From Petrimonas sp. IBARAKI (GTDB lineage Bacteria; Bacteroidota; Bacteroidia; Bacteroidales; Dysgonomonadaceae): DNA of 64,000 bases. This document shows, piece by piece, positions 1 to 64,000 of the stretch; the stretch's first letter is position 1; each line of letters starts with the position of its first letter. The position numbers and the translations under genes are program-made. The notes beneath the pieces were generated by a model. The model did not search any database. It saw nothing but the letters and a program-made list of their open reading frames with translations, and was not told where the DNA came from. The stretch lies in the NCBI GenBank assembly GCA_002356435.2, contig AP018040.2, positions 1,860,001 through 1,924,000 of the forward strand, given 5' to 3'.

Positions 1-728
1 TAATCGATTGTTTCAAAAGTATTATTTAAAATATCATTGACTTTCAATATCGGAGAATCAATCTTTTCCAGTCCAATGGCTGTCATACAAAAAACGTTGT
101 CAGAATCCTCAATTTTCATAATCATTCCGGGCAATCCGTGAAATTTCCACGGGCCGTCATTAATAGGAATATCAATTGTAAACCATGCATAGTATCTGCG
201 ACCTCTAAACTGCGTTACAGCCTTCATACAATGATAATTAAGAATAGTCGCTGTATCAGCTAATATTTCCCAGTCTAAAACAATTGACTCGGCTACTTTA
301 TATTTATATTTTAAATCATTATCTCTGCCTAATGTAATAACTTCATTAGAAAGACGTTCCTTAAAGATATATGCAGTCTCAGCTTTTCTTCCACCAATTG
401 TTTCATCTACTTTCATGTTTAACTCCAATCTTCTTTCGAGTTCTTGTTTGTCGGTTGAAAAACGTAACCTTTTCATTTTCAAAAAATTTGAATTATCTGT
501 TGAATCAATAGTTCTGAGTCTCCAGTCATAGTATACCGAATATGAATTTTCAATATCTAAAGCCATGGTATCGGTTATGACAAAAGGGTCTCCATTCTTA
601 ATTGCTTGCTGTTCGGCTCTATAGATTATACGGAAAATGGCAGAGTTTTGCGTTTCTTTGATCGATTGTGCTTTTGCGGATAAAAACAACAATAAAAGAG
701 AGTTAATAATTGATACAGACTTTTTCAT
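1..728 (-). CDS. GLPGLI family exported protein (partial, 3' end beyond window)
   Basis: The reading frame opens with ATG at 728 on the minus strand and stays open to base 1, so about 242 residues are seen and the C-terminus is missing. It begins with a signal peptide (MKKSVSI, a hydrophobic core, cleavage near SAKA-Q). The family signature reads GPWKFHGLPGMIMKIEDSD at about residues 190-210. GLPGLI proteins are common in Bacteroidota, exported and of unknown function. The gene starts 21 bp after the stop of a paralogue with the same layout, so the two form a tandem pair in one transcription unit. The family call is firm; no role can be read from the sequence. Confidence 0.85.
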   Translation of the reverse strand, partial: MKKSVSIINSLLLLFLSAKAQSIKETQNSAIFRIIYRAEQQAIKNGDPFVITDTMALDIENSYSVYYDWRLRTIDSTDNSNFLKMKRLRFSTDKQELERRLELNMKVDETIGGRKAETAYIFKERLSNEVITLGRDNDLKYKYKVAESIVLDWEILADTATILNYHCMKAVTQFRGRRYYAWFTIDIPINDGPWKFHGLPGMIMKIEDSDNVFCMTAIGLEKIDSPILKVNDILNNTFETID

Positions 729-749
729 TTTTGAATTTTTTGCTGGTAT

Positions 750-1649
750 TCATTCTATAATTTTCATTTCAGGATACATTATCGGATTTTTGCTCCGATA
801 ATAAATAACGGCATCACCATCAGAAAAGCCGATAGTAATACGACTAAATTTATCTTTTCGAAATGCTTGCCATTGTTTTATGCTGCCATTTAAGTATCCT
901 GACACAAATCGAAAATCCCAATCAATAGCAATTTCCGTATCTGTCAATTTTTGCATGCCAATAGCATTTAATTCAAATACTTTCTCATTGTCTGCTATTT
1001 TCAGTATCAGTCCAGGTAATCCATAAAACTTCCAAGGCCCTTCATTCATAGGCAGATCTAACGTAAACCATGCGGCATATTGACGGCCTCTGAAAACTGT
1101 GGTTGCTTTGTGGCAGGGATAATTCAGAATAGTAAGCATATCTTCACTTATTAACCATTGTTGGGGTGGAATAAATTCAATAATACGAAAAAGAGCGAAT
1201 TTATCGAAAGAGGTTATCGGTCCCTGATCTATAGTTATGATTTCGTTCTTCTCTTTATTTTTAAATATTTTGGCAGATTCACCCAGATTATTTCTTAAGT
1301 TTCTGACTTCTAAGACTTCTTGTTTAGCAGTTAACCGTTTTTCTAAAGCTTCAGCATCACTGCTGTAACGTATTTTTCTTGGAGAAACCTTGTTTGCAGG
1401 AGTCTTGTCTTGTCCAATAAAAAAATACGATGACCAGTTTTGCCCAATATCTAATGCCATGGTATCCGTAATAATTATTGGGTTACCATCTTTCAGTGCA
1501 CGTTGCTCGACTTTATAAAACACACGAAAAAAAGCGGAATCTAATATTTCGCGATTGGGTATTTTTTGAGTAGGCTCCAGGGCTGGTGAACCAATAATTG
1601 TCCAAAATAGGAATATAGAAAGTAAGATGATAAATGTTTTAATCTTCAT
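750..1649 (-). CDS. GLPGLI family exported protein
   Basis: A protein of 299 residues when started at the ATG at 1649, which opens directly on a signal peptide (MKIKTFIILLSIFLFW). The frame also extends 14 codons upstream to 1691, but those residues are not signal-like. The family signature GPWKFYGLPGLILKIADN is in the second half. It has the same order of blocks as its downstream neighbour (TDTMALDIG near the start, FRGRQYAAWFTLDLP before the signature), so the two are diverged duplicates. Exported to the periplasm or cell surface; function of the family unknown. The TlpA-like gene upstream reads in the same direction across a 220-bp gap. Confidence 0.85.
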   Translation of the reverse strand: MKIKTFIILLSIFLFWTIIGSPALEPTQKIPNREILDSAFFRVFYKVEQRALKDGNPIIITDTMALDIGQNWSSYFFIGQDKTPANKVSPRKIRYSSDAEALEKRLTAKQEVLEVRNLRNNLGESAKIFKNKEKNEIITIDQGPITSFDKFALFRIIEFIPPQQWLISEDMLTILNYPCHKATTVFRGRQYAAWFTLDLPMNEGPWKFYGLPGLILKIADNEKVFELNAIGMQKLTDTEIAIDWDFRFVSGYLNGSIKQWQAFRKDKFSRITIGFSDGDAVIYYRSKNPIMYPEMKIIE

Positions 1650-1869
1650 ATAACAATATCCTTTAATTGGGGTAATCGATAAAGATCCCACATACTTTCA
1701 CACTCTAACCTTCTTTTTCTATATCGATTATTCAATAGATCGCCTATTATCAATCGTTTCTATATGCTGTTTCTTGCGGACATCAATTCAAATGATTCAA
1801 AAGAAAATATTTTTTGCAAAATAAGCACGTTCCTAAAATATCCATACATTTAAATTTTACCCCGAACAT

Positions 1870-3747
1870 TTATTTCAAAACATTAACCAACGCTTTAAGT
1901 TCCTTGACAAGTTTTTCTTCACTCTCGAAACCGGTGCTTGAGTAACGCAATGTGCCTTGTTTATCGATAAAAAACTTTACCGGAATAGCTTTTACATTGT
2001 ATAAATTACCTACTAAAAACTGATCATTATTTTTTTCATCGATCAATACTCGAAAATCGGCAAATTTATCATCAAGAGTTTTACTAATGGCTTCAAGTCT
2101 TTTTTCATCACTGTTGTCATATTCTTGTGTATTGATAAAAAGAAATACAACATCTTTGCCTTTCAATTCATTCATCGCTTTTAGCATAGCCGGAAAAGAA
2201 GCGATGCAGGGACCACACCAGCTTGCCCAAAAATCTAAAATTACCACACTACCTTTAAAATCTGATAGTCTTACCGTGTTTCCCTCATCATCTTTCAGTG
2301 AAAAATCGGGAGCCGGCATACTAATCATCTTCTTTTTCAACTCCTCAATGTATGATAAATTTCCGGCATTTTTCAGATTTTCCAGAGCTTGATGTAATCC
2401 GTTATCATCGCCGTTTAAGGCGATGTAAGCAACTTTGTATAACGAATCCATTTTGGCGCTTCCGTACTTATCTTTTATAAAATTTTCGGATTTTGATAAT
2501 GCGTCTTCAAATTGCTTGTTGTTCACTAAATACTGCACAACATTCTCATTTGCCCCTAAATTTTCCCAATTGAATAATTCTGCCGATTTCACCTCATTAT
2601 CTACCGCACCTTGTGTATCCCCAAGTTTATTGAGAATATAAGCGTAAGTATCTAAATAATTGGCCTTGTTTCTGAGAAATATTATTCTTGTGGTCTCCGG
2701 TTTTTTAACTTCCATCATTTTATCTACGTTAAGCAACGATTTTTCTGAATATTTTTTTGCCAAGTCAATATCTTTATCCTTTGTAGCCATCTTCCAAGCA
2801 ATTTCGTTATATTCTCTGGCAAGAAAAGAAGGATCGTTAACTTTGGAAATATGTTTTTCGAAATTATCGTAATCCAACAAACCTCTATAAGTAGTAATCA
2901 AACTGTGGGTAAGCTGTGTTCGCATTTCCGGTTCTATATCACTGAAATTTTCCACGATTGAACTATATCTTGTAAGGGCGGAATCGGGTAAATACATCGC
3001 CATAAAATAAAAATCTATATATTGTTTTCTTAACGCTGCTTTTCCTTTAGGGTGTTTTTTAATCACTTCATTGATCAAAGAATCTCTTTTTTGATGATCC
3101 CTGCCAACGATGGTTTCAACAATTCGCTCCGTAAAATTGTCGTTTTTCCCTGTTTCCAAAATTTTATTGTAATACTCAGTTGACAATTTAACTGCTTCCG
3201 CTTCTTTTGATTTATCGAGTTTCAACGTGCTCAAATATATCGGTAACGTCGATTCTTTTAAATCGGGATGCAATTGGTACTCTTTTTCCATGAGTTGAAT
3301 GGCTTTGAGGGTATCCACTTTTGCATTAAAGAAATATTTGTTGTAGAGGCTTACTGCTCCTTGTGTAAAAAAAGTTCCTTTTTTAGGTTTTCCGTTTTCA
3401 TAAACATTGAAACCGTAACCTTTGTCACGGTTATTGTCAAATTCTTTTCCGTTGGTAATCTTTATAGAAACATACAACACTGAGTCCGTCAATTTAAAAC
3501 GTCCTGTAATTTTATTGTTTTGAAATTCAGACGGAATAATTTCATTTTTAAACCTGTTCTCCCCCATATAATTAAAAAAATAAGAAATTTCCGTATCCGG
3601 TTTTGCTAAATCTCCTATGTATGTAACGGTTACTGTATCTCCCGATTCAGGCTTTAATGGATGTATGGTCAGGACTTGATTTTGTGCACACAGGCTGCTG
3701 GTAAAATAAATCAGGAAAGAAAAGAAAAATATTTTTTTCATAGCCAT
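1870..3747 (-). CDS. TlpA/ResA-like thiol-disulfide oxidoreductase with long helical N-terminal region
   Basis: A 625-residue exported protein. A signal peptide (MAMKKIFFFSFLIYF, ending near CAQ) is followed by a region of about 440 residues rich in helical, TPR-like stretches and then a C-terminal thioredoxin-fold domain of the AhpC/TSA-TlpA type. The active site WASWCGPC is near residues 503-510 and the cis-proline loop reads KAIPVKFF. Family knowledge: such proteins reduce or isomerise disulfides in the periplasm of Bacteroidota. The substrate is unknown, and the helical region may hold it. An ATG two codons later (3741) is an equally good start. A TATATTTG element (3820-3827) lies upstream. 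The two GLPGLI genes follow and may be co-transcribed. Confidence 0.85.
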   Translation of the reverse strand: MAMKKIFFFSFLIYFTSSLCAQNQVLTIHPLKPESGDTVTVTYIGDLAKPDTEISYFFNYMGENRFKNEIIPSEFQNNKITGRFKLTDSVLYVSIKITNGKEFDNNRDKGYGFNVYENGKPKKGTFFTQGAVSLYNKYFFNAKVDTLKAIQLMEKEYQLHPDLKESTLPIYLSTLKLDKSKEAEAVKLSTEYYNKILETGKNDNFTERIVETIVGRDHQKRDSLINEVIKKHPKGKAALRKQYIDFYFMAMYLPDSALTRYSSIVENFSDIEPEMRTQLTHSLITTYRGLLDYDNFEKHISKVNDPSFLAREYNEIAWKMATKDKDIDLAKKYSEKSLLNVDKMMEVKKPETTRIIFLRNKANYLDTYAYILNKLGDTQGAVDNEVKSAELFNWENLGANENVVQYLVNNKQFEDALSKSENFIKDKYGSAKMDSLYKVAYIALNGDDNGLHQALENLKNAGNLSYIEELKKKMISMPAPDFSLKDDEGNTVRLSDFKGSVVILDFWASWCGPCIASFPAMLKAMNELKGKDVVFLFINTQEYDNSDEKRLEAISKTLDDKFADFRVLIDEKNNDQFLVGNLYNVKAIPVKFFIDKQGTLRYSSTGFESEEKLVKELKALVNVLK

Positions 3748-3819
3748 TATGTTTTATGTTGGATTAGTAAATGCTATATCTTTATGTGTTCCAAGGTTAT
3801 AAACACTTATACTTATTTG

Positions 3820-3827
3820 CAAATATA
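3820..3827 (-). promoter_or_regulatory. Candidate -7 promoter element for the TlpA-like gene
   Basis: Read on the minus strand this is TATATTTG, an exact match to the Bacteroidota -7 consensus TAnnTTTG, about 73 bp upstream of the start codon. No good TTTG is seen at the -33 distance, so the call rests on the -7 element alone. Confidence 0.4.
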
Positions 3828-3996
3828 GAACAATAAATCATTTATTACTATATTTTCGTAAAAAATTTACGGATTTGTTGTCTTGATAATTACTCATTAG
3901 TCATGATTATGATATCATACGAGTTTATTATTGCAATCCATTCCCGTTATTTTGTATTGCTTGTTTGCTCTTTAATTGACGTATCTCTTTTTTTCG

Positions 3997-4004
3997 TATC
4001 TTTG
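3997..4004 (+). promoter_or_regulatory. Candidate -7 promoter element for era
   Basis: TATCTTTG matches the TAnnTTTG consensus and is followed by the common GCACC context. It ends 26 bp before the GTG start of era. A TTGAC lies 17 nt upstream (3976-3980) as a possible -33 box. Confidence 0.55.
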
Positions 4005-4030
4005 CACCTCAAACCCAAAGTGTCCAATAA

Positions 4031-4924
4031 GTGCAGCAACAAAATCATCGTTCCGGATTCGTAAATATTGTGGGAAATCCCAACGTGGGAAAATCCACGC
4101 TGATGAACCGGCTGGTAGGCGAAAAGTTATCCATAATAACGCCCAAATCGCAAACCACGCGTCACCGCATTATCGGCATCGTAAACACCCCTGAATACCA
4201 GGTAGTGTATTCCGATACGCCCGGTGTGCTTCGTCCCAACTACAAGCTACAGGAGCAGATGCTTAACTTCTCGTTATCCGCGCTTGATGATGCCGATGTG
4301 TTGCTGTACGTGACCGATGTAGTGGAAAAAACCGATAAAAACGATGAATTCCTCTCCAAGGTACAACGGTTGAACCTTCCGGTTTTATTGCTTATCAATA
4401 AAATTGACCAGACCACACAAACGGAACTTGAAAAAATGGTTGATACGTGGCACGAGATGTTGCCGGATGCTGAAATTTACCCCATATCAGCACTCAATAA
4501 CTTCAGTATTGACAGGGTGCAAAAGCGCATTTTAGAGCTTTTGCCCGAGTCACCGCCTTACTTTGAGAAAGATGCGCTGACGGATAAGCCTGCCCGGTTC
4601 TTTGTTAACGAGATCATCCGCGAAAAAGCTTTGTTGCTGTATCAGAAAGAGGTTCCCTATTCCATTGAAGCGATAGTGGAAGAATTTAAGGAAGAAACGG
4701 ACATTATCCGTATCCGCGCCATTATCTTGGTGGAGAGAGATACACAAAAGGGCATCGTAATCGGCCATAAAGGGGAGTCGCTGAAAAGACTGGGTACCCT
4801 GGCGCGAAAAGACATCGAACTGTTTTTTGAAAAAAAAGTATTCTTGCAACTTTACGTTAAAGTAGAAAAAGACTGGCGAAACAGGGACAATCTGTTGAAG
4901 AATTTTGGGTACAAGTTGGAATAG
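4031..4924 (+). CDS. era: GTPase Era
   Basis: Era binds the 3' end of 16S rRNA and helps assemble the 30S ribosomal subunit. The 297-residue length is normal. Visible are the P-loop GNPNVGKS near residue 15, switch motif DTPGVL, NKID as the guanine-specificity motif, and a C-terminal KH domain with GIVIGHKGESLKRLG. The start is GTG at 4031; no ATG lies between it and the P-loop, so GTG is needed. It is followed 85 bp later by the related GTPase gene der, a common arrangement in Bacteroidales. The gap between them is AT-rich with short direct repeats of the word AATTACA. Confidence 0.96.
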   Translation: MQQQNHRSGFVNIVGNPNVGKSTLMNRLVGEKLSIITPKSQTTRHRIIGIVNTPEYQVVYSDTPGVLRPNYKLQEQMLNFSLSALDDADVLLYVTDVVEKTDKNDEFLSKVQRLNLPVLLLINKIDQTTQTELEKMVDTWHEMLPDAEIYPISALNNFSIDRVQKRILELLPESPPYFEKDALTDKPARFFVNEIIREKALLLYQKEVPYSIEAIVEEFKEETDIIRIRAIILVERDTQKGIVIGHKGESLKRLGTLARKDIELFFEKKVFLQLYVKVEKDWRNRDNLLKNFGYKLE

Positions 4925-5009
4925 AATTTCCAATTATCAATTACAAATTACAAATTAAATTTATCAGTCTGAAAGCCCAATGTCTTTTGTCTGATAGTCT
5001 TAAAAGAAT

Positions 5010-6323
5010 ATGAGAAACTTAGTAGCTATAGTTGGACGCCCGAACGTCGGGAAATCAGCGTTATTTAACCGGTTAACACAAAGCCGCCAGGCTATTGTTA
5101 CCGATGTATCGGGAACCACACGCGACCGTTTGTACGGAAAAGTCAATTGGAGCGGACAAGACTTTTCGCTGGTCGATACCGGCGGCTGGGTAGTCAATTC
5201 CGACGATATAATGGAGGACGAAATAAACAAGCAGGTACAGATCGCGGTGGAAGAAGCCGACGTGATCCTTTTTGTTGTTGACGTAATGAACGGGCTTACC
5301 GACCTGGATAATGGGGTGGCTCATTTGCTGCGTCGTTCCGGCAAGCCTGTAGTCGTGGTTGCCAACAAAGCCGACAATTTTGAGATCGGTCATCAATCGG
5401 CAGAGTTTTATACGCTGGGGCTAGGTGATCCTTTTCCTATTTCGGCCATCAATGGTTCGGGAACGGGTGATCTGTTGGATCACGTTTTGTCGTTGTTCAA
5501 GAAAGAAGGTGAAGAGGAAAAATTAGCAGATATTCCCAAGTTCGCTGTTGTTGGCCGTCCCAATGCCGGGAAATCATCGATCGTAAATGCTCTGGTGGGT
5601 GAAGAACGCAATATCGTGACCGAGATTGCCGGTACTACCCGGGACTCCATTTATACCCGGTATGATAAGTTTGGGATGGATTTTTACCTCATCGATACTG
5701 CAGGGATTCGCAAAAAAGGAAAAGTGACGGAAGACCTGGAATATTTCTCGGTTATCCGCTCCATCCGTGCCATTGAGGAGGCTGATGTCTGTATCCTTAT
5801 GATTGATGCCACGCGAGGAATAGAAAGCCAGGACCTGAATATATTCTCACTGATCCAGAAAAACCGGAAGGGCCTGGTGGTGTTCGTCAATAAATGGGAT
5901 TTAATTGAAGAAAAAGACAACAACCTGATAAAGAACTTCGAGAACATTATTCGCGAACGATTTGCACCGTTCACTGATTTCCCCATTATTTTTGGTTCAG
6001 CCTTAACTAAACAACGGATTCTGAAAGTGATGGATTTGGCAAAAGAGGTATATCAGAACAAAAAACAAAAAGTGCCTACGCACAAACTTAACGAAGTGAT
6101 GCTGCCTATTATTGAAAGGACTCCGCCACCGGCAAATAAAGGGAAGTACATAAAAGTTAAGTATATAACGCAACTGCCAAACACTCAAGTTCCCTCTTTT
6201 GTGTTTTTTTGCAACCTTCCCCAATGGATCAAAGAGCCTTATAAGCGGTTCATCGAAAACCGGATGCGTGAAAACTGGAACTTCACCGGAACGCCGATTA
6301 ATGTTTTTTTCCGGGAAAAGTGA
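5010..6323 (+). CDS. der: Ribosome biogenesis GTPase Der (EngA)
   Basis: Der carries two GTPase domains in tandem and acts in maturation of the 50S subunit. Both P-loops are seen (GRPNVGKS near residue 9 and GRPNAGKSS near 182), each with its DTGG/DTAG and NKxD motifs. The C-terminal KH-like domain ends near the final residues [13 protein letters not shown]. Length 437 is typical. The gene is downstream of era and ends 17 bp from the convergent small membrane protein gene. Confidence 0.97.
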
Positions 6324-6340
6324 TGACACAATAATGGTCC

Positions 6341-6790
6341 TCAAATATTCCCGAAAGGAATGTTTTTTGCCTCGCAGACCTCAATCAGTTTGGCCTTAAT
6401 CCTTTTTAAGTCGTTGTATTTAAGGTTACCCAGGTCTATCTTGTAGTTGGTCCCGGTAGTAGTCAGTGTCAGGTAGCTTAGCCCGATACCCAGTTGTGTG
6501 ACCGTTTCCCACAAGATGGAACCGTTTATGCGTTGTTTAGGTAATTTAATTCGAAATTCATCGTTATCAATTTCCACAATAAAATCCGATTGCCAAACGG
6601 TTACTGTAAACACCAATAGTGCCGCTAAAACAACTCCTGCTACCCCAACATAAAACAGAAAATCCAAGCTGGCGTGTATAGCCTGGGATATGCTGACTCC
6701 AACAGCCAGCGCAAACAGAAACCCTCCGGCAACCAATGCGGTAATCTTCACTTTCGACGGTAACGAATAAACAATTTTCAGGTCTTCCAT
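6341..6790 (-). CDS. Small membrane protein with two transmembrane helices
   Basis: A 149-residue protein that I do not recognise by name. Residues about 15-37 and 43-66 form two hydrophobic helices. The rest is a soluble C-terminal domain of about 80 residues with beta-strand-like sequence (FIVEIDNDEFRIKLP) and a Lys/Glu-rich final helix. This plan (two helices, then a PH-like domain) is common among small bacterial membrane proteins of unknown role; the fold assignment is inference. It is a single gene, convergent with der and divergent from the DUF349 gene. Confidence 0.65.
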   Translation of the reverse strand: MEDLKIVYSLPSKVKITALVAGGFLFALAVGVSISQAIHASLDFLFYVGVAGVVLAALLVFTVTVWQSDFIVEIDNDEFRIKLPKQRINGSILWETVTQLGIGLSYLTLTTTGTNYKIDLGNLKYNDLKRIKAKLIEVCEAKNIPFGNI

Positions 6791-7045
6791 AACAAACGTT
6801 ATTTATCGAATTTAATGTTATCTGCTGAATAACAAATAATTCAGTTTACAAAAATACAATTATTACGCGGTTTTTTGTAAATAAACATGAAAAATCGATG
6901 ATATGAGAAAAAAAATTCGTTAATTTGTATATAATTTATAGGATAAGTTAAACAAATTGAACGTAAACTTATTTTACCAAAAGACGTTTATGTAGCAATA
7001 TTTCTCAACTATGTTGGTTGGGATTAAAATAGGAAGAGTGAATTG

Positions 7046-9115
7046 ATGAATAGTAACAATCTTGAAAATGAGAAACTTCCTGAAAACAGGGAAGGTAAGG
7101 CTGAAGAAACTATTGACCAACTTCCCCAGGAAGAAAAAGTATCTGCGGAGCCCGTTGAAACCACTTCCGGAGAGCCGGTAGAGGCAGAAAAAACAGTTGC
7201 GGAACCAGAAGTGGCTGAAACAGAGCCGGTAAAGGATGCCGAAACGGAACAAGCGCCTGATTCGGAGCTGAAAACCGAAAAATCTGTTGACGGAGAGGAG
7301 GGTGAAATCAATTACGATATAGAAACTCCAGAAGGTGTGAATGCGGAAACTGAAGATGCGGAGGAAGAAGTAGATGAAAACAGCGTTTCGGATGATGATT
7401 CCACGGAGTTATTGGCCATAGAAGAGATTGTGCAGAAACTCAGGAATTTGCTGGCTTCCGACCATCCTCAGCGAAGAGAAGTGGATGAGGTGAAAAATCA
7501 ATTTTACCGTTCACTTCGCAACGAAACCGAAGCGCAAAAAGCTGTTTTCCTCGAATCGGGAGGCGAGTCTATCGATTTTGTTGTTAATGAATCGGAAATC
7601 TATGCCGAAGGTAAGGAACTGATTCAAAAAATAAAAGAAAAACGTGCTGTAATTCTCGCCCGTGAAGATGCGGAAAAGGAAAAGAATGTTGCTAAAAAAA
7701 TGGCGATTATCGATCAGGTAAGACACCTTGCCGAAAATCAAAGCCAGGAGGATTTTAACAAAACTTATCAGGAGTTCCGCTCACTTCAGCAACAGTGGAA
7801 CGAGATTAAACTTGTACCACAGACCAAAGTGAATGAACTTTGGAAAGAATACCAACGCCATGTGGAAAAATTTTACGACCTGGTGCGCATCAACAACGAG
7901 TTCCGTGAATACGACTTCAAAAAAAATCTGGAACTCAAGACCGAACTTTGCGAAGCAGCCGAAAGGCTCGACGAAGAACCGGATGTGGTTTCGGCGTTTC
8001 ATCAACTGCAAAATCTTCACCAGGAGTGGCGTGATGTAGGCCCGGTTTCTCGCAAAGACCGCGAAGAAATCTGGAACCGTTTTAAAGCAGCTTCTACCCT
8101 AATCAATAAAAAGTATCAATCTCATTTCGAAAGCCTTAAAGGGAAAGAAGAGGAGAATCTGGCGGCTAAAACCGCGTTGTGCGAAACCCTTGAAGCCATC
8201 GATTATTCGAAATTAAACTCCGTTAGGGACTGGAACAACAAGATCAAGGAAGTTCTTGATATTCAGAAGCAATGGCGTGAGATAGGCTATGTGCCAAAAA
8301 AATGGAACACCAAAATATACGACCGTTACCGTGCTGCCTGTGACTTCTTTTTCCGTAATAAAAACGATTTCTACAAATCGATGCACGGCGAAATGGAGGA
8401 AAACCTGAAAAAGAAAGTTGCTCTTTGTGAACGTGCCGAAGCCTTAAAGGATAGCCAGGATTGGAAAAAAACAACCCAGGAAATGATTTCTATTCAGAAA
8501 GAGTGGAAAACCATTGGTATTGTTCCCCGCAAATATGTGGACAGCACGTGGAAACGGTTTATTGCCGCTTGTGATTATTTCTTTGAACAAAAGAAACTCC
8601 ACACCTCCACTCAACACGATGAAGAGGCCAGAAATTTCGAAAAGAAAAAAGAGATCGTGGAGAAGATAAACATGCTGGATACCACCCTCACTCCTGAACA
8701 GGCGTTGCCGCTGTTAAGGGAACTAATGGATGAGTGGTATGGTATCGGACACGTGCCTTTCAAGGTTAAGGACAGGGCTTACAAAGAGTTCTATGATGCT
8801 ACCGAAGCTCAGTTCGACAGGTTGAATATCGATAAAACCGACCGGAAATTAGACAGTTTCAGGTCGAACATCTCGGATATAGCCAGATCGGATAATGCCA
8901 AAGGCCAATTGTTGCGTGAACGGGAAAGGCTGATGCGCCAATATGAGCGTATGAAAGTGGAATTGCAAACGTACGAAAACAACATCGGCTTCTTGTCGGT
9001 TTCGTCGAAAAAAGGCAACAACCTGGTGGACGATATGAACCAGAAGATGAAAAAAATAAAATCAGAGCTTGAGTTGCTGGTGAAAAAAATTGCAGCCATA
9101 GACGAGGAACTATAA
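7046..9115 (+). CDS. DUF349 repeat protein with acidic N-terminal region
   Basis: A 689-residue cytoplasmic protein. The ATG at 7046 is chosen over the TTG codon just before it because AGGAAG lies 10 bp upstream. Residues 1 to about 130 are very rich in Glu, Val and Thr (VAEPEVAETEPV) and probably disordered. The rest is highly charged, helical and built from repeats with the core W-x-x-I/V-G-x-V-P: WNEIKLVP, WRDVGPVS, WREIGYVP, WKTIGIVP, WYGIGHVP, so five units. That pattern is DUF349, found widely in Bacteroidota, function unknown. A terminator follows directly, so this is a single-gene unit. Confidence 0.85.
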   Translation: MNSNNLENEKLPENREGKAEETIDQLPQEEKVSAEPVETTSGEPVEAEKTVAEPEVAETEPVKDAETEQAPDSELKTEKSVDGEEGEINYDIETPEGVNAETEDAEEEVDENSVSDDDSTELLAIEEIVQKLRNLLASDHPQRREVDEVKNQFYRSLRNETEAQKAVFLESGGESIDFVVNESEIYAEGKELIQKIKEKRAVILAREDAEKEKNVAKKMAIIDQVRHLAENQSQEDFNKTYQEFRSLQQQWNEIKLVPQTKVNELWKEYQRHVEKFYDLVRINNEFREYDFKKNLELKTELCEAAERLDEEPDVVSAFHQLQNLHQEWRDVGPVSRKDREEIWNRFKAASTLINKKYQSHFESLKGKEEENLAAKTALCETLEAIDYSKLNSVRDWNNKIKEVLDIQKQWREIGYVPKKWNTKIYDRYRAACDFFFRNKNDFYKSMHGEMEENLKKKVALCERAEALKDSQDWKKTTQEMISIQKEWKTIGIVPRKYVDSTWKRFIAACDYFFEQKKLHTSTQHDEEARNFEKKKEIVEKINMLDTTLTPEQALPLLRELMDEWYGIGHVPFKVKDRAYKEFYDATEAQFDRLNIDKTDRKLDSFRSNISDIARSDNAKGQLLRERERLMRQYERMKVELQTYENNIGFLSVSSKKGNNLVDDMNQKMKKIKSELELLVKKIAAIDEEL

Positions 9116-9138
9116 TAATTGCTTTATATAAAATGTTA

Positions 9139-9167
9139 GGCGATCACTTTTTTGGTCGCCTTTTTTT
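9139..9167 (+). terminator. Rho-independent terminator after the DUF349 gene
   Basis: A 7-bp stem of GGCGATC with GGTCGCC (one G-T pair) around an 8-nt loop is followed by seven T. It begins 24 bp after the stop codon and separates the gene from the sugar locus. Confidence 0.85.
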
Positions 9168-9481
9168 ATTACGTGGGTTTACAAGCATCCATCTCCGGAA
9201 GAGTGAAATCTACAAACCATCGCTGGTGGGCTGTGAACATCGGGATTAATCTATTTAACAGGTGTTTGACAAAAATGTGTTATTTTTTGAGATAAATGTT
9301 GTATGCGTTTTAGACCTTTACCACTACTTTCGCAGAAAAGACACACTGAAAAATAATAGTCGAGAAAACACGAACCCAAAGAAAACCACCCATTGGATGC
9401 ATGTTGATTGAATTAAATGAAATTTATTTAGTAACGATGTCTTAAAGCAACGATCTTTATTAATCTAAAACAAATGATGGA
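9168..9481 (+). other. Non-coding control region upstream of susC
   Basis: About 314 bp without a gene. It probably holds the regulator-dependent promoter of the polysaccharide locus. Seen in it: TTTGAGAT at 9286-9293, also present upstream of the GH2 gene; a TACTTTCG at 9325-9332 resembling a -7 box; and an AT-rich leader of about 140 nt before the ATG of susC. No hairpin or small ORF stands out. Confidence 0.5.
9325..9332 (+). promoter_or_regulatory. Candidate -7 element of the susCD promoter
   Basis: TACTTTCG differs at one base from TAnnTTTG. No TTTG lies at the -33 distance, which would fit a promoter that needs an activator such as the hybrid regulator encoded at 15259-19233. Assignment is tentative. 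Confidence 0.35.
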
Positions 9482-12400
9482 ATGAAAAAGAAAAACTCAA
9501 TTAAACTATTGAAAGGTTTACTGCCCGCTGTATTGTGGGTATTTTCCTTTGCTGTGTTTGCTCAACCCATTACGGTGAGTGGAACGGTGTATGATACTAG
9601 TGGAGGGACACTCGTTGGAGTAACCCTTCAGGTGCAAGGTACTTCTGTGGGTACCGTTACCGACCTGGATGGAAACTTCAGATTGACTAATGTGAATCCA
9701 AATGCTTCATTAGAAATCTCTTATGTGGGAATGAGAACCCGGATTGTTTCTCTTAACGGGAGAACATCCATCAGCATCACGCTGGAGGAAGACACGGAAA
9801 TGTTGGAAGAACTTGTGGTTATCGGTTACCAGACGATCCGAAAAGCCGATTTAACAGGATCTGTTTCCGTATTTAATCCCGATGAAATGAAAAATACAAT
9901 CGTAACCGGTACGGTAGGGGATGCTTTAGGCACTCTTCCCGGGGTTAATGTACGCACATCCGGCGCTCCGGGTAGGGAAGGAAAAGTAGAAATTCGTGGT
10001 ACGGGAACATTTGGAAACAGTGCTCCGCTGTATGTGGTTGATGGGGTTATCTCCGGCGCAAATAGGGATTTCAACTTTAACGATATTGAAAGCATCCAGG
10101 TCTTAAAAGATGCTTCTGCTGCAGCAATTTACGGATCAAGAGCCGGAAACGGAGTAATTATTATTACCACCAAGCAAGGGAAAGAAGGGAAAATGAAGAT
10201 AGATGTCTCTTCTCGTGCAACCTTGCAATGGCTACCAAAATACGACCTTACAAACCGTAATCAATGGATTGAACTAAATGACCTGGCTTTTGCAAATGCC
10301 GGCCGACCTGCTGCCAACCATTTTGACGGAAATACAGACTGGCAAAAAGAAGTATTCAAATCCGGCATAGTACAGGATCATAATATTGCTTTTTCTGGAG
10401 GCAACAAAGATAGTCGGTATTTTATTTCAGGTAACTACCAGCATAATTCGGGAACAACTATCGGAACACAAAGCGAACGTTTCACTTTACGTTCAAATAC
10501 GTCGGCTTCACGTGATTTTGGCGATGAGGTTACATTCCGTATTGGTGAGAATATCGTGTTAAGTCACTTTGCTGTGGATGAGTTAAATACAAATCCTATT
10601 GTCGATGTTTACCGCATGCTTCCTACTATTCCTGTGTATGATCCAAACAATACAGCTAAAGGTGGATACGGATTCGGGGACGGAAGCAGGGATGTTACGT
10701 TCGGTACCAATCCCTTTGCCAAAGAAGACTTTGAAGATACGAAAAACAGTAACTTGCGCATCCGGGGAAATATTTTTACCGAACTGGAACTGCTGAAAGC
10801 ATTGAAATACAGGTTTAACATGGGATTTGATTTTAGCAACGATAGGCATACCTATTTGCGGAAAGAAGGATATTGGACGTATAATCAACCGTATGATCCC
10901 TCTTCTTTAAATAAAAATCAAGCCCAGTATCAGGGGCTCGTGTTTGATAATACCTTGGAATACAATAAAAAGTTTGGAAAACACGATATTTCTTCTGTAT
11001 TCGGACTGAGCTATCAAACATCTACCTATGAGCAAATATGGGGTACAAAAAATGATGTGCTTAGGTCCGGAGATGACTATTTCAGAAACTTGGATGCAGC
11101 CCTGACCAATCCAAAAACTGGAAATTACACCGATTTACAGAAATTATTTTCCGTTTTTGGCCGTGTAAACTATAATTACGATGAGAAGTATTTGTTCAGT
11201 TTTACCGTGCGAAGGGACGAGTCTTCTAAATTTTCACCGTCTACCCGGGTAGGGTATTTTCCTTCTGTGTCAGGAGGTTGGAGAATAAGCCAGGAGGACT
11301 TCTTTGATGTGTCCTGGCTGAATGACCTGAAGTTAAGAGCGAATTACGGGATTTTAGGAACATCGAATATTGGCGTATGGGATTGGGTGTCATTTATTAC
11401 CGTTTTCCCGCAGGCCATATTCGGCAGAAGTCAGTCATTGCAAACCGGAATGACTCAAATACGACTTGCAAATGCTGATCTCAGGTGGGAGAAGTTGACT
11501 CAGCTGAATGCCGGATTTGATGCTGTTCTGCTTAATAATAAATTGAATCTTTCGGCAGATTATTTCTTAAAAGAAACGAAGGATGTGCTTACCCCGATGC
11601 AGATATTGATGGTTACAGGCAATAACGGAGGTAATCCGTATGTGAATGCAGCTACTTTGCAGAATACGGGAGTTGAAATCTCTGCTACCTGGAGAGACAA
11701 GGTAGGCTCTGATTTTGGTTATAGCATCAATGTGAATGGCTCTTATCTTAAAAACAAAATATTGGAATTGGGATACGGACGCAAAGAATTTACACAATGG
11801 GATACTAAATCCATAGTCGGAAAACCCATCGGTGAATGGTACCTCATTAAAACTGATGGATTGTTCCGTACTCAGGAAGAAGTGGTGGCTCATACAAACA
11901 GTGAAGGAAAAGTTATTCAACCCAATGCCAAGCCGGGTGATGTAAAGTATATAGATTACAACGATGACGGAGTAATAACAGACGCCGACAGACAACACTG
12001 CGGATCCACTATCCCGAAATTCCAGCTGGGAATGAACCTTGGATTTGAATATAAAAATTTCGATCTCCAATTCCAGTTAGGAGGGGCATTTGGATATAAA
12101 GCGTTCAACGGTCCGCGCAGCGGATTTGACCGGTTTGACGACAACTCAAACTATAGGGCCAGTTACGACCCGTGGACTCCAGACAATCCAAACGCAAAAG
12201 ACCCACGGCCTATCTACGCAGATTCCCGCAATGTCCGGGGCGATCAAGACCGCTGGTTAGAGAACGGTAACTACCTAAAAGTAAAACAAATAGCTCTCGG
12301 ATATAACTTGCCTAAATCCATGCTTGGCAGTACATTCAGTGACATTCGTCTATATGTAAATGCTCAGAACCTGATCACGTTAACTTCCTATACAGGCTTG

Positions 12401-12502
12401 GATCCTGAGTTCTTAAATGGTAATATATGGGACCGCAGCTACGACGGGGGAGCTTATCCTAATCCGTATGGTGTAACTTTTGGAGCACAAATATCATTCT
12501 AA
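9482..12502 (+). CDS. SusC/RagA family TonB-linked outer-membrane transporter
   Basis: A 1006-residue outer-membrane barrel that imports oligosaccharides using TonB energy, paired with the SusD lipoprotein next to it. In order: signal peptide ending near VFAQ; a carboxypeptidase-regulatory-like beta domain at about 30-110 (ITVSGTVYDTSGG); the plug domain with the SusC signature AAIYGSRAGNGVIIITT at about 215-235; and a long barrel ending in aromatic residues (FGAQISF). No N-terminal anti-sigma-interaction extension is present, consistent with control by the hybrid sensor rather than an ECF sigma factor. The susD gene starts 20 bp after the stop. Confidence 0.96.
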   Translation: MKKKNSIKLLKGLLPAVLWVFSFAVFAQPITVSGTVYDTSGGTLVGVTLQVQGTSVGTVTDLDGNFRLTNVNPNASLEISYVGMRTRIVSLNGRTSISITLEEDTEMLEELVVIGYQTIRKADLTGSVSVFNPDEMKNTIVTGTVGDALGTLPGVNVRTSGAPGREGKVEIRGTGTFGNSAPLYVVDGVISGANRDFNFNDIESIQVLKDASAAAIYGSRAGNGVIIITTKQGKEGKMKIDVSSRATLQWLPKYDLTNRNQWIELNDLAFANAGRPAANHFDGNTDWQKEVFKSGIVQDHNIAFSGGNKDSRYFISGNYQHNSGTTIGTQSERFTLRSNTSASRDFGDEVTFRIGENIVLSHFAVDELNTNPIVDVYRMLPTIPVYDPNNTAKGGYGFGDGSRDVTFGTNPFAKEDFEDTKNSNLRIRGNIFTELELLKALKYRFNMGFDFSNDRHTYLRKEGYWTYNQPYDPSSLNKNQAQYQGLVFDNTLEYNKKFGKHDISSVFGLSYQTSTYEQIWGTKNDVLRSGDDYFRNLDAALTNPKTGNYTDLQKLFSVFGRVNYNYDEKYLFSFTVRRDESSKFSPSTRVGYFPSVSGGWRISQEDFFDVSWLNDLKLRANYGILGTSNIGVWDWVSFITVFPQAIFGRSQSLQTGMTQIRLANADLRWEKLTQLNAGFDAVLLNNKLNLSADYFLKETKDVLTPMQILMVTGNNGGNPYVNAATLQNTGVEISATWRDKVGSDFGYSINVNGSYLKNKILELGYGRKEFTQWDTKSIVGKPIGEWYLIKTDGLFRTQEEVVAHTNSEGKVIQPNAKPGDVKYIDYNDDGVITDADRQHCGSTIPKFQLGMNLGFEYKNFDLQFQLGGAFGYKAFNGPRSGFDRFDDNSNYRASYDPWTPDNPNAKDPRPIYADSRNVRGDQDRWLENGNYLKVKQIALGYNLPKSMLGSTFSDIRLYVNAQNLITLTSYTGLDPEFLNGNIWDRSYDGGAYPNPYGVTFGAQISF

Positions 12503-12522
12503 TTTTCAGAAAACTTATCACA

Positions 12523-14088
12523 ATGAAAAAAATCATATACTTATTATTCGCCGTATTCTTGCTGAATAGCTGTGATGTGAGCGTGGATAATCCGAACACC
12601 ATTACTACCGCCACATTCTGGAAAACGGAAACCGATGCACAATATGGCATCAATGCTGTGTACAACATGTTCTACAAACCGGGGACTTACAGCCGTTGGT
12701 TGTGGTTCCGGCTGGATCTAACCTCAGATGAAGGGTTTAGTCAGAGCCCCTGGGCTGAATTGAAAGAATGGACACAGTTTCAATACAGAAACTATAACTT
12801 CTGGGAAGGCAATAGCTGGACTTACCGGGATAGTTATGAAGCAATATTCAGAGCCAACCAGGTGTTGTACCACGTTCCCGAAATTCAGTTTGCAAATGAA
12901 ACCGAAAAAAACAAAATCCTCGGACAGGCATACTTTCTGAGAGGCCTTTTCTACTACAACCTGGCAGTGTTGTGGGGGAGTGAAAACAACAGTCTTCCGA
13001 TTGTTCTGGAACCATCAACGCCGGGTATGCAGCCCGAAGGCCATAATGGTATCGCTGTATACCAACAGGCAATCAGCGATTTTACAGAAGCACAGAAAGT
13101 TTTGCCGGAAGTGTGGGACGACGCCAATAAAGGACGTGCAACGAAAGGTGCTGCATTGGCTTTCAGGGCAAAATGTCACATGCAACTGCTCCAATGGAAT
13201 GAAGCTAAAAATGATTTACAATGGTTGGTAGAAGGTGAGGGCAAGAAATATTACGACCTTGCGGCCAATTACGCGGATAATTTCAGAAAAGATACGGAGA
13301 ACAATATTGAATCTGTTTTTGAGATACAGTATTCCGATATTCATAAGGCTCCTGCCGGAGACGGGGACTTTGATGTGGATCCGAACTTAGGACTGAATCG
13401 CGGTCAGTTTTTTGCTCCTCCCGGAATTGGATGGACAGACGGTGAAATACGTCCCTGGCTGGTAACAGAATTTAAAAAAGAAAAAAACCTGAACGAAGGT
13501 TACGATATACGTTTAAGACATACTGCTTTTTACAGTGAACAACATTTGGATTTTCCCAATAACGAACGGATATACCGTGAGGTCAGCAATGATGCAACGT
13601 GGAACAGGGACAACTGGAAAGGCCGTGTTTTTTATAGGAAATACAGTTCGGAGCATTTTCGCGATTTTGATGATTATCATAATCCGACCAATGTAAGGTT
13701 GGTTCGATTTGCAGACGTATTGTTGATGTACGCAGAATGTATTGCCCAGTCAGGAGGAAGCTTGTCTGATGCAATTGCACATGTCGACAGGGTAAGGGCC
13801 AGGGTAGAAATGCCGGCGCTTGCCGTCAATCATCCAGCCGTAGTCTCCAGCAAGGATGCTTTTCTGAAACGCCTACAGGTGGAGAGAGTCCTTGAATTAG
13901 CTACAGAGGGACAACGTTGGGCAGATATCAAGCGCTGGGGATTGCTGGATAACCAAGCCGGTATCGACGAATTGAAATCACGTGATCCGGATTTCAATAA
14001 TTTCATCATCGGTCGCCATAGCTGCCTGCCTATTCCTTCTGATGAAGTGAATAATAACCCCAATATTTCTCAGAATCCTGATTATTAA
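12523..14088 (+). CDS. SusD/RagB family nutrient-binding outer-membrane lipoprotein
   Basis: A 521-residue surface lipoprotein that binds the glycan and acts as the lid of the SusC barrel. A lipoprotein signal peptide has its lipid-carrying Cys at 17 (LLNSCD). Typical SusD blocks follow: the TPR-like helices (ILGQAYFLRGLFYYNLAVLW), VRLVRFADVLLMYAEC in the second half, and the C-terminal RVLELATEGQRWADIKRWG. It follows susC by 20 bp and is followed by a strong hairpin at 14099. Confidence 0.96.
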   Translation: MKKIIYLLFAVFLLNSCDVSVDNPNTITTATFWKTETDAQYGINAVYNMFYKPGTYSRWLWFRLDLTSDEGFSQSPWAELKEWTQFQYRNYNFWEGNSWTYRDSYEAIFRANQVLYHVPEIQFANETEKNKILGQAYFLRGLFYYNLAVLWGSENNSLPIVLEPSTPGMQPEGHNGIAVYQQAISDFTEAQKVLPEVWDDANKGRATKGAALAFRAKCHMQLLQWNEAKNDLQWLVEGEGKKYYDLAANYADNFRKDTENNIESVFEIQYSDIHKAPAGDGDFDVDPNLGLNRGQFFAPPGIGWTDGEIRPWLVTEFKKEKNLNEGYDIRLRHTAFYSEQHLDFPNNERIYREVSNDATWNRDNWKGRVFYRKYSSEHFRDFDDYHNPTNVRLVRFADVLLMYAECIAQSGGSLSDAIAHVDRVRARVEMPALAVNHPAVVSSKDAFLKRLQVERVLELATEGQRWADIKRWGLLDNQAGIDELKSRDPDFNNFIIGRHSCLPIPSDEVNNNPNISQNPDY

Positions 14089-14098
14089 TAAAAGCATT

Positions 14099-14133
14099 AT
14101 ACCTCCCCGGCTACCCGGTTGGGGAGGTATTTT
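14099..14133 (+). terminator. Hairpin between susD and the first GH43 gene
   Basis: A perfect 10-bp stem (ATACCTCCCC with GGGGAGGTAT) around a 12-nt GC-rich loop is followed by TTT and then A-rich sequence. It begins 11 bp after the susD stop. The weak T-run suggests partial termination or 3'-end stabilisation of the susCD transcript, giving more susCD than enzyme mRNA. That role is inference. Confidence 0.65.
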
Positions 14134-14147
14134 AAAATAAAATAGAG

Positions 14148-15110
14148 ATGAAAAAATACTGGTATCTGTTGTTTATAGGTGTATTCATAATCGCATCGTC
14201 CTGCAAAGGTGTTGATAAGGCAGATGAAGCGATTCGCTACACCACTCCTGTTTCGTTGGGCGATCCATTTATCATGCTGCATCAAGGCGTATATTACGCT
14301 TACGGTACCCAGGCCGAAGATGGAATTGAAGTATACACATCGGATAATCTTGAAGAATGGGAAAAGGTTCCTGCTCTCGCTCTTCACAAGGATAACTCTT
14401 TTGGTGACAAATGGTTTTGGGCACCTGAAGTATATTACGTTAACGGGAAGTTTTACATGTATTATACGGCAGAAGAGCATATGTGTGCGGCAACTTCCGA
14501 TTCTCCGTTGGGTCCGTTTATCCAGGAGGTTAAAAAGCCGATGCTGGAAGGTGAAAAGACTATTGATAATTCTCTGTTTATCGATGATGACGGAACTCCT
14601 TACCTTTTCTTCGATCGGTTTAATGACGGGCTAAATATCTGGGTCGCAGAACTGGAAGAGGATCTGATAACCATCAAAAAGCAAACGTTACATCCGTGCA
14701 TTCATGTATCTCAAGAATGGGAAAAAGTATGGCCCAGGGTAAATGAAGGTGCTTTCGTAACAAAACATAACGGCATGTATTACATGACGTACTCCGCAAA
14801 CAGCTATGAAAGCCCGTTCTATGGTGTCGGGTGTGCTACCGCCACGAGTATCATGGGTGAATGGACAAAATATCCGGATAATCCCCTGCTTCAGAAACCC
14901 GGTAATCTGGTTGGTGTAGGGCACAGTGCATTATTCCGGGATAAAAAAGAGAATTTGCGAATAGTTTTTCATGCACATCATGACGATAAAAATATACACC
15001 CGCGAAAGATGTACATCGGAAAAGTCGAATTCAAACAAGAAGGGGAAGTGGATAAACTTTATATTTCCCAAGAATACCTGATACCCAAATTAACGGTTAC
15101 CCAAAAATGA
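14148..15110 (+). CDS. Glycoside hydrolase family 43 lipoprotein (arabinofuranosidase/xylosidase type)
   Basis: A 320-residue five-bladed beta-propeller enzyme. A lipoprotein signal has Cys19 as the lipidation site (IIASSCKG). The three carboxylates of GH43 are visible: Asp39 in LGDPFIM as general base, Asp140 in TIDNSLFIDDDG as pKa modulator, and Glu200 in VNEGAFV as general acid. Family members remove arabinose or xylose from plant polysaccharides; the subfamily and exact linkage cannot be told by eye. It lies 59 bp after susD across a hairpin, and its product probably sits on the cell surface or facing the periplasm. Confidence 0.85.
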   Translation: MKKYWYLLFIGVFIIASSCKGVDKADEAIRYTTPVSLGDPFIMLHQGVYYAYGTQAEDGIEVYTSDNLEEWEKVPALALHKDNSFGDKWFWAPEVYYVNGKFYMYYTAEEHMCAATSDSPLGPFIQEVKKPMLEGEKTIDNSLFIDDDGTPYLFFDRFNDGLNIWVAELEEDLITIKKQTLHPCIHVSQEWEKVWPRVNEGAFVTKHNGMYYMTYSANSYESPFYGVGCATATSIMGEWTKYPDNPLLQKPGNLVGVGHSALFRDKKENLRIVFHAHHDDKNIHPRKMYIGKVEFKQEGEVDKLYISQEYLIPKLTVTQK

Positions 15111-15258
15111 ATTCATCAATCGCTACTCATTCCGTACATTCTCTGGTTGGCGTGGAGTAATTTTACCGTAGCATTCTGAGAAAAATAAAAAAATTTGTTT
15201 ATCTTGCTGACAAAAAACATAACTCTCCTTAAGACTATATGGTGTGTCTTTATTTTTG

Positions 15259-18200
15259 ATGAAATTGAAAAAACATAATCAACTCTTTATTTTGATGTTC
15301 ATCCTATTCGTTTTGAACATCAATGAGTTATTCTGTTTGCCAAGTTATTCTTTCAAACATTACAACATAAACAACGGATTATCCCAGAATACTGTCCATG
15401 CCATTTTTCAAGACAAACTCGGATTCATGTGGTTTGGCACAAAAGATGGCCTCAACCGATTTGACGGGACGTTGTTTAAAATTTATAAATTTTCTCCGGG
15501 AGAGAATTTGAGAGACAATGTATTTCATCGTATCCTTCAAGATAAACTGGATAACCTGTGGGTAGGGACCGATGACGGAATATACATTTATGACCCGCGG
15601 AAAGAAGAGTTCAACCGTTTTGAATTAACCACACCCGATAACGTATCGATAGATGGTGTGGTAAGTGATATGCTGGAAGATAAAGAAGGGGATATCTGGA
15701 TTTCCCTGGAAGAAAAAGGAGTTTTTCATTACAATTATCTCACAGGTGTCTTAACGAATTACAAAATACCACAAGCTCCAGACGGGATGAGTATGGTCAG
15801 TTTATGTCTCGGGAAAGAGGGGGATATCTGGGCATTCCCTTACAATCTTCCTTTTGTCAGTATTGATAAAAAAACAGGTAAAATAACTGACTTTAAGCTT
15901 GTTGATAACCCTGATTTATTTTACAATACGGGAGAGATATGGAAAGTAGTTGCTGATGAATACAATCAATTGCTCATCGCATCGTCTACTAAAGGCCTTA
16001 TAAGTGTAAACACCGTGAGTAAGACGCACCGCATTCTGTTGGCTGAAGACGCTGAAGGTCAGCCTATCTTTGCCCGATGTCTGACAAAGATCGATCCTAA
16101 AACGATCTGGATAGGCAGTGAATCGGGATTGTATATTTATAATACCGAAACGAGAAAAGCCGAAAACCTCCGTCACAACAGGTCCGTACCTTATTCGTTA
16201 TCTGACAACGCTATTTATTCTATTTTCAAAGACAGGGAAGGAGGTATTTGGGTGGGGTCGTTTTTTGGAGGGGTCGATTATTATTCCAATCAATACAATC
16301 AATTTGAGTTGTTTTATCCCGTGGATGGAGTGAATCGGATGAAAGGAAGCCGGGTCCGTGAATTTTGTGAAGCCCCCGATGGAAAAATCTGGATCGGGAC
16401 CGAAGACAATGGACTCAACCTCTTCGATCCCGTGAAGAATGAATTTCTACCACTTCCACTCCCGCTACAATCGCTTTACACGAATATACATGCATTATAT
16501 GCTGACGGAGACTATTTATGGATCGGAACTTTTTCAAAAGGATTAAACCGGTTTAACCTGAAAACAAACGAACTGGTTACATTCAAACAATCGGATGCGC
16601 CTAACTCCATTAGTCAAAACAGCACTTTCTCCATATACAAGGATCGGCAAAACACATTGTGGATAGGAAATCTGTCGGGATTAAATATCTATGACTACGA
16701 GAATAACAACTTCAAACAAGTCGATGCATTCCAAGGGATATATGTTCAGGATATTTTTGAAGATACAGATGGGAAAATATGGGTAGCCACTTTTACCAAG
16801 GGGCTTTACCGGCATGATCCGGCCACAGGCGCCTGGAAGATTTTTTTCCATCATCCTGCCGATGGTGGAAACACGCTGTATAATAAAATAACAAGTATAT
16901 TTGAGGACAGTCAGAAACAACTGTGGGTGGCTACGGAAGGCGGAGGTTTTTATCTTTTCGACAGGAAAAACGAAGAATTTATTCCGGTCAATAGTTCGAA
17001 AGGACTACCTAACGATGTGGTATATCAATTGCAGGAAGATTTGGATGGTAATTTATGGCTTTCAACAAATTCGGGACTTGTTAAATATGACCCTCAAACA
17101 GAATCATTCAGAAATTATACGGTTGAAAATGGACTGAAAACCAATCAGTTCAATTACCAGTCCAGTTTTAAGGCGTCAGACGGAACACTTTATTTCGGAT
17201 CAATTGACGGCTTTGTACGGTTTAATCCCTCAACCTTCAGAGAATCTGAACACGCTGTACCGGTAGTGTTTACCGAACTGTTTATTAATAATGCTCCGGT
17301 AAGCCCTAAGGATGAAAAATCACTGCTGAAACAAAGCATCTTGTTTACGGAAAACCTAACCTTAGCACACCGTAAAAACTCCTTCCGGTTAAGTTATGCA
17401 GTACTGAACTATTCAAACAGAAATGATTACCAGATACTTTATAAACTGGATGGCTTTGATAAAGAATGGATTCAGTCGGAATCAAATAACGATATCATCT
17501 ACTCTAACCTGAAACCAGGAAAGTACGTACTCTCGTTGAAATTACATAATGGATTGAAGGACAGTGATGAAGAAACACTAAAATCGTTAACTATCCATAT
17601 TCGCCCCCCATTCTGGCTTAGTAGGTGGGCCTACCTGGTTTATGTGGTGCTGTTTATAGCCGGAATAGCAGGTTTATTTCGCTTTCTGAGTTATCGTAGC
17701 CAAAAAATACAAAGAGAGAGAATGCAAATTTTCGGGCAACAGAAAGAACGGGAACTGTATCGTTCGAAAATTGATTTCTTCACCAACGTTGCCCACGAAA
17801 TTCGCACCCCGCTGTCCCTTATTAAGGCACCACTGGATTATGTGATTAATACGGAAGAGGTGTCAGAAGGCGTAAAAGAGAACCTGCAGATCATGAGCAA
17901 GAATACGGACCGGCTTCTTAACCTGACCAACCAGCTGCTCGATTTCCAAAAAACCGAGTCGGATGCGTATCTGTTGAATCTTGAACCGAGAAACGTATCG
18001 GAACTGATCCGGGAGACGTCACTTCGTTTTACCCCCCTGGCAAAGCAGAAAGGATTGCTTTTTGATATGGATCTCCCCGAAAAGGATATGTACGTGCAGG
18101 TGGATAAGGAGGCATTCCTGAAAATTATCAGCAACCTGATAAATAATGCTATCCGGTATTGCAAAAGCTTCGTGAGGCTTAAGGCTTACATCGCCGGAGA

Positions 18201-19233
18201 TAATGAAGACAGCTGGTTTCACCTGATTACAGACAATGACGGAGAAAAAATCCCCGACGAACATAAGCAGGCAATCTTCAAACCTTTCGTGCAACTGGAC
18301 AAGGATGACCGGACGGTTAACGGTACCGGGATTGGCCTAGCGCTATCACGTTCATTGACTGAGCTTCACAAAGGAACACTCGACCTGGAGGACTCGGAGG
18401 ATACTGTCCGGTTCCACCTCGTACTGCCGGTAGGAAGCTCAACAGACGTAATCCTGGAATTTTCCGGTGAAACGGGTAAGTCATCCCATACAACCATCCT
18501 GTTGGTAGACGATGATCCGGAATTGCTTCATTTTGAAGAGAAATTTCTCTCCCCTCACTACCATGTGTTAACGGCAAGGAACGGTAAAGAAGCCTTGGAA
18601 GTGCTGCGGGAGGCTAATGTGAACTTGGTAGTTTGTGACATCATGATGCCCGAGATGGACGGTTTTGAGTTTACCCGACGGGTAAAATCCAATATCGAGT
18701 TCAGCCATATCCCCGTGATATTATTGACGGCAAAAGTAAACGTGGAGTCAAAGGTACAAGGGTTTGAGATCGGTGCGGATGCGTATATCGATAAACCTTT
18801 CTCCCTGGAAGTATTGTTGGCGCAGATTGCCAACTTGTTGCAAAACCGGGAAAAATTACGTGAAACATTTTTAAAACATCCCTATATTGGTGCCAACAGC
18901 GTGGCCCTTACCAAGTCAGACGAAGAATTTATCCGGAAGCTGCATGCTATTGTACTTGAAAATATAGACAACTCCGGCTTTATCGTGGAAGATATCGCCG
19001 AGCAGTTCAACATGAGCCGTGCCAGTTTTTATCGAAAAATAAAAGGCGTACTCAATCTGACACCCAACGAGTATATCCGGGTGGAACGTTTGAAAAAAGC
19101 CGCTCAGCTGCTCAAGGAAAAAACATACAAGGTGAACGAAATCTGTTACATGGTAGGATTTAACTCTCCTTCCTATTTTTCGAAATGCTTTCAACAACAA
19201 TTCGGGGTCCTGCCAAGAGATTTTGAGCAATAA
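15259..19233 (+). CDS. Hybrid two-component system sensor/regulator (HTCS)
   Basis: A one-protein signalling system of about 1324 residues that senses an oligosaccharide in the periplasm and activates the locus. In order: signal anchor; about 14 Reg_prop propeller repeats (motif IWIGT-x-x-GL); a Y_Y_Y domain near 700-785; a transmembrane helix near 790-812; HisKA with phospho-acceptor His846 (NVAHEIRTPLS); HATPase with GTGIGLALS; a receiver with phospho-acceptor Asp1127 (VVCDIMMPEMDG); and a C-terminal AraC-type helix-turn-helix ending near PRDFEQ. The ATG at 15259 is preferred to the upstream GTG at 15244 because the signal anchor starts there. All signalling residues are intact. Confidence 0.96.
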   Translation: MKLKKHNQLFILMFILFVLNINELFCLPSYSFKHYNINNGLSQNTVHAIFQDKLGFMWFGTKDGLNRFDGTLFKIYKFSPGENLRDNVFHRILQDKLDNLWVGTDDGIYIYDPRKEEFNRFELTTPDNVSIDGVVSDMLEDKEGDIWISLEEKGVFHYNYLTGVLTNYKIPQAPDGMSMVSLCLGKEGDIWAFPYNLPFVSIDKKTGKITDFKLVDNPDLFYNTGEIWKVVADEYNQLLIASSTKGLISVNTVSKTHRILLAEDAEGQPIFARCLTKIDPKTIWIGSESGLYIYNTETRKAENLRHNRSVPYSLSDNAIYSIFKDREGGIWVGSFFGGVDYYSNQYNQFELFYPVDGVNRMKGSRVREFCEAPDGKIWIGTEDNGLNLFDPVKNEFLPLPLPLQSLYTNIHALYADGDYLWIGTFSKGLNRFNLKTNELVTFKQSDAPNSISQNSTFSIYKDRQNTLWIGNLSGLNIYDYENNNFKQVDAFQGIYVQDIFEDTDGKIWVATFTKGLYRHDPATGAWKIFFHHPADGGNTLYNKITSIFEDSQKQLWVATEGGGFYLFDRKNEEFIPVNSSKGLPNDVVYQLQEDLDGNLWLSTNSGLVKYDPQTESFRNYTVENGLKTNQFNYQSSFKASDGTLYFGSIDGFVRFNPSTFRESEHAVPVVFTELFINNAPVSPKDEKSLLKQSILFTENLTLAHRKNSFRLSYAVLNYSNRNDYQILYKLDGFDKEWIQSESNNDIIYSNLKPGKYVLSLKLHNGLKDSDEETLKSLTIHIRPPFWLSRWAYLVYVVLFIAGIAGLFRFLSYRSQKIQRERMQIFGQQKERELYRSKIDFFTNVAHEIRTPLSLIKAPLDYVINTEEVSEGVKENLQIMSKNTDRLLNLTNQLLDFQKTESDAYLLNLEPRNVSELIRETSLRFTPLAKQKGLLFDMDLPEKDMYVQVDKEAFLKIISNLINNAIRYCKSFVRLKAYIAGDNEDSWFHLITDNDGEKIPDEHKQAIFKPFVQLDKDDRTVNGTGIGLALSRSLTELHKGTLDLEDSEDTVRFHLVLPVGSSTDVILEFSGETGKSSHTTILLVDDDPELLHFEEKFLSPHYHVLTARNGKEALEVLREANVNLVVCDIMMPEMDGFEFTRRVKSNIEFSHIPVILLTAKVNVESKVQGFEIGADAYIDKPFSLEVLLAQIANLLQNREKLRETFLKHPYIGANSVALTKSDEEFIRKLHAIVLENIDNSGFIVEDIAEQFNMSRASFYRKIKGVLNLTPNEYIRVERLKKAAQLLKEKTYKVNEICYMVGFNSPSYFSKCFQQQFGVLPRDFEQ

Positions 19234-19301
19234 GTTCTGCATTTGAGATTGTATTTATACTTTTTGATCAATTTGCTCTCATTTTTTCTGTTTAAAGTAA
19301 C

Positions 19302-19309
19302 TATTTTCG
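19302..19309 (+). promoter_or_regulatory. Candidate -7 element for the GH2-to-NIPSNAP gene cluster
   Basis: TATTTTCG is a one-base variant of TAnnTTTG and resembles the TACTTTCG found upstream of susC. It is 38 bp before the GH2 start codon. A TTTGAGAT word at 19242-19249 is shared with the susC control region. Confidence 0.35.
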
Positions 19310-19347
19310 TGGAATAAAAAATATTAATTCATTAAAATAATATCAGC

Positions 19348-21159
19348 ATGAAATCAAAATTAGTCGTATTCATTTTGCTTACAGCAACGCTCTCACTTTC
19401 CGCTCAGTGGAAACCGGCGGGTGACAGGCTTAAAACGCGTTGGGCCTCACAGATAGATGTGAACAACGTATTGCCGGAATATCCCCGGCCCATCATGGAG
19501 CGTTCCCAGTGGCAGAACCTCAACGGGTTATGGAATTATGCCATTCTACCGGTGGGGAAACAAAACCCGACTTCTTTCGATGGGAAAATACTTGTCCCGT
19601 TCGCCATTGAATCGAGTTTGTCGGGTGTGCAGAAAAGATTAGGAAGCGAGAACGAACTCTGGTACCAGCGTGAATTCACCGTTCCGTCTAACTGGAAAAA
19701 CAACAGGGTACTGCTTCACTTTGGAGCTGTGGACTGGAAAGCCGATGTCTGGGTAAACGACATTAAGGTAGGACAACACACCGGCGGATATGCCCCGTTC
19801 TCATTTGACGTAACACCCGCTTTGAAAAGCGGAACGAACAAACTGTTGGTAAAGGTATGGGACGGAACCGACCAAGGATACCAGCCGCGGGGAAAACAGG
19901 TAAACAATCCGCACGGCATCTGGTATACCCCGGTGAGCGGCATCTGGCAAACCGTATGGCTGGAACCCGTTCCTGAGAAATACATCGAAAATGTAAAAAT
20001 AACCCCGGATATCGATAAGAACACCATAGGTGTTGAAGCTTTTATCAATCAGGCAACCGCTTCCGACAGGATTGAAGTGAAAGTGATGGAAGGTTCCCAT
20101 GTCGTGGCTACGGGACAGTCCATCAATAACCAGCCTGTTGAAGTGTCTATGCCGGCGAATCCCCGGTTATGGTCGCCCAATGATCCTTTCTTGTATGATT
20201 TGGAAGTAACCGTGTTCAACGGTTCGAAACAGCTGGATAAGGTGAAAAGCTACACAGCCATGCGCAAATATTCAACCAAGCGCGATGACAAAGGAATTGT
20301 CCGTTTACAACTGAACAATAAAGATTTGTTCCAGTTCGGCCCGCTCGACCAGGGATGGTGGCCTGACGGACTGTATACGGCTCCTACTGACGAGGCGTTG
20401 AGATATGACGTGGTTAAAACCAAAGACTTTGGATTCAACATGATTCGGAAACACGTAAAAGTGGAACCTGCCCGTTGGTATATGCACTGCGACCAGCTTG
20501 GTATCATTGTGTGGCAAGACATGCCTAACGGTGACAGAAGCCCCGAGTGGCAAATGCGCGAATATTTCACTGGTGCGGAAAGACTGCGTTCACCGGAGTC
20601 GGAAGCCAACTACCGCAAAGAGTGGAAAGAAATCATGGATTACCTGTACTCATATCCTTCAATCGGTGTTTGGGTCCCGTTCAACGAAGCCTGGGGACAA
20701 TTTAAAACGCAGGAAATTGTGGAATGGACCAAGCAGTATGACCCGTCTCGTCTGGTAAACCCGGCCAGTGGAGGAAATCATTATCACCTAGGAGACATGC
20801 TTGACTTACATAATTACCCACACCCGGAAATGTATTTGTACGACGGACAGCGGGCAACTGTTCTTGGCGAATACGGAGGAATCGGTTGGGCAAACAAGGA
20901 ACACCTCTGGGAACCCGACCGCAACTGGGGATACGTACAGTTCAACAGCTCCAATGAAGTGACCAACGAGTATATTAAATATGCTGAACAGCTGAAACAG
21001 ATGATCCGTCAGGGTTTCTCCGCTGCTGTATACACCCAGACTACCGATGTGGAAGTGGAAGTGAACGGGCTGATGACTTACGACAGGGCTGTAGTGAAGA
21101 TCGACGAAGGCAGGGTACGGAAAGTAAATCAGGAAATATGCCATATACTGAACGACTGA
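19348..21159 (+). CDS. Glycoside hydrolase family 2 enzyme, exported
   Basis: A 603-residue enzyme with a signal peptide ending near SLSAQ. The order is the GH2 sugar-binding jelly roll at about 30-210 (LWYQREFTVP, VWVNDIKVGQHTGGY), an immunoglobulin-like sandwich at about 210-310, and a TIM barrel. The acid/base is Glu447 in PFNEAWGQF and the nucleophile is Glu508 in VLGEYGGIGW. GH2 includes beta-galactosidases, beta-glucuronidases and alpha-L-arabinopyranosidases; which one applies is not readable here. Its 3' end overlaps the next gene by 22 bp, so translation of the two is probably coupled. Confidence 0.88.
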   Translation: MKSKLVVFILLTATLSLSAQWKPAGDRLKTRWASQIDVNNVLPEYPRPIMERSQWQNLNGLWNYAILPVGKQNPTSFDGKILVPFAIESSLSGVQKRLGSENELWYQREFTVPSNWKNNRVLLHFGAVDWKADVWVNDIKVGQHTGGYAPFSFDVTPALKSGTNKLLVKVWDGTDQGYQPRGKQVNNPHGIWYTPVSGIWQTVWLEPVPEKYIENVKITPDIDKNTIGVEAFINQATASDRIEVKVMEGSHVVATGQSINNQPVEVSMPANPRLWSPNDPFLYDLEVTVFNGSKQLDKVKSYTAMRKYSTKRDDKGIVRLQLNNKDLFQFGPLDQGWWPDGLYTAPTDEALRYDVVKTKDFGFNMIRKHVKVEPARWYMHCDQLGIIVWQDMPNGDRSPEWQMREYFTGAERLRSPESEANYRKEWKEIMDYLYSYPSIGVWVPFNEAWGQFKTQEIVEWTKQYDPSRLVNPASGGNHYHLGDMLDLHNYPHPEMYLYDGQRATVLGEYGGIGWANKEHLWEPDRNWGYVQFNSSNEVTNEYIKYAEQLKQMIRQGFSAAVYTQTTDVEVEVNGLMTYDRAVVKIDEGRVRKVNQEICHILND

Positions 21160-22292
21160 TTTTTATTTCAATCCTCCTGCTCATTTTTTCTGCTTGTCAA
21201 GGCGAGAAGGACCATAACGATCAGTATTATTATATTGAATGGGATAGAGCCTCCCTCCTTCGCATAGCGGAAGAGGGGGGATATCCTCGTTTACGCCGTT
21301 TAAACGACGGTTCGTTTTTGGCAGCATACGAGAATAGGCAAGGAGATGTGGTTGTAAAAAGGAGCAGCAATGAAGGTGTTTCCTGGGATGACCCGGTAAC
21401 TGCATACGAAAAGTTTGAATTTGTCGATCCGGCGTCTTCTGCTTCTACGGTAGTGAATATAGCCAATCCTGAAATTGTTCAGTTGGCCAACGGGGATATT
21501 CTGCTGGCCAGTAATTTGCGCCCCCGAAAAGAAGGTCTTTATCCGTTTTCGATTGCGTTAAAAAGGAGTGTTGACAAGGGGAGGACGTGGTCCCAGGCAC
21601 AAATACTCTATCAAGCTGCTCCGTTTTTCAGGGATGGCTGCTGGGAACCTTCTTTCCTGATTTTGCCGGACGGAACGGTACAGATTTATTTCGCGAACGA
21701 ATCGCCTTACCGCAACTCGGATGAACAGGAAATATCGATGATACGATCTGTTGATAACGGCTATACGTGGAGTGAAAACCCAACAACGGTTAGTTTCAGG
21801 CAAGGATATCGCGATGGGATGCCGGTAGCCATTCATGACGGTACGAATATCTACCTGGCTATCGAAGATAACTTGTCGGGGCAGTTTAAACCGTACATCA
21901 TTCGCAGTGCGGTTGATAGTCCATGGGTAGAAGCCGTGCGAAAAGATTCCCCGTACCGCTATTCTGCATTACGGTCTCCGCTACCCGATACGGTTTACGC
22001 AGGAGCTCCTTACCTCATTCGTACAGAGAACAACGTTTACGTACTCTCCTATCAGACTACAAACAACAGGAGTTTCGATTGGGAACGGTCGACTATGGAG
22101 ATACAGGTTAGCGGTGTGCCGTCCGATTTCAGTAACCCGTCTCAGCCTTTCATTGTCCCACTGTCGAAAGAAGCTAAATGGAATTCATTGGCCGATTTAG
22201 GGAACAACACCATTGCCGCACTTGCTTCCACAAACTTCGAAGGAGAAAAAATAGGAGTTTGGATGATTAAAGGGAAAATCAGAAAACAATAA
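21138..22292 (+). CDS. Sialidase-fold (BNR repeat) lipoprotein, possibly GH93 exo-arabinanase
   Basis: A 384-residue lipoprotein with Cys20 in the lipobox (IFSACQGE). The sequence shows Asp-box repeats of a six-bladed beta-propeller: SSNEGVSWDDP, SVDKGRTWSQ and SVDNGYTWSE. This fold is shared by sialidases (GH33) and exo-1,5-alpha-L-arabinanases (GH93). GH93 is favoured here because two GH43 enzymes surround it and no other sialic-acid genes are seen; that is inference from context. The start lies inside the GH2 gene (22-bp overlap) and only 1 bp separates its stop from the next start. Confidence 0.65.
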   Translation: MPYTERLIFISILLLIFSACQGEKDHNDQYYYIEWDRASLLRIAEEGGYPRLRRLNDGSFLAAYENRQGDVVVKRSSNEGVSWDDPVTAYEKFEFVDPASSASTVVNIANPEIVQLANGDILLASNLRPRKEGLYPFSIALKRSVDKGRTWSQAQILYQAAPFFRDGCWEPSFLILPDGTVQIYFANESPYRNSDEQEISMIRSVDNGYTWSENPTTVSFRQGYRDGMPVAIHDGTNIYLAIEDNLSGQFKPYIIRSAVDSPWVEAVRKDSPYRYSALRSPLPDTVYAGAPYLIRTENNVYVLSYQTTNNRSFDWERSTMEIQVSGVPSDFSNPSQPFIVPLSKEAKWNSLADLGNNTIAALASTNFEGEKIGVWMIKGKIRKQ

Positions 22293-22293
22293 A

Positions 22294-23304
22294 ATGAAGA
22301 TGATACATATTATTCAACAGGCATTGGCGCTCTTGCTCTTGTTAGGATGTAAAGCAATAGAAACTCCACCGGAAATTCCTTCTGCGGGAAATGACACCTA
22401 TAAAAACCCGGTAATTAACTACAGTCTTCCCGATCCGACAGTGATCAAAGCCAACGACGGATTCTTCTACCTTTATGCGACTGAAGATATCCGGAATACT
22501 CCCATTTATTGTTCGCAAGATTTAGTGAACTGGAAATTTGTTGGCACTGCATTTACCGATGCAACCCGTCCGACATTTGAACCGAAAGGCGGTTTGTGGG
22601 CGCCCGATATCAATTCCATTAACGGAAAGTATGTGCTGTACTATTCCATGTCGGTATGGGGTGGGGAATGGACCTGCGGGATAGGCGTGGCTACCTCCGA
22701 TAAACCCGAAGGCCCGTTTACCGATCACGGCAAGCTGTTTCGCAGCAACGAGATCGATGTGCAAAATTCCATCGATCCCTTTTATATCGAAGAAAACGCG
22801 AAGAAATACCTGTTCTGGGGCAGCTTCCGGGGCATTTACGCCATCGAACTTTCGGACGACGGACTCAGCGTAAGACCGGGAGCCGAAAAGCAACGAATTG
22901 CCGGCACGGCTTATGAAGGGACATACATACATAAACGAAACGGTTTTTATTACCTGTTTGCCTCCGTCGGATCCTGCTGCGAAGGGTTAAACAGCACGTA
23001 TACCACTGTGGTAGGGCGTTCAGAAAATCTTTTTGGCCCTTATGTGGATAAGCAAGGACAGTCCATGATGGATAATCATCACGAAGTAATGATCCGGAAG
23101 AATCAAAAATTCGTGGGTACGGGACATAACTCGGAGATCGTGCAGGACCAGGAAGGACAGGATTGGATGCTTTATCACGCCGTCTCGGTGGACAATCCCA
23201 AAGGGCGTGTCCTGATGATGGACCAGGTACGGTGGAAGGATGAGTGGCCCTACGTGGAAGGAAATACCTCTTCGTTAACATCTCCAAAACCAATTTTTAA
23301 TTAG
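22294..23304 (+). CDS. GH43 endo-/exo-alpha-1,5-arabinanase lipoprotein
   Basis: A 336-residue five-bladed propeller with lipidation at Cys19 (LLLLGCKA). Catalytic residues can be placed: Asp47 in SLPDPTV, Asp161 in NSIDPFY and Glu208 in AYEGTYI. The block SCCEGLNSTYTTVVGRSE and the later GTGHNSEIV are characteristic of the arabinanase branch of GH43, where the His belongs to the central calcium site. It is expected to cut alpha-1,5-arabinan backbone. Part of the tightly packed enzyme operon: 1 bp after the sialidase-fold gene, 15 bp before the next. Confidence 0.85.
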   Translation: MKMIHIIQQALALLLLLGCKAIETPPEIPSAGNDTYKNPVINYSLPDPTVIKANDGFFYLYATEDIRNTPIYCSQDLVNWKFVGTAFTDATRPTFEPKGGLWAPDINSINGKYVLYYSMSVWGGEWTCGIGVATSDKPEGPFTDHGKLFRSNEIDVQNSIDPFYIEENAKKYLFWGSFRGIYAIELSDDGLSVRPGAEKQRIAGTAYEGTYIHKRNGFYYLFASVGSCCEGLNSTYTTVVGRSENLFGPYVDKQGQSMMDNHHEVMIRKNQKFVGTGHNSEIVQDQEGQDWMLYHAVSVDNPKGRVLMMDQVRWKDEWPYVEGNTSSLTSPKPIFN

Positions 23305-23319
23305 AAAAAGAAATATTGC

Positions 23320-25359
23320 ATGAAAATTAAGGATATTGCACGGTATGCTCTGCTTGTTTTGTTTATAGTGAGCACGGTACAGGCAACAGCCCGTGTGGCT
23401 GAAAATAATTTTAGTTCCTCCATCGCTTTGAAAATACCAGGAAACAATGCGGCTCACTACCCTTTACAAGAAATTCGGAAAGGGGATGTAGTTCAATTAA
23501 AAGCCAATCAAAACATCCCGGTAGTGATAACACGAACCATCGTGTCACCTAACCTTTCGGCTGCAGATCATGTGGTGGAAGTGGTGATTACTGCCAAAGA
23601 AAATATCTATTTCAACTTCAAGCAGTGGGTAAATACTCGTTATTCTCACAACGATTGTCAATTCTACATGCCGGGGTTCTGGTACCGCCGCAACTTGCGC
23701 TCGCCCAAGGAGGCCCCTTCTTTTCACACCTCCGATAGCTGGACAGTGCGTGAGGATAGATTGAGCGTGCCTATGACGGCCATATTTAATGAAAAATCGG
23801 GAACGTACCTGTCGGTAATGCGAATGGATGATTTTAAGCATGAAGCACTTACTACCCATAAAGAAGGAGAAGTAATTATCTCCGGAAAAACATCTATCGG
23901 CTATACCGGATTCGAGAACAAGAATGGCGATGCCCGTATATCCTTCGGGTTTCCTTACCAGGAAACGCCAAAGACCTATATTCGTAAACTTACGCTGGCG
24001 CCTTCGGTAGAAGCATTCCAGTTTCTCGAAAAAGGGAAATCCATCCGGCTCACGTGGTTAGTGAAATCGGGAAAAGCCTCGGATTTCTCGGATTTCGTAC
24101 GTCAATCGTGGGAATACAGTTATGATGCCTGGCTTCCGGGCCCCGTTAACACACCCTTTAGCGATGCGTTCGTGAAGAAAACCCTTACCGGTTTTTTCAC
24201 CCGGAGCTTCGTGAGCGATTATCCCTTGAAGTTCAATTCGGGCGAAGGGCTGGTAGTAGCTACCTGTGAAAACCTTGCCCGCGCGGAAATAGGTTTTGTA
24301 GGTCGAGTTTTGTTGAACGCCTTCAATGCGTTGGAATATGGACAACAGAACAACCGTTCGGAGTTGGTAGCCAACGGCTATTCCGTCTTTGACAGTTACC
24401 TGGAGCATGGGTTCACAGCCAACGGACTTCTCCGCGAACATGTGTACTACGACAAAAACACGGAGGCCAGTAACTTAAGTATTCGCCGACAATCGGAAGG
24501 TGTGTACGCGATGTTCCAGTTCCTCCAATACGAAAAAAACAACGGAAGACGGCATCCGGAATGGGAGACAAAATTGCAAACCTTGTTGGACCGGATGCTT
24601 CTTTTACAGAATGAAGACGGTAGTTTTCCACGGAAATTCACTGACAACCTGGTCATCAGTGACGCAAGCGGAGGAAGCACCCCTTCGGTGACCTTACCCC
24701 TGGTGATGGCATACAGGTATTTCAACAACCCTAAATACCTCACCGCTGCCCAAAAAACTGCCGACTACCTGGAACGTGAAATCATTTCGAAGGCAGATTA
24801 TTTCTCGTCTACCCTCGATGCCAATTGTGAAGACAAGGAAGCATCCCTGTATGCTGCTACAGCCATGTACTACCTGGCATTGATTTCCACAGGCGAAGAA
24901 CAACAACGTTATGCCGACCTGTGTCTGAAGGCTTCTTACTTCGCGCTCTCGTGGTACTACCTGTGGGATGTGCCGTTCGCACAAGGCCAGATGATTGGCG
25001 ACAACGGTCTACAGACAAGGGGATGGGGCAACGTTTCGGTAGAAAACAACCACATAGACGTATTTATTTTCGAGTTTGGTTCGGTGCTCAACTGGCTCTC
25101 AAAAAGATACAACGAACCTCGTTTTCACGATTTTGTACAAGTTATTTCGTCGTCGATGCGCCAGTTGTTGCCGTTTGAAAATCATATGTGTGGAGTGGCC
25201 AAGACCGGCTATTATCCGGAGGTGGTGCAACATACTAACTGGGACTATGGCAAGAACGGAAAAGGGTTTTATAACGATATTTTTGCTCCGGGATGGACCG
25301 TAGCCTCTCTATGGGAACTGCTCTCTCCCGGCAGGGCCGAGAATTTTTTATCCAAATAA
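23320..25359 (+). CDS. Exported protein with predicted six-hairpin (alpha/alpha) fold, unclassified
   Basis: A 679-residue exported protein (signal peptide ending near TVQATA). I do not recognise a named family. Residues about 30-270 look beta-rich and could be a beta-sandwich. From about 290 there is a series of paired helices with spacing like an alpha/alpha toroid (NAFNALEYGQQN, LDRMLLLQNEDGSFPRKF, LVMAYRYFNNPKYL, ATAMYYLALIS). A beta-sandwich followed by a toroid is the plan of several glycoside hydrolase and polysaccharide lyase families. Its place between arabinanase and mutarotase genes suggests a glycan-active enzyme; the catalytic residues are unknown. Confidence 0.6.
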   Translation: MKIKDIARYALLVLFIVSTVQATARVAENNFSSSIALKIPGNNAAHYPLQEIRKGDVVQLKANQNIPVVITRTIVSPNLSAADHVVEVVITAKENIYFNFKQWVNTRYSHNDCQFYMPGFWYRRNLRSPKEAPSFHTSDSWTVREDRLSVPMTAIFNEKSGTYLSVMRMDDFKHEALTTHKEGEVIISGKTSIGYTGFENKNGDARISFGFPYQETPKTYIRKLTLAPSVEAFQFLEKGKSIRLTWLVKSGKASDFSDFVRQSWEYSYDAWLPGPVNTPFSDAFVKKTLTGFFTRSFVSDYPLKFNSGEGLVVATCENLARAEIGFVGRVLLNAFNALEYGQQNNRSELVANGYSVFDSYLEHGFTANGLLREHVYYDKNTEASNLSIRRQSEGVYAMFQFLQYEKNNGRRHPEWETKLQTLLDRMLLLQNEDGSFPRKFTDNLVISDASGGSTPSVTLPLVMAYRYFNNPKYLTAAQKTADYLEREIISKADYFSSTLDANCEDKEASLYAATAMYYLALISTGEEQQRYADLCLKASYFALSWYYLWDVPFAQGQMIGDNGLQTRGWGNVSVENNHIDVFIFEFGSVLNWLSKRYNEPRFHDFVQVISSSMRQLLPFENHMCGVAKTGYYPEVVQHTNWDYGKNGKGFYNDIFAPGWTVASLWELLSPGRAENFLSK

Positions 25360-25441
25360 AACAGTTTGTAGGTGAAAATGATGTAAATTTGTGTTACACG
25401 ATTGAACCGGATACTCATTTTTATATAAAAAAGAAAACAAC

Positions 25442-26599
25442 ATGATGAAACTAAAGTATTTAACAGCATGGATTATGGCAGTTGCCGCCATGATTTCTTG
25501 CACATCCAATCCAAAAGAAGCCCCGGGGGAACCTTCAACGTTATCGGGGTTGAAAAGAAGCCATTTTCAGTCGTCAGTAAACGGTGATTCCACCGATTTG
25601 TTTGTGTTGAAAAATACCAACGGGATGGAAGTTACCGTGACGAATTACGGAGGGCGTATTGTATCGGTAATGGTCCCGGATAAGACCGGAACCCTGCAGG
25701 ATGTTGTCCTCGGATTCGACTCTATTCAGGGCTATACAAGCGTTTCCAACAATTTGGGAGCAACCATCGGACGCTACGGGAACCGCATTGCTAACGGGAA
25801 AATAAAGGTTGCCGGTGTAGAATACCAGCTTCCGCAAAACAATTACGGCCACACATTGCACGGTGGTCCTGAAGGTTACGACACAAAAGTTTTTAGGGCA
25901 ATACAACCCGACAGCCAGACAGTTGTACTAACTTATCTTTCAAAAGACGGTGAAGCCGGATTTCCCGGAAACCTGAACGTAAAAGTCACCATGAACCTGA
26001 CAAACGATAATGCTGTCGACATTCAATACGAGGCGGATACCGACAAGGAAACCGTTGTGAATTTGACGAACCATTCCTACTTCAACTTGAGCGGAGACCC
26101 CAACAACACGGTACTGGATCATCTTCTGACTATTTATGCCGATGGATATACTCCGGTTGACGATACATTTATGACCACCGGAAAAATTGATCCGGTGAAA
26201 GACACGCCCATGGATTTTACGGTTGCCACACCCATCGGACAGCGTATTGAGGATACCACTTTCGTTCAATTGAAAAACGGCAAAGGCTATGACCACAACT
26301 GGGTGCTGAACGCAAAAGGTGATGTCACCCAAGTTGCGGCCACGGTGGTATCTCCGGTTACCGGAATTCAACTGGACGTATATACCTCGGAACCCGGATT
26401 GCAGGTTTACACGGGAAACTTTCTCGATGGTACAATGACCGGAAAGAAAGGAATCGTTTACAACAAACGCAGTGCCATATGCTTGGAATCGCAAAAATAT
26501 CCCGATTCACCCAACAAGCCCGATTGGCCATCCTCCTACCTGAAACCCGGGGAAAAATACACCAGCCGCTGTATCTATAAGTTCTCGGTGAACCTGTGA
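25442..26599 (+). CDS. galM: Aldose 1-epimerase (mutarotase) lipoprotein
   Basis: Interconverts the alpha and beta anomers of free sugars. A 385-residue protein of the GalM fold with a lipoprotein signal (Cys20, AMISCTSN), so it acts outside the cytoplasm. Family blocks are clear: NYGGRIVSVMVPD, GNRIANGKI, the catalytic His region NYGHTLHGGPEGYD, LTNHSYFNLSG and the catalytic Glu in ICLESQKYPDSPN. The second ATG (25445) is an equally good start. A possible -7 box TAAATTTG lies at 25384-25391. In this locus it probably speeds anomer turnover of arabinose or galactose released by the enzymes upstream. Confidence 0.92.
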   Translation: MMKLKYLTAWIMAVAAMISCTSNPKEAPGEPSTLSGLKRSHFQSSVNGDSTDLFVLKNTNGMEVTVTNYGGRIVSVMVPDKTGTLQDVVLGFDSIQGYTSVSNNLGATIGRYGNRIANGKIKVAGVEYQLPQNNYGHTLHGGPEGYDTKVFRAIQPDSQTVVLTYLSKDGEAGFPGNLNVKVTMNLTNDNAVDIQYEADTDKETVVNLTNHSYFNLSGDPNNTVLDHLLTIYADGYTPVDDTFMTTGKIDPVKDTPMDFTVATPIGQRIEDTTFVQLKNGKGYDHNWVLNAKGDVTQVAATVVSPVTGIQLDVYTSEPGLQVYTGNFLDGTMTGKKGIVYNKRSAICLESQKYPDSPNKPDWPSSYLKPGEKYTSRCIYKFSVNL

Positions 26600-26629
26600 C
26601 ACAAACATTCTATAATCCAGCCCCATCCA

Positions 26630-27418
26630 ATGAAAACAAAACTTTTGCTTCCGCTATTTGTCATTCTTTTTATCGTTCCCCAATTTATCCGGTCACAGTC
26701 GAAAGGACAACCTCGTGAATTCTATCAGCTGACGGTTTATCACTACAATACGATCGATCAGGAGAAAATTATCGATAATTACCTGCAGGGAGCATTGATA
26801 CCTGCCTTGCACGAAATGAAGATCAAGTCCGTCGGCGTATTTAAAGCTATAGCAAACGATACCTCCGCAAACAAAACGCTCTATCTTTTTGTTCCGTTAA
26901 AATCGTTGAATGCGGTGGATGAAATTAACACCCGTTTAATGAGGAACAATAAGTTTAATGCGAACAATAAAGAGTACGCAGATGTTCTTCACAATAATCC
27001 GGCCTACAACCGGATGGAAACTATACTTCTAAAAGCTTTTCCCCTGGCACCCGCAATGAAGCTTCCAAACCTAAAATCAGCAAAAAAACAACGGGTATAT
27101 GAGTTACGCAGTTACGAGAGCGCCAGTGAGAAAATTTTCCGGAATAAAGTGCACATGTTTAACGAAGGCGGGGAAATGGAGATATTCACCCGGCTTAATT
27201 TCAACCCTGTATTCTACAGCGAGGTGGTCGCAGGGGGAAAAATGCCCAACCTGATGTATATGACAACGTTTGAAAATAAAGAAGACAGGGATGCACACTG
27301 GGATGCCTTTCGTGTAGACCCTGCCTGGAAACGGATGTCTTCCTTGCCTGAATATCAAAACAACGTTTCCCACAGCGATATCACCTTTCTGCGTCCGGCA
27401 GATTATTCCGATTTTTGA
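26630..27418 (+). CDS. Exported NIPSNAP family protein
   Basis: A 262-residue protein with a signal peptide ending near FIRSQS and two ferredoxin-like alpha/beta repeats typical of NIPSNAP (FYQLTVYHYNTIDQEKIIDN and VYELRSYESASEKIF begin the two halves; the end shows DAHWDAFRVDPAWKRM). NIPSNAP proteins are small dimeric alpha/beta barrels, mostly without known function. It is the last gene of the sugar locus, 30 bp after galM, and its final 16 bp overlap the convergent nth gene. Confidence 0.82.
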   Translation: MKTKLLLPLFVILFIVPQFIRSQSKGQPREFYQLTVYHYNTIDQEKIIDNYLQGALIPALHEMKIKSVGVFKAIANDTSANKTLYLFVPLKSLNAVDEINTRLMRNNKFNANNKEYADVLHNNPAYNRMETILLKAFPLAPAMKLPNLKSAKKQRVYELRSYESASEKIFRNKVHMFNEGGEMEIFTRLNFNPVFYSEVVAGGKMPNLMYMTTFENKEDRDAHWDAFRVDPAWKRMSSLPEYQNNVSHSDITFLRPADYSDF

Positions 27419-28077
27419 GGCAATCCCACAACAACTTCACGCTGATAGTATTTACACCAATCCCTCAGCCCGCAAATACCGCACTTGGGTTTTCGTGCGA
27501 AGCAGATGTACCTGCCGTGAAGAATCAGCCAGTGATGGGCTCGGGTCAACAATTTCTCTGGGATATATTTGACCAGTTCCCGTTCGGTCTCGAGTGGTGA
27601 TCTCGAGTTGTCCGTCAACCCGATCCGGTTAGAAACCCGGAAAACGTGAGTATCCACTGCCATGGCAGGAAGATCGAAAGCGACGGACAACATCACGTTA
27701 GCTGTTTTTCTGCCCACACCGGGAATGGTCAGCAAATCGTCAATGGTTGACGGGACTTCCCCGTTGAAATCGGAGACAAGTTTTCTTGCCATTCCCACCA
27801 GATTTTTGGCCTTGTTGTTGGGGTAAGAGCACGATTTTATGTATTCGAAAACTTCGTCGGGTGACGATGCTGCCATGACTTCGGGGGTTGGAAACGCCTC
27901 AAAAACATGCGGGGAAATCAGGTTTACCCGTTTATCGGTGCATTGTGCCGACAGGATGACGGCAACAAGCAGTTGATAGTTGTTGGCGTAATGAAGCTCG
28001 GTTTCGGAAGATTCGGCATTTTCCAGGAACCAGTCCATCACATAAGCGAAGCGTTGTTTCTTTGTCATTCTAATCAT
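27403..28077 (-). CDS. nth: Endonuclease III (DNA glycosylase/AP lyase)
   Basis: Removes oxidised pyrimidines from DNA and cuts the abasic site. The 224-residue protein has the helix-hairpin-helix LLTIPGVGRKTANVML with the catalytic Lys, the catalytic Asp in AVDTHVFRVSNR, and the iron-sulfur cluster ligands Cys192, Cys199, Cys202 and Cys208 (spacing C-x6-C-x2-C-x5-C). The start overlaps the stop of the M81 gene by 4 bp (ATGA), so translation is coupled; an ATG three codons later is also possible. The 3' end overlaps the convergent NIPSNAP gene by 16 bp. Confidence 0.96.
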   Translation of the reverse strand: MIRMTKKQRFAYVMDWFLENAESSETELHYANNYQLLVAVILSAQCTDKRVNLISPHVFEAFPTPEVMAASSPDEVFEYIKSCSYPNNKAKNLVGMARKLVSDFNGEVPSTIDDLLTIPGVGRKTANVMLSVAFDLPAMAVDTHVFRVSNRIGLTDNSRSPLETERELVKYIPEKLLTRAHHWLILHGRYICFARKPKCGICGLRDWCKYYQREVVVGLPQKSE

Positions 28078-29639
28078 CTTTTTATCTCATCCGATAACGG
28101 GATAAATGTTGCGTTGAGATCGGGATCGGCCATATCGGGATCGAGTGGATAAATGGGGCGGTTGATCCGCTTGTAATCCAGTCGGAGAAGGTCCTGATCA
28201 ACCCCGCCGGGTGTTAATGCCATTAACCAATCGGCACGCATGTCGTACAACTCAGGCACGAGGTAGCCGATTTTAACCACCAGGATATCTGTTTCACGCG
28301 GATTTAACCCCAGTTTGGTGAAGTCCTTTTCGTAATGGTAGGCCATGCGTCTTTCAGTGACTATCACAGAGGTGTTGCCGTTTCTTACCACCACTTCGGT
28401 TTTGGCATTGGGATGCCCTTCGTGGATGGCCGTAATGGTTCCGGTGATCCTTACCGGCGGTGCGAACCGGTTATCTACGGCCGCTCCGGCTGTCGCATCA
28501 ATTTTTCCGCCAACACCAATCTCCTTGGCTTTCTTCACAAACTCTTCACCGGGAATGGAGGCGTAAATCAACGACTTTGCCCGCGGCGACTTCAATTCCG
28601 GCCTTTTCAGTATCTCCTGCAGTGTCCAGGTAACATCTCCTGCTCCTCCTGCCGTGGGGTTATCACCCATATCGCTGATGATAAACGGTTTTTTATCGCT
28701 TGCCAGCGCTTTTTCCAAAGCCTCATCCAAATAAACGGTAGGAGCCACAAAATCGAACTCTTTTCTCACGTTCCAGAAATGGGCGGCCAGTTTTTCGGCT
28801 GCTTTGCCAACAGCCTCCTTGTCATCTCCGTAAGCAACCACCACACCGTGATTTCTAGGTTCATCGGCCCAAGGGTAGGACATCCAGATGGATGCGTCAA
28901 TCACCTTGTCTTTTTCAATAACCTCCGGAATCTGTGCATACAGGCTTTTCCCCGGCTCGATGCGGGTGCTGGTCTTTTCCCCGGGGAGCAGGATGGGAAC
29001 GGGAATCCACGCTTTATACGCAGGCTTTCCCTTGCCGTTTTCGAGGCGATCGAGAAGGTTGGTAACCGCCCTTTTTTTCGACTCAATGGCATCTTCGTGT
29101 GGTGCCAGGCGGTAGCAGGTAATTAAGTCGGTATTCTGTGCCAAACGCGGCGAAACGCTTCCGTGCAGGTCCATCGAGGTGGAAATCAACACATCCGTGC
29201 CCACCAGTTCGCGTATGCGGACCAGGAAATCGCCCTCGGGATCATCCAACCCTTGAACGCTCATAGCACCGTGAACATCAAAAAAGAGGGCATCCAGGGG
29301 CAGTTTTGCTTTTAAGCTGTCCAGTGTTTTTGACACCAGCGATTCGTAGGCTTCACGGCTTACAATGCCACCCGGCATGGCATGTCCGCGCAAGGTCGGC
29401 AGCCAAACGGCCCGGTCGATAATGCCCGAATCAGCAGCAAAGAACGGGTAATAACTGAAAACACTGTCGCCATACCTTGCCCGGAACGCATCTTCGTGGG
29501 AAACGGCGGGTGAAAACGTGCTCGACTCAATGGCAAGCCCGGCAATAGCTATTCTCGGAAGCTTCTTTTTATGGTTTTGACATTCCACGGCTGAAATCAG
29601 TATGGCCAAAAGGAGGGAAGTAGAAAAAAGTTTTTTCAT
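28074..29639 (-). CDS. Exported M81 family metallopeptidase (MlrC/microcystinase C-like)
   Basis: A 521-residue protein whose N-terminal region matches the MlrC/M81 family: IAIAGLAIESSTFSP near residue 30, FFDVHGAMSVQGLDDPEGD and STSMDLHGSVSPRL with the His and Asp residues expected to bind zinc, then SDMGDNPTAGGAGDVT. Residues 1-20 form a signal peptide (MKKLFSTSLLLAILISAVEC), possibly with Cys20 lipidated. Family members are best known as cytoplasmic peptidases or amidohydrolases; this one appears to be exported. The substrate is unknown. It overlaps nth by 4 bp. Confidence 0.85.
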   Translation of the reverse strand: MKKLFSTSLLLAILISAVECQNHKKKLPRIAIAGLAIESSTFSPAVSHEDAFRARYGDSVFSYYPFFAADSGIIDRAVWLPTLRGHAMPGGIVSREAYESLVSKTLDSLKAKLPLDALFFDVHGAMSVQGLDDPEGDFLVRIRELVGTDVLISTSMDLHGSVSPRLAQNTDLITCYRLAPHEDAIESKKRAVTNLLDRLENGKGKPAYKAWIPVPILLPGEKTSTRIEPGKSLYAQIPEVIEKDKVIDASIWMSYPWADEPRNHGVVVAYGDDKEAVGKAAEKLAAHFWNVRKEFDFVAPTVYLDEALEKALASDKKPFIISDMGDNPTAGGAGDVTWTLQEILKRPELKSPRAKSLIYASIPGEEFVKKAKEIGVGGKIDATAGAAVDNRFAPPVRITGTITAIHEGHPNAKTEVVVRNGNTSVIVTERRMAYHYEKDFTKLGLNPRETDILVVKIGYLVPELYDMRADWLMALTPGGVDQDLLRLDYKRINRPIYPLDPDMADPDLNATFIPLSDEIKR

Positions 29640-29689
29640 CTGTTTGTAATTTTTTCGGTTGGGTTTAAAGCATCAAAATTAGTAAAAAA

Positions 29690-30826
29690 TCAAATCAGCG
29701 ACAACAGGTATCCTGCCAAACAGCCTCCGATCACAATAAATGCACTATTGACTTTTCGGTAACGAAAGACCACAGCCATACTTAATACTGCGATAACAAC
29801 CGTTCGCACGTCTGTTATGGTCTCTTTCCCCATTATTAAACAAATGGCCGCGATAATGGCAACCGAAGCAACGTTCACGGCATCTAGAAACAGGGAGAAA
29901 AGCGTTGATTTTCGCATTTTCTTTACAACAGGATTCAACAACGCAACGAACACAAAAGAGGGTAAAAAGATGCCGACAGTAGAGACTACGGCTCCCCAAA
30001 AACCGTTGATCTGGTAACCGATAAAGGTAACCGACGTAAAAACGGGGCCGGGAGTAAACTGGCCTACGGCAATGGCATCGATAAGTTGTTGACGCGACAT
30101 GAACCCGGTTGTCACCAGTTCCGTATCCAAAAAAGCGAACAGCACGTAACCGCTACCGTACAAAATAGCTCCGATTTTCAGGAAAATCAAAAACAGGTTG
30201 ACATTGGAAACCGACAACAGGACTGGGACTGTTGGTGGCAACAATGCCAGGGGAACGATTCCGTTGAATTTTATTTTCTGCAGGTTCCGGATTCGGGCAA
30301 CCAGCATCGCTAGCAATCCTGCACCAAACATCAGGTATATTTCATTGATATTCAGCAGAGATAAAACTAGTACTAGGATGCCTAGAATAGCCAGTTCAAC
30401 CGATTTTATCGACTTTTTTGCCAACGGGAATACGGCTCCAAGGATAACGGCGATGATGGCGGGTTTGATTCCGTATATAAATGGCTGTACCTGTGGTAAC
30501 TGGCCGTAATCCTTATACAGCCATGCCAGAAAGCCGACAATCAACACCGCGGGAAAAATGAAGCAGGCTCCGGCAATGATCAACCCTCTCCAGCCTCCTT
30601 TTTCCTGTCCGATATGGATGGCCATCTCAGTACTGTTGGGGCCGGGAATCAGGTTGGTGGCACCCAGAAGGTCGAGAAACTCCTGTTCCGTGAGCCACTT
30701 CCTTTTTTCGACCACTTCCTGCTGCATCATGGCAATATGCGCAGCCGGTCCGCCAAAACCGATAATGCCCAGCTTAAGAAAAAGTGCCGCGAGTTCTTTC
30801 AGTATCGGTTTGGGCGTTTCTTTCAT
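29690..30826 (-). CDS. Chromate transporter (CHR family), two-domain
   Basis: A 378-residue membrane protein with about 10-12 helices and the duplicated CHR plan. The N-terminal half carries GFGGPAAHIAMMQQE and TNLIPGPNSTEMAIHIG; the C-terminal half repeats these as GSGYVLFAFLDTELV and VGQFTPGPVFTSVTFIGYQ. Members export chromate and probably other oxyanions. The ATG at 30826 is chosen because the longer frame from 30865 overlaps the rsmE gene and lacks homologous-looking sequence. It lies 5 bp after rsmE within a run of same-strand genes, with no metal-resistance genes beside it. Confidence 0.9.
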   Translation of the reverse strand: MKETPKPILKELAALFLKLGIIGFGGPAAHIAMMQQEVVEKRKWLTEQEFLDLLGATNLIPGPNSTEMAIHIGQEKGGWRGLIIAGACFIFPAVLIVGFLAWLYKDYGQLPQVQPFIYGIKPAIIAVILGAVFPLAKKSIKSVELAILGILVLVLSLLNINEIYLMFGAGLLAMLVARIRNLQKIKFNGIVPLALLPPTVPVLLSVSNVNLFLIFLKIGAILYGSGYVLFAFLDTELVTTGFMSRQQLIDAIAVGQFTPGPVFTSVTFIGYQINGFWGAVVSTVGIFLPSFVFVALLNPVVKKMRKSTLFSLFLDAVNVASVAIIAAICLIMGKETITDVRTVVIAVLSMAVVFRYRKVNSAFIVIGGCLAGYLLSLI

Positions 30827-30831
30827 CGTTT

Positions 30832-31539
30832 TTACGTTAAATTCAACACGTGAAGGGTATGGCAAGCCACTAGACAGGCGGTTTCCGTTCTCAAGCGGTT
30901 TTCGCCCAGACTCACCGGTTCAAAGCCGAGACTGACGGCTTTTTGAATTTCTTCTTCACTGAAATCTCCTTCGGGACCGATAAGAATCAGGGCATCTTCT
31001 CCCTTTTGGTAGGTTTTGGCCAACGCTGTTTTAGGGGTAGGGTGGCAGTGCGCGATAAACTTTCTGCCCGTAAACGGGTTCTCAACAAACAAGTCAAAGG
31101 GATTCATCTCGTCAATAACTGGCATTACGGCTTGTTGCGACTGCTTCATTGCCGAAACGACTATTTTTTCCAACCTTTCGGTTTTCAACTCTTTCCTTTC
31201 CGAAAAGCGGCAAAGCAACGGTGTAAACCGGTCTATTCCCGATTCGGTGGCTTTCTCGGCGAACCATTCCATCCTGTCGATGTTTTTGGTAGGCGCAAAA
31301 GCTATATGAAGGCTGAAATTCCACGTTTTGGGTTGAGCAACTTCCGCGTCCATGCTAACCACGCAATGCTTGGGATGTGCCTGAATCAGCGTACACGGGT
31401 AAAAGAAGCCTTTACCGTCGGTAACGGTCAATTTATCCCCTTCCTTCATTCGAAGCACTTTTACGCAATGTAGCGATTCTTGTTCGGGCAACTGCTGCAA
31501 GTGCCGGATACCGGGCGAATAAAAAACCGTATCAGCCAT
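30832..31539 (-). CDS. rsmE: 16S rRNA (uracil-1498-N3)-methyltransferase RsmE
   Basis: Methylates U1498 of 16S rRNA. A 235-residue SPOUT-family enzyme: N-terminal PUA-like part (HCVKVLRMKEGDKLTVTDG), then the knotted methyltransferase domain with ALILIGPEGDFSEEE and the C-terminal SLGENRLRTETA, which is the SAM-binding signature. ATG at 31539 is preferred over the GTG three codons upstream. The start overlaps the end of the bifunctional-nuclease gene by 8 bp. Confidence 0.95.
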   Translation of the reverse strand: MADTVFYSPGIRHLQQLPEQESLHCVKVLRMKEGDKLTVTDGKGFFYPCTLIQAHPKHCVVSMDAEVAQPKTWNFSLHIAFAPTKNIDRMEWFAEKATESGIDRFTPLLCRFSERKELKTERLEKIVVSAMKQSQQAVMPVIDEMNPFDLFVENPFTGRKFIAHCHPTPKTALAKTYQKGEDALILIGPEGDFSEEEIQKAVSLGFEPVSLGENRLRTETACLVACHTLHVLNLT

Positions 31540-32134
31540 TTTCTGCACCCTGCCGGCGGTTTATCTCATCGCGAAGCTTAGTCGCCAACTCGTAATCTTC
31601 GTCTTTTATGGCTTCTTCCAGCCGTTTTTTCAACGCGTCGATTTTTACCTCCTCCATATTCTCCACGATCTCCTCCACTTCCATGTCCTTGTTCTGAAAC
31701 TCTGTGGAAAGCACCTCTTTTTCATCAAACACAATGGCCATATTCTGCATGATGGTTTCCGTGGTGAAAATGGGTGAATGTGTCCTCAATGCGATGGCAA
31801 CGGCATCCGATGTCCGGGAATCGATACGAAACTCCCGATTGTCTTGACGCAAAAGCAGCTCGGCAAAAAAAGCACCGTCCTCAAATTTATAAATAAAAAC
31901 TTCCAGCAACTCGATACTTAAGGATTCGAAAATGTTGTATATCAGATCATGTGCCAGGGGGCGGGGAGGGGTCATGTTTTCCATTACCAGGGCAATGGAT
32001 TGCGCTTCAGGCGTACCAATCACAATCGGCAGCCGGCGTATGCCGTTCTCTTCAGCAAATATAAGCGCATACGCTCCGGCTTGCACCTGGCTGAACGATA
32101 TACCCAATATGGAGAGTTTAACTTTATTCGTCAC
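31532..32134 (-). CDS. Bifunctional nuclease family (BFN/DUF151) protein with UVR motif
   Basis: A 200-residue protein. Residues 1 to about 135 are the BFN domain (LPIVIGTPEAQSIAL, RPLAHDLIYNIFESL, IDSRTSDAVAIALR). The C-terminal 35 residues form a UVR motif like those of UvrB/UvrC and Clp proteins (LKKRLEEAIKDEDYELATKL), a helical hairpin for protein contact. BFN-domain proteins have been reported to have nuclease activity, but the role here is unknown. First gene of a packed set reading on through rsmE, the chromate transporter, M81 and nth. A TATTTTTG (32163-32170, minus) is a possible promoter element. Confidence 0.88.
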   Translation of the reverse strand: MTNKVKLSILGISFSQVQAGAYALIFAEENGIRRLPIVIGTPEAQSIALVMENMTPPRPLAHDLIYNIFESLSIELLEVFIYKFEDGAFFAELLLRQDNREFRIDSRTSDAVAIALRTHSPIFTTETIMQNMAIVFDEKEVLSTEFQNKDMEVEEIVENMEEVKIDALKKRLEEAIKDEDYELATKLRDEINRRQGAENG

Positions 32135-32228
32135 AATTATTGCTGTTAATCGGTTATAACTTCAAAAATACAATTTTTAAACAAGAAAAACAGGAATAAG
32201 TGCATTTTTTTGATTTTTTGGAAATTTA

Positions 32229-32260
32229 TTGGGGATTATGAAGAAAATTATTTATCTTTG
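32229..32260 (+). promoter_or_regulatory. Promoter of tRNA-His
   Basis: A -7 element TATCTTTG at 32253-32260 matches TAnnTTTG; a weak -33 box TTGG lies 20 nt upstream at 32229-32232. It ends 17 bp before the tRNA, which fits a short 5' leader. Confidence 0.6.
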
Positions 32261-32277
32261 CACCCACTTTACGACAC

Positions 32278-32352
32278 GGTGGTTATAGCTCAGTTGGTTA
32301 GAGCGACGGATTGTGGTTCCGTAGGTCGCGGGTTCGAATCCCGTTTTCCACC
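32278..32352 (+). tRNA. tRNA-His (anticodon GTG)
   Basis: The cloverleaf can be folded by hand: D arm GCTC/GAGC, anticodon stem ACGGA/TCCGT with loop TTGTGGT giving anticodon GTG, T arm GCGGG/CCCGT with loop TTCGAAT. An extra G at 32278 opposite C at 32352 is the G-1:C73 identity pair of tRNA-His. CCA is not encoded. In the acceptor stem GTGGTTA faces TTTCCAC, leaving two T-T mismatches at pairs 5:68 and 6:67. A promoter before it and a terminator after it suggest it is expressed. Confidence 0.93.
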
Positions 32353-32399
32353 CGAATACACTGGTAATAGGTGTTTTCTCTCTTAGATTTGTTTTAGGT

Positions 32400-32430
32400 A
32401 ATCACGTATTTTACATACGTGATTTTTTTT
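32400..32430 (+). terminator. Rho-independent terminator of tRNA-His
   Basis: A perfect 10-bp stem (AATCACGTAT with ATACGTGATT) around the loop TTTAC runs into eight T on the plus strand. On the minus strand there is no T-run after the stem, so it ends tRNA transcription and not that of the his operon. Confidence 0.88.
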
Positions 32431-32451
32431 GCCACTATCCGAAAAGCTCTC

Positions 32452-33039
32452 CTACTTGTGCCTTCCTTTTAACACCCCTTCGATGTCTTCCAGTTTCAAC
32501 GCTTTTGTCTTCAACAGGATCAGGAAGTGATAGAGCAGGTCAGCCGCTTCGTTTTTAAACAGGTCGATGTTGTTATCCTTAGCTTCGATAACGAGCTCAA
32601 CGGCTTCTTCACCTACTTTTTGCGCCACTTTATTTACTCCGCTGTTGAAAAGCCTGCTCGTGTAGGATCCTTCGGTTTTAGCTTCTATCCGTTGTTCAAT
32701 CACTTTTTCCAGTTCATAGATAAAACCTTTCGGTGTTTCTTCGGAAAAACAGGTTGTGGCTCCGGTATGGCAGGTGGGTCCCTGAGGAAGGGCTTTGATC
32801 AGCAACGTGTCGTTATCACAATCTTCCCGGATTTCGTTCACGATAAGATAATTTCCGGAAGTTTCTCCTTTTGTCCATAACCGGTTCTGACTGCGGCTAA
32901 AAAAAGTAACCCGGCCTTCCGCTTTGGTTTTTTCGAGGGCTTCTTCATTCATGTAGCCGAGCATCAGCACTTGTAACGTATGGGTGTTCTGGATGATTAC
33001 CGGAACCAATCCTCCGGATTTTTTGAAATTGATGGTCAT
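32452..33039 (-). CDS. hisIE: Phosphoribosyl-AMP cyclohydrolase / phosphoribosyl-ATP pyrophosphatase
   Basis: Fused enzyme for steps 2 and 3 of histidine synthesis: HisE removes pyrophosphate from PR-ATP and HisI opens the adenine ring of PR-AMP. Length 195. The HisI half (1 to about 105) shows TKGETSGN, the metal motif DCDNDTLL and the zinc ligands in GPTCHTGATTCF. The HisE half (about 110-195) shows YTSRLFNSGVNKVAQKVGEE and AADLLYHFLILL. It is the last gene of the his operon, 14 bp after hisF. Confidence 0.96.
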   Translation of the reverse strand: MTINFKKSGGLVPVIIQNTHTLQVLMLGYMNEEALEKTKAEGRVTFFSRSQNRLWTKGETSGNYLIVNEIREDCDNDTLLIKALPQGPTCHTGATTCFSEETPKGFIYELEKVIEQRIEAKTEGSYTSRLFNSGVNKVAQKVGEEAVELVIEAKDNNIDLFKNEAADLLYHFLILLKTKALKLEDIEGVLKGRHK

Positions 33040-33053
33040 AATTTTTTTACTTT

Positions 33054-33809
33054 TTAAATCCTCACTTCAATGTTTTGTTGTTTTAAAAACTGTTTCAACC
33101 GGGGTATCGGTATTTCACCGAAATGGAAAATGCTTGCCGCCAATGCCGCACTTGCCCTTGTCTGTTGGAAGACATCAGCAAAATGTTGCATTGTCCCCGC
33201 GCCACCAGAGGCGACAACAGGAATATTGACGGCTGAGGAAACCGCGGCGGTGATATCGAGTGCGAAACCGTTTTTGGTACCGTCGTTGTTCATGGATGTA
33301 AGCAGAATTTCCCCTGCACCGCGCCGTTCGCCCTCCAGTGCCCAGTCAACGGCATTGAGTGGAGTAGGAGTCCTGCCTCCGTGAATATAAACCTTCCATT
33401 CACCGTCATCAAGCTTGGTGTCAATCGCCAGTACAACACACTGGCTGCCAAATTTTGCAGCAATTTCCGAAACAATCTCCGGATGATCTACAGCCGCAGT
33501 GTTAATGCTCACCTTGTCGGCTCCCGCTTTGATTATTGCCTGCGCATCTTCCACCGAATTTATGCCACCGCCCACGGTGAACGGGATGTTGATTTCACGG
33601 GCAATCTTTTCGACCAGTCCGGTCAGGTTCTTCCGTTTCTCAACGGTGGCGGTAATATCGAGAAACACCAGTTCATCCGCACCTTCCTGGACGTAACGTT
33701 TGGCCAGTTCCACAGCGTCGCCGGCATCGCGAAGCCCCACAAAGTTAATGCCTTTCACCGTCCGGCCATCCTTGATATCGAGGCAGGGAATAATTCTTTT
33801 TTTAAGCAT
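33054..33809 (-). CDS. hisF: Imidazole glycerol phosphate synthase, cyclase subunit
   Basis: With HisH makes imidazole glycerol phosphate and AICAR from PRFAR. A 251-residue beta/alpha barrel with [17 protein letters not shown] at the start (first catalytic Asp), AIDTKLDDG (second catalytic Asp), and the phosphate-binding VGGGINS and [10 protein letters not shown] loops. In the his operon, 32 bp after hisA; here hisA lies between hisH and hisF, as in many bacteria. Confidence 0.97.
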
Positions 33810-33841
33810 ATAAGTTTATATTTTTTGTTGTTTTAAACCCG

Positions 33842-34561
33842 TTACAGGAAACCCGCAACGCGTAACTCGTCCAGGCTAATTCTCCCTTCGTAAAGAGCTT
33901 TGCCGATAATGGCTCCCTCACAACCCAACTCCTTTACCTTTGTCAGATCATCCACCGATGATACGCCACCACTGGCAATCAGCTTAACATCGGTCTCCCG
34001 GAGGATTTCAGCGTAAAGCTCATTGGAAGTGCCTTGCAGCATGCCGTCTTTCGAGATGTCGGTACAGATCACGTATGTAACGCCTTTGCGTTCATAACCG
34101 GCAATAAAATCCACAACATCCAGTTCCGATTGCTGCTGCCATCCCTGGGTGGCAATTTTTCTGCCGTGGCTGTCTGCACCTAAAATAATCTTGTCCGGAC
34201 CGTATACCGACAGCCATTTTAAAAAAAGGTCCGGTTCTTGAGCAGCTATGCTTCCCACCGTAACCTGTGCAGCTCCGTTTTCGAAAGCGATGCGTACATC
34301 TTCATCGGTTTTAATACCTCCGCCAAAATCAACCGTCAATGAAGTTTTTGTTGATATTTTTCTCAGAATATCTTTATTCACAATATGTTTTGATTTGGCT
34401 CCATCCAAATCAACCAAGTGTAAATATCGAATTCCGTTGGCTTCAAACGATTTTGCAACTTCCACCGGATTTTCGTTATATATTTTTTGGGTGCTGTAAT
34501 CGCCTTTGGTCAGGCGGACACACTTTCCGTCAATAATGTCTATGGCAGGAATAATTCTCAT
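33842..34561 (-). CDS. hisA: ProFAR isomerase
   Basis: Converts ProFAR to PRFAR, the fourth step of histidine synthesis. A 239-residue beta/alpha barrel: [20 protein letters not shown] at the start, [29 protein letters not shown] with the second catalytic Asp, and [11 protein letters not shown] as phosphate loop. The ATG at 34561 is chosen; the longer frame would start with TTG at 34570. It starts 17 bp after hisH. Confidence 0.97.
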
Positions 34562-34578
34562 AAACTTCAATCGTTTGT

Positions 34579-35166
34579 TTACCTTATTTTCAAAAAATTC
34601 TTCAATATTCGTTCACCGACGTTCGCCGATTTCTCGGGATGGAACTGCGTGGCATAAAAATTCCTGTTCCGCATGGCGGCACTGAACGGCAAAATATAAT
34701 CGCACTCGGCGATAGTTTGCGCACAGCTCTCGGCATAATAACTGTGTACGAAATAGACCGTATCATCCTTTCCAAAACCATCAAAAAGCAATGACTCCGT
34801 ATGCTTCAGGTTGTCCCATCCGATGTGGGGAACAATGTCCGTCAACGGGAATTTTTTTACCGCAGTATCAAAGATACCCAGGCAGCCGGTGTTTCCCTCT
34901 TCCGAATACCGGCACAGCAGTTGCAGGCCTAGGCATATTCCCAGAACGGGCTGCCCGAGCGTTTTTATTACCGCATCCAGCTTCCGCTCTTTTAAATATT
35001 CCATGGCCGACGATGCTTCGCCCACACCGGGAAAAATAACCTTATCCGCACGGCGGATTTCAACCTCGCTATCGGTAATGACGCACTGATGCCCCAACCG
35101 CTCCACCGCATTTTTTACCGACGCGATGTTGCCAGCATTGTATTTGATGATAGCAACCATTGACAT
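34579..35166 (-). CDS. hisH: Imidazole glycerol phosphate synthase, glutaminase subunit
   Basis: Class I glutamine amidotransferase that feeds ammonia to HisF. Length 195. The catalytic triad is visible: Cys in [10 protein letters not shown], and His and Glu in TQFHPEKSA. The start ATG shares one base with the stop codon of hisB (TAATG), so translation is coupled. An ATG two codons later is an alternative. Confidence 0.97.
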
Positions 35167-36257
35167 TATAATATTCCTTTTGTGCTGGGAATTCCTGTAT
35201 TTTCACCACGTTTCACCGCCATCTTGATCGATTTGGCGAATGCTTTGAAAATGGCTTCCGCTTTGTGATGTTCGTTATCGCCTTCGGCTTTGATGTTAAG
35301 GTTACACCTGGCGTTATCGGAAAACGACTTGAAGAAGTGCATAAACATTTCGGCAGGCACATCTCCAATTCTCTCGCGTTTAAAATCCACCTCCCAGACC
35401 AGCCAAGGCCGGCCGCCGAAGTCGATAGCAACCTGTGCCAGGCAATCGTCCATGGGCAGCAGAAACCCGTAACGTTCTATACCCTTCTTCTTCCCCAGTG
35501 CTTGTAAAAAAGCCTCTCCCAGGGCGATGGCCGTATCTTCGACCGTATGGTGTTCGTCGATATGCAAATCACCGTTTACCCGGATGGAGAGGTCCACATT
35601 TCCGTGACGGGCAATTTGCTCCAACATATGGTCGAAAAACCCTAATCCTGTAGCTATCCGGCTTTTTCCTGATCCGTCAAGATTGATCTCCACAACGATA
35701 TCGGTTTCTGAAGTTTTGCGGCGGACAATTCCTTTTCTGGGTTCCAACTTCAAGTAGGCGTATATCTCGGCCCAGTCGGTCGTGCACAGCACGGCATCAT
35801 CGGTTTTATCCACGTTCAGGTAAATGGCTTTGCAGCCAAGGTTTCTGGCCAACCGCACATCAGTTTTCCGGTCTCCGATAACGTAAGAGTTTTCCAAATC
35901 GTAACCCCCTTTTGTGTAATGTGTCAGCAACGCTATCCCCGGTTTTCGGGTAGGAAGGTTTTCGTGTTCAAAAGAGCGGTCGATAAGGATTTCGCTAAAA
36001 ACAACCCCTTCGTTTTCGAATGCTTTTACCATTTTATGGTGTGCCGGCCAGAACGTATCTTCGGGAAAAGACGGAGTTCCCAACCCGTCCTGATTCGTCA
36101 CCATAACCAATTCATATTCCAATTCTCGGGCAATCCGCGACAGGTACTGAAATACTTGCGGGTAAAACTCCAGCTTCTCCAGGCTGTCAATCTGGAAGTC
36201 AACGGGCGGCTCGATAACCAGTGTTCCGTCCCGGTCGATAAATAAAACTTTTTTCAT
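35166..36257 (-). CDS. hisB: Histidinol-phosphatase / imidazoleglycerol-phosphate dehydratase
   Basis: Bifunctional enzyme of 363 residues. The N-terminal HAD phosphatase (1 to about 165) has the nucleophile motif FIDRDGT (Asp8, Asp10), VTNQDG and [10 protein letters not shown]. The C-terminal dehydratase (about 170-363) has [30 protein letters not shown] and [13 protein letters not shown], whose His residues bind manganese. The Cys/His zinc loop known from E. coli HisB is absent: the corresponding stretch reads [15 protein letters not shown]. The start overlaps the hisC stop codon by 4 bp. Confidence 0.97.
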
Positions 36258-37285
36258 ACAAGGGTGCGTAATTTATTCAACAACTCCTCATTCTCACCGG
36301 GAGTGCCGATGGTAATTCTCACACAGTTTGTCACCTGCCTGTTCCGGTTGCGGACAATCACCTTTTTTTGTACCAGTTCGTTGTAAATCCAGTTGGCATC
36401 TGATACTTCAACCAAGAGGAAGTTGGCATCCGAAGGATAAATCTTCTTTACAATTTCCAGTTTCGATAATTCTTCGGCGAGATATGCTCTTTGCTGCAGA
36501 ATCGTGTCGCGGCGCTTTTCAAATTCATCCACGCGCGAAAGCGCTTCCAGGGCAACTTGCTGATTGATGATACTGACGTTGTAGGGCGGTTTGGTTTTGT
36601 CCAGCAACGATATGATTTTTTCGCCGGCAAAAGCCATTCCAACCCGGACACCCGCCAACGCCCATGCTTTGCTGAATGTCTGCATCACAATAAGGTGGGA
36701 GTATTTGTTTATTTTGCTTTTCAGGCTGTATTCGGGGCAAAAATCCACGTAAGCTTCGTCTGCCACCACGATTCCGTTAAAGTTTTCAAGCAGCTTCTCC
36801 AGGTTGTCCAACCTGTTCCCGGTGGGGTTATTCGGTGAGCAAACGAAAATAAGCTTTACGGAACTGTCTGTTTCGGCCGTCTGCAGGATCTTTTCAATAT
36901 CAAGCTGAAAATCGGATGTTAATGGGATTTCATGCAGTTGGATGTGATTGATGTTAGCCGAGACTTCGTACATCCCGTAAGTGGGCGGACAAACAATCGC
37001 GCTGTCTTTTCCAGGTTCACAGAAAATTCGGTATATCAGGTCGATGACCTCGTCACTTCCGTTGCCGATAAAAATCTGGTTGAAAGGTACGTTTTTAACT
37101 TCTGACAGCTTCGTCTTTAACGCTTTCTGGTGGGGGTCGGGATACCGGTTGAGTGTCCCGTACGGATTTTCGTTTGCATCGAGAAAGATACCTTCGTTGC
37201 CCGAAAATTCATCGCGGGCACTTGAATAGGGTTTTAGTGCCAGGATATTCGGCCTGACCATTTTTTCTATATCAACTGTTCTCAT
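36254..37285 (-). CDS. hisC: Histidinol-phosphate aminotransferase
   Basis: PLP-dependent transaminase that makes histidinol phosphate. A 343-residue fold-type I enzyme. Seen are [17 protein letters not shown] near the start, the PLP-contacting [10 protein letters not shown] and [10 protein letters not shown], the Schiff-base Lys in [11 protein letters not shown], and the phosphate-binding Arg in AGVRVGMAF. The start lies inside the end of hisD (14-bp overlap). Confidence 0.96.
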
Positions 37286-38585
37286 AATTCTTTGCTTGCT
37301 GTGCCGACACTTCGCCCAAACGCAGTGTCATGGCATTCTTGTGAGCGAAAAGTTCTTCTGCTTCAGCCATGGTTTCCACGGCTACCCCGATACCGACAAT
37401 TCCTTCTTCCGACAGTTGCTGAAAGGTGATTTTCTTTATAAAGCTGTCCAGAGAAACGCCGCTGTATGCTTTCGCGTATCCGCTTGTGGGAAGCGTGTGG
37501 TTAGTGCCGCTAGCGTAATCACCGGCACTTTCGCAACTGTAGTTCCCCAGAAAAACGGAGCCCGCGTTGGTCACCTCACGGCTGCGCAAAACAGGATTCT
37601 CTACCGCCAGGATCAGGTGCTCGGGAGCGTAAACGTTGCTGAAGCGGATGCAGGTCTCTACGTCTTTAAACAAAATGGCACGGCTGTTCTTCAGCGCTTT
37701 TTCCGCCATTTCTTTTCGCGGCAGATTCGCCAGTTGAATATCGAGTTCCTTGTTTATTTCCTTAACCACCTTTTTGTTGTCCGACAAAAGGATGACCTCA
37801 CTGTCCGGCCCGTGTTCTGCCTGAGAAAGCAGGTCGGAGGCGACGAACGACGGGCGGCAGGTCTCATCCGCCACCACAAGGAGTTCGCTGGGTCCGGCAG
37901 GCATATCGATAGCTGTACCGTAGTACTGGGCGGCATGCTTTGCCGTCATCACGTACTGGTTGCCTGGGCCGAATATTTTCTCTACTTTCGGGACGGACTT
38001 CGTGCCGAAAGACATGGCCCCGATAGCCTGGATACCTCCGACCGCAAATATGCGGGTTACCCCCGCAAGGTTCGCTGCGTAAAGAATGGCGGGGTGGATA
38101 GCGCCTTCCTTGCCGGGAGGCGAACAAAGCACGATCTCTTTACAGCCGGCTATCTTTGCCGGAATGGCCAGCATCAGTACCGTGGAAAAAAGAGGAGCGG
38201 TTCCTCCGGGGACATAAATCCCTACCTTCTCGATAGGCCGTGCTTCGCGCCAGCATACCACACCGGGAGAGGTTTCCACTTTTACAATTTCCTCTTTCTG
38301 CGAAAAGTGGAATTTCTCGATGTTGCTTTTTGCAAGGGCGATGGCTTGCTTCAACCGTTCCGAGACCTGTTGCGACGCCGCCTCGATTGTCTCGTGATCA
38401 ACCGTGAAGTCATCCGCCGAAAACCTGTCAAACTGCCGGGCATATTTCAACACCGCCTTATCACCTTTTTTACGGATATCGTAAAAAACCTTGTCCACTA
38501 ACTCCATCAACCTGGCTTGCTTGATGGCGGACCTTTCTGCCAATTGCGGCCATTTCCTTTCGGCCGGGTTGTTTAATGTTTTCAC
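37272..38585 (-). CDS. hisD: Histidinol dehydrogenase
   Basis: Zinc enzyme for the last two oxidation steps from histidinol to histidine. The 437-residue length is typical. Blocks seen include IYVPGGTAPLFSTVLM, VGGIQAIGAMSFGT, FGPGNQYVMTAK, the zinc and catalytic region SQAEHGPDSEV, the catalytic His in YAPEHLILAV, and the C-terminal GTNHTLPTSGYAKAYSG. Located 2 bp after hisG. Confidence 0.97.
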   Translation of the reverse strand: MKTLNNPAERKWPQLAERSAIKQARLMELVDKVFYDIRKKGDKAVLKYARQFDRFSADDFTVDHETIEAASQQVSERLKQAIALAKSNIEKFHFSQKEEIVKVETSPGVVCWREARPIEKVGIYVPGGTAPLFSTVLMLAIPAKIAGCKEIVLCSPPGKEGAIHPAILYAANLAGVTRIFAVGGIQAIGAMSFGTKSVPKVEKIFGPGNQYVMTAKHAAQYYGTAIDMPAGPSELLVVADETCRPSFVASDLLSQAEHGPDSEVILLSDNKKVVKEINKELDIQLANLPRKEMAEKALKNSRAILFKDVETCIRFSNVYAPEHLILAVENPVLRSREVTNAGSVFLGNYSCESAGDYASGTNHTLPTSGYAKAYSGVSLDSFIKKITFQQLSEEGIVGIGVAVETMAEAEELFAHKNAMTLRLGEVSAQQAKNYENS

Positions 38586-38587
38586 TT

Positions 38588-39445
38588 TTAGAGTATCATT
38601 TTCTCAATGTTCATCACTAAGATTCCCTGGGCATTCACGTCTTTCAACGCATCAATCACATCCCAAAACTGGTCTTCCTGTACTACCGAGTGCACGCTGC
38701 TCCATCCCTCTTCGGCAAGCGGAAGGATACTGGGCGATTTCATACCCGGAAGGATGGAACAAATTTTTGGAATTGACGAATTTGGTGCATTCATTACAAT
38801 GTACTTGCTACCCATGCCTTTCTTATATGCCCGTATGCGAAAAAGAAACCTTTCCAGCAGCTCTTGTTTGACTTCGTTGAGGCTCTTGTTGGCAATCAGT
38901 ACCGCTTCACTCTTTATGATGGCCTCAACTTCTTTTAGGCCGTTCATAATAAGGGTACTGCCCGTACTTACAATATCAAAAATCCCATCAGCCAGCCCAA
39001 TCCCGGTGGCAATCTCAACACTCCCTCCCAGTTCTTCGATCTTTACATCAATGCCTTTAACGCCGAAGTACTTTTTGAGAATTTTCGGATAGCTGGTGGC
39101 AATGCGTTTCCCGTGAAAATAATCCAGGTTGGTATACACTTCATCCTTGGGAATAGCGAGCGAAAGCCGACAGTTGCCGAATCCCAGCTTTTCAATTTCA
39201 TCCACGTCTTTTTCTTTTTCCCACACTTCGTTTTCTCCCAGGATACCGATGTCTGCAACGCCATTTTCAACGTATTGAGGAATATCATCGTCACGTAGGA
39301 AAAGGATTTCCATGGGGAAATTGCGGGCTTCTGTCCTGAGTTTCCGGTCACCGTTCGATACCTTAATGCCGCATTCGTTCAACAGCTGCAACGATTTTTC
39401 GCTTAATCGTCCGCTTTTCTGGATGGCTATTTTCAGTTTTTCCAT
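38588..39445 (-). CDS. hisG: ATP phosphoribosyltransferase, long form
   Basis: First and rate-setting enzyme of histidine synthesis, joining ATP and PRPP. At 285 residues this is the long form, which has a C-terminal ACT-like regulatory domain and does not need HisZ. Seen: IAIQKSGRLSEKSL near the start, the PRPP loop region GIGLADGIFDIVSTGSTL, and the C-terminal domain from about 205. First gene of the operon. Expression is probably set by the attenuator 50-170 bp upstream, and activity by histidine feedback. Confidence 0.97.
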   Translation of the reverse strand: MEKLKIAIQKSGRLSEKSLQLLNECGIKVSNGDRKLRTEARNFPMEILFLRDDDIPQYVENGVADIGILGENEVWEKEKDVDEIEKLGFGNCRLSLAIPKDEVYTNLDYFHGKRIATSYPKILKKYFGVKGIDVKIEELGGSVEIATGIGLADGIFDIVSTGSTLIMNGLKEVEAIIKSEAVLIANKSLNEVKQELLERFLFRIRAYKKGMGSKYIVMNAPNSSIPKICSILPGMKSPSILPLAEEGWSSVHSVVQEDQFWDVIDALKDVNAQGILVMNIEKMIL

Positions 39446-39492
39446 TGCTTTTCTTTTTTGCGTTAGCGGCTCCGAACCGCTGAGTGTTAATT

Positions 39493-39523
39493 AAAAAAAC
39501 CCGCCTGAGCTGTTCAGACGGGT
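39493..39523 (-). terminator. Attenuator terminator in the his leader
   Basis: On the minus strand a 10-bp stem (ACCCGTCTGA with TCAGGCGGGT, one G-T pair) closes a 5-nt loop ACAGC and runs into seven T. It lies between the leader peptide and hisG, 47 bp before the hisG start, so it can stop transcription before the structural genes. Loop and stem bases 39507-39512 (CAGCTC) are complementary to GAGCTG at 39559-39564 at the end of the leader ORF, which gives a competing antiterminator helix. Confidence 0.92.
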
Positions 39524-39557
39524 CTATGTTGTATATTCATGCTTCTACACATCCTAT

Positions 39558-39614
39558 TCAGCTCGCCTGATTGCAAGTATGAAAATGATGATGGTGAAGC
39601 TTGTTTACTTTCAT
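39558..39614 (-). CDS. hisL: Histidine operon leader peptide
   Basis: A short ORF, ATG to TGA, encoding MKVNKLHHHHFHTCNQAS: 18 residues with five His, four in a row (codons CAC CAT CAT CAT). It starts about 20 nt after the promoter -7 box. The last codons and the stop overlap GAGCTG, one strand of the antiterminator. A ribosome stalled at the His codons would leave GAGCTG free to pair with the terminator loop, while a ribosome reaching the stop would cover it and let the terminator form. This is the known logic of ribosome-mediated attenuation; the operation here is inferred from sequence. Confidence 0.9.
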   Translation of the reverse strand: MKVNKLHHHHFHTCNQAS

Positions 39615-39633
39615 TTTATCTATTTTGATAACG

Positions 39634-39667
39634 CAAAGATAATAGAATAATTTTAATGCGGGACAAA
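39634..39667 (-). promoter_or_regulatory. Promoter of the his operon
   Basis: On the minus strand TTTG (39664-39667), a 22-nt gap and TATCTTTG (39634-39641) match the Bacteroidota -33/-7 pattern, at the upper end of the usual spacing. Transcription would begin near 39628, about 14 nt before the leader peptide start. Confidence 0.75.
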
Positions 39668-39758
39668 AATAACTGTTTATTTTTCTTTTGCTTCCTAAAA
39701 ATCCTGAAAAAACACAACAAATAGGCTGTTAGCTATCGGCATGTGGCAAATTTTTATG

Positions 39759-39766
39759 TAAGTTTG
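39759..39766 (+). promoter_or_regulatory. Candidate -7 element just before the porin gene
   Basis: TAAGTTTG fits TAnnTTTG and is followed by GCACC, but it ends only 5 bp before the ATG, so a transcript from it would be leaderless or nearly so. No clear -33 box is seen. Confidence 0.4.
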
Positions 39767-39771
39767 CACCG

Positions 39772-41823
39772 ATGAAAGGAAAACTGCTCATACTTCTCTT
39801 TTTCTGCGTGAGTACGACGCTTGTGTTTTCGCAGGCGCGCGTTATTTTGCCCGATTCGTCGCAGATCACCACCCATCCCGATTCGGTAAACCTGTTACCC
39901 CGACAAGCTCCGTCAGGCCTAAGCCGTGGCCCGGAAGAACCTTTCGATACCGTCAACCTGGAATTGCCGGCAGCAACGGTATGGCATTTACATCCAAGAA
40001 GCGGAGACCGCATCGTTGTGCCCATGGATACGTTGAAGCACAACTTCCAGCAAACGACCGTTCCAGATGGGTATTCGGTTGTCGGAGGGTATCTCGGCCC
40101 GATTGGTTCACCGTTTATATCCAAACTGTTTTTTGAAAGGGATGAAACGAGCCAGTTTCCGTTTTACGATGCCTACAAACCCTACAACAAATCTCCCAGG
40201 CAACAGGTCTTTTATAATACCCGGGTGCCGTATGCCCGACTGGACTACCAGACGGCGGGCAGCCGTCCGTTGAGGGAGCAGCGTCTTAGGGCCTTACTGA
40301 CAACAAACTTCGGAAAACGCCTCAATGTGGGCCTCGAGGGGGACCTGATCAGTGCAAAAGGATTATACAAGTCGCAGGAGACCAAGCATAATGACTGGAG
40401 CTTCTTTGGGAACTACCTGAGCGACCGGTTTGAGACCCATCTTTTGGTATCGACATCAACTGCCAAGCAATTTGAAAACGGCGGGGTTACCGACGAACGG
40501 TTTATCCGTGATCCGGAATCCGTTGGACAGAACTTTTCGACTGTAGACATTCCTGTAAAATTTACCGATACATGGAACAAGATGAAGACCAATCATTTGT
40601 TTTTTTCAGGAAAATACAATATCGGCTACAATGATCAGAAAAAGGATTCACTCGGTAACGGAGAGTTTATTCCCGTGGCGAGTGTCATTTTTACGTCGCA
40701 TTATACCGGACAGGACCGCCGCTTCCTTTCTTACGACACGGTGCAGGTAACGGTAGAAGGCAAGGAGATGCAGCGTATTGATCAGTTTTACCCCAACCGG
40801 TTTTATAACACCGCGGTCGACGATAGCACAACGTTCTCATCCTTAAAAAACACGTTTGCCCTATCGCTTCGCGAAGGATTCAAACCGTGGGTGAAGTTCG
40901 GATTAACGGGATATATCGAACACGAGCTCCGTAATTTTTCGATGATGGACTCCATCAACGGGACTATTGACCGGAGAAAACACCGGGAGAACTCGCTTTT
41001 TATCGGTGGAATTCTTAATAAACAACAGGGCGAAAACCTCCGATTCAACCTTCAGGCCAATCTTGGGGTGGTGGGGGTCGATCTCGGAGAATTTAACCTG
41101 GAAGGTGAGGTTGAAACAGGTTTTACCATTGCTGGAAAACGAACTGTCTTAAGCGGCCATGCATATATTAAGAACCTAACCCCTAATTATTTGCAAAAAC
41201 ACTATCACTCCAAGTATTTTTGGTGGAACAAAGACTTCAATAATATGCGCAGGGTGTTTGTAGGCGGTAAACTTTATATACCCTTTACCAATACGACATT
41301 GAGTGTCGGAGTAGAAAATTTGCAGAATTATATCTATTTTGACAAGGACAGAAACAGTGCACAGTATTCTTCAAACGTACAGGTTTTGACCGTTGGTGTG
41401 GAGCAGAACCTGAGACTGGGCGTTTTTAACTGGGATAACCGGGTAGTGTATCAAACTTCAGGAAATCAGGAGGTAATCCCCGTCCCTACGGTAAGTATCT
41501 ATTCAAACATGTATCTGAAAGCATTGATAGTGAATGAATTAACTTTTCAGTTTGGAGTTGATGCACATTATCATACCGCTTATTTTTCCCCCGGATACGA
41601 GCCGGCATTGCTCCAATTTTACAATCAGCGGGAAAAAGAGATCGGAAATTACCCCATTGCAACGGTGTATGCCAACATGCACCTGAAACAAACCCGCTTT
41701 TTTGTGATGCTTTACAACGCGGCGTCTGCCGTTTGGAAACCACGCGATTACTTCTCTTTGCCTGGCTATCCGGTAAATCCAATGATGCTTAAACTGGGGC
41801 TTTCGGTTGACCTGCACAATTAA
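39772..41823 (+). CDS. Putative outer-membrane porin (Porin_10 type)
   Basis: A 683-residue exported protein. A signal peptide ends near TLVFSQA. A linker of about 100 residues follows, rich in Pro, Asp and Ser, then a long stretch of alternating hydrophobic and polar residues typical of an outer-membrane beta-barrel, ending LKLGLSVDLHN. The layout and blocks such as GGYLGPIGSPFISKLFFER and PYARLDYQTAGSR match the Bacteroidota putative porin family (Porin_10). Substrate unknown. The ATG has no purine-rich ribosome site in front. The solute-binding-like gene follows 11 bp later, so the two are probably co-transcribed. Confidence 0.78.
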   Translation: MKGKLLILLFFCVSTTLVFSQARVILPDSSQITTHPDSVNLLPRQAPSGLSRGPEEPFDTVNLELPAATVWHLHPRSGDRIVVPMDTLKHNFQQTTVPDGYSVVGGYLGPIGSPFISKLFFERDETSQFPFYDAYKPYNKSPRQQVFYNTRVPYARLDYQTAGSRPLREQRLRALLTTNFGKRLNVGLEGDLISAKGLYKSQETKHNDWSFFGNYLSDRFETHLLVSTSTAKQFENGGVTDERFIRDPESVGQNFSTVDIPVKFTDTWNKMKTNHLFFSGKYNIGYNDQKKDSLGNGEFIPVASVIFTSHYTGQDRRFLSYDTVQVTVEGKEMQRIDQFYPNRFYNTAVDDSTTFSSLKNTFALSLREGFKPWVKFGLTGYIEHELRNFSMMDSINGTIDRRKHRENSLFIGGILNKQQGENLRFNLQANLGVVGVDLGEFNLEGEVETGFTIAGKRTVLSGHAYIKNLTPNYLQKHYHSKYFWWNKDFNNMRRVFVGGKLYIPFTNTTLSVGVENLQNYIYFDKDRNSAQYSSNVQVLTVGVEQNLRLGVFNWDNRVVYQTSGNQEVIPVPTVSIYSNMYLKALIVNELTFQFGVDAHYHTAYFSPGYEPALLQFYNQREKEIGNYPIATVYANMHLKQTRFFVMLYNAASAVWKPRDYFSLPGYPVNPMMLKLGLSVDLHN

Positions 41824-41834
41824 TTTTCTCTGCT

Positions 41835-42653
41835 GTGAAATCGAAAAAAATAATTGTCATTTACGGCGTACTTTTAGTTGTCGCGCTTTCCCTGATGGTT
41901 ATCCTTTATACCGTTTCCAGGAAGGTGGAGATTGTTTTACCCAGAGATTTTTCCGAGATAGTGAACAGCGGCGAGTTGAACATCGTTACCGATTATAATC
42001 CCATTGGATACCATGTCTCCGGCGATACCCTGGCCGGATTTCAGCATGGGCTCATCAAGGCCCTGGAACAGGATTGGAAGCTGAAAGTAAATATCTTTCT
42101 GGAGAACAGCCTGGATAAAAATCTTCAAGGGCTGAAACAGGGACGGTACGATATCGTTGCCCGGAACATTCCCGTAACCACGCATTTGCGTCAGCAGTTT
42201 GGCTTTACCGAGTCAATTAACCTGAATAAACAGGTACTTGTACAGCGAAAACCGGAGTTTAACGACAGCATAACACCCATCCGCCAACACCTGGATTTAG
42301 CCAAAAAAACCATCCATATACACAGGGATTCGCCCGTAATTTTGCGTCTGCAAAACCTTTCTCACGAAATAGGAGATACCATTTTTATAATACAAAACGA
42401 TATATACGAAACAGAACAACTGGTGATGATGGTTGCAGGCGGGGATATTGACTTCACGGTTTGTGACGAGGTACTTGCGCGAAAACTTGCCAAAGAGATG
42501 CCGGAGATAGATGTTGATACCGACATCAGCTTCACGCAATTGGAGTCGTGGGCGGTGCGGAAAGACTCGCCTGTTCTGCTGGATAGCCTGAATGCCTGGC
42601 TCTCGCGATTTCTTACACCCGCATCAACTCACTCATTATCCCATCGGAAATAA
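41835..42653 (+). CDS. Periplasmic solute-binding domain protein (SBP family 3/MltF-like), shortened C-terminus
   Basis: A 272-residue protein starting with GTG at 41835. Residues 8-28 form a membrane anchor (VIYGVLLVVALSLMVILYTV). The rest is a family-3 solute-binding fold (GELNIVTDYNPIGYHVSGD near 45, YDIVARNIPVT, FTVCDEVLARKLA), as in amino-acid receptors and the N-terminal domain of MltF; no lytic transglycosylase domain follows. The C-terminus (SRFLTPASTHSLSHRK) looks short, and the last 41 bp overlap the convergent hemW gene. It may detect a ligand or act with the porin upstream. Confidence 0.75.
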   Translation: MKSKKIIVIYGVLLVVALSLMVILYTVSRKVEIVLPRDFSEIVNSGELNIVTDYNPIGYHVSGDTLAGFQHGLIKALEQDWKLKVNIFLENSLDKNLQGLKQGRYDIVARNIPVTTHLRQQFGFTESINLNKQVLVQRKPEFNDSITPIRQHLDLAKKTIHIHRDSPVILRLQNLSHEIGDTIFIIQNDIYETEQLVMMVAGGDIDFTVCDEVLARKLAKEMPEIDVDTDISFTQLESWAVRKDSPVLLDSLNAWLSRFLTPASTHSLSHRK

Positions 42654-43737
42654 ATATACCTTTCCGATTCATTATCAGCGAATTGTCTTTAGACACAAGA
42701 AAGCCTTCACGGATGAATTTTCGCGCATTTTGCAAGCAGTAATCGAACAGTTCCTGTCCGAATTTTTCCTTCAGCAGGTTTAGGTCCACGCCCCACATCG
42801 TGCGCAACCCCGTCAGAATAAACTCGTTGTATTTTTGGGTGAACGTTAACTTTTCCGTTTCCTGCAAAAGTTCCCCGGACTGAATTGCGGTGATGTATTT
42901 TTCGAGCGAAGCTATGTTCCACGACCGGTTTTCCCCATCGTATGAGTGGGCCGAAGGTCCCAGTCCGATATATTTTTCGTTTTTCCAATACGAGGTGTTG
43001 TGAATGGAATATTTCTTGCTTTTGGCAAAATTTGAAATTTCGTAATGTTCAAACCCGTTTTGGGCAAGCGTATCGATGAGCATGGAAAACATTTCCGTGC
43101 TTGCTTCGTCGGTAACGGGCCTCACGCTCCCTTTCTGCAGGAGAGCATAGAGCCTGGTCTGCTTCTCGTAAATAAGGTGGTACGCCGAGATGTGCCAGAC
43201 ATCCAGTTCACAGGCCTGTCGCAGGCTCTTCTCCCATATTCCGGGTGTCTGGCCGGGCAAACCGTACATCAGGTCAATGCTTATGTTTTCAAACCCTGCT
43301 TGCCGGCAGAGCTTGACTGCCTGGATCGCCTGTCGGGCCGAGTGCCTTCGGCTTAAAAACTTCAATTCCCCGTCATCGAAACTTTGAATTCCAATACTGA
43401 TCCGGTTGAAAGGCAATTTCCGCAGCAAGTGTATATATTCTTCCGAAAGATCGTCAGGATTTGCTTCTAGGGTGATTTCCGCATCTTCCTCTATCGGAAA
43501 ATGGGAGAACAATGTTTCAAAAATTTCCCCGAAAGCTTGGTTATCTAATCTCGACGGCGTTCCGCCCCCGAAATAAATAGTTTTTACCGGTTCCCTCACT
43601 TCGTTTTTTCTACGTAAAGCTTCGGCGCAAAGCGCCTCCGCAAAAACCTTTATTTTGCTTTCGTCGGTTTCCTTGTAAAAATCGCAGTAAACGCAACGCG
43701 TTTTACAAAAAGGGATGTGGATGTAAATGCCGGCCAT
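42613..43737 (-). CDS. hemW: HemW-like radical SAM protein (heme chaperone)
   Basis: A 374-residue radical SAM protein of the HemW group, formerly called oxygen-independent coproporphyrinogen oxidase-like. The cluster ligands are Cys11, Cys15 and Cys18 (PFCKTRCVYCDF). Also seen are YFGGGTPSRL, EANPDDLSEEY, RISIGIQSFDD and the C-terminal HemW domain. The extra N-terminal Cys that defines true HemN is absent. HemW is thought to deliver heme to membrane enzymes. The start shares one base with the stop of the HD-domain gene (TAATG). Confidence 0.92.
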   Translation of the reverse strand: MAGIYIHIPFCKTRCVYCDFYKETDESKIKVFAEALCAEALRRKNEVREPVKTIYFGGGTPSRLDNQAFGEIFETLFSHFPIEEDAEITLEANPDDLSEEYIHLLRKLPFNRISIGIQSFDDGELKFLSRRHSARQAIQAVKLCRQAGFENISIDLMYGLPGQTPGIWEKSLRQACELDVWHISAYHLIYEKQTRLYALLQKGSVRPVTDEASTEMFSMLIDTLAQNGFEHYEISNFAKSKKYSIHNTSYWKNEKYIGLGPSAHSYDGENRSWNIASLEKYITAIQSGELLQETEKLTFTQKYNEFILTGLRTMWGVDLNLLKEKFGQELFDYCLQNARKFIREGFLVSKDNSLIMNRKGIFISDGIMSELMRV

Positions 43738-44189
43738 TATTCGGATTGGAGTGTGGGAAGGGTTTCTATGAGAAATTTATAAGCTTTTAAATACTTCCGG
43801 ATACGGGAAACGGCGGTATCATCAAGTTCTCTGAAGCGGCGAACATCCATGTTGTCCGACAAATCGTTCATCTTTACCCGAACCGCCAGGGGATTTTTCG
43901 CTACACGCGCCAGATACGCGTCGTATGTTTCCGGATCATCATGCGTCAAGGCTCCGACCGCATCCAGTATTTCCGGGGAAAAACCTTCTTCCGCCAGATC
44001 TTCCAATGTCCAATCGGAGTCTTCGATCACATCGTGCAGCGCACCGGCAATTTTTTCCCGTAACGTATGCCCGGTGCTCATCACGCGCAAGACGTGTCCG
44101 AGGTAGGGCTGTCCGTTTTTATCGTAATGCCCCGTATGCGCTTCGATGGCAATATCCGTCGCCCGTAAGAGCTGTTCCTGCAGAGTCAT
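43737..44189 (-). CDS. HD domain phosphohydrolase, RelA/SpoT-like
   Basis: A 150-residue stand-alone HD domain. The metal-binding pattern is visible: His in AHTGHYDKNGQPYLGHVLRV, the HD pair in AGALHDVIEDSDWT and a later Asp in KMNDLSDNMD. This resembles the ppGpp hydrolase domain of SpoT and small alarmone hydrolases; actual substrate unknown. It lies between the glycerophosphodiesterase and hemW genes with 4-bp and 1-bp overlaps, so translation is coupled along the unit. Confidence 0.82.
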   Translation of the reverse strand: MTLQEQLLRATDIAIEAHTGHYDKNGQPYLGHVLRVMSTGHTLREKIAGALHDVIEDSDWTLEDLAEEGFSPEILDAVGALTHDDPETYDAYLARVAKNPLAVRVKMNDLSDNMDVRRFRELDDTAVSRIRKYLKAYKFLIETLPTLQSE

Positions 44190-44962
44190 TTTTGTTTGTT
44201 TATCAATTCCCCGGCCAGCAGAGGCTCGTCGGTGGTTATGAAATCGACTTTCAGGTCAAGCATTTCCCGGATACCGTCAGGCGTATTCACCGTCCACACG
44301 TTGACCTTCAGTCCGAGGTCGTGTGCTTCCTTCACCCAGTGCGGATTTTTCTTCAACACATTGAAGTGATAGTCTATGCCTGCTGCGCCCATGGATTTGA
44401 TTACCCGGGGCGACAGGTCTCCGTTCAGGTAATATACCGGTGCCGCCGGATCAAGTTTTCTGACCTGATTAACAAAATTAATGCCGAATGAAATGTATTC
44501 TACCCGGTTTTGCAATCCTTTTTCGCGAATCATATTGATCACCTTCTCTGCCAACTCATCTTCCGCTTTTCTGTCGCTGTGCGTCTTGAATTCGACTATC
44601 AGCCGGGCGTTCCTGCATTTTTCAAACGCAGTTAAATATTCTTCTACCGTAGGCAACGGTTCACCGTTTGCTAATTTCACTTTCCGGAGGACAGCGGCAG
44701 AAGTTTCCTGCACCCGTAATTTCTTCCCGTCGAGCAGCACATCGGCGTCGTGATTTACCACAGGCACGCCGTCCGACGATAGCCAGATATCTACTTCAGA
44801 TCCGTAAACGTCAAGCGCATCGGCGTTCATTAAGGCAGCAACGGAGTTTTGTGCGGAACCCTCAGTTTTCCAGTATCCGCGATGCGCAATGATTTCCTGT
44901 GACGTTGCGGAAAAAACAAACGTCAGAAAGATCAGGGTAATGATTACATTTTTTTGATTCAT
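44186..44962 (-). CDS. Exported glycerophosphodiester phosphodiesterase
   Basis: A 258-residue protein with a signal peptide ending near FSATSQ. The GDPD active site is present: IIAHRGYWKTEGSAQNS near residue 25 (catalytic His, Glu), GSEVDIWLSSDGVPVVNHD (metal ligands, second catalytic His), and the later LIVEFKTHS. It releases alcohols from glycerophosphodiesters in the periplasm, providing glycerol-3-phosphate. It follows the serine hydrolase gene by 19 bp and overlaps the HD-domain gene by 4 bp. Confidence 0.9.
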   Translation of the reverse strand: MNQKNVIITLIFLTFVFSATSQEIIAHRGYWKTEGSAQNSVAALMNADALDVYGSEVDIWLSSDGVPVVNHDADVLLDGKKLRVQETSAAVLRKVKLANGEPLPTVEEYLTAFEKCRNARLIVEFKTHSDRKAEDELAEKVINMIREKGLQNRVEYISFGINFVNQVRKLDPAAPVYYLNGDLSPRVIKSMGAAGIDYHFNVLKKNPHWVKEAHDLGLKVNVWTVNTPDGIREMLDLKVDFITTDEPLLAGELINKQK

Positions 44963-44981
44963 GATTGTCGGATTTATATTG

Positions 44982-46535
44982 TTATTTTTCAGTCCACCGT
45001 AGTTTCTGTTGATAAAAATCGTAACTAGCTGAATACTCTACCGAAACGGCCGGTTTTTCGAAAGAAAAGACGAACCGCTCGTCGTTGGGGCTCTCTATGT
45101 AACGGAGCACCAACTCCAGTGTTTTTTCATCTTTCCAGACATAGTTTCCCGCCACCTTAAAGGGTGGCAAACCCGTTAAACCGGCTTTGGAGCCAGCAGT
45201 GAGCGAAGGCCCGTGGCGCAACGTTTCACCTTCTTCCCACGAAGTGGAGTTGAACCGGAATTCGTAGGTTGCCGTGTCTTGTCTTAGGGTCATCCGACAA
45301 ACGTCGCCTTCGAATCGCAATGTTAATTCCGATATTTTCAGTGGATTTTTGTTGAAAGCCATTGTTTTTCCGGAAATAATTTCCCGGACAGGAGAGGAGG
45401 TTCTCGTGGTGTGGACAGGTAACCTCAACGCCGACAAACGGGATTTCAACCTGTCCAGCGCGTCACCGTCCTCAGCCAACGCAGATTCCCGGAAAGCAGG
45501 AAAAATATGCTTCCAGACCAGGTTGATCTCCTTTTGCATATCCTGAGCGTTAGCCGTAAGGACAATAACCGCATCTTTCTCCGGCAGGACAATGATGAAC
45601 TGCCCGAAAGCCCCGTCGCCGCGGAACGCGTTATTTCGCGTTTGCCAGAACTGATAACCGTAACCTTGTGCCCAGTCATTCGCCGGGTCTTCTTCTCCCG
45701 TTACGGTCTTGATCTGCTCGGAAGTAGCCGCATTCACCCATTCTTCCGTCAGGATCCGGTGATCTCTCCATTTACCTTTTTGCAAGTAGAGCAGCCCCAG
45801 TTTCGCCATATCTTCCGTCTTAACGCGCAGCCCCCATCCGCCGACGTTTATTCCCTGCGGGTTCACTTCCCAATCGGCATCTTTAATGCCCAAAGGTTCA
45901 AACAGGCGGGGCTTGAGGTAATCGATGAGTTTTTCACCTGTCGCTTTTTGCAGGATGGCAGACAGCATGAACGATCCTGCCGAGTTATAAAGGAAAACCG
46001 TTCCCGGCTCGTATTGGACAGGAGCGGCCAAAAACGTTTTTATCCAATCGTTGCTAAAGCGCATCTCCTGAGGTTCCCGGGCCTGTCCCACGGACATTTT
46101 CAGCAGGTCGTCCACATCGAGCTTCGCGAGATAAGGAGAGACCGTGTCGGGTAATGATTCGGGAAAAAACGAAACCACCTTGTCGGTCAGTTTCAGTCTC
46201 CCTTCCGCCACAGCTAGGCCTATGGCGGTGGAAGTAAAACTTTTGGACACGGAATACATCGTGTGCCTGAGGCCGCGCCGGTAGGGTGACCACCAGCCTT
46301 CGGCCAGGACTTTTCCGTGCCGTACGATCATGAAACTGTGGAGTTCGATGCTGCTGTCGCGAACGCTCTCAGCAGCGTCGATAAATTGGATGACCGCCTC
46401 GGACGATAAGCCCTCTGCTTCAGGTGTACTGCGGGGCAACGAGTAATTGTCGATCATTTTTTGTTCCGTTTTTTGAACACATCCACTCAACATGAGGATC
46501 AATCCAAATAGGGGAAAAAGGAGCGAGTTTTTCAT
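44982..46535 (-). CDS. Serine hydrolase lipoprotein (class C beta-lactamase fold)
   Basis: A 517-residue lipoprotein (Cys19 in LMLSGCVQ). The beta-lactamase/penicillin-binding fold is seen at about 30-360: nucleophile Ser95 with Lys98 in YSVSKSFTS, the Tyr motif region FLYNSAGSFM, and the GDGAFGQFIIVLPEKDAVI block near the third motif. A further beta-rich domain of about 120 residues ends the protein. Members include esterases, peptidases and amidases; there is no specific sign of antibiotic hydrolysis. First gene of the unit that continues through GDPD, HD and hemW. Confidence 0.88.
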   Translation of the reverse strand: MKNSLLFPLFGLILMLSGCVQKTEQKMIDNYSLPRSTPEAEGLSSEAVIQFIDAAESVRDSSIELHSFMIVRHGKVLAEGWWSPYRRGLRHTMYSVSKSFTSTAIGLAVAEGRLKLTDKVVSFFPESLPDTVSPYLAKLDVDDLLKMSVGQAREPQEMRFSNDWIKTFLAAPVQYEPGTVFLYNSAGSFMLSAILQKATGEKLIDYLKPRLFEPLGIKDADWEVNPQGINVGGWGLRVKTEDMAKLGLLYLQKGKWRDHRILTEEWVNAATSEQIKTVTGEEDPANDWAQGYGYQFWQTRNNAFRGDGAFGQFIIVLPEKDAVIVLTANAQDMQKEINLVWKHIFPAFRESALAEDGDALDRLKSRLSALRLPVHTTRTSSPVREIISGKTMAFNKNPLKISELTLRFEGDVCRMTLRQDTATYEFRFNSTSWEEGETLRHGPSLTAGSKAGLTGLPPFKVAGNYVWKDEKTLELVLRYIESPNDERFVFSFEKPAVSVEYSASYDFYQQKLRWTEK

Positions 46536-46565
46536 TTACTGCCTGTTTAATCGATGAATTTGGTT

Positions 46566-46597
46566 CAAAGGTACGGAAATTTATAATTTTTCAGAAA
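46566..46597 (-). promoter_or_regulatory. Candidate promoter of the serine hydrolase-GDPD-HD-hemW unit
   Basis: On the minus strand TACCTTTG (46566-46573) fits TAnnTTTG; a TTTC (46594-46597) lies 20 nt upstream in the -33 position, one base off TTTG. The -7 box ends 30 bp before the start codon. Confidence 0.55.
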
Positions 46598-46690
46598 CAG
46601 GCTTGAATTTTTTAAAGAATATGGTTTTCGTTTCGCATTATTTTATGATCGAGATGTTAAAATACGGAGCCAGAAAGTGACGGTACCGGT

Positions 46691-47788
46691 TTATTCCGAA
46701 AACTTTTTCAAGTGGGCGATAACCTCTTCATTGTTATCGTAAAGCCCCAGGTTGAGGTGATGCAAATCGCCGCGTTCCGCCATTTCTCCGATGACGGGGT
46801 AGACGGGGCGTTCGGTTGTCCAGAAGTGCTTATCCAAAAAAATCATCGGGCTGGCGTAACCGTATGACTCGTAATGGTTTTGTGCCAGGTCCTGAAAAAC
46901 CTCCTGCAGGGTCCCCGCACTTCCGGGGGTGAAAACCACGCCTCCTTTGGCGATGGCGAGCAACCCTTCTTCGCGGATACTGTTCTCGAAATATTTGGCA
47001 ATTTTCGTGGCAAATGGGGTGGGGAGCTCGTGCCCGTAATGCCATGTGGGAATTCCCAGACTATCGAAAGGCGGGTCGGGGAAACGTTCCATTACCTCGA
47101 ATGCCGAAGAAAGCCATCCCTCATCGGAGTAACGGGGGGCCGCACTCAAGATGCCGACGGCCCGAAGACATTCGTTGTCGCCCCTTCCGGCCATCCACGC
47201 TCCCAGGTGCGTGGCTTCCATTGCCCCGGGGCCGCCTCCGGAAAGCATCAGGTAACCCTGCTCCGTGAGTGATTTCGACAGCAAGACCACTTGCCGGTAG
47301 ATGTGTTCGGTTCGCAGGATGCCATGTCCGCCCATTATTGCCACGAGCTTGCGTTCATCAAAACTGGCGATGTACTCGTGCAGCGAATCGGTGATGGAGT
47401 GGTCGTGCAAACGTTGCGCCAGCGTATCCTTTATCGACAGGTTTTTCCGGGACTCCCGGTAATAATCGTAAACAACCTTATCAGGAGTCTTCAGGTACGT
47501 TTTAGGCTTGTGGCGGTTAAAACCGGCATAAAGCGAATCTGTGTCGTACAACCGGCTCGGATAGGTATTGAACGGAACATCCAGGAGGGGAAAAATAAAA
47601 TTCCCGGGCAGTAAATGGTGCAACAGGTCGTCAGACATCGAACAACCCAGAAACAAACACCTGGAAAAACGGATATTGAGCATTAGCGGTTCAATCTCGG
47701 TCAGGCGAAGCGATTGAACGGCAATCTCTTCTACGTAAGGAACCGTTAAAAAACGTTTCAGTTCGGTTATGGATTCGAATTGTTTCAT
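46691..47788 (-). CDS. LOG family protein (nucleotide-binding, TIGR00730-like)
   Basis: A 365-residue Rossmann-fold protein. The C-terminal two-thirds carries the LOG signatures AIMGGHGILR, MLSGGGPGAMEATHLGAWM and the catalytic FTPGSAGTLQEVFQ, in which the usual second Gly of PGGxGT is Ser. LOG proteins cleave nucleotide monophosphates to base and ribose 5-phosphate; some make cytokinins. The N-terminal 110 residues are extra and not recognised. It lies 17 bp after the MATE exporter gene, the two reading together. Confidence 0.85.
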   Translation of the reverse strand: MKQFESITELKRFLTVPYVEEIAVQSLRLTEIEPLMLNIRFSRCLFLGCSMSDDLLHHLLPGNFIFPLLDVPFNTYPSRLYDTDSLYAGFNRHKPKTYLKTPDKVVYDYYRESRKNLSIKDTLAQRLHDHSITDSLHEYIASFDERKLVAIMGGHGILRTEHIYRQVVLLSKSLTEQGYLMLSGGGPGAMEATHLGAWMAGRGDNECLRAVGILSAAPRYSDEGWLSSAFEVMERFPDPPFDSLGIPTWHYGHELPTPFATKIAKYFENSIREEGLLAIAKGGVVFTPGSAGTLQEVFQDLAQNHYESYGYASPMIFLDKHFWTTERPVYPVIGEMAERGDLHHLNLGLYDNNEEVIAHLKKFSE

Positions 47789-47805
47789 TTCTTTGAATTA
47801 CAGGT

Positions 47806-49104
47806 TTAGGATTGTGCCATTTTTAACGCCTTTTTCGCCCATACGGTTTGTAAAATTCCCCGAACGGACAAATACAAAATAAAAGCCAGCCACAGGCCGT
47901 TGTTTCCGAGTACCGGCACGGCGATATAATAACAGGCAAAGAAAACGACAGCAGAGAACACCATAGCGTTGCGCATCTCTTTCGAGGCTGTTGCCCCAAT
48001 GAAAACACCGTCCCAGAGAAAAGCAGCAAAACCGGTTACCGGGATAAGCACTGTCCAGAAAAGGAACGATTTGGTGGTTTCAATGACCGCTTTATCGTTG
48101 GTGAGCATTTTCAAAATCGGGTCGGGGAAGAACAGGTAAATCATTACCGATACGGCACTCACGATAAATCCCCAGAAAAACAATCTTCTTAGCATCCCGG
48201 CAAGCAGCACCTTGTTATCTGCCCCTATGTATCTTCCCGTTAATGCTTCCCCCGCGTATGCAAATCCATCCATAAAGTAGGAGAAAAGCATGAAAAACTG
48301 CATCAACAGGGCGTTGGCAGCTAAAATCATGTCTCCCATACCCGATGACACAAACGTGAAAAACGTGGTAACCAGCGTCAACAGGAACGTGCGTACAAAA
48401 ACATCGCCGTTTACCCGGAAATAAGACCGGATGGCAGCGGTTTCCAAAACAGAAGACCTGACAATGTATTTTCTCAGCCGGCCGTAAAATTTCAGCCACA
48501 TCAGCACACAAACGACAAGTGTTATCACCTGCGATAACATTGTCCCAAGGGCAATTCCTGCCACCTTCATGCCAAATCCGAAAACAAACAACATGCTCAG
48601 GACAATATTCAGCACGTTGTTGAGAATGGCAATTACCATTGGTGTTTTAGCATTCTGCATTCCGATGAAAAAACCTTTAAAAGCATACGTCCCGAGTACG
48701 GCCGGGGCACTCCAGACACAAATACGGAAATAGGTTTCAACAGCTGCTTTACTTTCGGAACCGGACTTTATCAGGCTTAAGGCAAACTTCCCGATGGGGT
48801 ATTGCAACAAGACAATCAGCAGCCCGATTCCCACACCCACGATAAGCGAACGTATCAACACATTCATGGCTTCGGTAAAATCGCGGGCTCCATAGGCCTG
48901 CGCGGCAAATCCGCTGGAGCTCATCCGGATAAACCCAAAATTCCAGTAAATCATGTTGAAGATATTGGCGCCGAGAGCTATGGCACCTATATATACTGCC
49001 GAACCCAAATGCCCCGCAATGGCGATATCGATCATCCCAAGCAGCGGAACAGTAATGTTGGTGATTATATTGGGTATGGCAAGCCGAAAGATTTTCTTAT
49101 CCAT
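47806..49104 (-). CDS. MATE family efflux transporter
   Basis: A 432-residue membrane protein with about 12 transmembrane helices in two similar halves (IPNIITNITVPLLGMIDIAI at the start; the second half begins near VNGDVFVRTF). MATE proteins export drugs or metabolites in exchange for Na+ or H+. The ATG at 49104 is chosen because the family starts directly at DKKIFRLAIPNI; the 22 upstream codons of the open frame are not conserved in kind. It is divergent from the V-type ATPase operon. Confidence 0.92.
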   Translation of the reverse strand: MDKKIFRLAIPNIITNITVPLLGMIDIAIAGHLGSAVYIGAIALGANIFNMIYWNFGFIRMSSSGFAAQAYGARDFTEAMNVLIRSLIVGVGIGLLIVLLQYPIGKFALSLIKSGSESKAAVETYFRICVWSAPAVLGTYAFKGFFIGMQNAKTPMVIAILNNVLNIVLSMLFVFGFGMKVAGIALGTMLSQVITLVVCVLMWLKFYGRLRKYIVRSSVLETAAIRSYFRVNGDVFVRTFLLTLVTTFFTFVSSGMGDMILAANALLMQFFMLFSYFMDGFAYAGEALTGRYIGADNKVLLAGMLRRLFFWGFIVSAVSVMIYLFFPDPILKMLTNDKAVIETTKSFLFWTVLIPVTGFAAFLWDGVFIGATASKEMRNAMVFSAVVFFACYYIAVPVLGNNGLWLAFILYLSVRGILQTVWAKKALKMAQS

Positions 49105-49189
49105 GGCTGCAAAAATAATACAAAACATTGACACGGGTAAAAAACTATTTTGAAAGAAAAAAAGATCCACAAAAAATAAAAGAAAATAT

Positions 49190-49223
49190 TTTGTGATGAT
49201 TATCTTCCTTTTTTATATCTTTG
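49190..49223 (+). promoter_or_regulatory. Promoter of the V-type ATPase operon
   Basis: TTTG at 49190-49193, a 22-nt gap and TATCTTTG at 49216-49223 match the Bacteroidota pattern, with the same gap as the his promoter. Transcription would begin about 55 nt before the subunit E start. Confidence 0.75.
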
Positions 49224-49285
49224 TTCTATAAAATTTTGATAGCCAATAAGCGATTAACCTTGTTGCTCAATAACAGAAAAAATTT

Positions 49286-49873
49286 ATGGACAAAATTCAG
49301 GAAATCACCTCTAAACTCTACGCGGAAGGAATAGAAAAAGGTAAGGAAGAGGCCAATAAAATTGTTGCCGAAGCAAAAGTATTGCGTGATCAGATAGTGG
49401 AGGAGGCAAAAAAAGAGGCCGAACAGATCGTTGTGTCAGCAAAGAAAGAAACCCACGAATGGAAAAGCAATACGGAGTCTGAACTTAAGCTTTTCGCATC
49501 TCAGGCGGTCGAGGCGCTGAAGAGCGAAATCACCAACCTGGTGACCGGTAAGTTATCGGCATCCAACGTGAAAGCAGCGTTGGAAGACAAAACGTTCATG
49601 CAAAAACTGATCACTGAACTTGTGCAAAATTGGTCGAAGAACGAAACATTAACAATCGGAGTAGAAAATTCCGAGGAATTGAAGCAATACATTTCCGAAA
49701 ACGCTAAATACCTGCTTGACAAAGGCCTGAAGATTGAATCCGTGAATGGATTGAAAACCAGCTTTATCTTATCCCCCGAAGACGGTTCTTACCGGGTAAA
49801 ATTCGGCGAAGAAGAGTTTATAGAATATTTCCGTGAATTCCTTCGCCCGCAAATACAAAAACTGCTTTTTTAA
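49286..49873 (+). CDS. atpE: V-type ATP synthase subunit E
   Basis: Peripheral-stalk subunit of 195 residues. The N-terminal half is a long charged helix that would form a coiled coil (about 5-85, EEAKKEAEQIVVSAKKE). The C-terminal half is a globular domain ending REFLRPQIQKLLF. That order and its place as first gene identify subunit E. In the stalk, E normally pairs with subunit G/H, which is not recognisable in this operon. Confidence 0.88.
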   Translation: MDKIQEITSKLYAEGIEKGKEEANKIVAEAKVLRDQIVEEAKKEAEQIVVSAKKETHEWKSNTESELKLFASQAVEALKSEITNLVTGKLSASNVKAALEDKTFMQKLITELVQNWSKNETLTIGVENSEELKQYISENAKYLLDKGLKIESVNGLKTSFILSPEDGSYRVKFGEEEFIEYFREFLRPQIQKLLF

Positions 49874-50012
49874 AAGGTATTCAGCTGTAATCCAGCACCT
49901 ATTCTATTGTAATCCGTTGTTTCGTTAAACGGCTCAACGTCGCACCAATAGTACGCAAAACGCAAATTACGGCGGAGCTAACTTACAACGCAGGCAAAAA
50001 ACTGTGAAACAT

Positions 50013-50861
50013 ATGCTTTTCAAACATCAATATTACTGTTTTATAGCAGGGTTGCCCGATTTTTCTTTCGACAGCATGAAACTTCCGTTTACCGTGGAAG
50101 AGTTCAAACGAATGCTCGACGAAGAATTGAAGCCGGACGACAAACGGTTGCTGAACAAATACTTCCTGAAGTACGACAACGACAACCTACTGCACTTGTT
50201 GAAAAACAAGGATGCCGAACTGAATCCGATGGGCAGTATTTCCCGAGAAGAGATTCAGGAAACGATCGGAAGAATCAAAGAGGACTTACCGGTAAAAAAC
50301 AGGAAGGTTCCGGATTTTCACGAAAAATTTATCCGAACATGGCTGGACGAAGAGGCTCAGGCAGAAAACAAATTGTGGGACGACCTGATGGCCTCTTTGT
50401 ATATGGATTACGGCACAGAGGTGAAAAATTCGCTCATGTCGCGATGGTTTGAGCTCAATCTGAATATAGGCAACCTGTTGTCGGCAATTTATGCCCGAAA
50501 GTATGGATTGGATGTGGCCCGGGTGGTCGTTGGCCATAACCCGGTAGCTCAGCTGATCCGTGAGAACGCGAATGCCCGCGATTTCGGGTTGAGTCAGGAA
50601 CTGGAGATTTTTGATGCTGTCGTGCGGCTCTCCGAAGAGACGGATATATACGAACGCGAAAGGAAAATGGACAAATTCCGTTGGGATTGGCTGGAAGAAA
50701 ACACGGTTTTCGATTATTTCAACATAGAATATATTTTTGCCTACCTGTGCAAGCTCCAGATGCTGGAACGCTGGGTAAAACTGAATGCCGAAGAAGGTGA
50801 ACGTGTTTTCCGTGAACTGATCGCCGGATTAAAAGGCGATGTAAAAATGCCTGAGGAATAA
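50013..50861 (+). CDS. DUF2764 family protein of the V-type ATPase operon
   Basis: A soluble protein of 282 residues from the ATG at 50013; a GTG three codons earlier is also possible. It opens with QYYCFIAGLPDFSFD and is mainly helical and charged. DUF2764 proteins are found next to V-type ATPase genes in Bacteroidota and related groups and have no assigned role. The gene sits between subunits E and A, where other bacterial V-type operons carry subunits C and F, neither of which is recognisable here. A role as a divergent central-stalk (C-like) subunit is a hypothesis. Confidence 0.82.
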   Translation: MLFKHQYYCFIAGLPDFSFDSMKLPFTVEEFKRMLDEELKPDDKRLLNKYFLKYDNDNLLHLLKNKDAELNPMGSISREEIQETIGRIKEDLPVKNRKVPDFHEKFIRTWLDEEAQAENKLWDDLMASLYMDYGTEVKNSLMSRWFELNLNIGNLLSAIYARKYGLDVARVVVGHNPVAQLIRENANARDFGLSQELEIFDAVVRLSEETDIYERERKMDKFRWDWLEENTVFDYFNIEYIFAYLCKLQMLERWVKLNAEEGERVFRELIAGLKGDVKMPEE

Positions 50862-50916
50862 AAAAGAAGTTGAATTTCCATTGCATAACACGAAGCAAAT
50901 AACAAAGAATTATAAT

Positions 50917-52659
50917 ATGACAAAAGGAACAGTAAAGGGGATCATTTCCAACCTGGTAATTGTGGAGGTAGATGGCCCTGTTGCGCAGAACGAAATTGCC
51001 TATATCAATCTTGACGGTACGCATCTGATGTCGGAAGTCATTAAGGTTATCGGAAAAAACGTGTATGTCCAGGTTTTTGAAAGCACGCGCGGTCTTAAGG
51101 TAGGTGCCGGGGTGGAGTTTCGGGGACATATGCTCGAAGTTGTGCTCGGACCGGGTCTTCTTGAACGAAACCTGGACGGCTTGGAAAACGATCTGGACAA
51201 GATGGAGGGTGTCTTTCTGAAAAGGGGACAATATACTTTTCCGCTTGACGAGGAAAAAAAATGGGCTTTTAAGCCCATAGCACAGGTTGGCGACAACGTT
51301 TCCGGAGGATCATGGTTGGGTGAAGTGGATGAGAATTTCCAACCCCACAAGATAATGGTCCCGTTCGTGATGACCAGCGAATACAAGGTGAAAAGTATCG
51401 CACCGGAAGGAGAGTACAACATTTACCACACCGTAGCGGTGGTTGAAGATAAAAACGGGGAGGAGCATAAACTGAACATGATTCAGAAATGGCCGGTGAA
51501 AGTGCCCGTTACCCTGTACAAGGAAAAACCCAGGCCGTTTAAACTGCTGGAAACCGGCGTGAGAACGATAGATACACTGAACCCGATTGTGGAAGGCGGA
51601 ACCGGATTTATACCCGGCGCTTTCGGAACTGGGAAAACGGTGCTGCAGCACGCCATTTCCAAACAAGCGGAGGCCGATATTGTTATTATCGCTGCCTGTG
51701 GTGAACGTGCTAACGAGGTGGTGGAAATTTTCACCGAATTTCCAGAACTTGATGACCCGCATACCGGACGGAAACTGATGGAGCGGACCATTATCGTTGC
51801 AAACACGTCCAACATGCCCGTTGCCGCACGCGAAGCCTCGGTTTACACGGCCATGACCATCGGAGAATATTATCGTTCCATGGGGCTGAAGGTGTTGCTG
51901 ATGGCCGACTCCACATCGCGTTGGGCGCAAGCGTTACGCGAGATGAGCAACCGGCTGGAGGAGCTTCCTGGACCCGATGCTTTCCCGATGGACTTGTCGG
52001 CGATCATTTCGAACTTCTACGGACGTGCCGGACACGTTACGCTGAATAACGGCAAGGAAGGTTCCATCACCTTTATCGGAACCGTGTCGCCTGCTGGCGG
52101 TAACCTGAAAGAACCCGTTACCGAAAACACGAAGAAAGTAGCCCGTTGTTATTACGCACTCGAGCAGGATCGCGCCGACAGAAAACGCTACCCGGCCATC
52201 AACCCCATCGAATCTTATTCCAAATACATTGAATATCCCGAATTTGAGGAATATATCTCAAAAGAGATATCCGGAGACTGGACAACAAAGGTCAACGATA
52301 TTAAAACGCGGTTGCTCCGGGGAAAGGAAATTGCCGAGCAAATTAATATTCTCGGCGACGACGGTGTCCCCGTTGAATACCACATCACATTCTGGAAATC
52401 GGAGTTGATCGATTTTGTTATCCTGCAACAGGACGCTTTTGACGAAATTGATTCGGTAACACCGATCGAACGGCAGAAGTATATCCTGGATATGGTAGTA
52501 GACATATGTCGTGCTGAATTCGAATTTGAAAATTTCAACCAGGTAGCGGAATACTTCAAGAAACTGATCAACGTATGCAGGCAGATGAATTATTCGGAGT
52601 TCAAATCGGATAAATTCAACGATTACCGCAGGCAACTGGAGGAATTAATTAACAATTGA
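50917..52659 (+). CDS. atpA: V-type ATP synthase subunit A (catalytic)
   Basis: Catalytic nucleotide-binding subunit of 580 residues. The ATG at 50917 is used; the frame extends 12 codons further to a TTG with no support. Seen: N-terminal barrel (KGTVKGIISNLVIVEVDG), the V-type A insert at about 110-190, P-loop GAFGTGKTV near residue 234, GERANEVVEIFTEFPEL, and DSTSRWAQALREMSNRL. It hydrolyses ATP to drive ion export or works in reverse. It is followed by subunit B 6 bp later. Confidence 0.97.
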   Translation: MTKGTVKGIISNLVIVEVDGPVAQNEIAYINLDGTHLMSEVIKVIGKNVYVQVFESTRGLKVGAGVEFRGHMLEVVLGPGLLERNLDGLENDLDKMEGVFLKRGQYTFPLDEEKKWAFKPIAQVGDNVSGGSWLGEVDENFQPHKIMVPFVMTSEYKVKSIAPEGEYNIYHTVAVVEDKNGEEHKLNMIQKWPVKVPVTLYKEKPRPFKLLETGVRTIDTLNPIVEGGTGFIPGAFGTGKTVLQHAISKQAEADIVIIAACGERANEVVEIFTEFPELDDPHTGRKLMERTIIVANTSNMPVAAREASVYTAMTIGEYYRSMGLKVLLMADSTSRWAQALREMSNRLEELPGPDAFPMDLSAIISNFYGRAGHVTLNNGKEGSITFIGTVSPAGGNLKEPVTENTKKVARCYYALEQDRADRKRYPAINPIESYSKYIEYPEFEEYISKEISGDWTTKVNDIKTRLLRGKEIAEQINILGDDGVPVEYHITFWKSELIDFVILQQDAFDEIDSVTPIERQKYILDMVVDICRAEFEFENFNQVAEYFKKLINVCRQMNYSEFKSDKFNDYRRQLEELINN

Positions 52660-52665
52660 AAAATT

Positions 52666-53982
52666 ATGGCTAAAGCATTTCAAAAAATATACACCAAGAT
52701 CACACAGATCACCAAAGCCACGTGTTCTGTAAAAGCCACCGATGTGGGTTACGACGAACTGGCCACCGTAGACGGACGATTGGCCCAGGTAGTGAAAATC
52801 ATCAACGACGAGGTTACCCTCCAGATTTTCGAAGGAACGGAAGGCATCCCGACCAATGCAGAAGTGGTCTTTCTCGGAAAAGCGCCTTCGCTGAAAGTGG
52901 GAGACCAACTTGCCGGACGTTTTTTTAATGCCTACGGCGACCCCATCGACGGCGGGCCTGTACCCGAAGGAGAAGAACGCCAGATTGGCGGGCCATCGGT
53001 TAACCCGGTAAGAAGGAAACAACCGTCGGAACTCATCGCTACGGGCATCTCGGGTATAGACCTGAACAACACGCTCGTCTCGGGACAGAAAATCCCGTTC
53101 TTTGCCGATCCCGACCAGCCTTTCAACCAGGTAATGGCAACGGTGGCCCTTCGTGCCAAGGCCGATAAAATTATTCTCGGCGGGATGGGGATGACGAATG
53201 ACGATTACCTCTATTACAAAAATGTGTTCAGCAACGCTGGCGCGCTCGACCGCATCATCAGCTTTATGAACACGACGGAAAATCCAGCCGTTGAACGGCT
53301 GCTCGTTCCCGATATGGCATTGACGGCCGCAGAATATTTTGCCGTAGATAAAAACGAACAGGTGCTGGTCCTTTTGTCGGACATGACCTCGTATGCCGAT
53401 GCGTTGTCCATCGTGTCTAACCGTATGGACCAGATTCCGTCGAAAGATTCCATGCCGGGATCGTTATATTCAGACCTGGCAAAAGTGTATGAGAAAGCGG
53501 CTCAATTCCCCGATGGCGGTTCCATCACGATCATCGCTGTTACAACGCTTTCGGGCGGCGATATCACACACGCCGTTCCCGATAATACCGGATACATTAC
53601 CGAAGGACAGCTGTTCCTTCGCCGGGACAGCGATGTAGGTAAGGTGATCGTGGATCCTTTCCGTTCGCTTTCGCGATTGAAACAACTGGTTCAAGGCAAG
53701 AAGACACGTGAAGACCACCCGCAGGTGATGAACGCTGCCGTACGCTTGTACGCTGATGCCGCCAATGCGAAAACCAAACTCGAAAACGGCTTCGACCTGA
53801 CTGATTACGACCAGCGGGCATTGTCGTTCGCCAGGGACTATTCCGAATACCTTCTCGCCATAGATGTAAACCTCGACACCGTTGAGATGCTGGATACAAC
53901 CTGGACGTTGTTATCGAAGCATTTCAAACCGCAGGAAGTAAACATGAAGCGCGAAATGGTAGACAGGTACTGGAAGCAGTAA
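52666..53982 (+). CDS. atpB: V-type ATP synthase subunit B
   Basis: Non-catalytic nucleotide-binding subunit of the A3B3 head, 438 residues. It has the beta-barrel N-terminus and the RecA-like core without a P-loop, with LVLLSDMTSYADALSIVSNRM and IPSKDSMPGSLYSDLAKVYE, where the arginine-finger region SRL (FRSLSRLKQL) follows. Situated 6 bp after subunit A and 12 bp before subunit D. Confidence 0.97.
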   Translation: MAKAFQKIYTKITQITKATCSVKATDVGYDELATVDGRLAQVVKIINDEVTLQIFEGTEGIPTNAEVVFLGKAPSLKVGDQLAGRFFNAYGDPIDGGPVPEGEERQIGGPSVNPVRRKQPSELIATGISGIDLNNTLVSGQKIPFFADPDQPFNQVMATVALRAKADKIILGGMGMTNDDYLYYKNVFSNAGALDRIISFMNTTENPAVERLLVPDMALTAAEYFAVDKNEQVLVLLSDMTSYADALSIVSNRMDQIPSKDSMPGSLYSDLAKVYEKAAQFPDGGSITIIAVTTLSGGDITHAVPDNTGYITEGQLFLRRDSDVGKVIVDPFRSLSRLKQLVQGKKTREDHPQVMNAAVRLYADAANAKTKLENGFDLTDYDQRALSFARDYSEYLLAIDVNLDTVEMLDTTWTLLSKHFKPQEVNMKREMVDRYWKQ

Positions 53983-53994
53983 CAGGTAAAGTTT

Positions 53995-54609
53995 ATGGCT
54001 ATAAAATTTCAATACAACAAAACGTCGCGTCAGCAGTTGGAAAAACAACTGAAGATACGCGAGCGTGCACTCCCTACGTTGCAAAACAAGGAAACAGCCT
54101 TGCGTATGGAGGTGAAAAGGGCAAAAAATGAAATCGATGAGCTGGAAAAAGAACTCGAAAAACAGATCCGGTCTTACCAAAAAATGGTGGGAATGTGGCT
54201 CGAGTTCGACGCGAGCCTTCTCCGCGTAAAAGATGTTCATTTCTCAAAAAAGAAAATAGCCGGCGTATTGATCCCGATACTGGAAACGGTGGATTTCGAA
54301 ACCCGGCCGTTCAGTGTTTTTAATCGTCCGAAATGGTACCTGGACGGGGTCCGGACACTCGAAACGCTTGCCGAAATAGGAATAAGGAGAGATTTTCACG
54401 AGTTACGGATTCAGCGGCTCGATTACGCGAGAAAGAAGACGACTCAAAAAGTAAATCTGTTTGAGAAAGTTCAGATACCCGGTTATCAGGATGCCATCCT
54501 GAAAATAAAACGATACCTCGAGGACGAAGAAAATCTCTCCAAGTCATCGCAAAAGATTATGCGTGCTCATTTAGAGAAAAAGAAGGAAGAGGAGGATAGC
54601 GTATGGTAG
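53995..54609 (+). CDS. atpD: V-type ATP synthase subunit D
   Basis: Central rotor-shaft subunit, 204 residues. Two long terminal helices forming a coiled coil (residues about 5-70, RQQLEKQLKIRERALPTLQ, and about 140-200, LRIQRLDYARKKTTQKVNLF) flank a short middle part, the pattern of subunit D. Its last 7 bp overlap the start of subunit I, so translation of the two is coupled. Confidence 0.93.
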   Translation: MAIKFQYNKTSRQQLEKQLKIRERALPTLQNKETALRMEVKRAKNEIDELEKELEKQIRSYQKMVGMWLEFDASLLRVKDVHFSKKKIAGVLIPILETVDFETRPFSVFNRPKWYLDGVRTLETLAEIGIRRDFHELRIQRLDYARKKTTQKVNLFEKVQIPGYQDAILKIKRYLEDEENLSKSSQKIMRAHLEKKKEEEDSVW

Positions 54610-56420
54610 CAAAAATGAAAAAATTCACTTTCCTTGCCTTTTACAGGGATTACGATGCGTTTTTGCATGATTTGCGCGATCTGGGGCTTATTCATGTGGC
54701 AGCGTCGGACCGGCCGGTGGAAGATAACGAACAACTGGACGAGTTCCTGGTGAAGTTAAAACAGTTGCGGGAGGCACAAAAAATATTGAACAGGCAAATC
54801 GATAAAAAATCAGCGGCCCCGCTAAATGAACCCGATATCGAACGGGGAAAAACAATTCCCCGCGAGATTGAACTTATCCAGAACGCAACGGCTTCGTTGA
54901 ACCAGCAATTGCAGGTGAGCGTCAAAGAACGCGAATTACTGCGACCCTGGGGAAACTTCGATCCTGAAAACATTGAACGGCTACGAAAAGCAGGATACTT
55001 ACTGGATTTCTTCATAGTCCCCGATAATCAGTACAATCCCGAATGGGAAACTACCTACGATGCGGTAGTGGTGAAACGGGAAACCTCCAGGACCTATTTT
55101 GTCACCCTTACACAAAACGAAAAAGTGGCAGACGAGCTAAACCTGGAGAGTGTGAAAATTCCCGGGATATCCCTCACGCAACTGGACGGGCTCATTGCAT
55201 CACTGCGCGAAAAAATTCAGGTTCAAGATCAAAAGCTGAAAGCGCTCGCAGCAGAACTTCCTTCGCTGAAAGCAGCGATAGGGGATATTGAACAAAGAAT
55301 GAACTATACCCGGGTTCACCAAAGCGGCACTTCACTGGCCGACGACAAATTAATGTTGTTACAGGGCTGGGCACCGGCAGACAACCAACGGGAAATATCG
55401 GATTACCTGGAATTGAAAGCGGTATATTTTGACGTTGCCGATCCCACTCCCGACGATGAGGTGCCCATCAAGTTCAAAAACAACAAGTTCGCCCGACTTT
55501 TTGAACCGATAGCCGAACTTTATATGCTTCCGAAATACAATGAAATTGACCTGACTCCCTATTTTGCACCGTTTTACATGGTGTTCTTCGGCTTGTCGCT
55601 CGGCGATGTCGGTTACGGACTTTTTCTTTTCACGGCAGCCACATTGGCTAAAATACTTCAGAAAAGCAAACTCAGCACTTCCATGAAGGCGATCCTGTCG
55701 TTGGTACAGGTGTTGGGTGCGTCCACCATGGTAACAGGCTTGCTGACAGGCGGATTCTTCGGATTTGCCTTATACGATCTCGACTGGCCTATTGTTCAGG
55801 CATTGAAAGAGAAAGCCTTTTTCGACAATAACCGCATGTTTATGTTGTCGCTCGTGCTCGGTGTCGTTCAGGTTTTATTCGGTATGTGCATGAAGGTTTT
55901 CAACCGCATAAAACAGCAAGGATTCAAGTATTCGCTATCCACCGTGGGATGGATTGTACTTCTGGTGAGTTTTATTGTCGCGGCGTTATTGCCTAACGCG
56001 TTACCGATGTTCGGAACCGTTCACCTTATCGTGCTCATTCCGGCAGCGTTGCTCATTTACTTTTACAACTCACCGGACAAGAATCCGTTCCTGAATCTGG
56101 GGATAGGTTTGTGGGACACCTACAACATGGCTACCGGACTATTGGGTGATGTGTTGTCTTACGTCCGCCTGTTTGCCCTGGGGTTGTCGGGAGGAATCCT
56201 GGCAAGTGTATTCAACAGCCTGGCAGCAGGCATGAGCCCCGATAACGCTATAGCAAAACCCATTGTTTATGTGTTGATATTTCTTATCGGACACGCCATC
56301 AATATCTTTATGAATACATTGGGAGCTATCGTGCATCCTGTGCGCCTTACATTTGTTGAATTTTACAAGAACTCGGAATTCGAAGGAGGAGGAAAAAAAT
56401 ACAGTCCGTTTAGAAAATAG
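54603..56420 (+). CDS. atpI: V-type ATP synthase subunit I
   Basis: Membrane stator (a-like) subunit of 605 residues. The N-terminal half (1 to about 320) is soluble and has two long coiled-coil arms (about 40-75 and 195-240). The C-terminal half has about seven transmembrane helices from PYFAPFYMVFFGLSLGDVGY on, including GDVLSYVRLFALGLSGGI, where the Arg is the residue that works with the ring carboxylate. An ATG four codons later is an alternative start. Confidence 0.95.
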   Translation: MVAKMKKFTFLAFYRDYDAFLHDLRDLGLIHVAASDRPVEDNEQLDEFLVKLKQLREAQKILNRQIDKKSAAPLNEPDIERGKTIPREIELIQNATASLNQQLQVSVKERELLRPWGNFDPENIERLRKAGYLLDFFIVPDNQYNPEWETTYDAVVVKRETSRTYFVTLTQNEKVADELNLESVKIPGISLTQLDGLIASLREKIQVQDQKLKALAAELPSLKAAIGDIEQRMNYTRVHQSGTSLADDKLMLLQGWAPADNQREISDYLELKAVYFDVADPTPDDEVPIKFKNNKFARLFEPIAELYMLPKYNEIDLTPYFAPFYMVFFGLSLGDVGYGLFLFTAATLAKILQKSKLSTSMKAILSLVQVLGASTMVTGLLTGGFFGFALYDLDWPIVQALKEKAFFDNNRMFMLSLVLGVVQVLFGMCMKVFNRIKQQGFKYSLSTVGWIVLLVSFIVAALLPNALPMFGTVHLIVLIPAALLIYFYNSPDKNPFLNLGIGLWDTYNMATGLLGDVLSYVRLFALGLSGGILASVFNSLAAGMSPDNAIAKPIVYVLIFLIGHAINIFMNTLGAIVHPVRLTFVEFYKNSEFEGGGKKYSPFRK

Positions 56421-56451
56421 CAATCAGAAATTAATAAACACAATAATTTAA

Positions 56452-56925
<474 letters not shown>

Positions 56926-56944
56926 ATACAGTTCATTATTCTTC

Positions 56945-56978
56945 AAAAGCCGTCCTCCGATACAAGGGCGGCTTTTTT
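56945..56978 (+). terminator. Rho-independent terminator of the V-type ATPase operon
   Basis: A 10-bp stem (AAAGCCGTCC with GGGCGGCTTT, one G-T pair) around a 10-nt loop runs into a T-tract, 20 bp after the subunit K stop. Confidence 0.9.
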
Positions 56979-57038
56979 GTATCCAATTAATCCAATGGCT
57001 AAAAATGTAGTCTGATCAGAAAACAAAGGACCAAAACA

Positions 57039-57746
57039 ATGAAAAAAATACTGTTCTCTTTCCTGATTATTTTTCCTGCTTTTTTGACGGTACGGGCGCA
57101 ATCCTATGCCTTGCAATTGACAAACAACGATCTGGCTTGCTACCTCGATATCTTTGAAAGTGGGAAGTACCTGATAAAATTAAGCCACAAAAATGCTCCC
57201 GACCTGGTGATATCGCAACCTTTGTCCTTCGGGAAGTATACGGTGGAAGATAACGGCAACTACACGCTGACCGACGGGACAAATCAATATGTCATTACCC
57301 TGGAACCTGTTACGGGAAACAAGATTTTTATGGTGAAGGACGGATTCAGATGGATGCAATTAAATTATTTTGTAAAAAGCTCGGATAAGCCCTCGTCCCC
57401 CGTATCAATTTCAAGTGATTTCCTGTCGCGCAGTGAGCTGCTCAGTTACAGGGAAAAGATAAGGATAGATAAGAATACTTACAAAAATAAATTCAGAAAT
57501 GGTTTTTATCAATCCGATTTCAATCCGGAGTTTACGTTTCGTGCGCATGAAGACGGAACCTATTCCATACGGTTTTATTCGTTGGAACTTTCCAATGGAA
57601 CGTGGGAAAAAGAGGATAATTTCCTGAAGCTGAAAGACGATAACCTGGCAGCATACTTTTTCGTGGCGGTGGAGCCGGAGGATAAATTAAAGAGCATATT
57701 GATGCCCGGGGATTTTTCCCTGACCCGGTTTTCAAAAGTCAGTTGA
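57039..57746 (+). CDS. Exported protein of unknown function
   Basis: A 235-residue protein with a clear signal peptide (MKKILFSFLIIFPAFLTV, cleavage near VRAQS). I do not recognise a family. The mature part appears mostly beta-stranded, with two similar phrases: LDIFESGKYLIKLSH near residue 38 and FRAHEDGTYSIRFYSLEL near 168, each followed by a turn and further strands (YTVEDNGNYTLTDG; NGTWEKEDNFLKLKDD). This suggests a repeated lipocalin- or META-like sheet. It is a single gene between the ATPase terminator and the convergent CDF gene, whose stop codon is directly adjacent. Confidence 0.7.
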   Translation: MKKILFSFLIIFPAFLTVRAQSYALQLTNNDLACYLDIFESGKYLIKLSHKNAPDLVISQPLSFGKYTVEDNGNYTLTDGTNQYVITLEPVTGNKIFMVKDGFRWMQLNYFVKSSDKPSSPVSISSDFLSRSELLSYREKIRIDKNTYKNKFRNGFYQSDFNPEFTFRAHEDGTYSIRFYSLELSNGTWEKEDNFLKLKDDNLAAYFFVAVEPEDKLKSILMPGDFSLTRFSKVS

Positions 57747-58682
57747 TCAGGTATCAAAATCGTCATCGTCGGAATAATTCATCCGGTCGATTTTGATGTC
57801 GTTCAGCGACAATGGATCTTCAATGGGCTCAATGTGGGTGGTGACGGTAACCGTATCATCGAACATATTTTCGATGCGCTGTTCAATTATTTCGGCGTAG
57901 TCGTGGCCTTCTTTTACTGTCCAGTCTCCCGGAACCAGCAAATGAAACGATATGAATTTCCGGTGTCCGGCCTGACGTGTCAACAACGAATGATAATCGA
58001 TGTTCTTTCCTTTCAGTGAATCGAAATAACCCGTAATCTGTTTGATTTCTTCCTGCGGGATGGAAGCATCCATCAGTCCGCTTGCCGACCTGCTGATGAG
58101 TTTATACCCTGTGTAAACAATGTTCAACGCAACAAGAATAGCGATGATGGGGTCGAGTACCAGAAGCCCTGTAAATTTCACCACCAAAACCCCCGCAATA
58201 ACCCCTGCTGAAGTCCACACATCTGTCATCAGGTGCTTTCCGTCAGCCTCGAGCACCATTGACCGGTGTTTCTTTCCGTTTTGAATCAATAGAGTTCCTG
58301 CAAACAGGTTCACCAAGGAAGCCCCAACAGAGAACAACGTTCCTATACCCAGGTTTTCCAGCGGTTGCGGATGGATAATCCGCGGGATTGACGTGTAAAT
58401 AATGCTGAAGGCCGCAATCAGGATAAGCGCACCCTCAATGGCGCTTGAGAAATATTCGGCTTTTCCGTGCCCGTATTCGTGTCCCTCATCGGCAGGTTTT
58501 TCGGAAATATGCAGGAGAATAAGGGCTATAACCGCGGCAAAAAGGTTCACAAAAGACTCCAACGCATCGGAGAAAAAACCCATTGACCCGGTTTTTAAAT
58601 AAGCCGTAAACTTCAAACCGATAGTTACCACTGCTGCAGCAATGGACAGATACATGAATTTTTTCAGCGACCGGGTTTTCAT
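57747..58682 (-). CDS. Cation diffusion facilitator (CDF) family metal transporter
   Basis: A 311-residue transporter that exports divalent metals such as Zn2+, Fe2+ or Mn2+ in exchange for protons. Six transmembrane helices occupy about 1-205. Metal-site sequences are FFSDALESFVN in helix 2, HEYGHGKAEYFSS in the loop, and ADGKHLMTDVWTSAGV in helix 5. A C-terminal cytoplasmic domain (VKEGHDYAEIIEQRIE) and an acidic tail (DDDDFDT) follow. ATG at 58682 is chosen; the frame extends 11 codons upstream. The specific metal cannot be called by eye. Confidence 0.92.
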   Translation of the reverse strand: MKTRSLKKFMYLSIAAAVVTIGLKFTAYLKTGSMGFFSDALESFVNLFAAVIALILLHISEKPADEGHEYGHGKAEYFSSAIEGALILIAAFSIIYTSIPRIIHPQPLENLGIGTLFSVGASLVNLFAGTLLIQNGKKHRSMVLEADGKHLMTDVWTSAGVIAGVLVVKFTGLLVLDPIIAILVALNIVYTGYKLISRSASGLMDASIPQEEIKQITGYFDSLKGKNIDYHSLLTRQAGHRKFISFHLLVPGDWTVKEGHDYAEIIEQRIENMFDDTVTVTTHIEPIEDPLSLNDIKIDRMNYSDDDDFDT

Positions 58683-58814
58683 TTTTTTACAAATAAGTGT
58701 TGCAAAATTAATCATTTTAAATATTGTGACCTAAAATCTCCGGAAAATTACAGCAATTCATCGTTAAACAGGTCCATTCATTGACAAAATCGGAAACTGT
58801 TCGATCTTCCCGGA

Positions 58815-58846
58815 TTTGCAGTATTCCAAAATAAAACGTATTTTTG
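58815..58846 (+). promoter_or_regulatory. Promoter of the copper efflux locus
   Basis: TTTG (58815-58818), a 20-nt gap and TATTTTTG (58839-58846) match the Bacteroidota promoter pattern exactly. The -7 box ends 52 bp before the HYC_CC_PP gene. Confidence 0.75.
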
Positions 58847-58898
58847 TCAACTTTCTTGAGCAGTTGTTGTTCATACCATAATAATTGAAGGAACTAAA

Positions 58899-59357
58899 AT
58901 GAAAAAAGGGTTGGCTCTATTTTTACTGAATATCATGGCGCTGGTTGCTGTTCAACCGGTTATAGCCATGCATTTCTGTGAAGGAGAGTTGTATTCCTGG
59001 GGGTTGTTTGCTAGTAACGACGAGTCGTCGTGCTGCCAGCCGGGAACAAAAGGACACTCCTGCTGCGGAACCCATTCTTCTGACAATCCGAATTGCAGTT
59101 TGAATAAAGCCCTGGATGATTGCTGCGACTTTGAAACCATTCAGGTTGCAACAGACGATTATCAGAAACAAATACAGGAGTTTAATTCAGATAAATTGTC
59201 CCTCACGTTTGAAAATGTATGGCTTACCCTGTATAACCTGCTTGGGGGGACAATTGCCGAACCCAATACCCTTTTACTTCAAAATGACTTTCCGCCCAAA
59301 GGGCTTTTTCTGCAAGATGTAAGTATCCGCGATTACATCTGCATCTACCGCATTTGA
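58899..59357 (+). CDS. HYC_CC_PP family Cys-rich exported protein
   Basis: A 152-residue small protein with a signal peptide (MKKGLALFLLNIMALVAVQP). The family layout is visible: an HxC motif just after the signal (MHFCEGEL), double-Cys motifs (SSCCQPG, HSCCGTH, DDCCDF) and a C-terminal PP (NDFPPKGLFL). Nine Cys and several His suggest metal binding. Genes of this family occur next to Cus/Czc-type efflux genes in Bacteroidota; the function is not established. A copper-binding or copper-sensing role in the envelope is inferred from the pump gene 161 bp downstream. Confidence 0.8.
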   Translation: MKKGLALFLLNIMALVAVQPVIAMHFCEGELYSWGLFASNDESSCCQPGTKGHSCCGTHSSDNPNCSLNKALDDCCDFETIQVATDDYQKQIQEFNSDKLSLTFENVWLTLYNLLGGTIAEPNTLLLQNDFPPKGLFLQDVSIRDYICIYRI

Positions 59358-59368
59358 TTTTTTCGATT

Positions 59369-59445
59369 GTCAATGATCGCAATTACCGGTTATTGACGGG
59401 ACACTTATGTGCATTTTTCATGTTTTCATACCCATGGGTATTGAC
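59369..59445 (+). promoter_or_regulatory. Candidate operator region upstream of cusA
   Basis: Within 77 bp there are an inverted pair GTCAAT (59369-59374) / ATTGAC (59392-59397), a direct repeat GGTTATTGAC (59388-59397) / GGGTATTGAC (59436-59445) spaced 48 nt start to start, and the perfect palindrome ATACCCATGGGTAT (59428-59441). The arrangement resembles a regulator binding site before the pump gene. No regulator gene is seen nearby to pair it with. Confidence 0.45.
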
Positions 59446-59518
59446 TTTGAAAAATACTGCGCATACTTTTATTTACCAACAGATAAAATAAGTTGTTCAA
59501 CAATTGAATAAAATCATT

Positions 59519-62500
59519 ATGCTAAACAAAATAATCAAGCATTTTCTGAATAATAGGTTAATTACCCTGTTACTGCTTGTTGTCATCATTGCATGGGGGA
59601 TATCCACGGCACCGTTTAACTGGAACAGCCTGCTGCCGCGCGACCCCATACCGGTGGATGCCATTCCCAACCTAGGTGACAATCAACAGATTGTGGCCAC
59701 TGAATGGATGGGGCGTTCACCCAAAGATATACAGGAGCAGATTACCTATCCGCTAACCACTTCACTGCTGGGTATCCCGGGAGTGAAAACCATCCGAAGT
59801 ACCTCCATGTTCGGGATGTCGTTTATCTACATCATCTTCGAAGAAAATATCGAATTTTACTGGAGCCGCTCCCGGATATTGGAAAAACTCAATTCACTCC
59901 CGCCCGGAACGTTACCCGACGGTGTCCAACCCGGCCTTGGCCCTGATGCGACCGCACTGGGGCAGATATTCTGGTATACTCTCGAAGGGCGGAATCCGGA
60001 GACGGGAGAGCCTACGGGAGGCTGGGATCCGGAAGAGCTGCGGACGGTACAGGATTTCTATGCCAAGTACACGCTTTCCTCAGCCGAAGGAGTAGCCGAA
60101 GTCGCCTCCGTCGGAGGTTTTGTGAAAGAGTACCAGGTGGAGGTGAATCCCAACGCACTCCGGGCCTATAACATCACCATCATGGATGTGATGACTGCCG
60201 TACAAAAGAGTAACCTGGACATTGGTGCTGAAACGGCCGAGATCAATAAGGTGGAGTACCTGGTCCGAGGGCTGGGATACATCAGGCATGTGTCTGACCT
60301 TGAAGAAGCGGTAATAACCGTCCGGAATGGCGTGCCGGTAAAAATAAAGGATGTGGCCTTTGTCACACTGGGGCCCGCGACCCGGCGCGGAGGGCTCGAC
60401 AAGGAAGGAGTGGAAGCCGTGGGCGGTGTGGTGGTGGCCCGTTACGGATCCAACCCGCTTCATGTGATCAACAACGTGAAGGCAAAAATCGAAGAGATGG
60501 AGTCGGGACTTCCGCAAAAGACCCTGGCCGACGGGACTGTAACCAAAGTGACGGTGGTTCCGTTCTATGATCGTTCAGGCCTGATCCAGGAGACTATCGG
60601 CACCCTACAGGAAGATTTGTCGCATGAGATCCTAATCAGCGTCATCGTGATCATTGTCATTCTTATGAGCCTAAAAGCTTCGTTTATTGTATCCGGATTA
60701 TTGCCCCTGACGGTATTGCTTACTTTTATTGTCATGCGTCTCCTGCGGATCGACGCCAACATTGTCGCCCTTTCCGGTATTGCCATTGCCGTAGGTGTGA
60801 TGGTCGACATCGGTGTGGTGTTTGTGGAAAACATCATTCAACATATGGAGAAGCCGGCAAACAAGGGAATCACGAAAGGTCAGGCATTTGTGGACCTGAT
60901 TTACAGGAGTGTCAGCGAGGTATCGGTACCCACAATCGTAGCCATGCTGACCACCATTGTCAGTTTTATCCCCGTTTTCTTCCTGGAAGCTCAGGAAGGT
61001 AAGCTCTTCAAGCCGTTGGCCTACACAAAGACCATCACCCTGGTGAGTGCACTCGTGCTGGGTATGACTGTAGTGCCGACCCTGGCCTATTACGTTTTTT
61101 CAATCGGTCTCTCTTCAAAGAAAGTGAAGAGGGTGTTCAATGTCTTGCTTATTGTGGGCGGTATTGTGTGGTACGCCTTCTCGGGCACATTCCTGGTGCT
61201 TTTCATTTCCCTTTTCGGGTTCAGCAACCTGCTTGCTCACAAATGGAAAAATACCAAGACAACCACCTATATCAGTGCGGCTATTGCCGTTCTGGCAGCC
61301 CTATACCTGCTTACTTCAGAATGGATGCCTGTAGGTCCTCACAGCGGTTTTGTCGTGAATTTCATTGTTGTGATAGTCAGCATCGCTCTGATCCTGGCCT
61401 TTTTCGAGACCCTGATTTCAAATTACGAATTCCTGATCCGCTGGTGTCTGGCCAATCGCTGGAAGTTTATGATCCTCCCCGCACTCACGTTACTTTTGGG
61501 TGTGACGATCTGGTTTGGCTTCGATTCGCTTTTTGGGTTTGTGGCCAAAGGTTTTGAAACAGTAGGCTGGAAATCGTTCCGGCAGACCGGGGTATGGCAG
61601 GCGGCCAACCGTACTTTTCCCGGTATCGGAGAAGAATTCATGCCCAGCCTGAACGAAGGATCTTTCCTGCTGATGCCGACCAGCATGCCCCATACCGGTA
61701 TCGAGCAGAATCTGCAATATATTGAAACGCTGGATAAGCGTATCAGCAATATTCCAGAGGTGGAGATGACCGTGGGGAAATGGGGACGTGTCAATTCGGC
61801 TCTCGACCCGGCACCGACACAGATGTTCGAAAATACCATCAATTACCGTCCCGAGTTTATTGTCGATCAGGACGGCCATCGCCAACGCTTCAAAGTCAAC
61901 CGCGACGGTGCCTATGTCCTGATCGATCAATCCACCTACAATCCCAAGGACGGATTCAGGCTGATACCAGCCGACAGCCTGGTTGCAGACAGGGGAGGAG
62001 AGTACTTCAGGCAATGGCGCCCGGAAATCAAAAACGAGGACGATATCTGGAAAGAGATCATCAATGTATCCCACATACCCGGGCTCACCTCGGCTCCGAA
62101 ACTGCAACCCATCGAAGCACGTACCGTGATGCTGTCTACGGGCATGCGCGCCCCCATGGGCGTAAAGGTGTCGGGGCCTAACCTGGAGGCCATCGAACAA
62201 GGGGGTAAAGCACTAGAAGAGGCATTGAAAGACGTACCTTCCGTCTTGCCCTCTACCGTGTTTTACGACCGCGCTGTGGGTGCTCCCTATATTGAAATCA
62301 ACTTGAACAGGCAGCATATGGCCCGTTACGGCCTTACTGTAGCCGACCTGCAGGACGTAATCGGCGCGGCCGTCGGCGGAATGCCGCTGACTACCACGGT
62401 AGAAGGGCGCGAACGCTTTCCGGTAAGGCTGCGCTACCCCCGCGAATTGCGGGAAAATCCCGAGGAGCTGGCACGTATCATCGTGCCGACCGCAACCGGT

Positions 62501-63340
62501 GCACAGATTCCGCTGGGTGACGTGGCCGATATCACTTACACTCGGGGTGCGCAGATGATCCAAAGCGAGAATACCTTCCTGATAGGGTATGTGATCTTCG
62601 ACAAGGTAGCTGACAAGGCCGAGGTAGATGTGGTACAGGAAGCCCAGAGGGTACTTCAGGAGAAAATAAGAACCGGGGAACTGGAACTTCCAAAAGGGGT
62701 TTCCTACCATTTCGCGGGAAACTACGAGCAACAGGCACGTGCAGCGAAACGTCTTTCCATACTGATTCCTGCCTGTCTGGTACTGATAATACTGATCCTT
62801 CATTTTCAGTTTAAATCGTTCACCGCAGCTTTTATCCATTTCTCCGGCGTATTTGTAGCATTCGCGGGTGGATTCATCTTGTTGTGGCTTTACGGGCAAC
62901 CCTGGTTCCTGGACATCAACCTGGGTGATGTTAACTTGCGCGATGTTTTTCAGATACATCCCATCAACCTGAGTATCGCAGTATGGGTTGGCTTTATTGC
63001 CCTGTTCGGTATTTCCACCAGTGATGGCGTGTTGATGGGATCATTCATTCACGACACGTTCCTGGAGCGGAACCCGCAGACAAAGGAAGAAATCAGGGAG
63101 GCAGTGGTGTTTGCCGGGCTGCGCCGGGTTCGCCCCGCTGCCATGACCACTTCCGTCACACTCATCGCACTGCTGCCGATTCTGACCTCTACGGGAAGGG
63201 GATCGGACATCATGGTACCCATGTCAATACCCACATTCGGAGGCATGTTGATCCAGACGATGACGATTTTCATCGTCCCCGTATTGCAATGCATGTGGAG
63301 GGAATGGGCTATCAGAAAACAGGGACATATCAACGAATAA
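59519..63340 (+). CDS. cusA: CusA-type Cu(I)/Ag(I) efflux RND transporter
   Basis: Inner-membrane pump of a tripartite heavy-metal exporter, 1273 residues from ATG 59519 (a TTG lies five codons earlier). RND features: N-terminal helix (LITLLLLVVIIAWGI), periplasmic porter domains, the proton-relay motif GVMVDIGVVFVEN in helix 4, and C-terminal helices ending near LQCMWREWAIRKQ. Three Met residues match the copper ladder of E. coli CusA (573, 623, 672): Met719 in LLMPTSMPH, Met769 in APTQMFENT and Met871 in TVMLSTGM. It is about 225 residues longer than E. coli CusA because of extra hydrophobic helices near 540-680 and an insert of about 50 residues between the second and third Met. Confidence 0.93.
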   Translation: MLNKIIKHFLNNRLITLLLLVVIIAWGISTAPFNWNSLLPRDPIPVDAIPNLGDNQQIVATEWMGRSPKDIQEQITYPLTTSLLGIPGVKTIRSTSMFGMSFIYIIFEENIEFYWSRSRILEKLNSLPPGTLPDGVQPGLGPDATALGQIFWYTLEGRNPETGEPTGGWDPEELRTVQDFYAKYTLSSAEGVAEVASVGGFVKEYQVEVNPNALRAYNITIMDVMTAVQKSNLDIGAETAEINKVEYLVRGLGYIRHVSDLEEAVITVRNGVPVKIKDVAFVTLGPATRRGGLDKEGVEAVGGVVVARYGSNPLHVINNVKAKIEEMESGLPQKTLADGTVTKVTVVPFYDRSGLIQETIGTLQEDLSHEILISVIVIIVILMSLKASFIVSGLLPLTVLLTFIVMRLLRIDANIVALSGIAIAVGVMVDIGVVFVENIIQHMEKPANKGITKGQAFVDLIYRSVSEVSVPTIVAMLTTIVSFIPVFFLEAQEGKLFKPLAYTKTITLVSALVLGMTVVPTLAYYVFSIGLSSKKVKRVFNVLLIVGGIVWYAFSGTFLVLFISLFGFSNLLAHKWKNTKTTTYISAAIAVLAALYLLTSEWMPVGPHSGFVVNFIVVIVSIALILAFFETLISNYEFLIRWCLANRWKFMILPALTLLLGVTIWFGFDSLFGFVAKGFETVGWKSFRQTGVWQAANRTFPGIGEEFMPSLNEGSFLLMPTSMPHTGIEQNLQYIETLDKRISNIPEVEMTVGKWGRVNSALDPAPTQMFENTINYRPEFIVDQDGHRQRFKVNRDGAYVLIDQSTYNPKDGFRLIPADSLVADRGGEYFRQWRPEIKNEDDIWKEIINVSHIPGLTSAPKLQPIEARTVMLSTGMRAPMGVKVSGPNLEAIEQGGKALEEALKDVPSVLPSTVFYDRAVGAPYIEINLNRQHMARYGLTVADLQDVIGAAVGGMPLTTTVEGRERFPVRLRYPRELRENPEELARIIVPTATGAQIPLGDVADITYTRGAQMIQSENTFLIGYVIFDKVADKAEVDVVQEAQRVLQEKIRTGELELPKGVSYHFAGNYEQQARAAKRLSILIPACLVLIILILHFQFKSFTAAFIHFSGVFVAFAGGFILLWLYGQPWFLDINLGDVNLRDVFQIHPINLSIAVWVGFIALFGISTSDGVLMGSFIHDTFLERNPQTKEEIREAVVFAGLRRVRPAAMTTSVTLIALLPILTSTGRGSDIMVPMSIPTFGGMLIQTMTIFIVPVLQCMWREWAIRKQGHINE

Positions 63341-63353
63341 AATACAAAACATT

Positions 63354-64000
63354 ATGCAACACAACATAAGATTAAGACTTTTTCTTACCGCAACCGTGGC
63401 GATTACCTGGAGCATAATATCCATCTTCGCACAGGAAACGGATTCGCTCAGCCACTACCTTGAAGTCGCCGGCAGGAATAATCCGGGGCTGAATGCTGAC
63501 TTCCTGACTTACAAAGCTTCACTTGAAAAAGTGCCGCAGGCCGGTTCTTGGCCCGATCCGGAGCTGGATATCGGTTTTTTTCTTAAGCCGATGGACATTG
63601 TGGGTGGGCGGCAGATCGCCGATTTTACCCTCATGCAGATGTTCCCCTGGTTTGGAACCAAAAAGACGGCACAGACCGAAGCCACCCATATGGCGAGGAT
63701 GGCGTATGAACAATTCAGGGAGACACGCGACAACCTTTACCTGGAGGTATATACCCAGTGGTACGTTCTTTCTACACTGGTGGAACAGCTCAATAACAAC
63801 CGTGAGAATCTGCAACTGTTGAAACAACTCGAAGAGCTTGCCCTTCGCAAAGTATCCTCTCCGTTCAGTGGTTCTACTTCAGGTTATTCTGTACCTGCTC
63901 CTTCTCCGGCGACAAAAAGCAGCAGCTCATCACCAACTGGCGGTGGCATGGCGGGGATGGGTTCGATGGGGGGATCCACAACTTCTTCCGGTACCTCCTC
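63354..64000 (+). CDS. TolC-family outer-membrane efflux protein (partial, runs off right edge)
   Basis: ATG at 63354, 14 bp after cusA; the frame is open to the window end (215 codons). A signal peptide ends near IISIFAQ. The start of a TolC-type helical domain follows: YLEVAGRNNPGLNADFLTYK, then PWFGTKKTAQTEATHMARM, with the NP and W-FG-K motifs usual in the Cus/Czc outer-membrane partner. After LEELALRKVSS the chain enters a stretch of Ser, Gly, Pro and Met (GGGMAGMGSMGGS) that continues to the edge. It should form the outer-membrane channel for the pump upstream; the CusB-like adaptor is probably beyond the window. Confidence 0.88.
   Translation, partial: MQHNIRLRLFLTATVAITWSIISIFAQETDSLSHYLEVAGRNNPGLNADFLTYKASLEKVPQAGSWPDPELDIGFFLKPMDIVGGRQIADFTLMQMFPWFGTKKTAQTEATHMARMAYEQFRETRDNLYLEVYTQWYVLSTLVEQLNNNRENLQLLKQLEELALRKVSSPFSGSTSGYSVPAPSPATKSSSSSPTGGGMAGMGSMGGSTTSSGTS

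Follow-up and report, generated by a model that had tools for sequence, protein, structure and literature searches.

A highly probable ribosome-mediated attenuator with a His-run leader ORF upstream of hisG in Petrimonas sp. IBARAKI, and comparable leaders across Bacteroidota

The window, i.e., the whole 64,000-nucleotide stretch of DNA analyzed here, carries on its minus strand a leader that precedes hisGDCBHAFIE, with the histidine biosynthesis genes located 3′ of the leader according to NCBIfam. The neighboring ORF on the opposite side (39772, plus strand) is directed away from the leader. A tRNA gene (Rfam RF00005) lies at 32279-32352 on the plus strand, directly beyond the 3′ end of the operon. 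The features of the locus are as follows.

39664..39667, minus strand: promoter-like upstream TTTG, spacing N22 (direct sequence reading)
39634..39641, minus strand: promoter-like TATCTTTG (TAnnTTTG); TA and TTTG columns invariant in 50/50 aligned leaders
39558..39614, minus strand: leader ORF MKVNKLHHHHFHTCNQAS, 18 codons, from ATG at 39614 to TGA at 39558 (direct reading and relatives)
39579..39596, minus strand: putative sensor, His codons 1 to 4, Phe, His codon 5 (CAC CAT CAT CAT TTT CAT)
39538..39603, minus strand: predicted protector hairpin of the ribosome-free leader (MFE fold)
39573..39577, minus strand: segment 1, CUUGC, pairs with GCGAG at 39566-39562
39564..39570, minus strand: segment 2, UCAGGCG, 5′ strand of the antiterminator
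39514..39520, minus strand: segment 3, CGUCUGA, 3′ strand of the antiterminator and part of the terminator 5′ arm
39499..39523, minus strand: intrinsic terminator hairpin, ten pairs, arms 39523-39514 and 39508-39499
39493..39499, minus strand: U tract, seven T (direct reading)
38588..39445, minus strand: hisG, first gene of the operon, ATG at 39445 (NCBIfam TIGR00070, above cut-off)
32452..38585, minus strand: hisD, hisC, hisB, hisH, hisA, hisF, hisIE (NCBIfam, best family of each gene above cut-off)

Direct reading of the sequence agreed with the promoter proposed in the first-pass annotation, TTTG (39667-39664) followed after 22 nucleotides by TATCTTTG (39641-39634), and with its ten-bp terminator and seven T before hisG. 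We take TTTG to be the -33 type and TAnnTTTG the -7 type promoter element of Bacteroidota. The leader ORF had been described as encoding 18 residues with four consecutive His codons; its length and the run at 39596-39585 stand, but a fifth His codon (39581-39579) among the 18 had been overlooked. The terminator hairpin folded at -18.5 kcal/mol within a 55-nt context, and segment 2 is a copy of the beginning of its 3′ arm. Ten terminator-like sites were found in the window (6 on the plus and 4 on the minus strand), and only that of the his locus has a His-run ORF 5′ of it. The sequence ahead of the leader ATG (39615-39627, GATAAAATG) is A-rich and without a Shine-Dalgarno-like purine tract; an A-rich stretch ahead of the start codon is usual in Bacteroidota.

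HisG was detected in 85 of the 101 family genomes, giving 87 match rows, and the named relatives belong to Seramator, Proteiniphilum, Fermentimonas and Petrimonas, Proteiniphilum being placed in Dysgonomonadaceae, Bacteroidales, Bacteroidota. Upstream DNA covered 70 of the 87 rows, with 17 left out. These fall into group A (51 rows), with HisG 72-100% identical to that of the window and the peptide MK[VA]N..HHHHFHTC.QA[SR] or close variants, and group B (19 rows), with HisG 51-58% identical, different peptides and, in most cases, a GCUUACC terminator. A His-run ORF was present within 300 bases upstream in 65 of the 70 rows; L041, L054, L062, L069 and L070 had none in that interval. The family harbors two hisG types, that of the window (38588-39445) and that of L052-L070, each with different leader types.

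With a covariance model built from 49 group-A leaders (R1), strong matches (E <= 1.1e-6) numbered 54 across the 101 family genomes. Every family genome whose group-A hisG is full-length (52/52) had the leader upstream of that gene, including one in which a contig end truncates the leader (G073) and one in which it lies beyond the 300-base scan (G071, locus L041). The remaining two strong matches were in G069, with a partial hisG just 3′, and in G099, where hisG was not found. Seven weaker matches (E 2e-4 to 8e-4) were obtained; five are upstream of a group-B hisG, one of these five at a distance of about 500 bases. At the level of the class, 57/296 genomes matched at E <= 0.01; a single covariance model misses much because the letters of the RNA turn over while the logic holds. 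Among those of the 57 genomes that were listed with a hisG position (n=15), 13 matches were just 5′ of hisG, and two (E > 0.004) were elsewhere. A second weak match in the Petrimonas genome itself (G000:C1:1775369-1775537, E 0.006) was located at a gene-end terminator and was set aside.

The alignment of the 49 group-A leaders revealed three conserved helices. The antiterminator UCAGGCG/CGUCUGA was paired in 99.1% of cells, versus 27.5-42.9% when one strand was slid by 1 to 3 columns. Both sides of one pair were changed together in L008 and L009, and one-sided changes with pairing kept occurred in L015, L026 and L038. The terminator helix was paired in 97.8% of cells, and the helix between segments 1 and 2, CUUGC/GCGAG, in 98.4%, with one double change (L038). 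The strong conservation of group A leaves few double changes: RNAalifold over the whole leader returned 19 pairs, one of them with a double change, and we therefore turned to counts helix by helix and to comparing leader types that are unrelated. The spacer motif GATRTG at first resembled a separate element, a view that was set aside; the motif pairs with the His codons in the window fold, but its enrichment is weak outside group A (33/50 spacers in group A with 3.2 expected, 4/14 in group B with 1.3, and 3/43 in the phylum with 1.0).

Folding of the ribosome-free 135-nt leader yielded -39.6 kcal/mol (z = -5.28, 0/200 shuffles as low). In the corresponding MFE structure a long hairpin pairs the spacer with the His codons and hides segment 2 near its tip. 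The stretch ahead of the terminator had z < -2 in 63/107 leaders and z > 2 in none. Ribosome states were modeled by computing pair probabilities for the RNA outside the ribosome at the moment segment 3 is completed, on the assumption that the 3′ edge of the footprint lies 12 nt beyond the first A-site base. For a ribosome positioned at His codons 1 to 4, the antiterminator of the window had a probability of 0.89-0.96, falling to 0.69 at His 5 and to 0 at the stop codon; without a ribosome it was 0, and the 1:2 helix 1.0. The means over 49 leaders were similar (0.88-0.95 at His 1-4, 0.70 at His 5 in 37 leaders, 0.00 at stop). The ribosome-free mean was 0.21, and the protector is therefore imperfect in some leaders. 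As modeled, the antiterminator is predicted to be mutually exclusive with the terminator, and a ribosome that has reached the stop codon could cover it. Antiterminator-state RNA was no more stable than shuffled sequences (z -0.35). Full equilibrium favored the terminator whatever the ribosome state (window value 0.98); the switch must therefore be a kinetic one, decided during RNA synthesis.

These computations establish the parts of the leader, their conservation and the mutually exclusive helices. With high probability, the locus is a transcription attenuator in which the translating ribosome senses charged tRNA-His and UCAGGCG/CGUCUGA is the antiterminator. We infer the start site, ribosome stalling, read-through and histidine response along the following lines. 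Transcription would start near 39627, and a ribosome would then translate the 18-codon leader. When His-tRNA is ample, the ribosome would reach the stop codon and cover segment 2, allowing segments 3 and 4 to pair, and the resulting terminator would keep hisG off. When His-tRNA is short, stalling in the five-His run would open the protector and leave segment 2 free to pair with segment 3, which would block the terminator and permit transcription of hisGDCBHAFIE. If no ribosome is present, the protector would hide segment 2 and the terminator would form. Ribosome-mediated his attenuation, as proposed in the first-pass annotation, is thus strongly supported in kind by conservation, alternative helices and ribosome-state folding.

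We then considered hisG upstream regions across the phylum. A HisG match was present in 252/296 genomes drawn from Bacteroidota, from which 69 upstream regions were examined (29 listed loci and 40 picked for spread); this sample comes from the matches listed and hardly includes HisG matches weaker than about E 1e-42, and two matches near E ~1e-42 (L138, L139) had no leader. A short His-run ORF occurred in 54/69 regions, versus 0.45 in dinucleotide shuffles. Runs of any other residue on the same strand were found in 0 to 9 regions. On the reverse strand there were 1 for His and 29 for Met, the latter because CAT read backwards is ATG. No His-run ORF was found within 300 bases upstream in 15/69 regions, one of which (L080) has such an ORF farther upstream. 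Of 496 named hisG loci the best 80 were examined; the ORF was present in 70 and a hairpin before T in 68. Of the 80, 37 are family genomes already counted; the other 43 (ORF in 35/43, hairpin in 33/43, that of L220 reaching only -0.8 kcal/mol) include Flavobacterium, Planktosalinus, Chitinophagaceae and Saprospiraceae records.

The scan located a terminator for 108/119 leaders. The terminator types include CCGYYUGA, GCUURCC and CCCCGGC-like ones, many of them matched by a strand of their own leader. Complementarity between the leader end and the terminator 5′ arm reached p <= 0.05 in 39/50 group-A, 6/14 group-B and 27/43 phylum leaders; the 11, 8 and 16 leaders, respectively, with p > 0.05 count against the attenuator reading, in a test that excluded L120 by a length filter and in which the script's best helix may differ from the one expected biologically. 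Leaders paired better with their own terminator arms than with foreign ones (14.33 versus 10.83, 0/5000 permutations), and this held with distinct arms only (13.93 versus 10.79, 0/5000). The phylum leaders, mostly of other sequences, very probably follow the same logic as the window attenuator. Four leaders 5′ of hisG (L073, L074, L075 and L078) end in HHFHHSS, and the scan found no terminator there; they are perhaps translational attenuators or use another terminator type.

The same kind of attenuator could be built with another antiterminator. The first-pass annotation had pointed to GAGCTG (39564-39559) and CAGCTC (39512-39507), which are indeed at these positions and mutually complementary, and the first two pairs of this helix are kept in 45/49 and 44/49 relatives. 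However, those two pair positions are common to segment 2 and the terminator 3′ arm, and pairs 3 and 4 are unpaired in 28/49 and 32/49 relatives. Pairing of this helix over the 49 relatives reached 70.6% of cells, on a level with the mean after shuffling (70.5); shuffle counts of this kind are not probabilities. Within the same genus, L003 (CAGTTC) could keep it through one G-U, but L004 has CACTTC and L005 and L006 lack such a string. The alignment of relatives suggested at the outset showed the His ORF to be kept and a few compensating changes to occur in UCAGGCG/CGUCUGA and CUUGC/GCGAG, with covariation of the proposed helix at the shuffled level. Loss of pairing in close relatives, named beforehand as evidence against the proposal, is what we observed for GAGCTG/CAGCTC, a helix that we consider extremely improbable as the antiterminator; UCAGGCG/CGUCUGA does the same job.

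The attenuator with UCAGGCG/CGUCUGA was also weighed against other sensors. Conservation of the group-A peptide beyond its His residues (HHHHFHTC.QA[SR]) might reflect a TnaC-like nascent peptide that arrests the ribosome upon free histidine, with the same RNA switch 3′. Yet the T-C-x-Q-A residues are explained by segments 1 and 2, which encode them, outside group A the peptides have little in common except the His run, and a peptide sensor would be expected to stall at plentiful ligand, i.e., with the wrong sign; we regard this as very unlikely. Still a little less credible is a hairpin acting as a riboswitch or as a protein-controlled terminator next to an incidental His-run ORF. The terminator is strong, and an undescribed aptamer would escape exclusion by name, but an incidental ORF is at odds with the excess of His runs over both expectation and other residues in the phylum regions, and no Rfam 15 family matched at gathering score in the window leader or in 20 other loci.

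Leader types cluster on a tree built from 52 HisG rows, with 4 changes against 18.1 on average after shuffling. On this tree, whose bootstrap had not settled and for which 15 leader labels were assigned by hand, the window's family contributes nine rows, and these join Flavobacteria-type, Chitinophagaceae and Saprospiraceae rows in one group (support 100/99). Group B of the family was left out of this tree because only part of its hisG was fetched. Flavobacterium HisG is about 70% identical to that of the window, versus the 51-58% of group B; this greater closeness suggests that the his operon was transferred together with its leader. We see the balance as even for a joint reading in which attenuation would be the old default control of his genes in Bacteroidota, with an origin separate from the enterobacterial one; the peptide and helices would have been replaced wholesale several times, with the three-helix logic and the protector kept, and the attenuator would travel with the operon.

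Rfam RF00514 (His_leader) scored 27.1 bits in the window leader (E 0.013), below its gathering score of 49 bits. This is consistent with the earlier remark that the locus may be an independent case; a common origin with hisL, too old to see, is conceivable. Bacteroid-trp (RF01692), a trp attenuator, was not among the window-leader matches at E up to 10 and, unlike the window leader, does not concern histidine but tryptophan. Enterobacterial hisL consists of a leader ORF with a His run, three alternative helices and a terminator. The window leader very probably works like hisL and lies outside Rfam His_leader, and it is one of a widespread Bacteroidota set. It shares with hisL the His codons in a row within a short ORF, the three alternative helices and the terminator before hisG (passages of PMC9413887), and differs in the sequence of its peptide and helices, in its host phylum and in its sub-gathering Rfam score. 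Firmicutes his leaders, with three to five consecutive His codons, a terminator and an antiterminator, are described for the Bacillus cereus group, Eubacteriales and Erysipelotrichales in the same passages (PMC9413887), and hisS/hisZ leaders are counted among the Firmicutes His-leader attenuators in parts of PMC2965389. Judged from these descriptions, the window leader very probably follows the same logic at histidine genes.

For Bacteroidetes, a table entry of PMC2864571 presents Bacteroid-trp as a candidate structured RNA, passages of PMC7366714 mention Bacteroides thetaiotaomicron ORFs reminiscent of leader peptides, and those of PMC8632094 describe other uORF motifs. 'Histidine' and 'hisG' are absent from the main text of PMC7366714. 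The titles and abstracts found report no his attenuator in Bacteroidota. The attenuation survey of Lopatovskaya et al. 2010, seen as a citation in PMC4833913, may already list one, and we therefore make no claim that the attenuator is unpublished.

The literature passages on his attenuators concern other phyla only, and for Bacteroidota, which are major gut, soil and water bacteria, the leader would add amino-acid sensing to a core operon without an Rfam match in the loci tested. The set of leaders is a natural series in which to study how evolution rebuilds alternative RNA helices. Coupling between ribosome and RNA polymerase in Bacteroidota also becomes testable, because such attenuation needs it.

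Other amino acid loci of the Petrimonas genome were scanned as well. No leader-plus-terminator was found in the 3.5 kb upstream of ilvD, which is no proof of absence since the same scan overlooked a likely trp leader with only four T. This latter region (L232) contains an ORF, MNISLANGYWWRYLQLNRS (1955-2014), with two adjacent Trp codons 5′ of a trpB-like ORF, and a hairpin followed by four T at about 2063-2093, between the MNISLANGYWWRYLQLNRS ORF and the next one. It is likely a trp leader; it gave no Rfam gathering-score match, and inspection by eye showed no antiterminator as clear as the his one.
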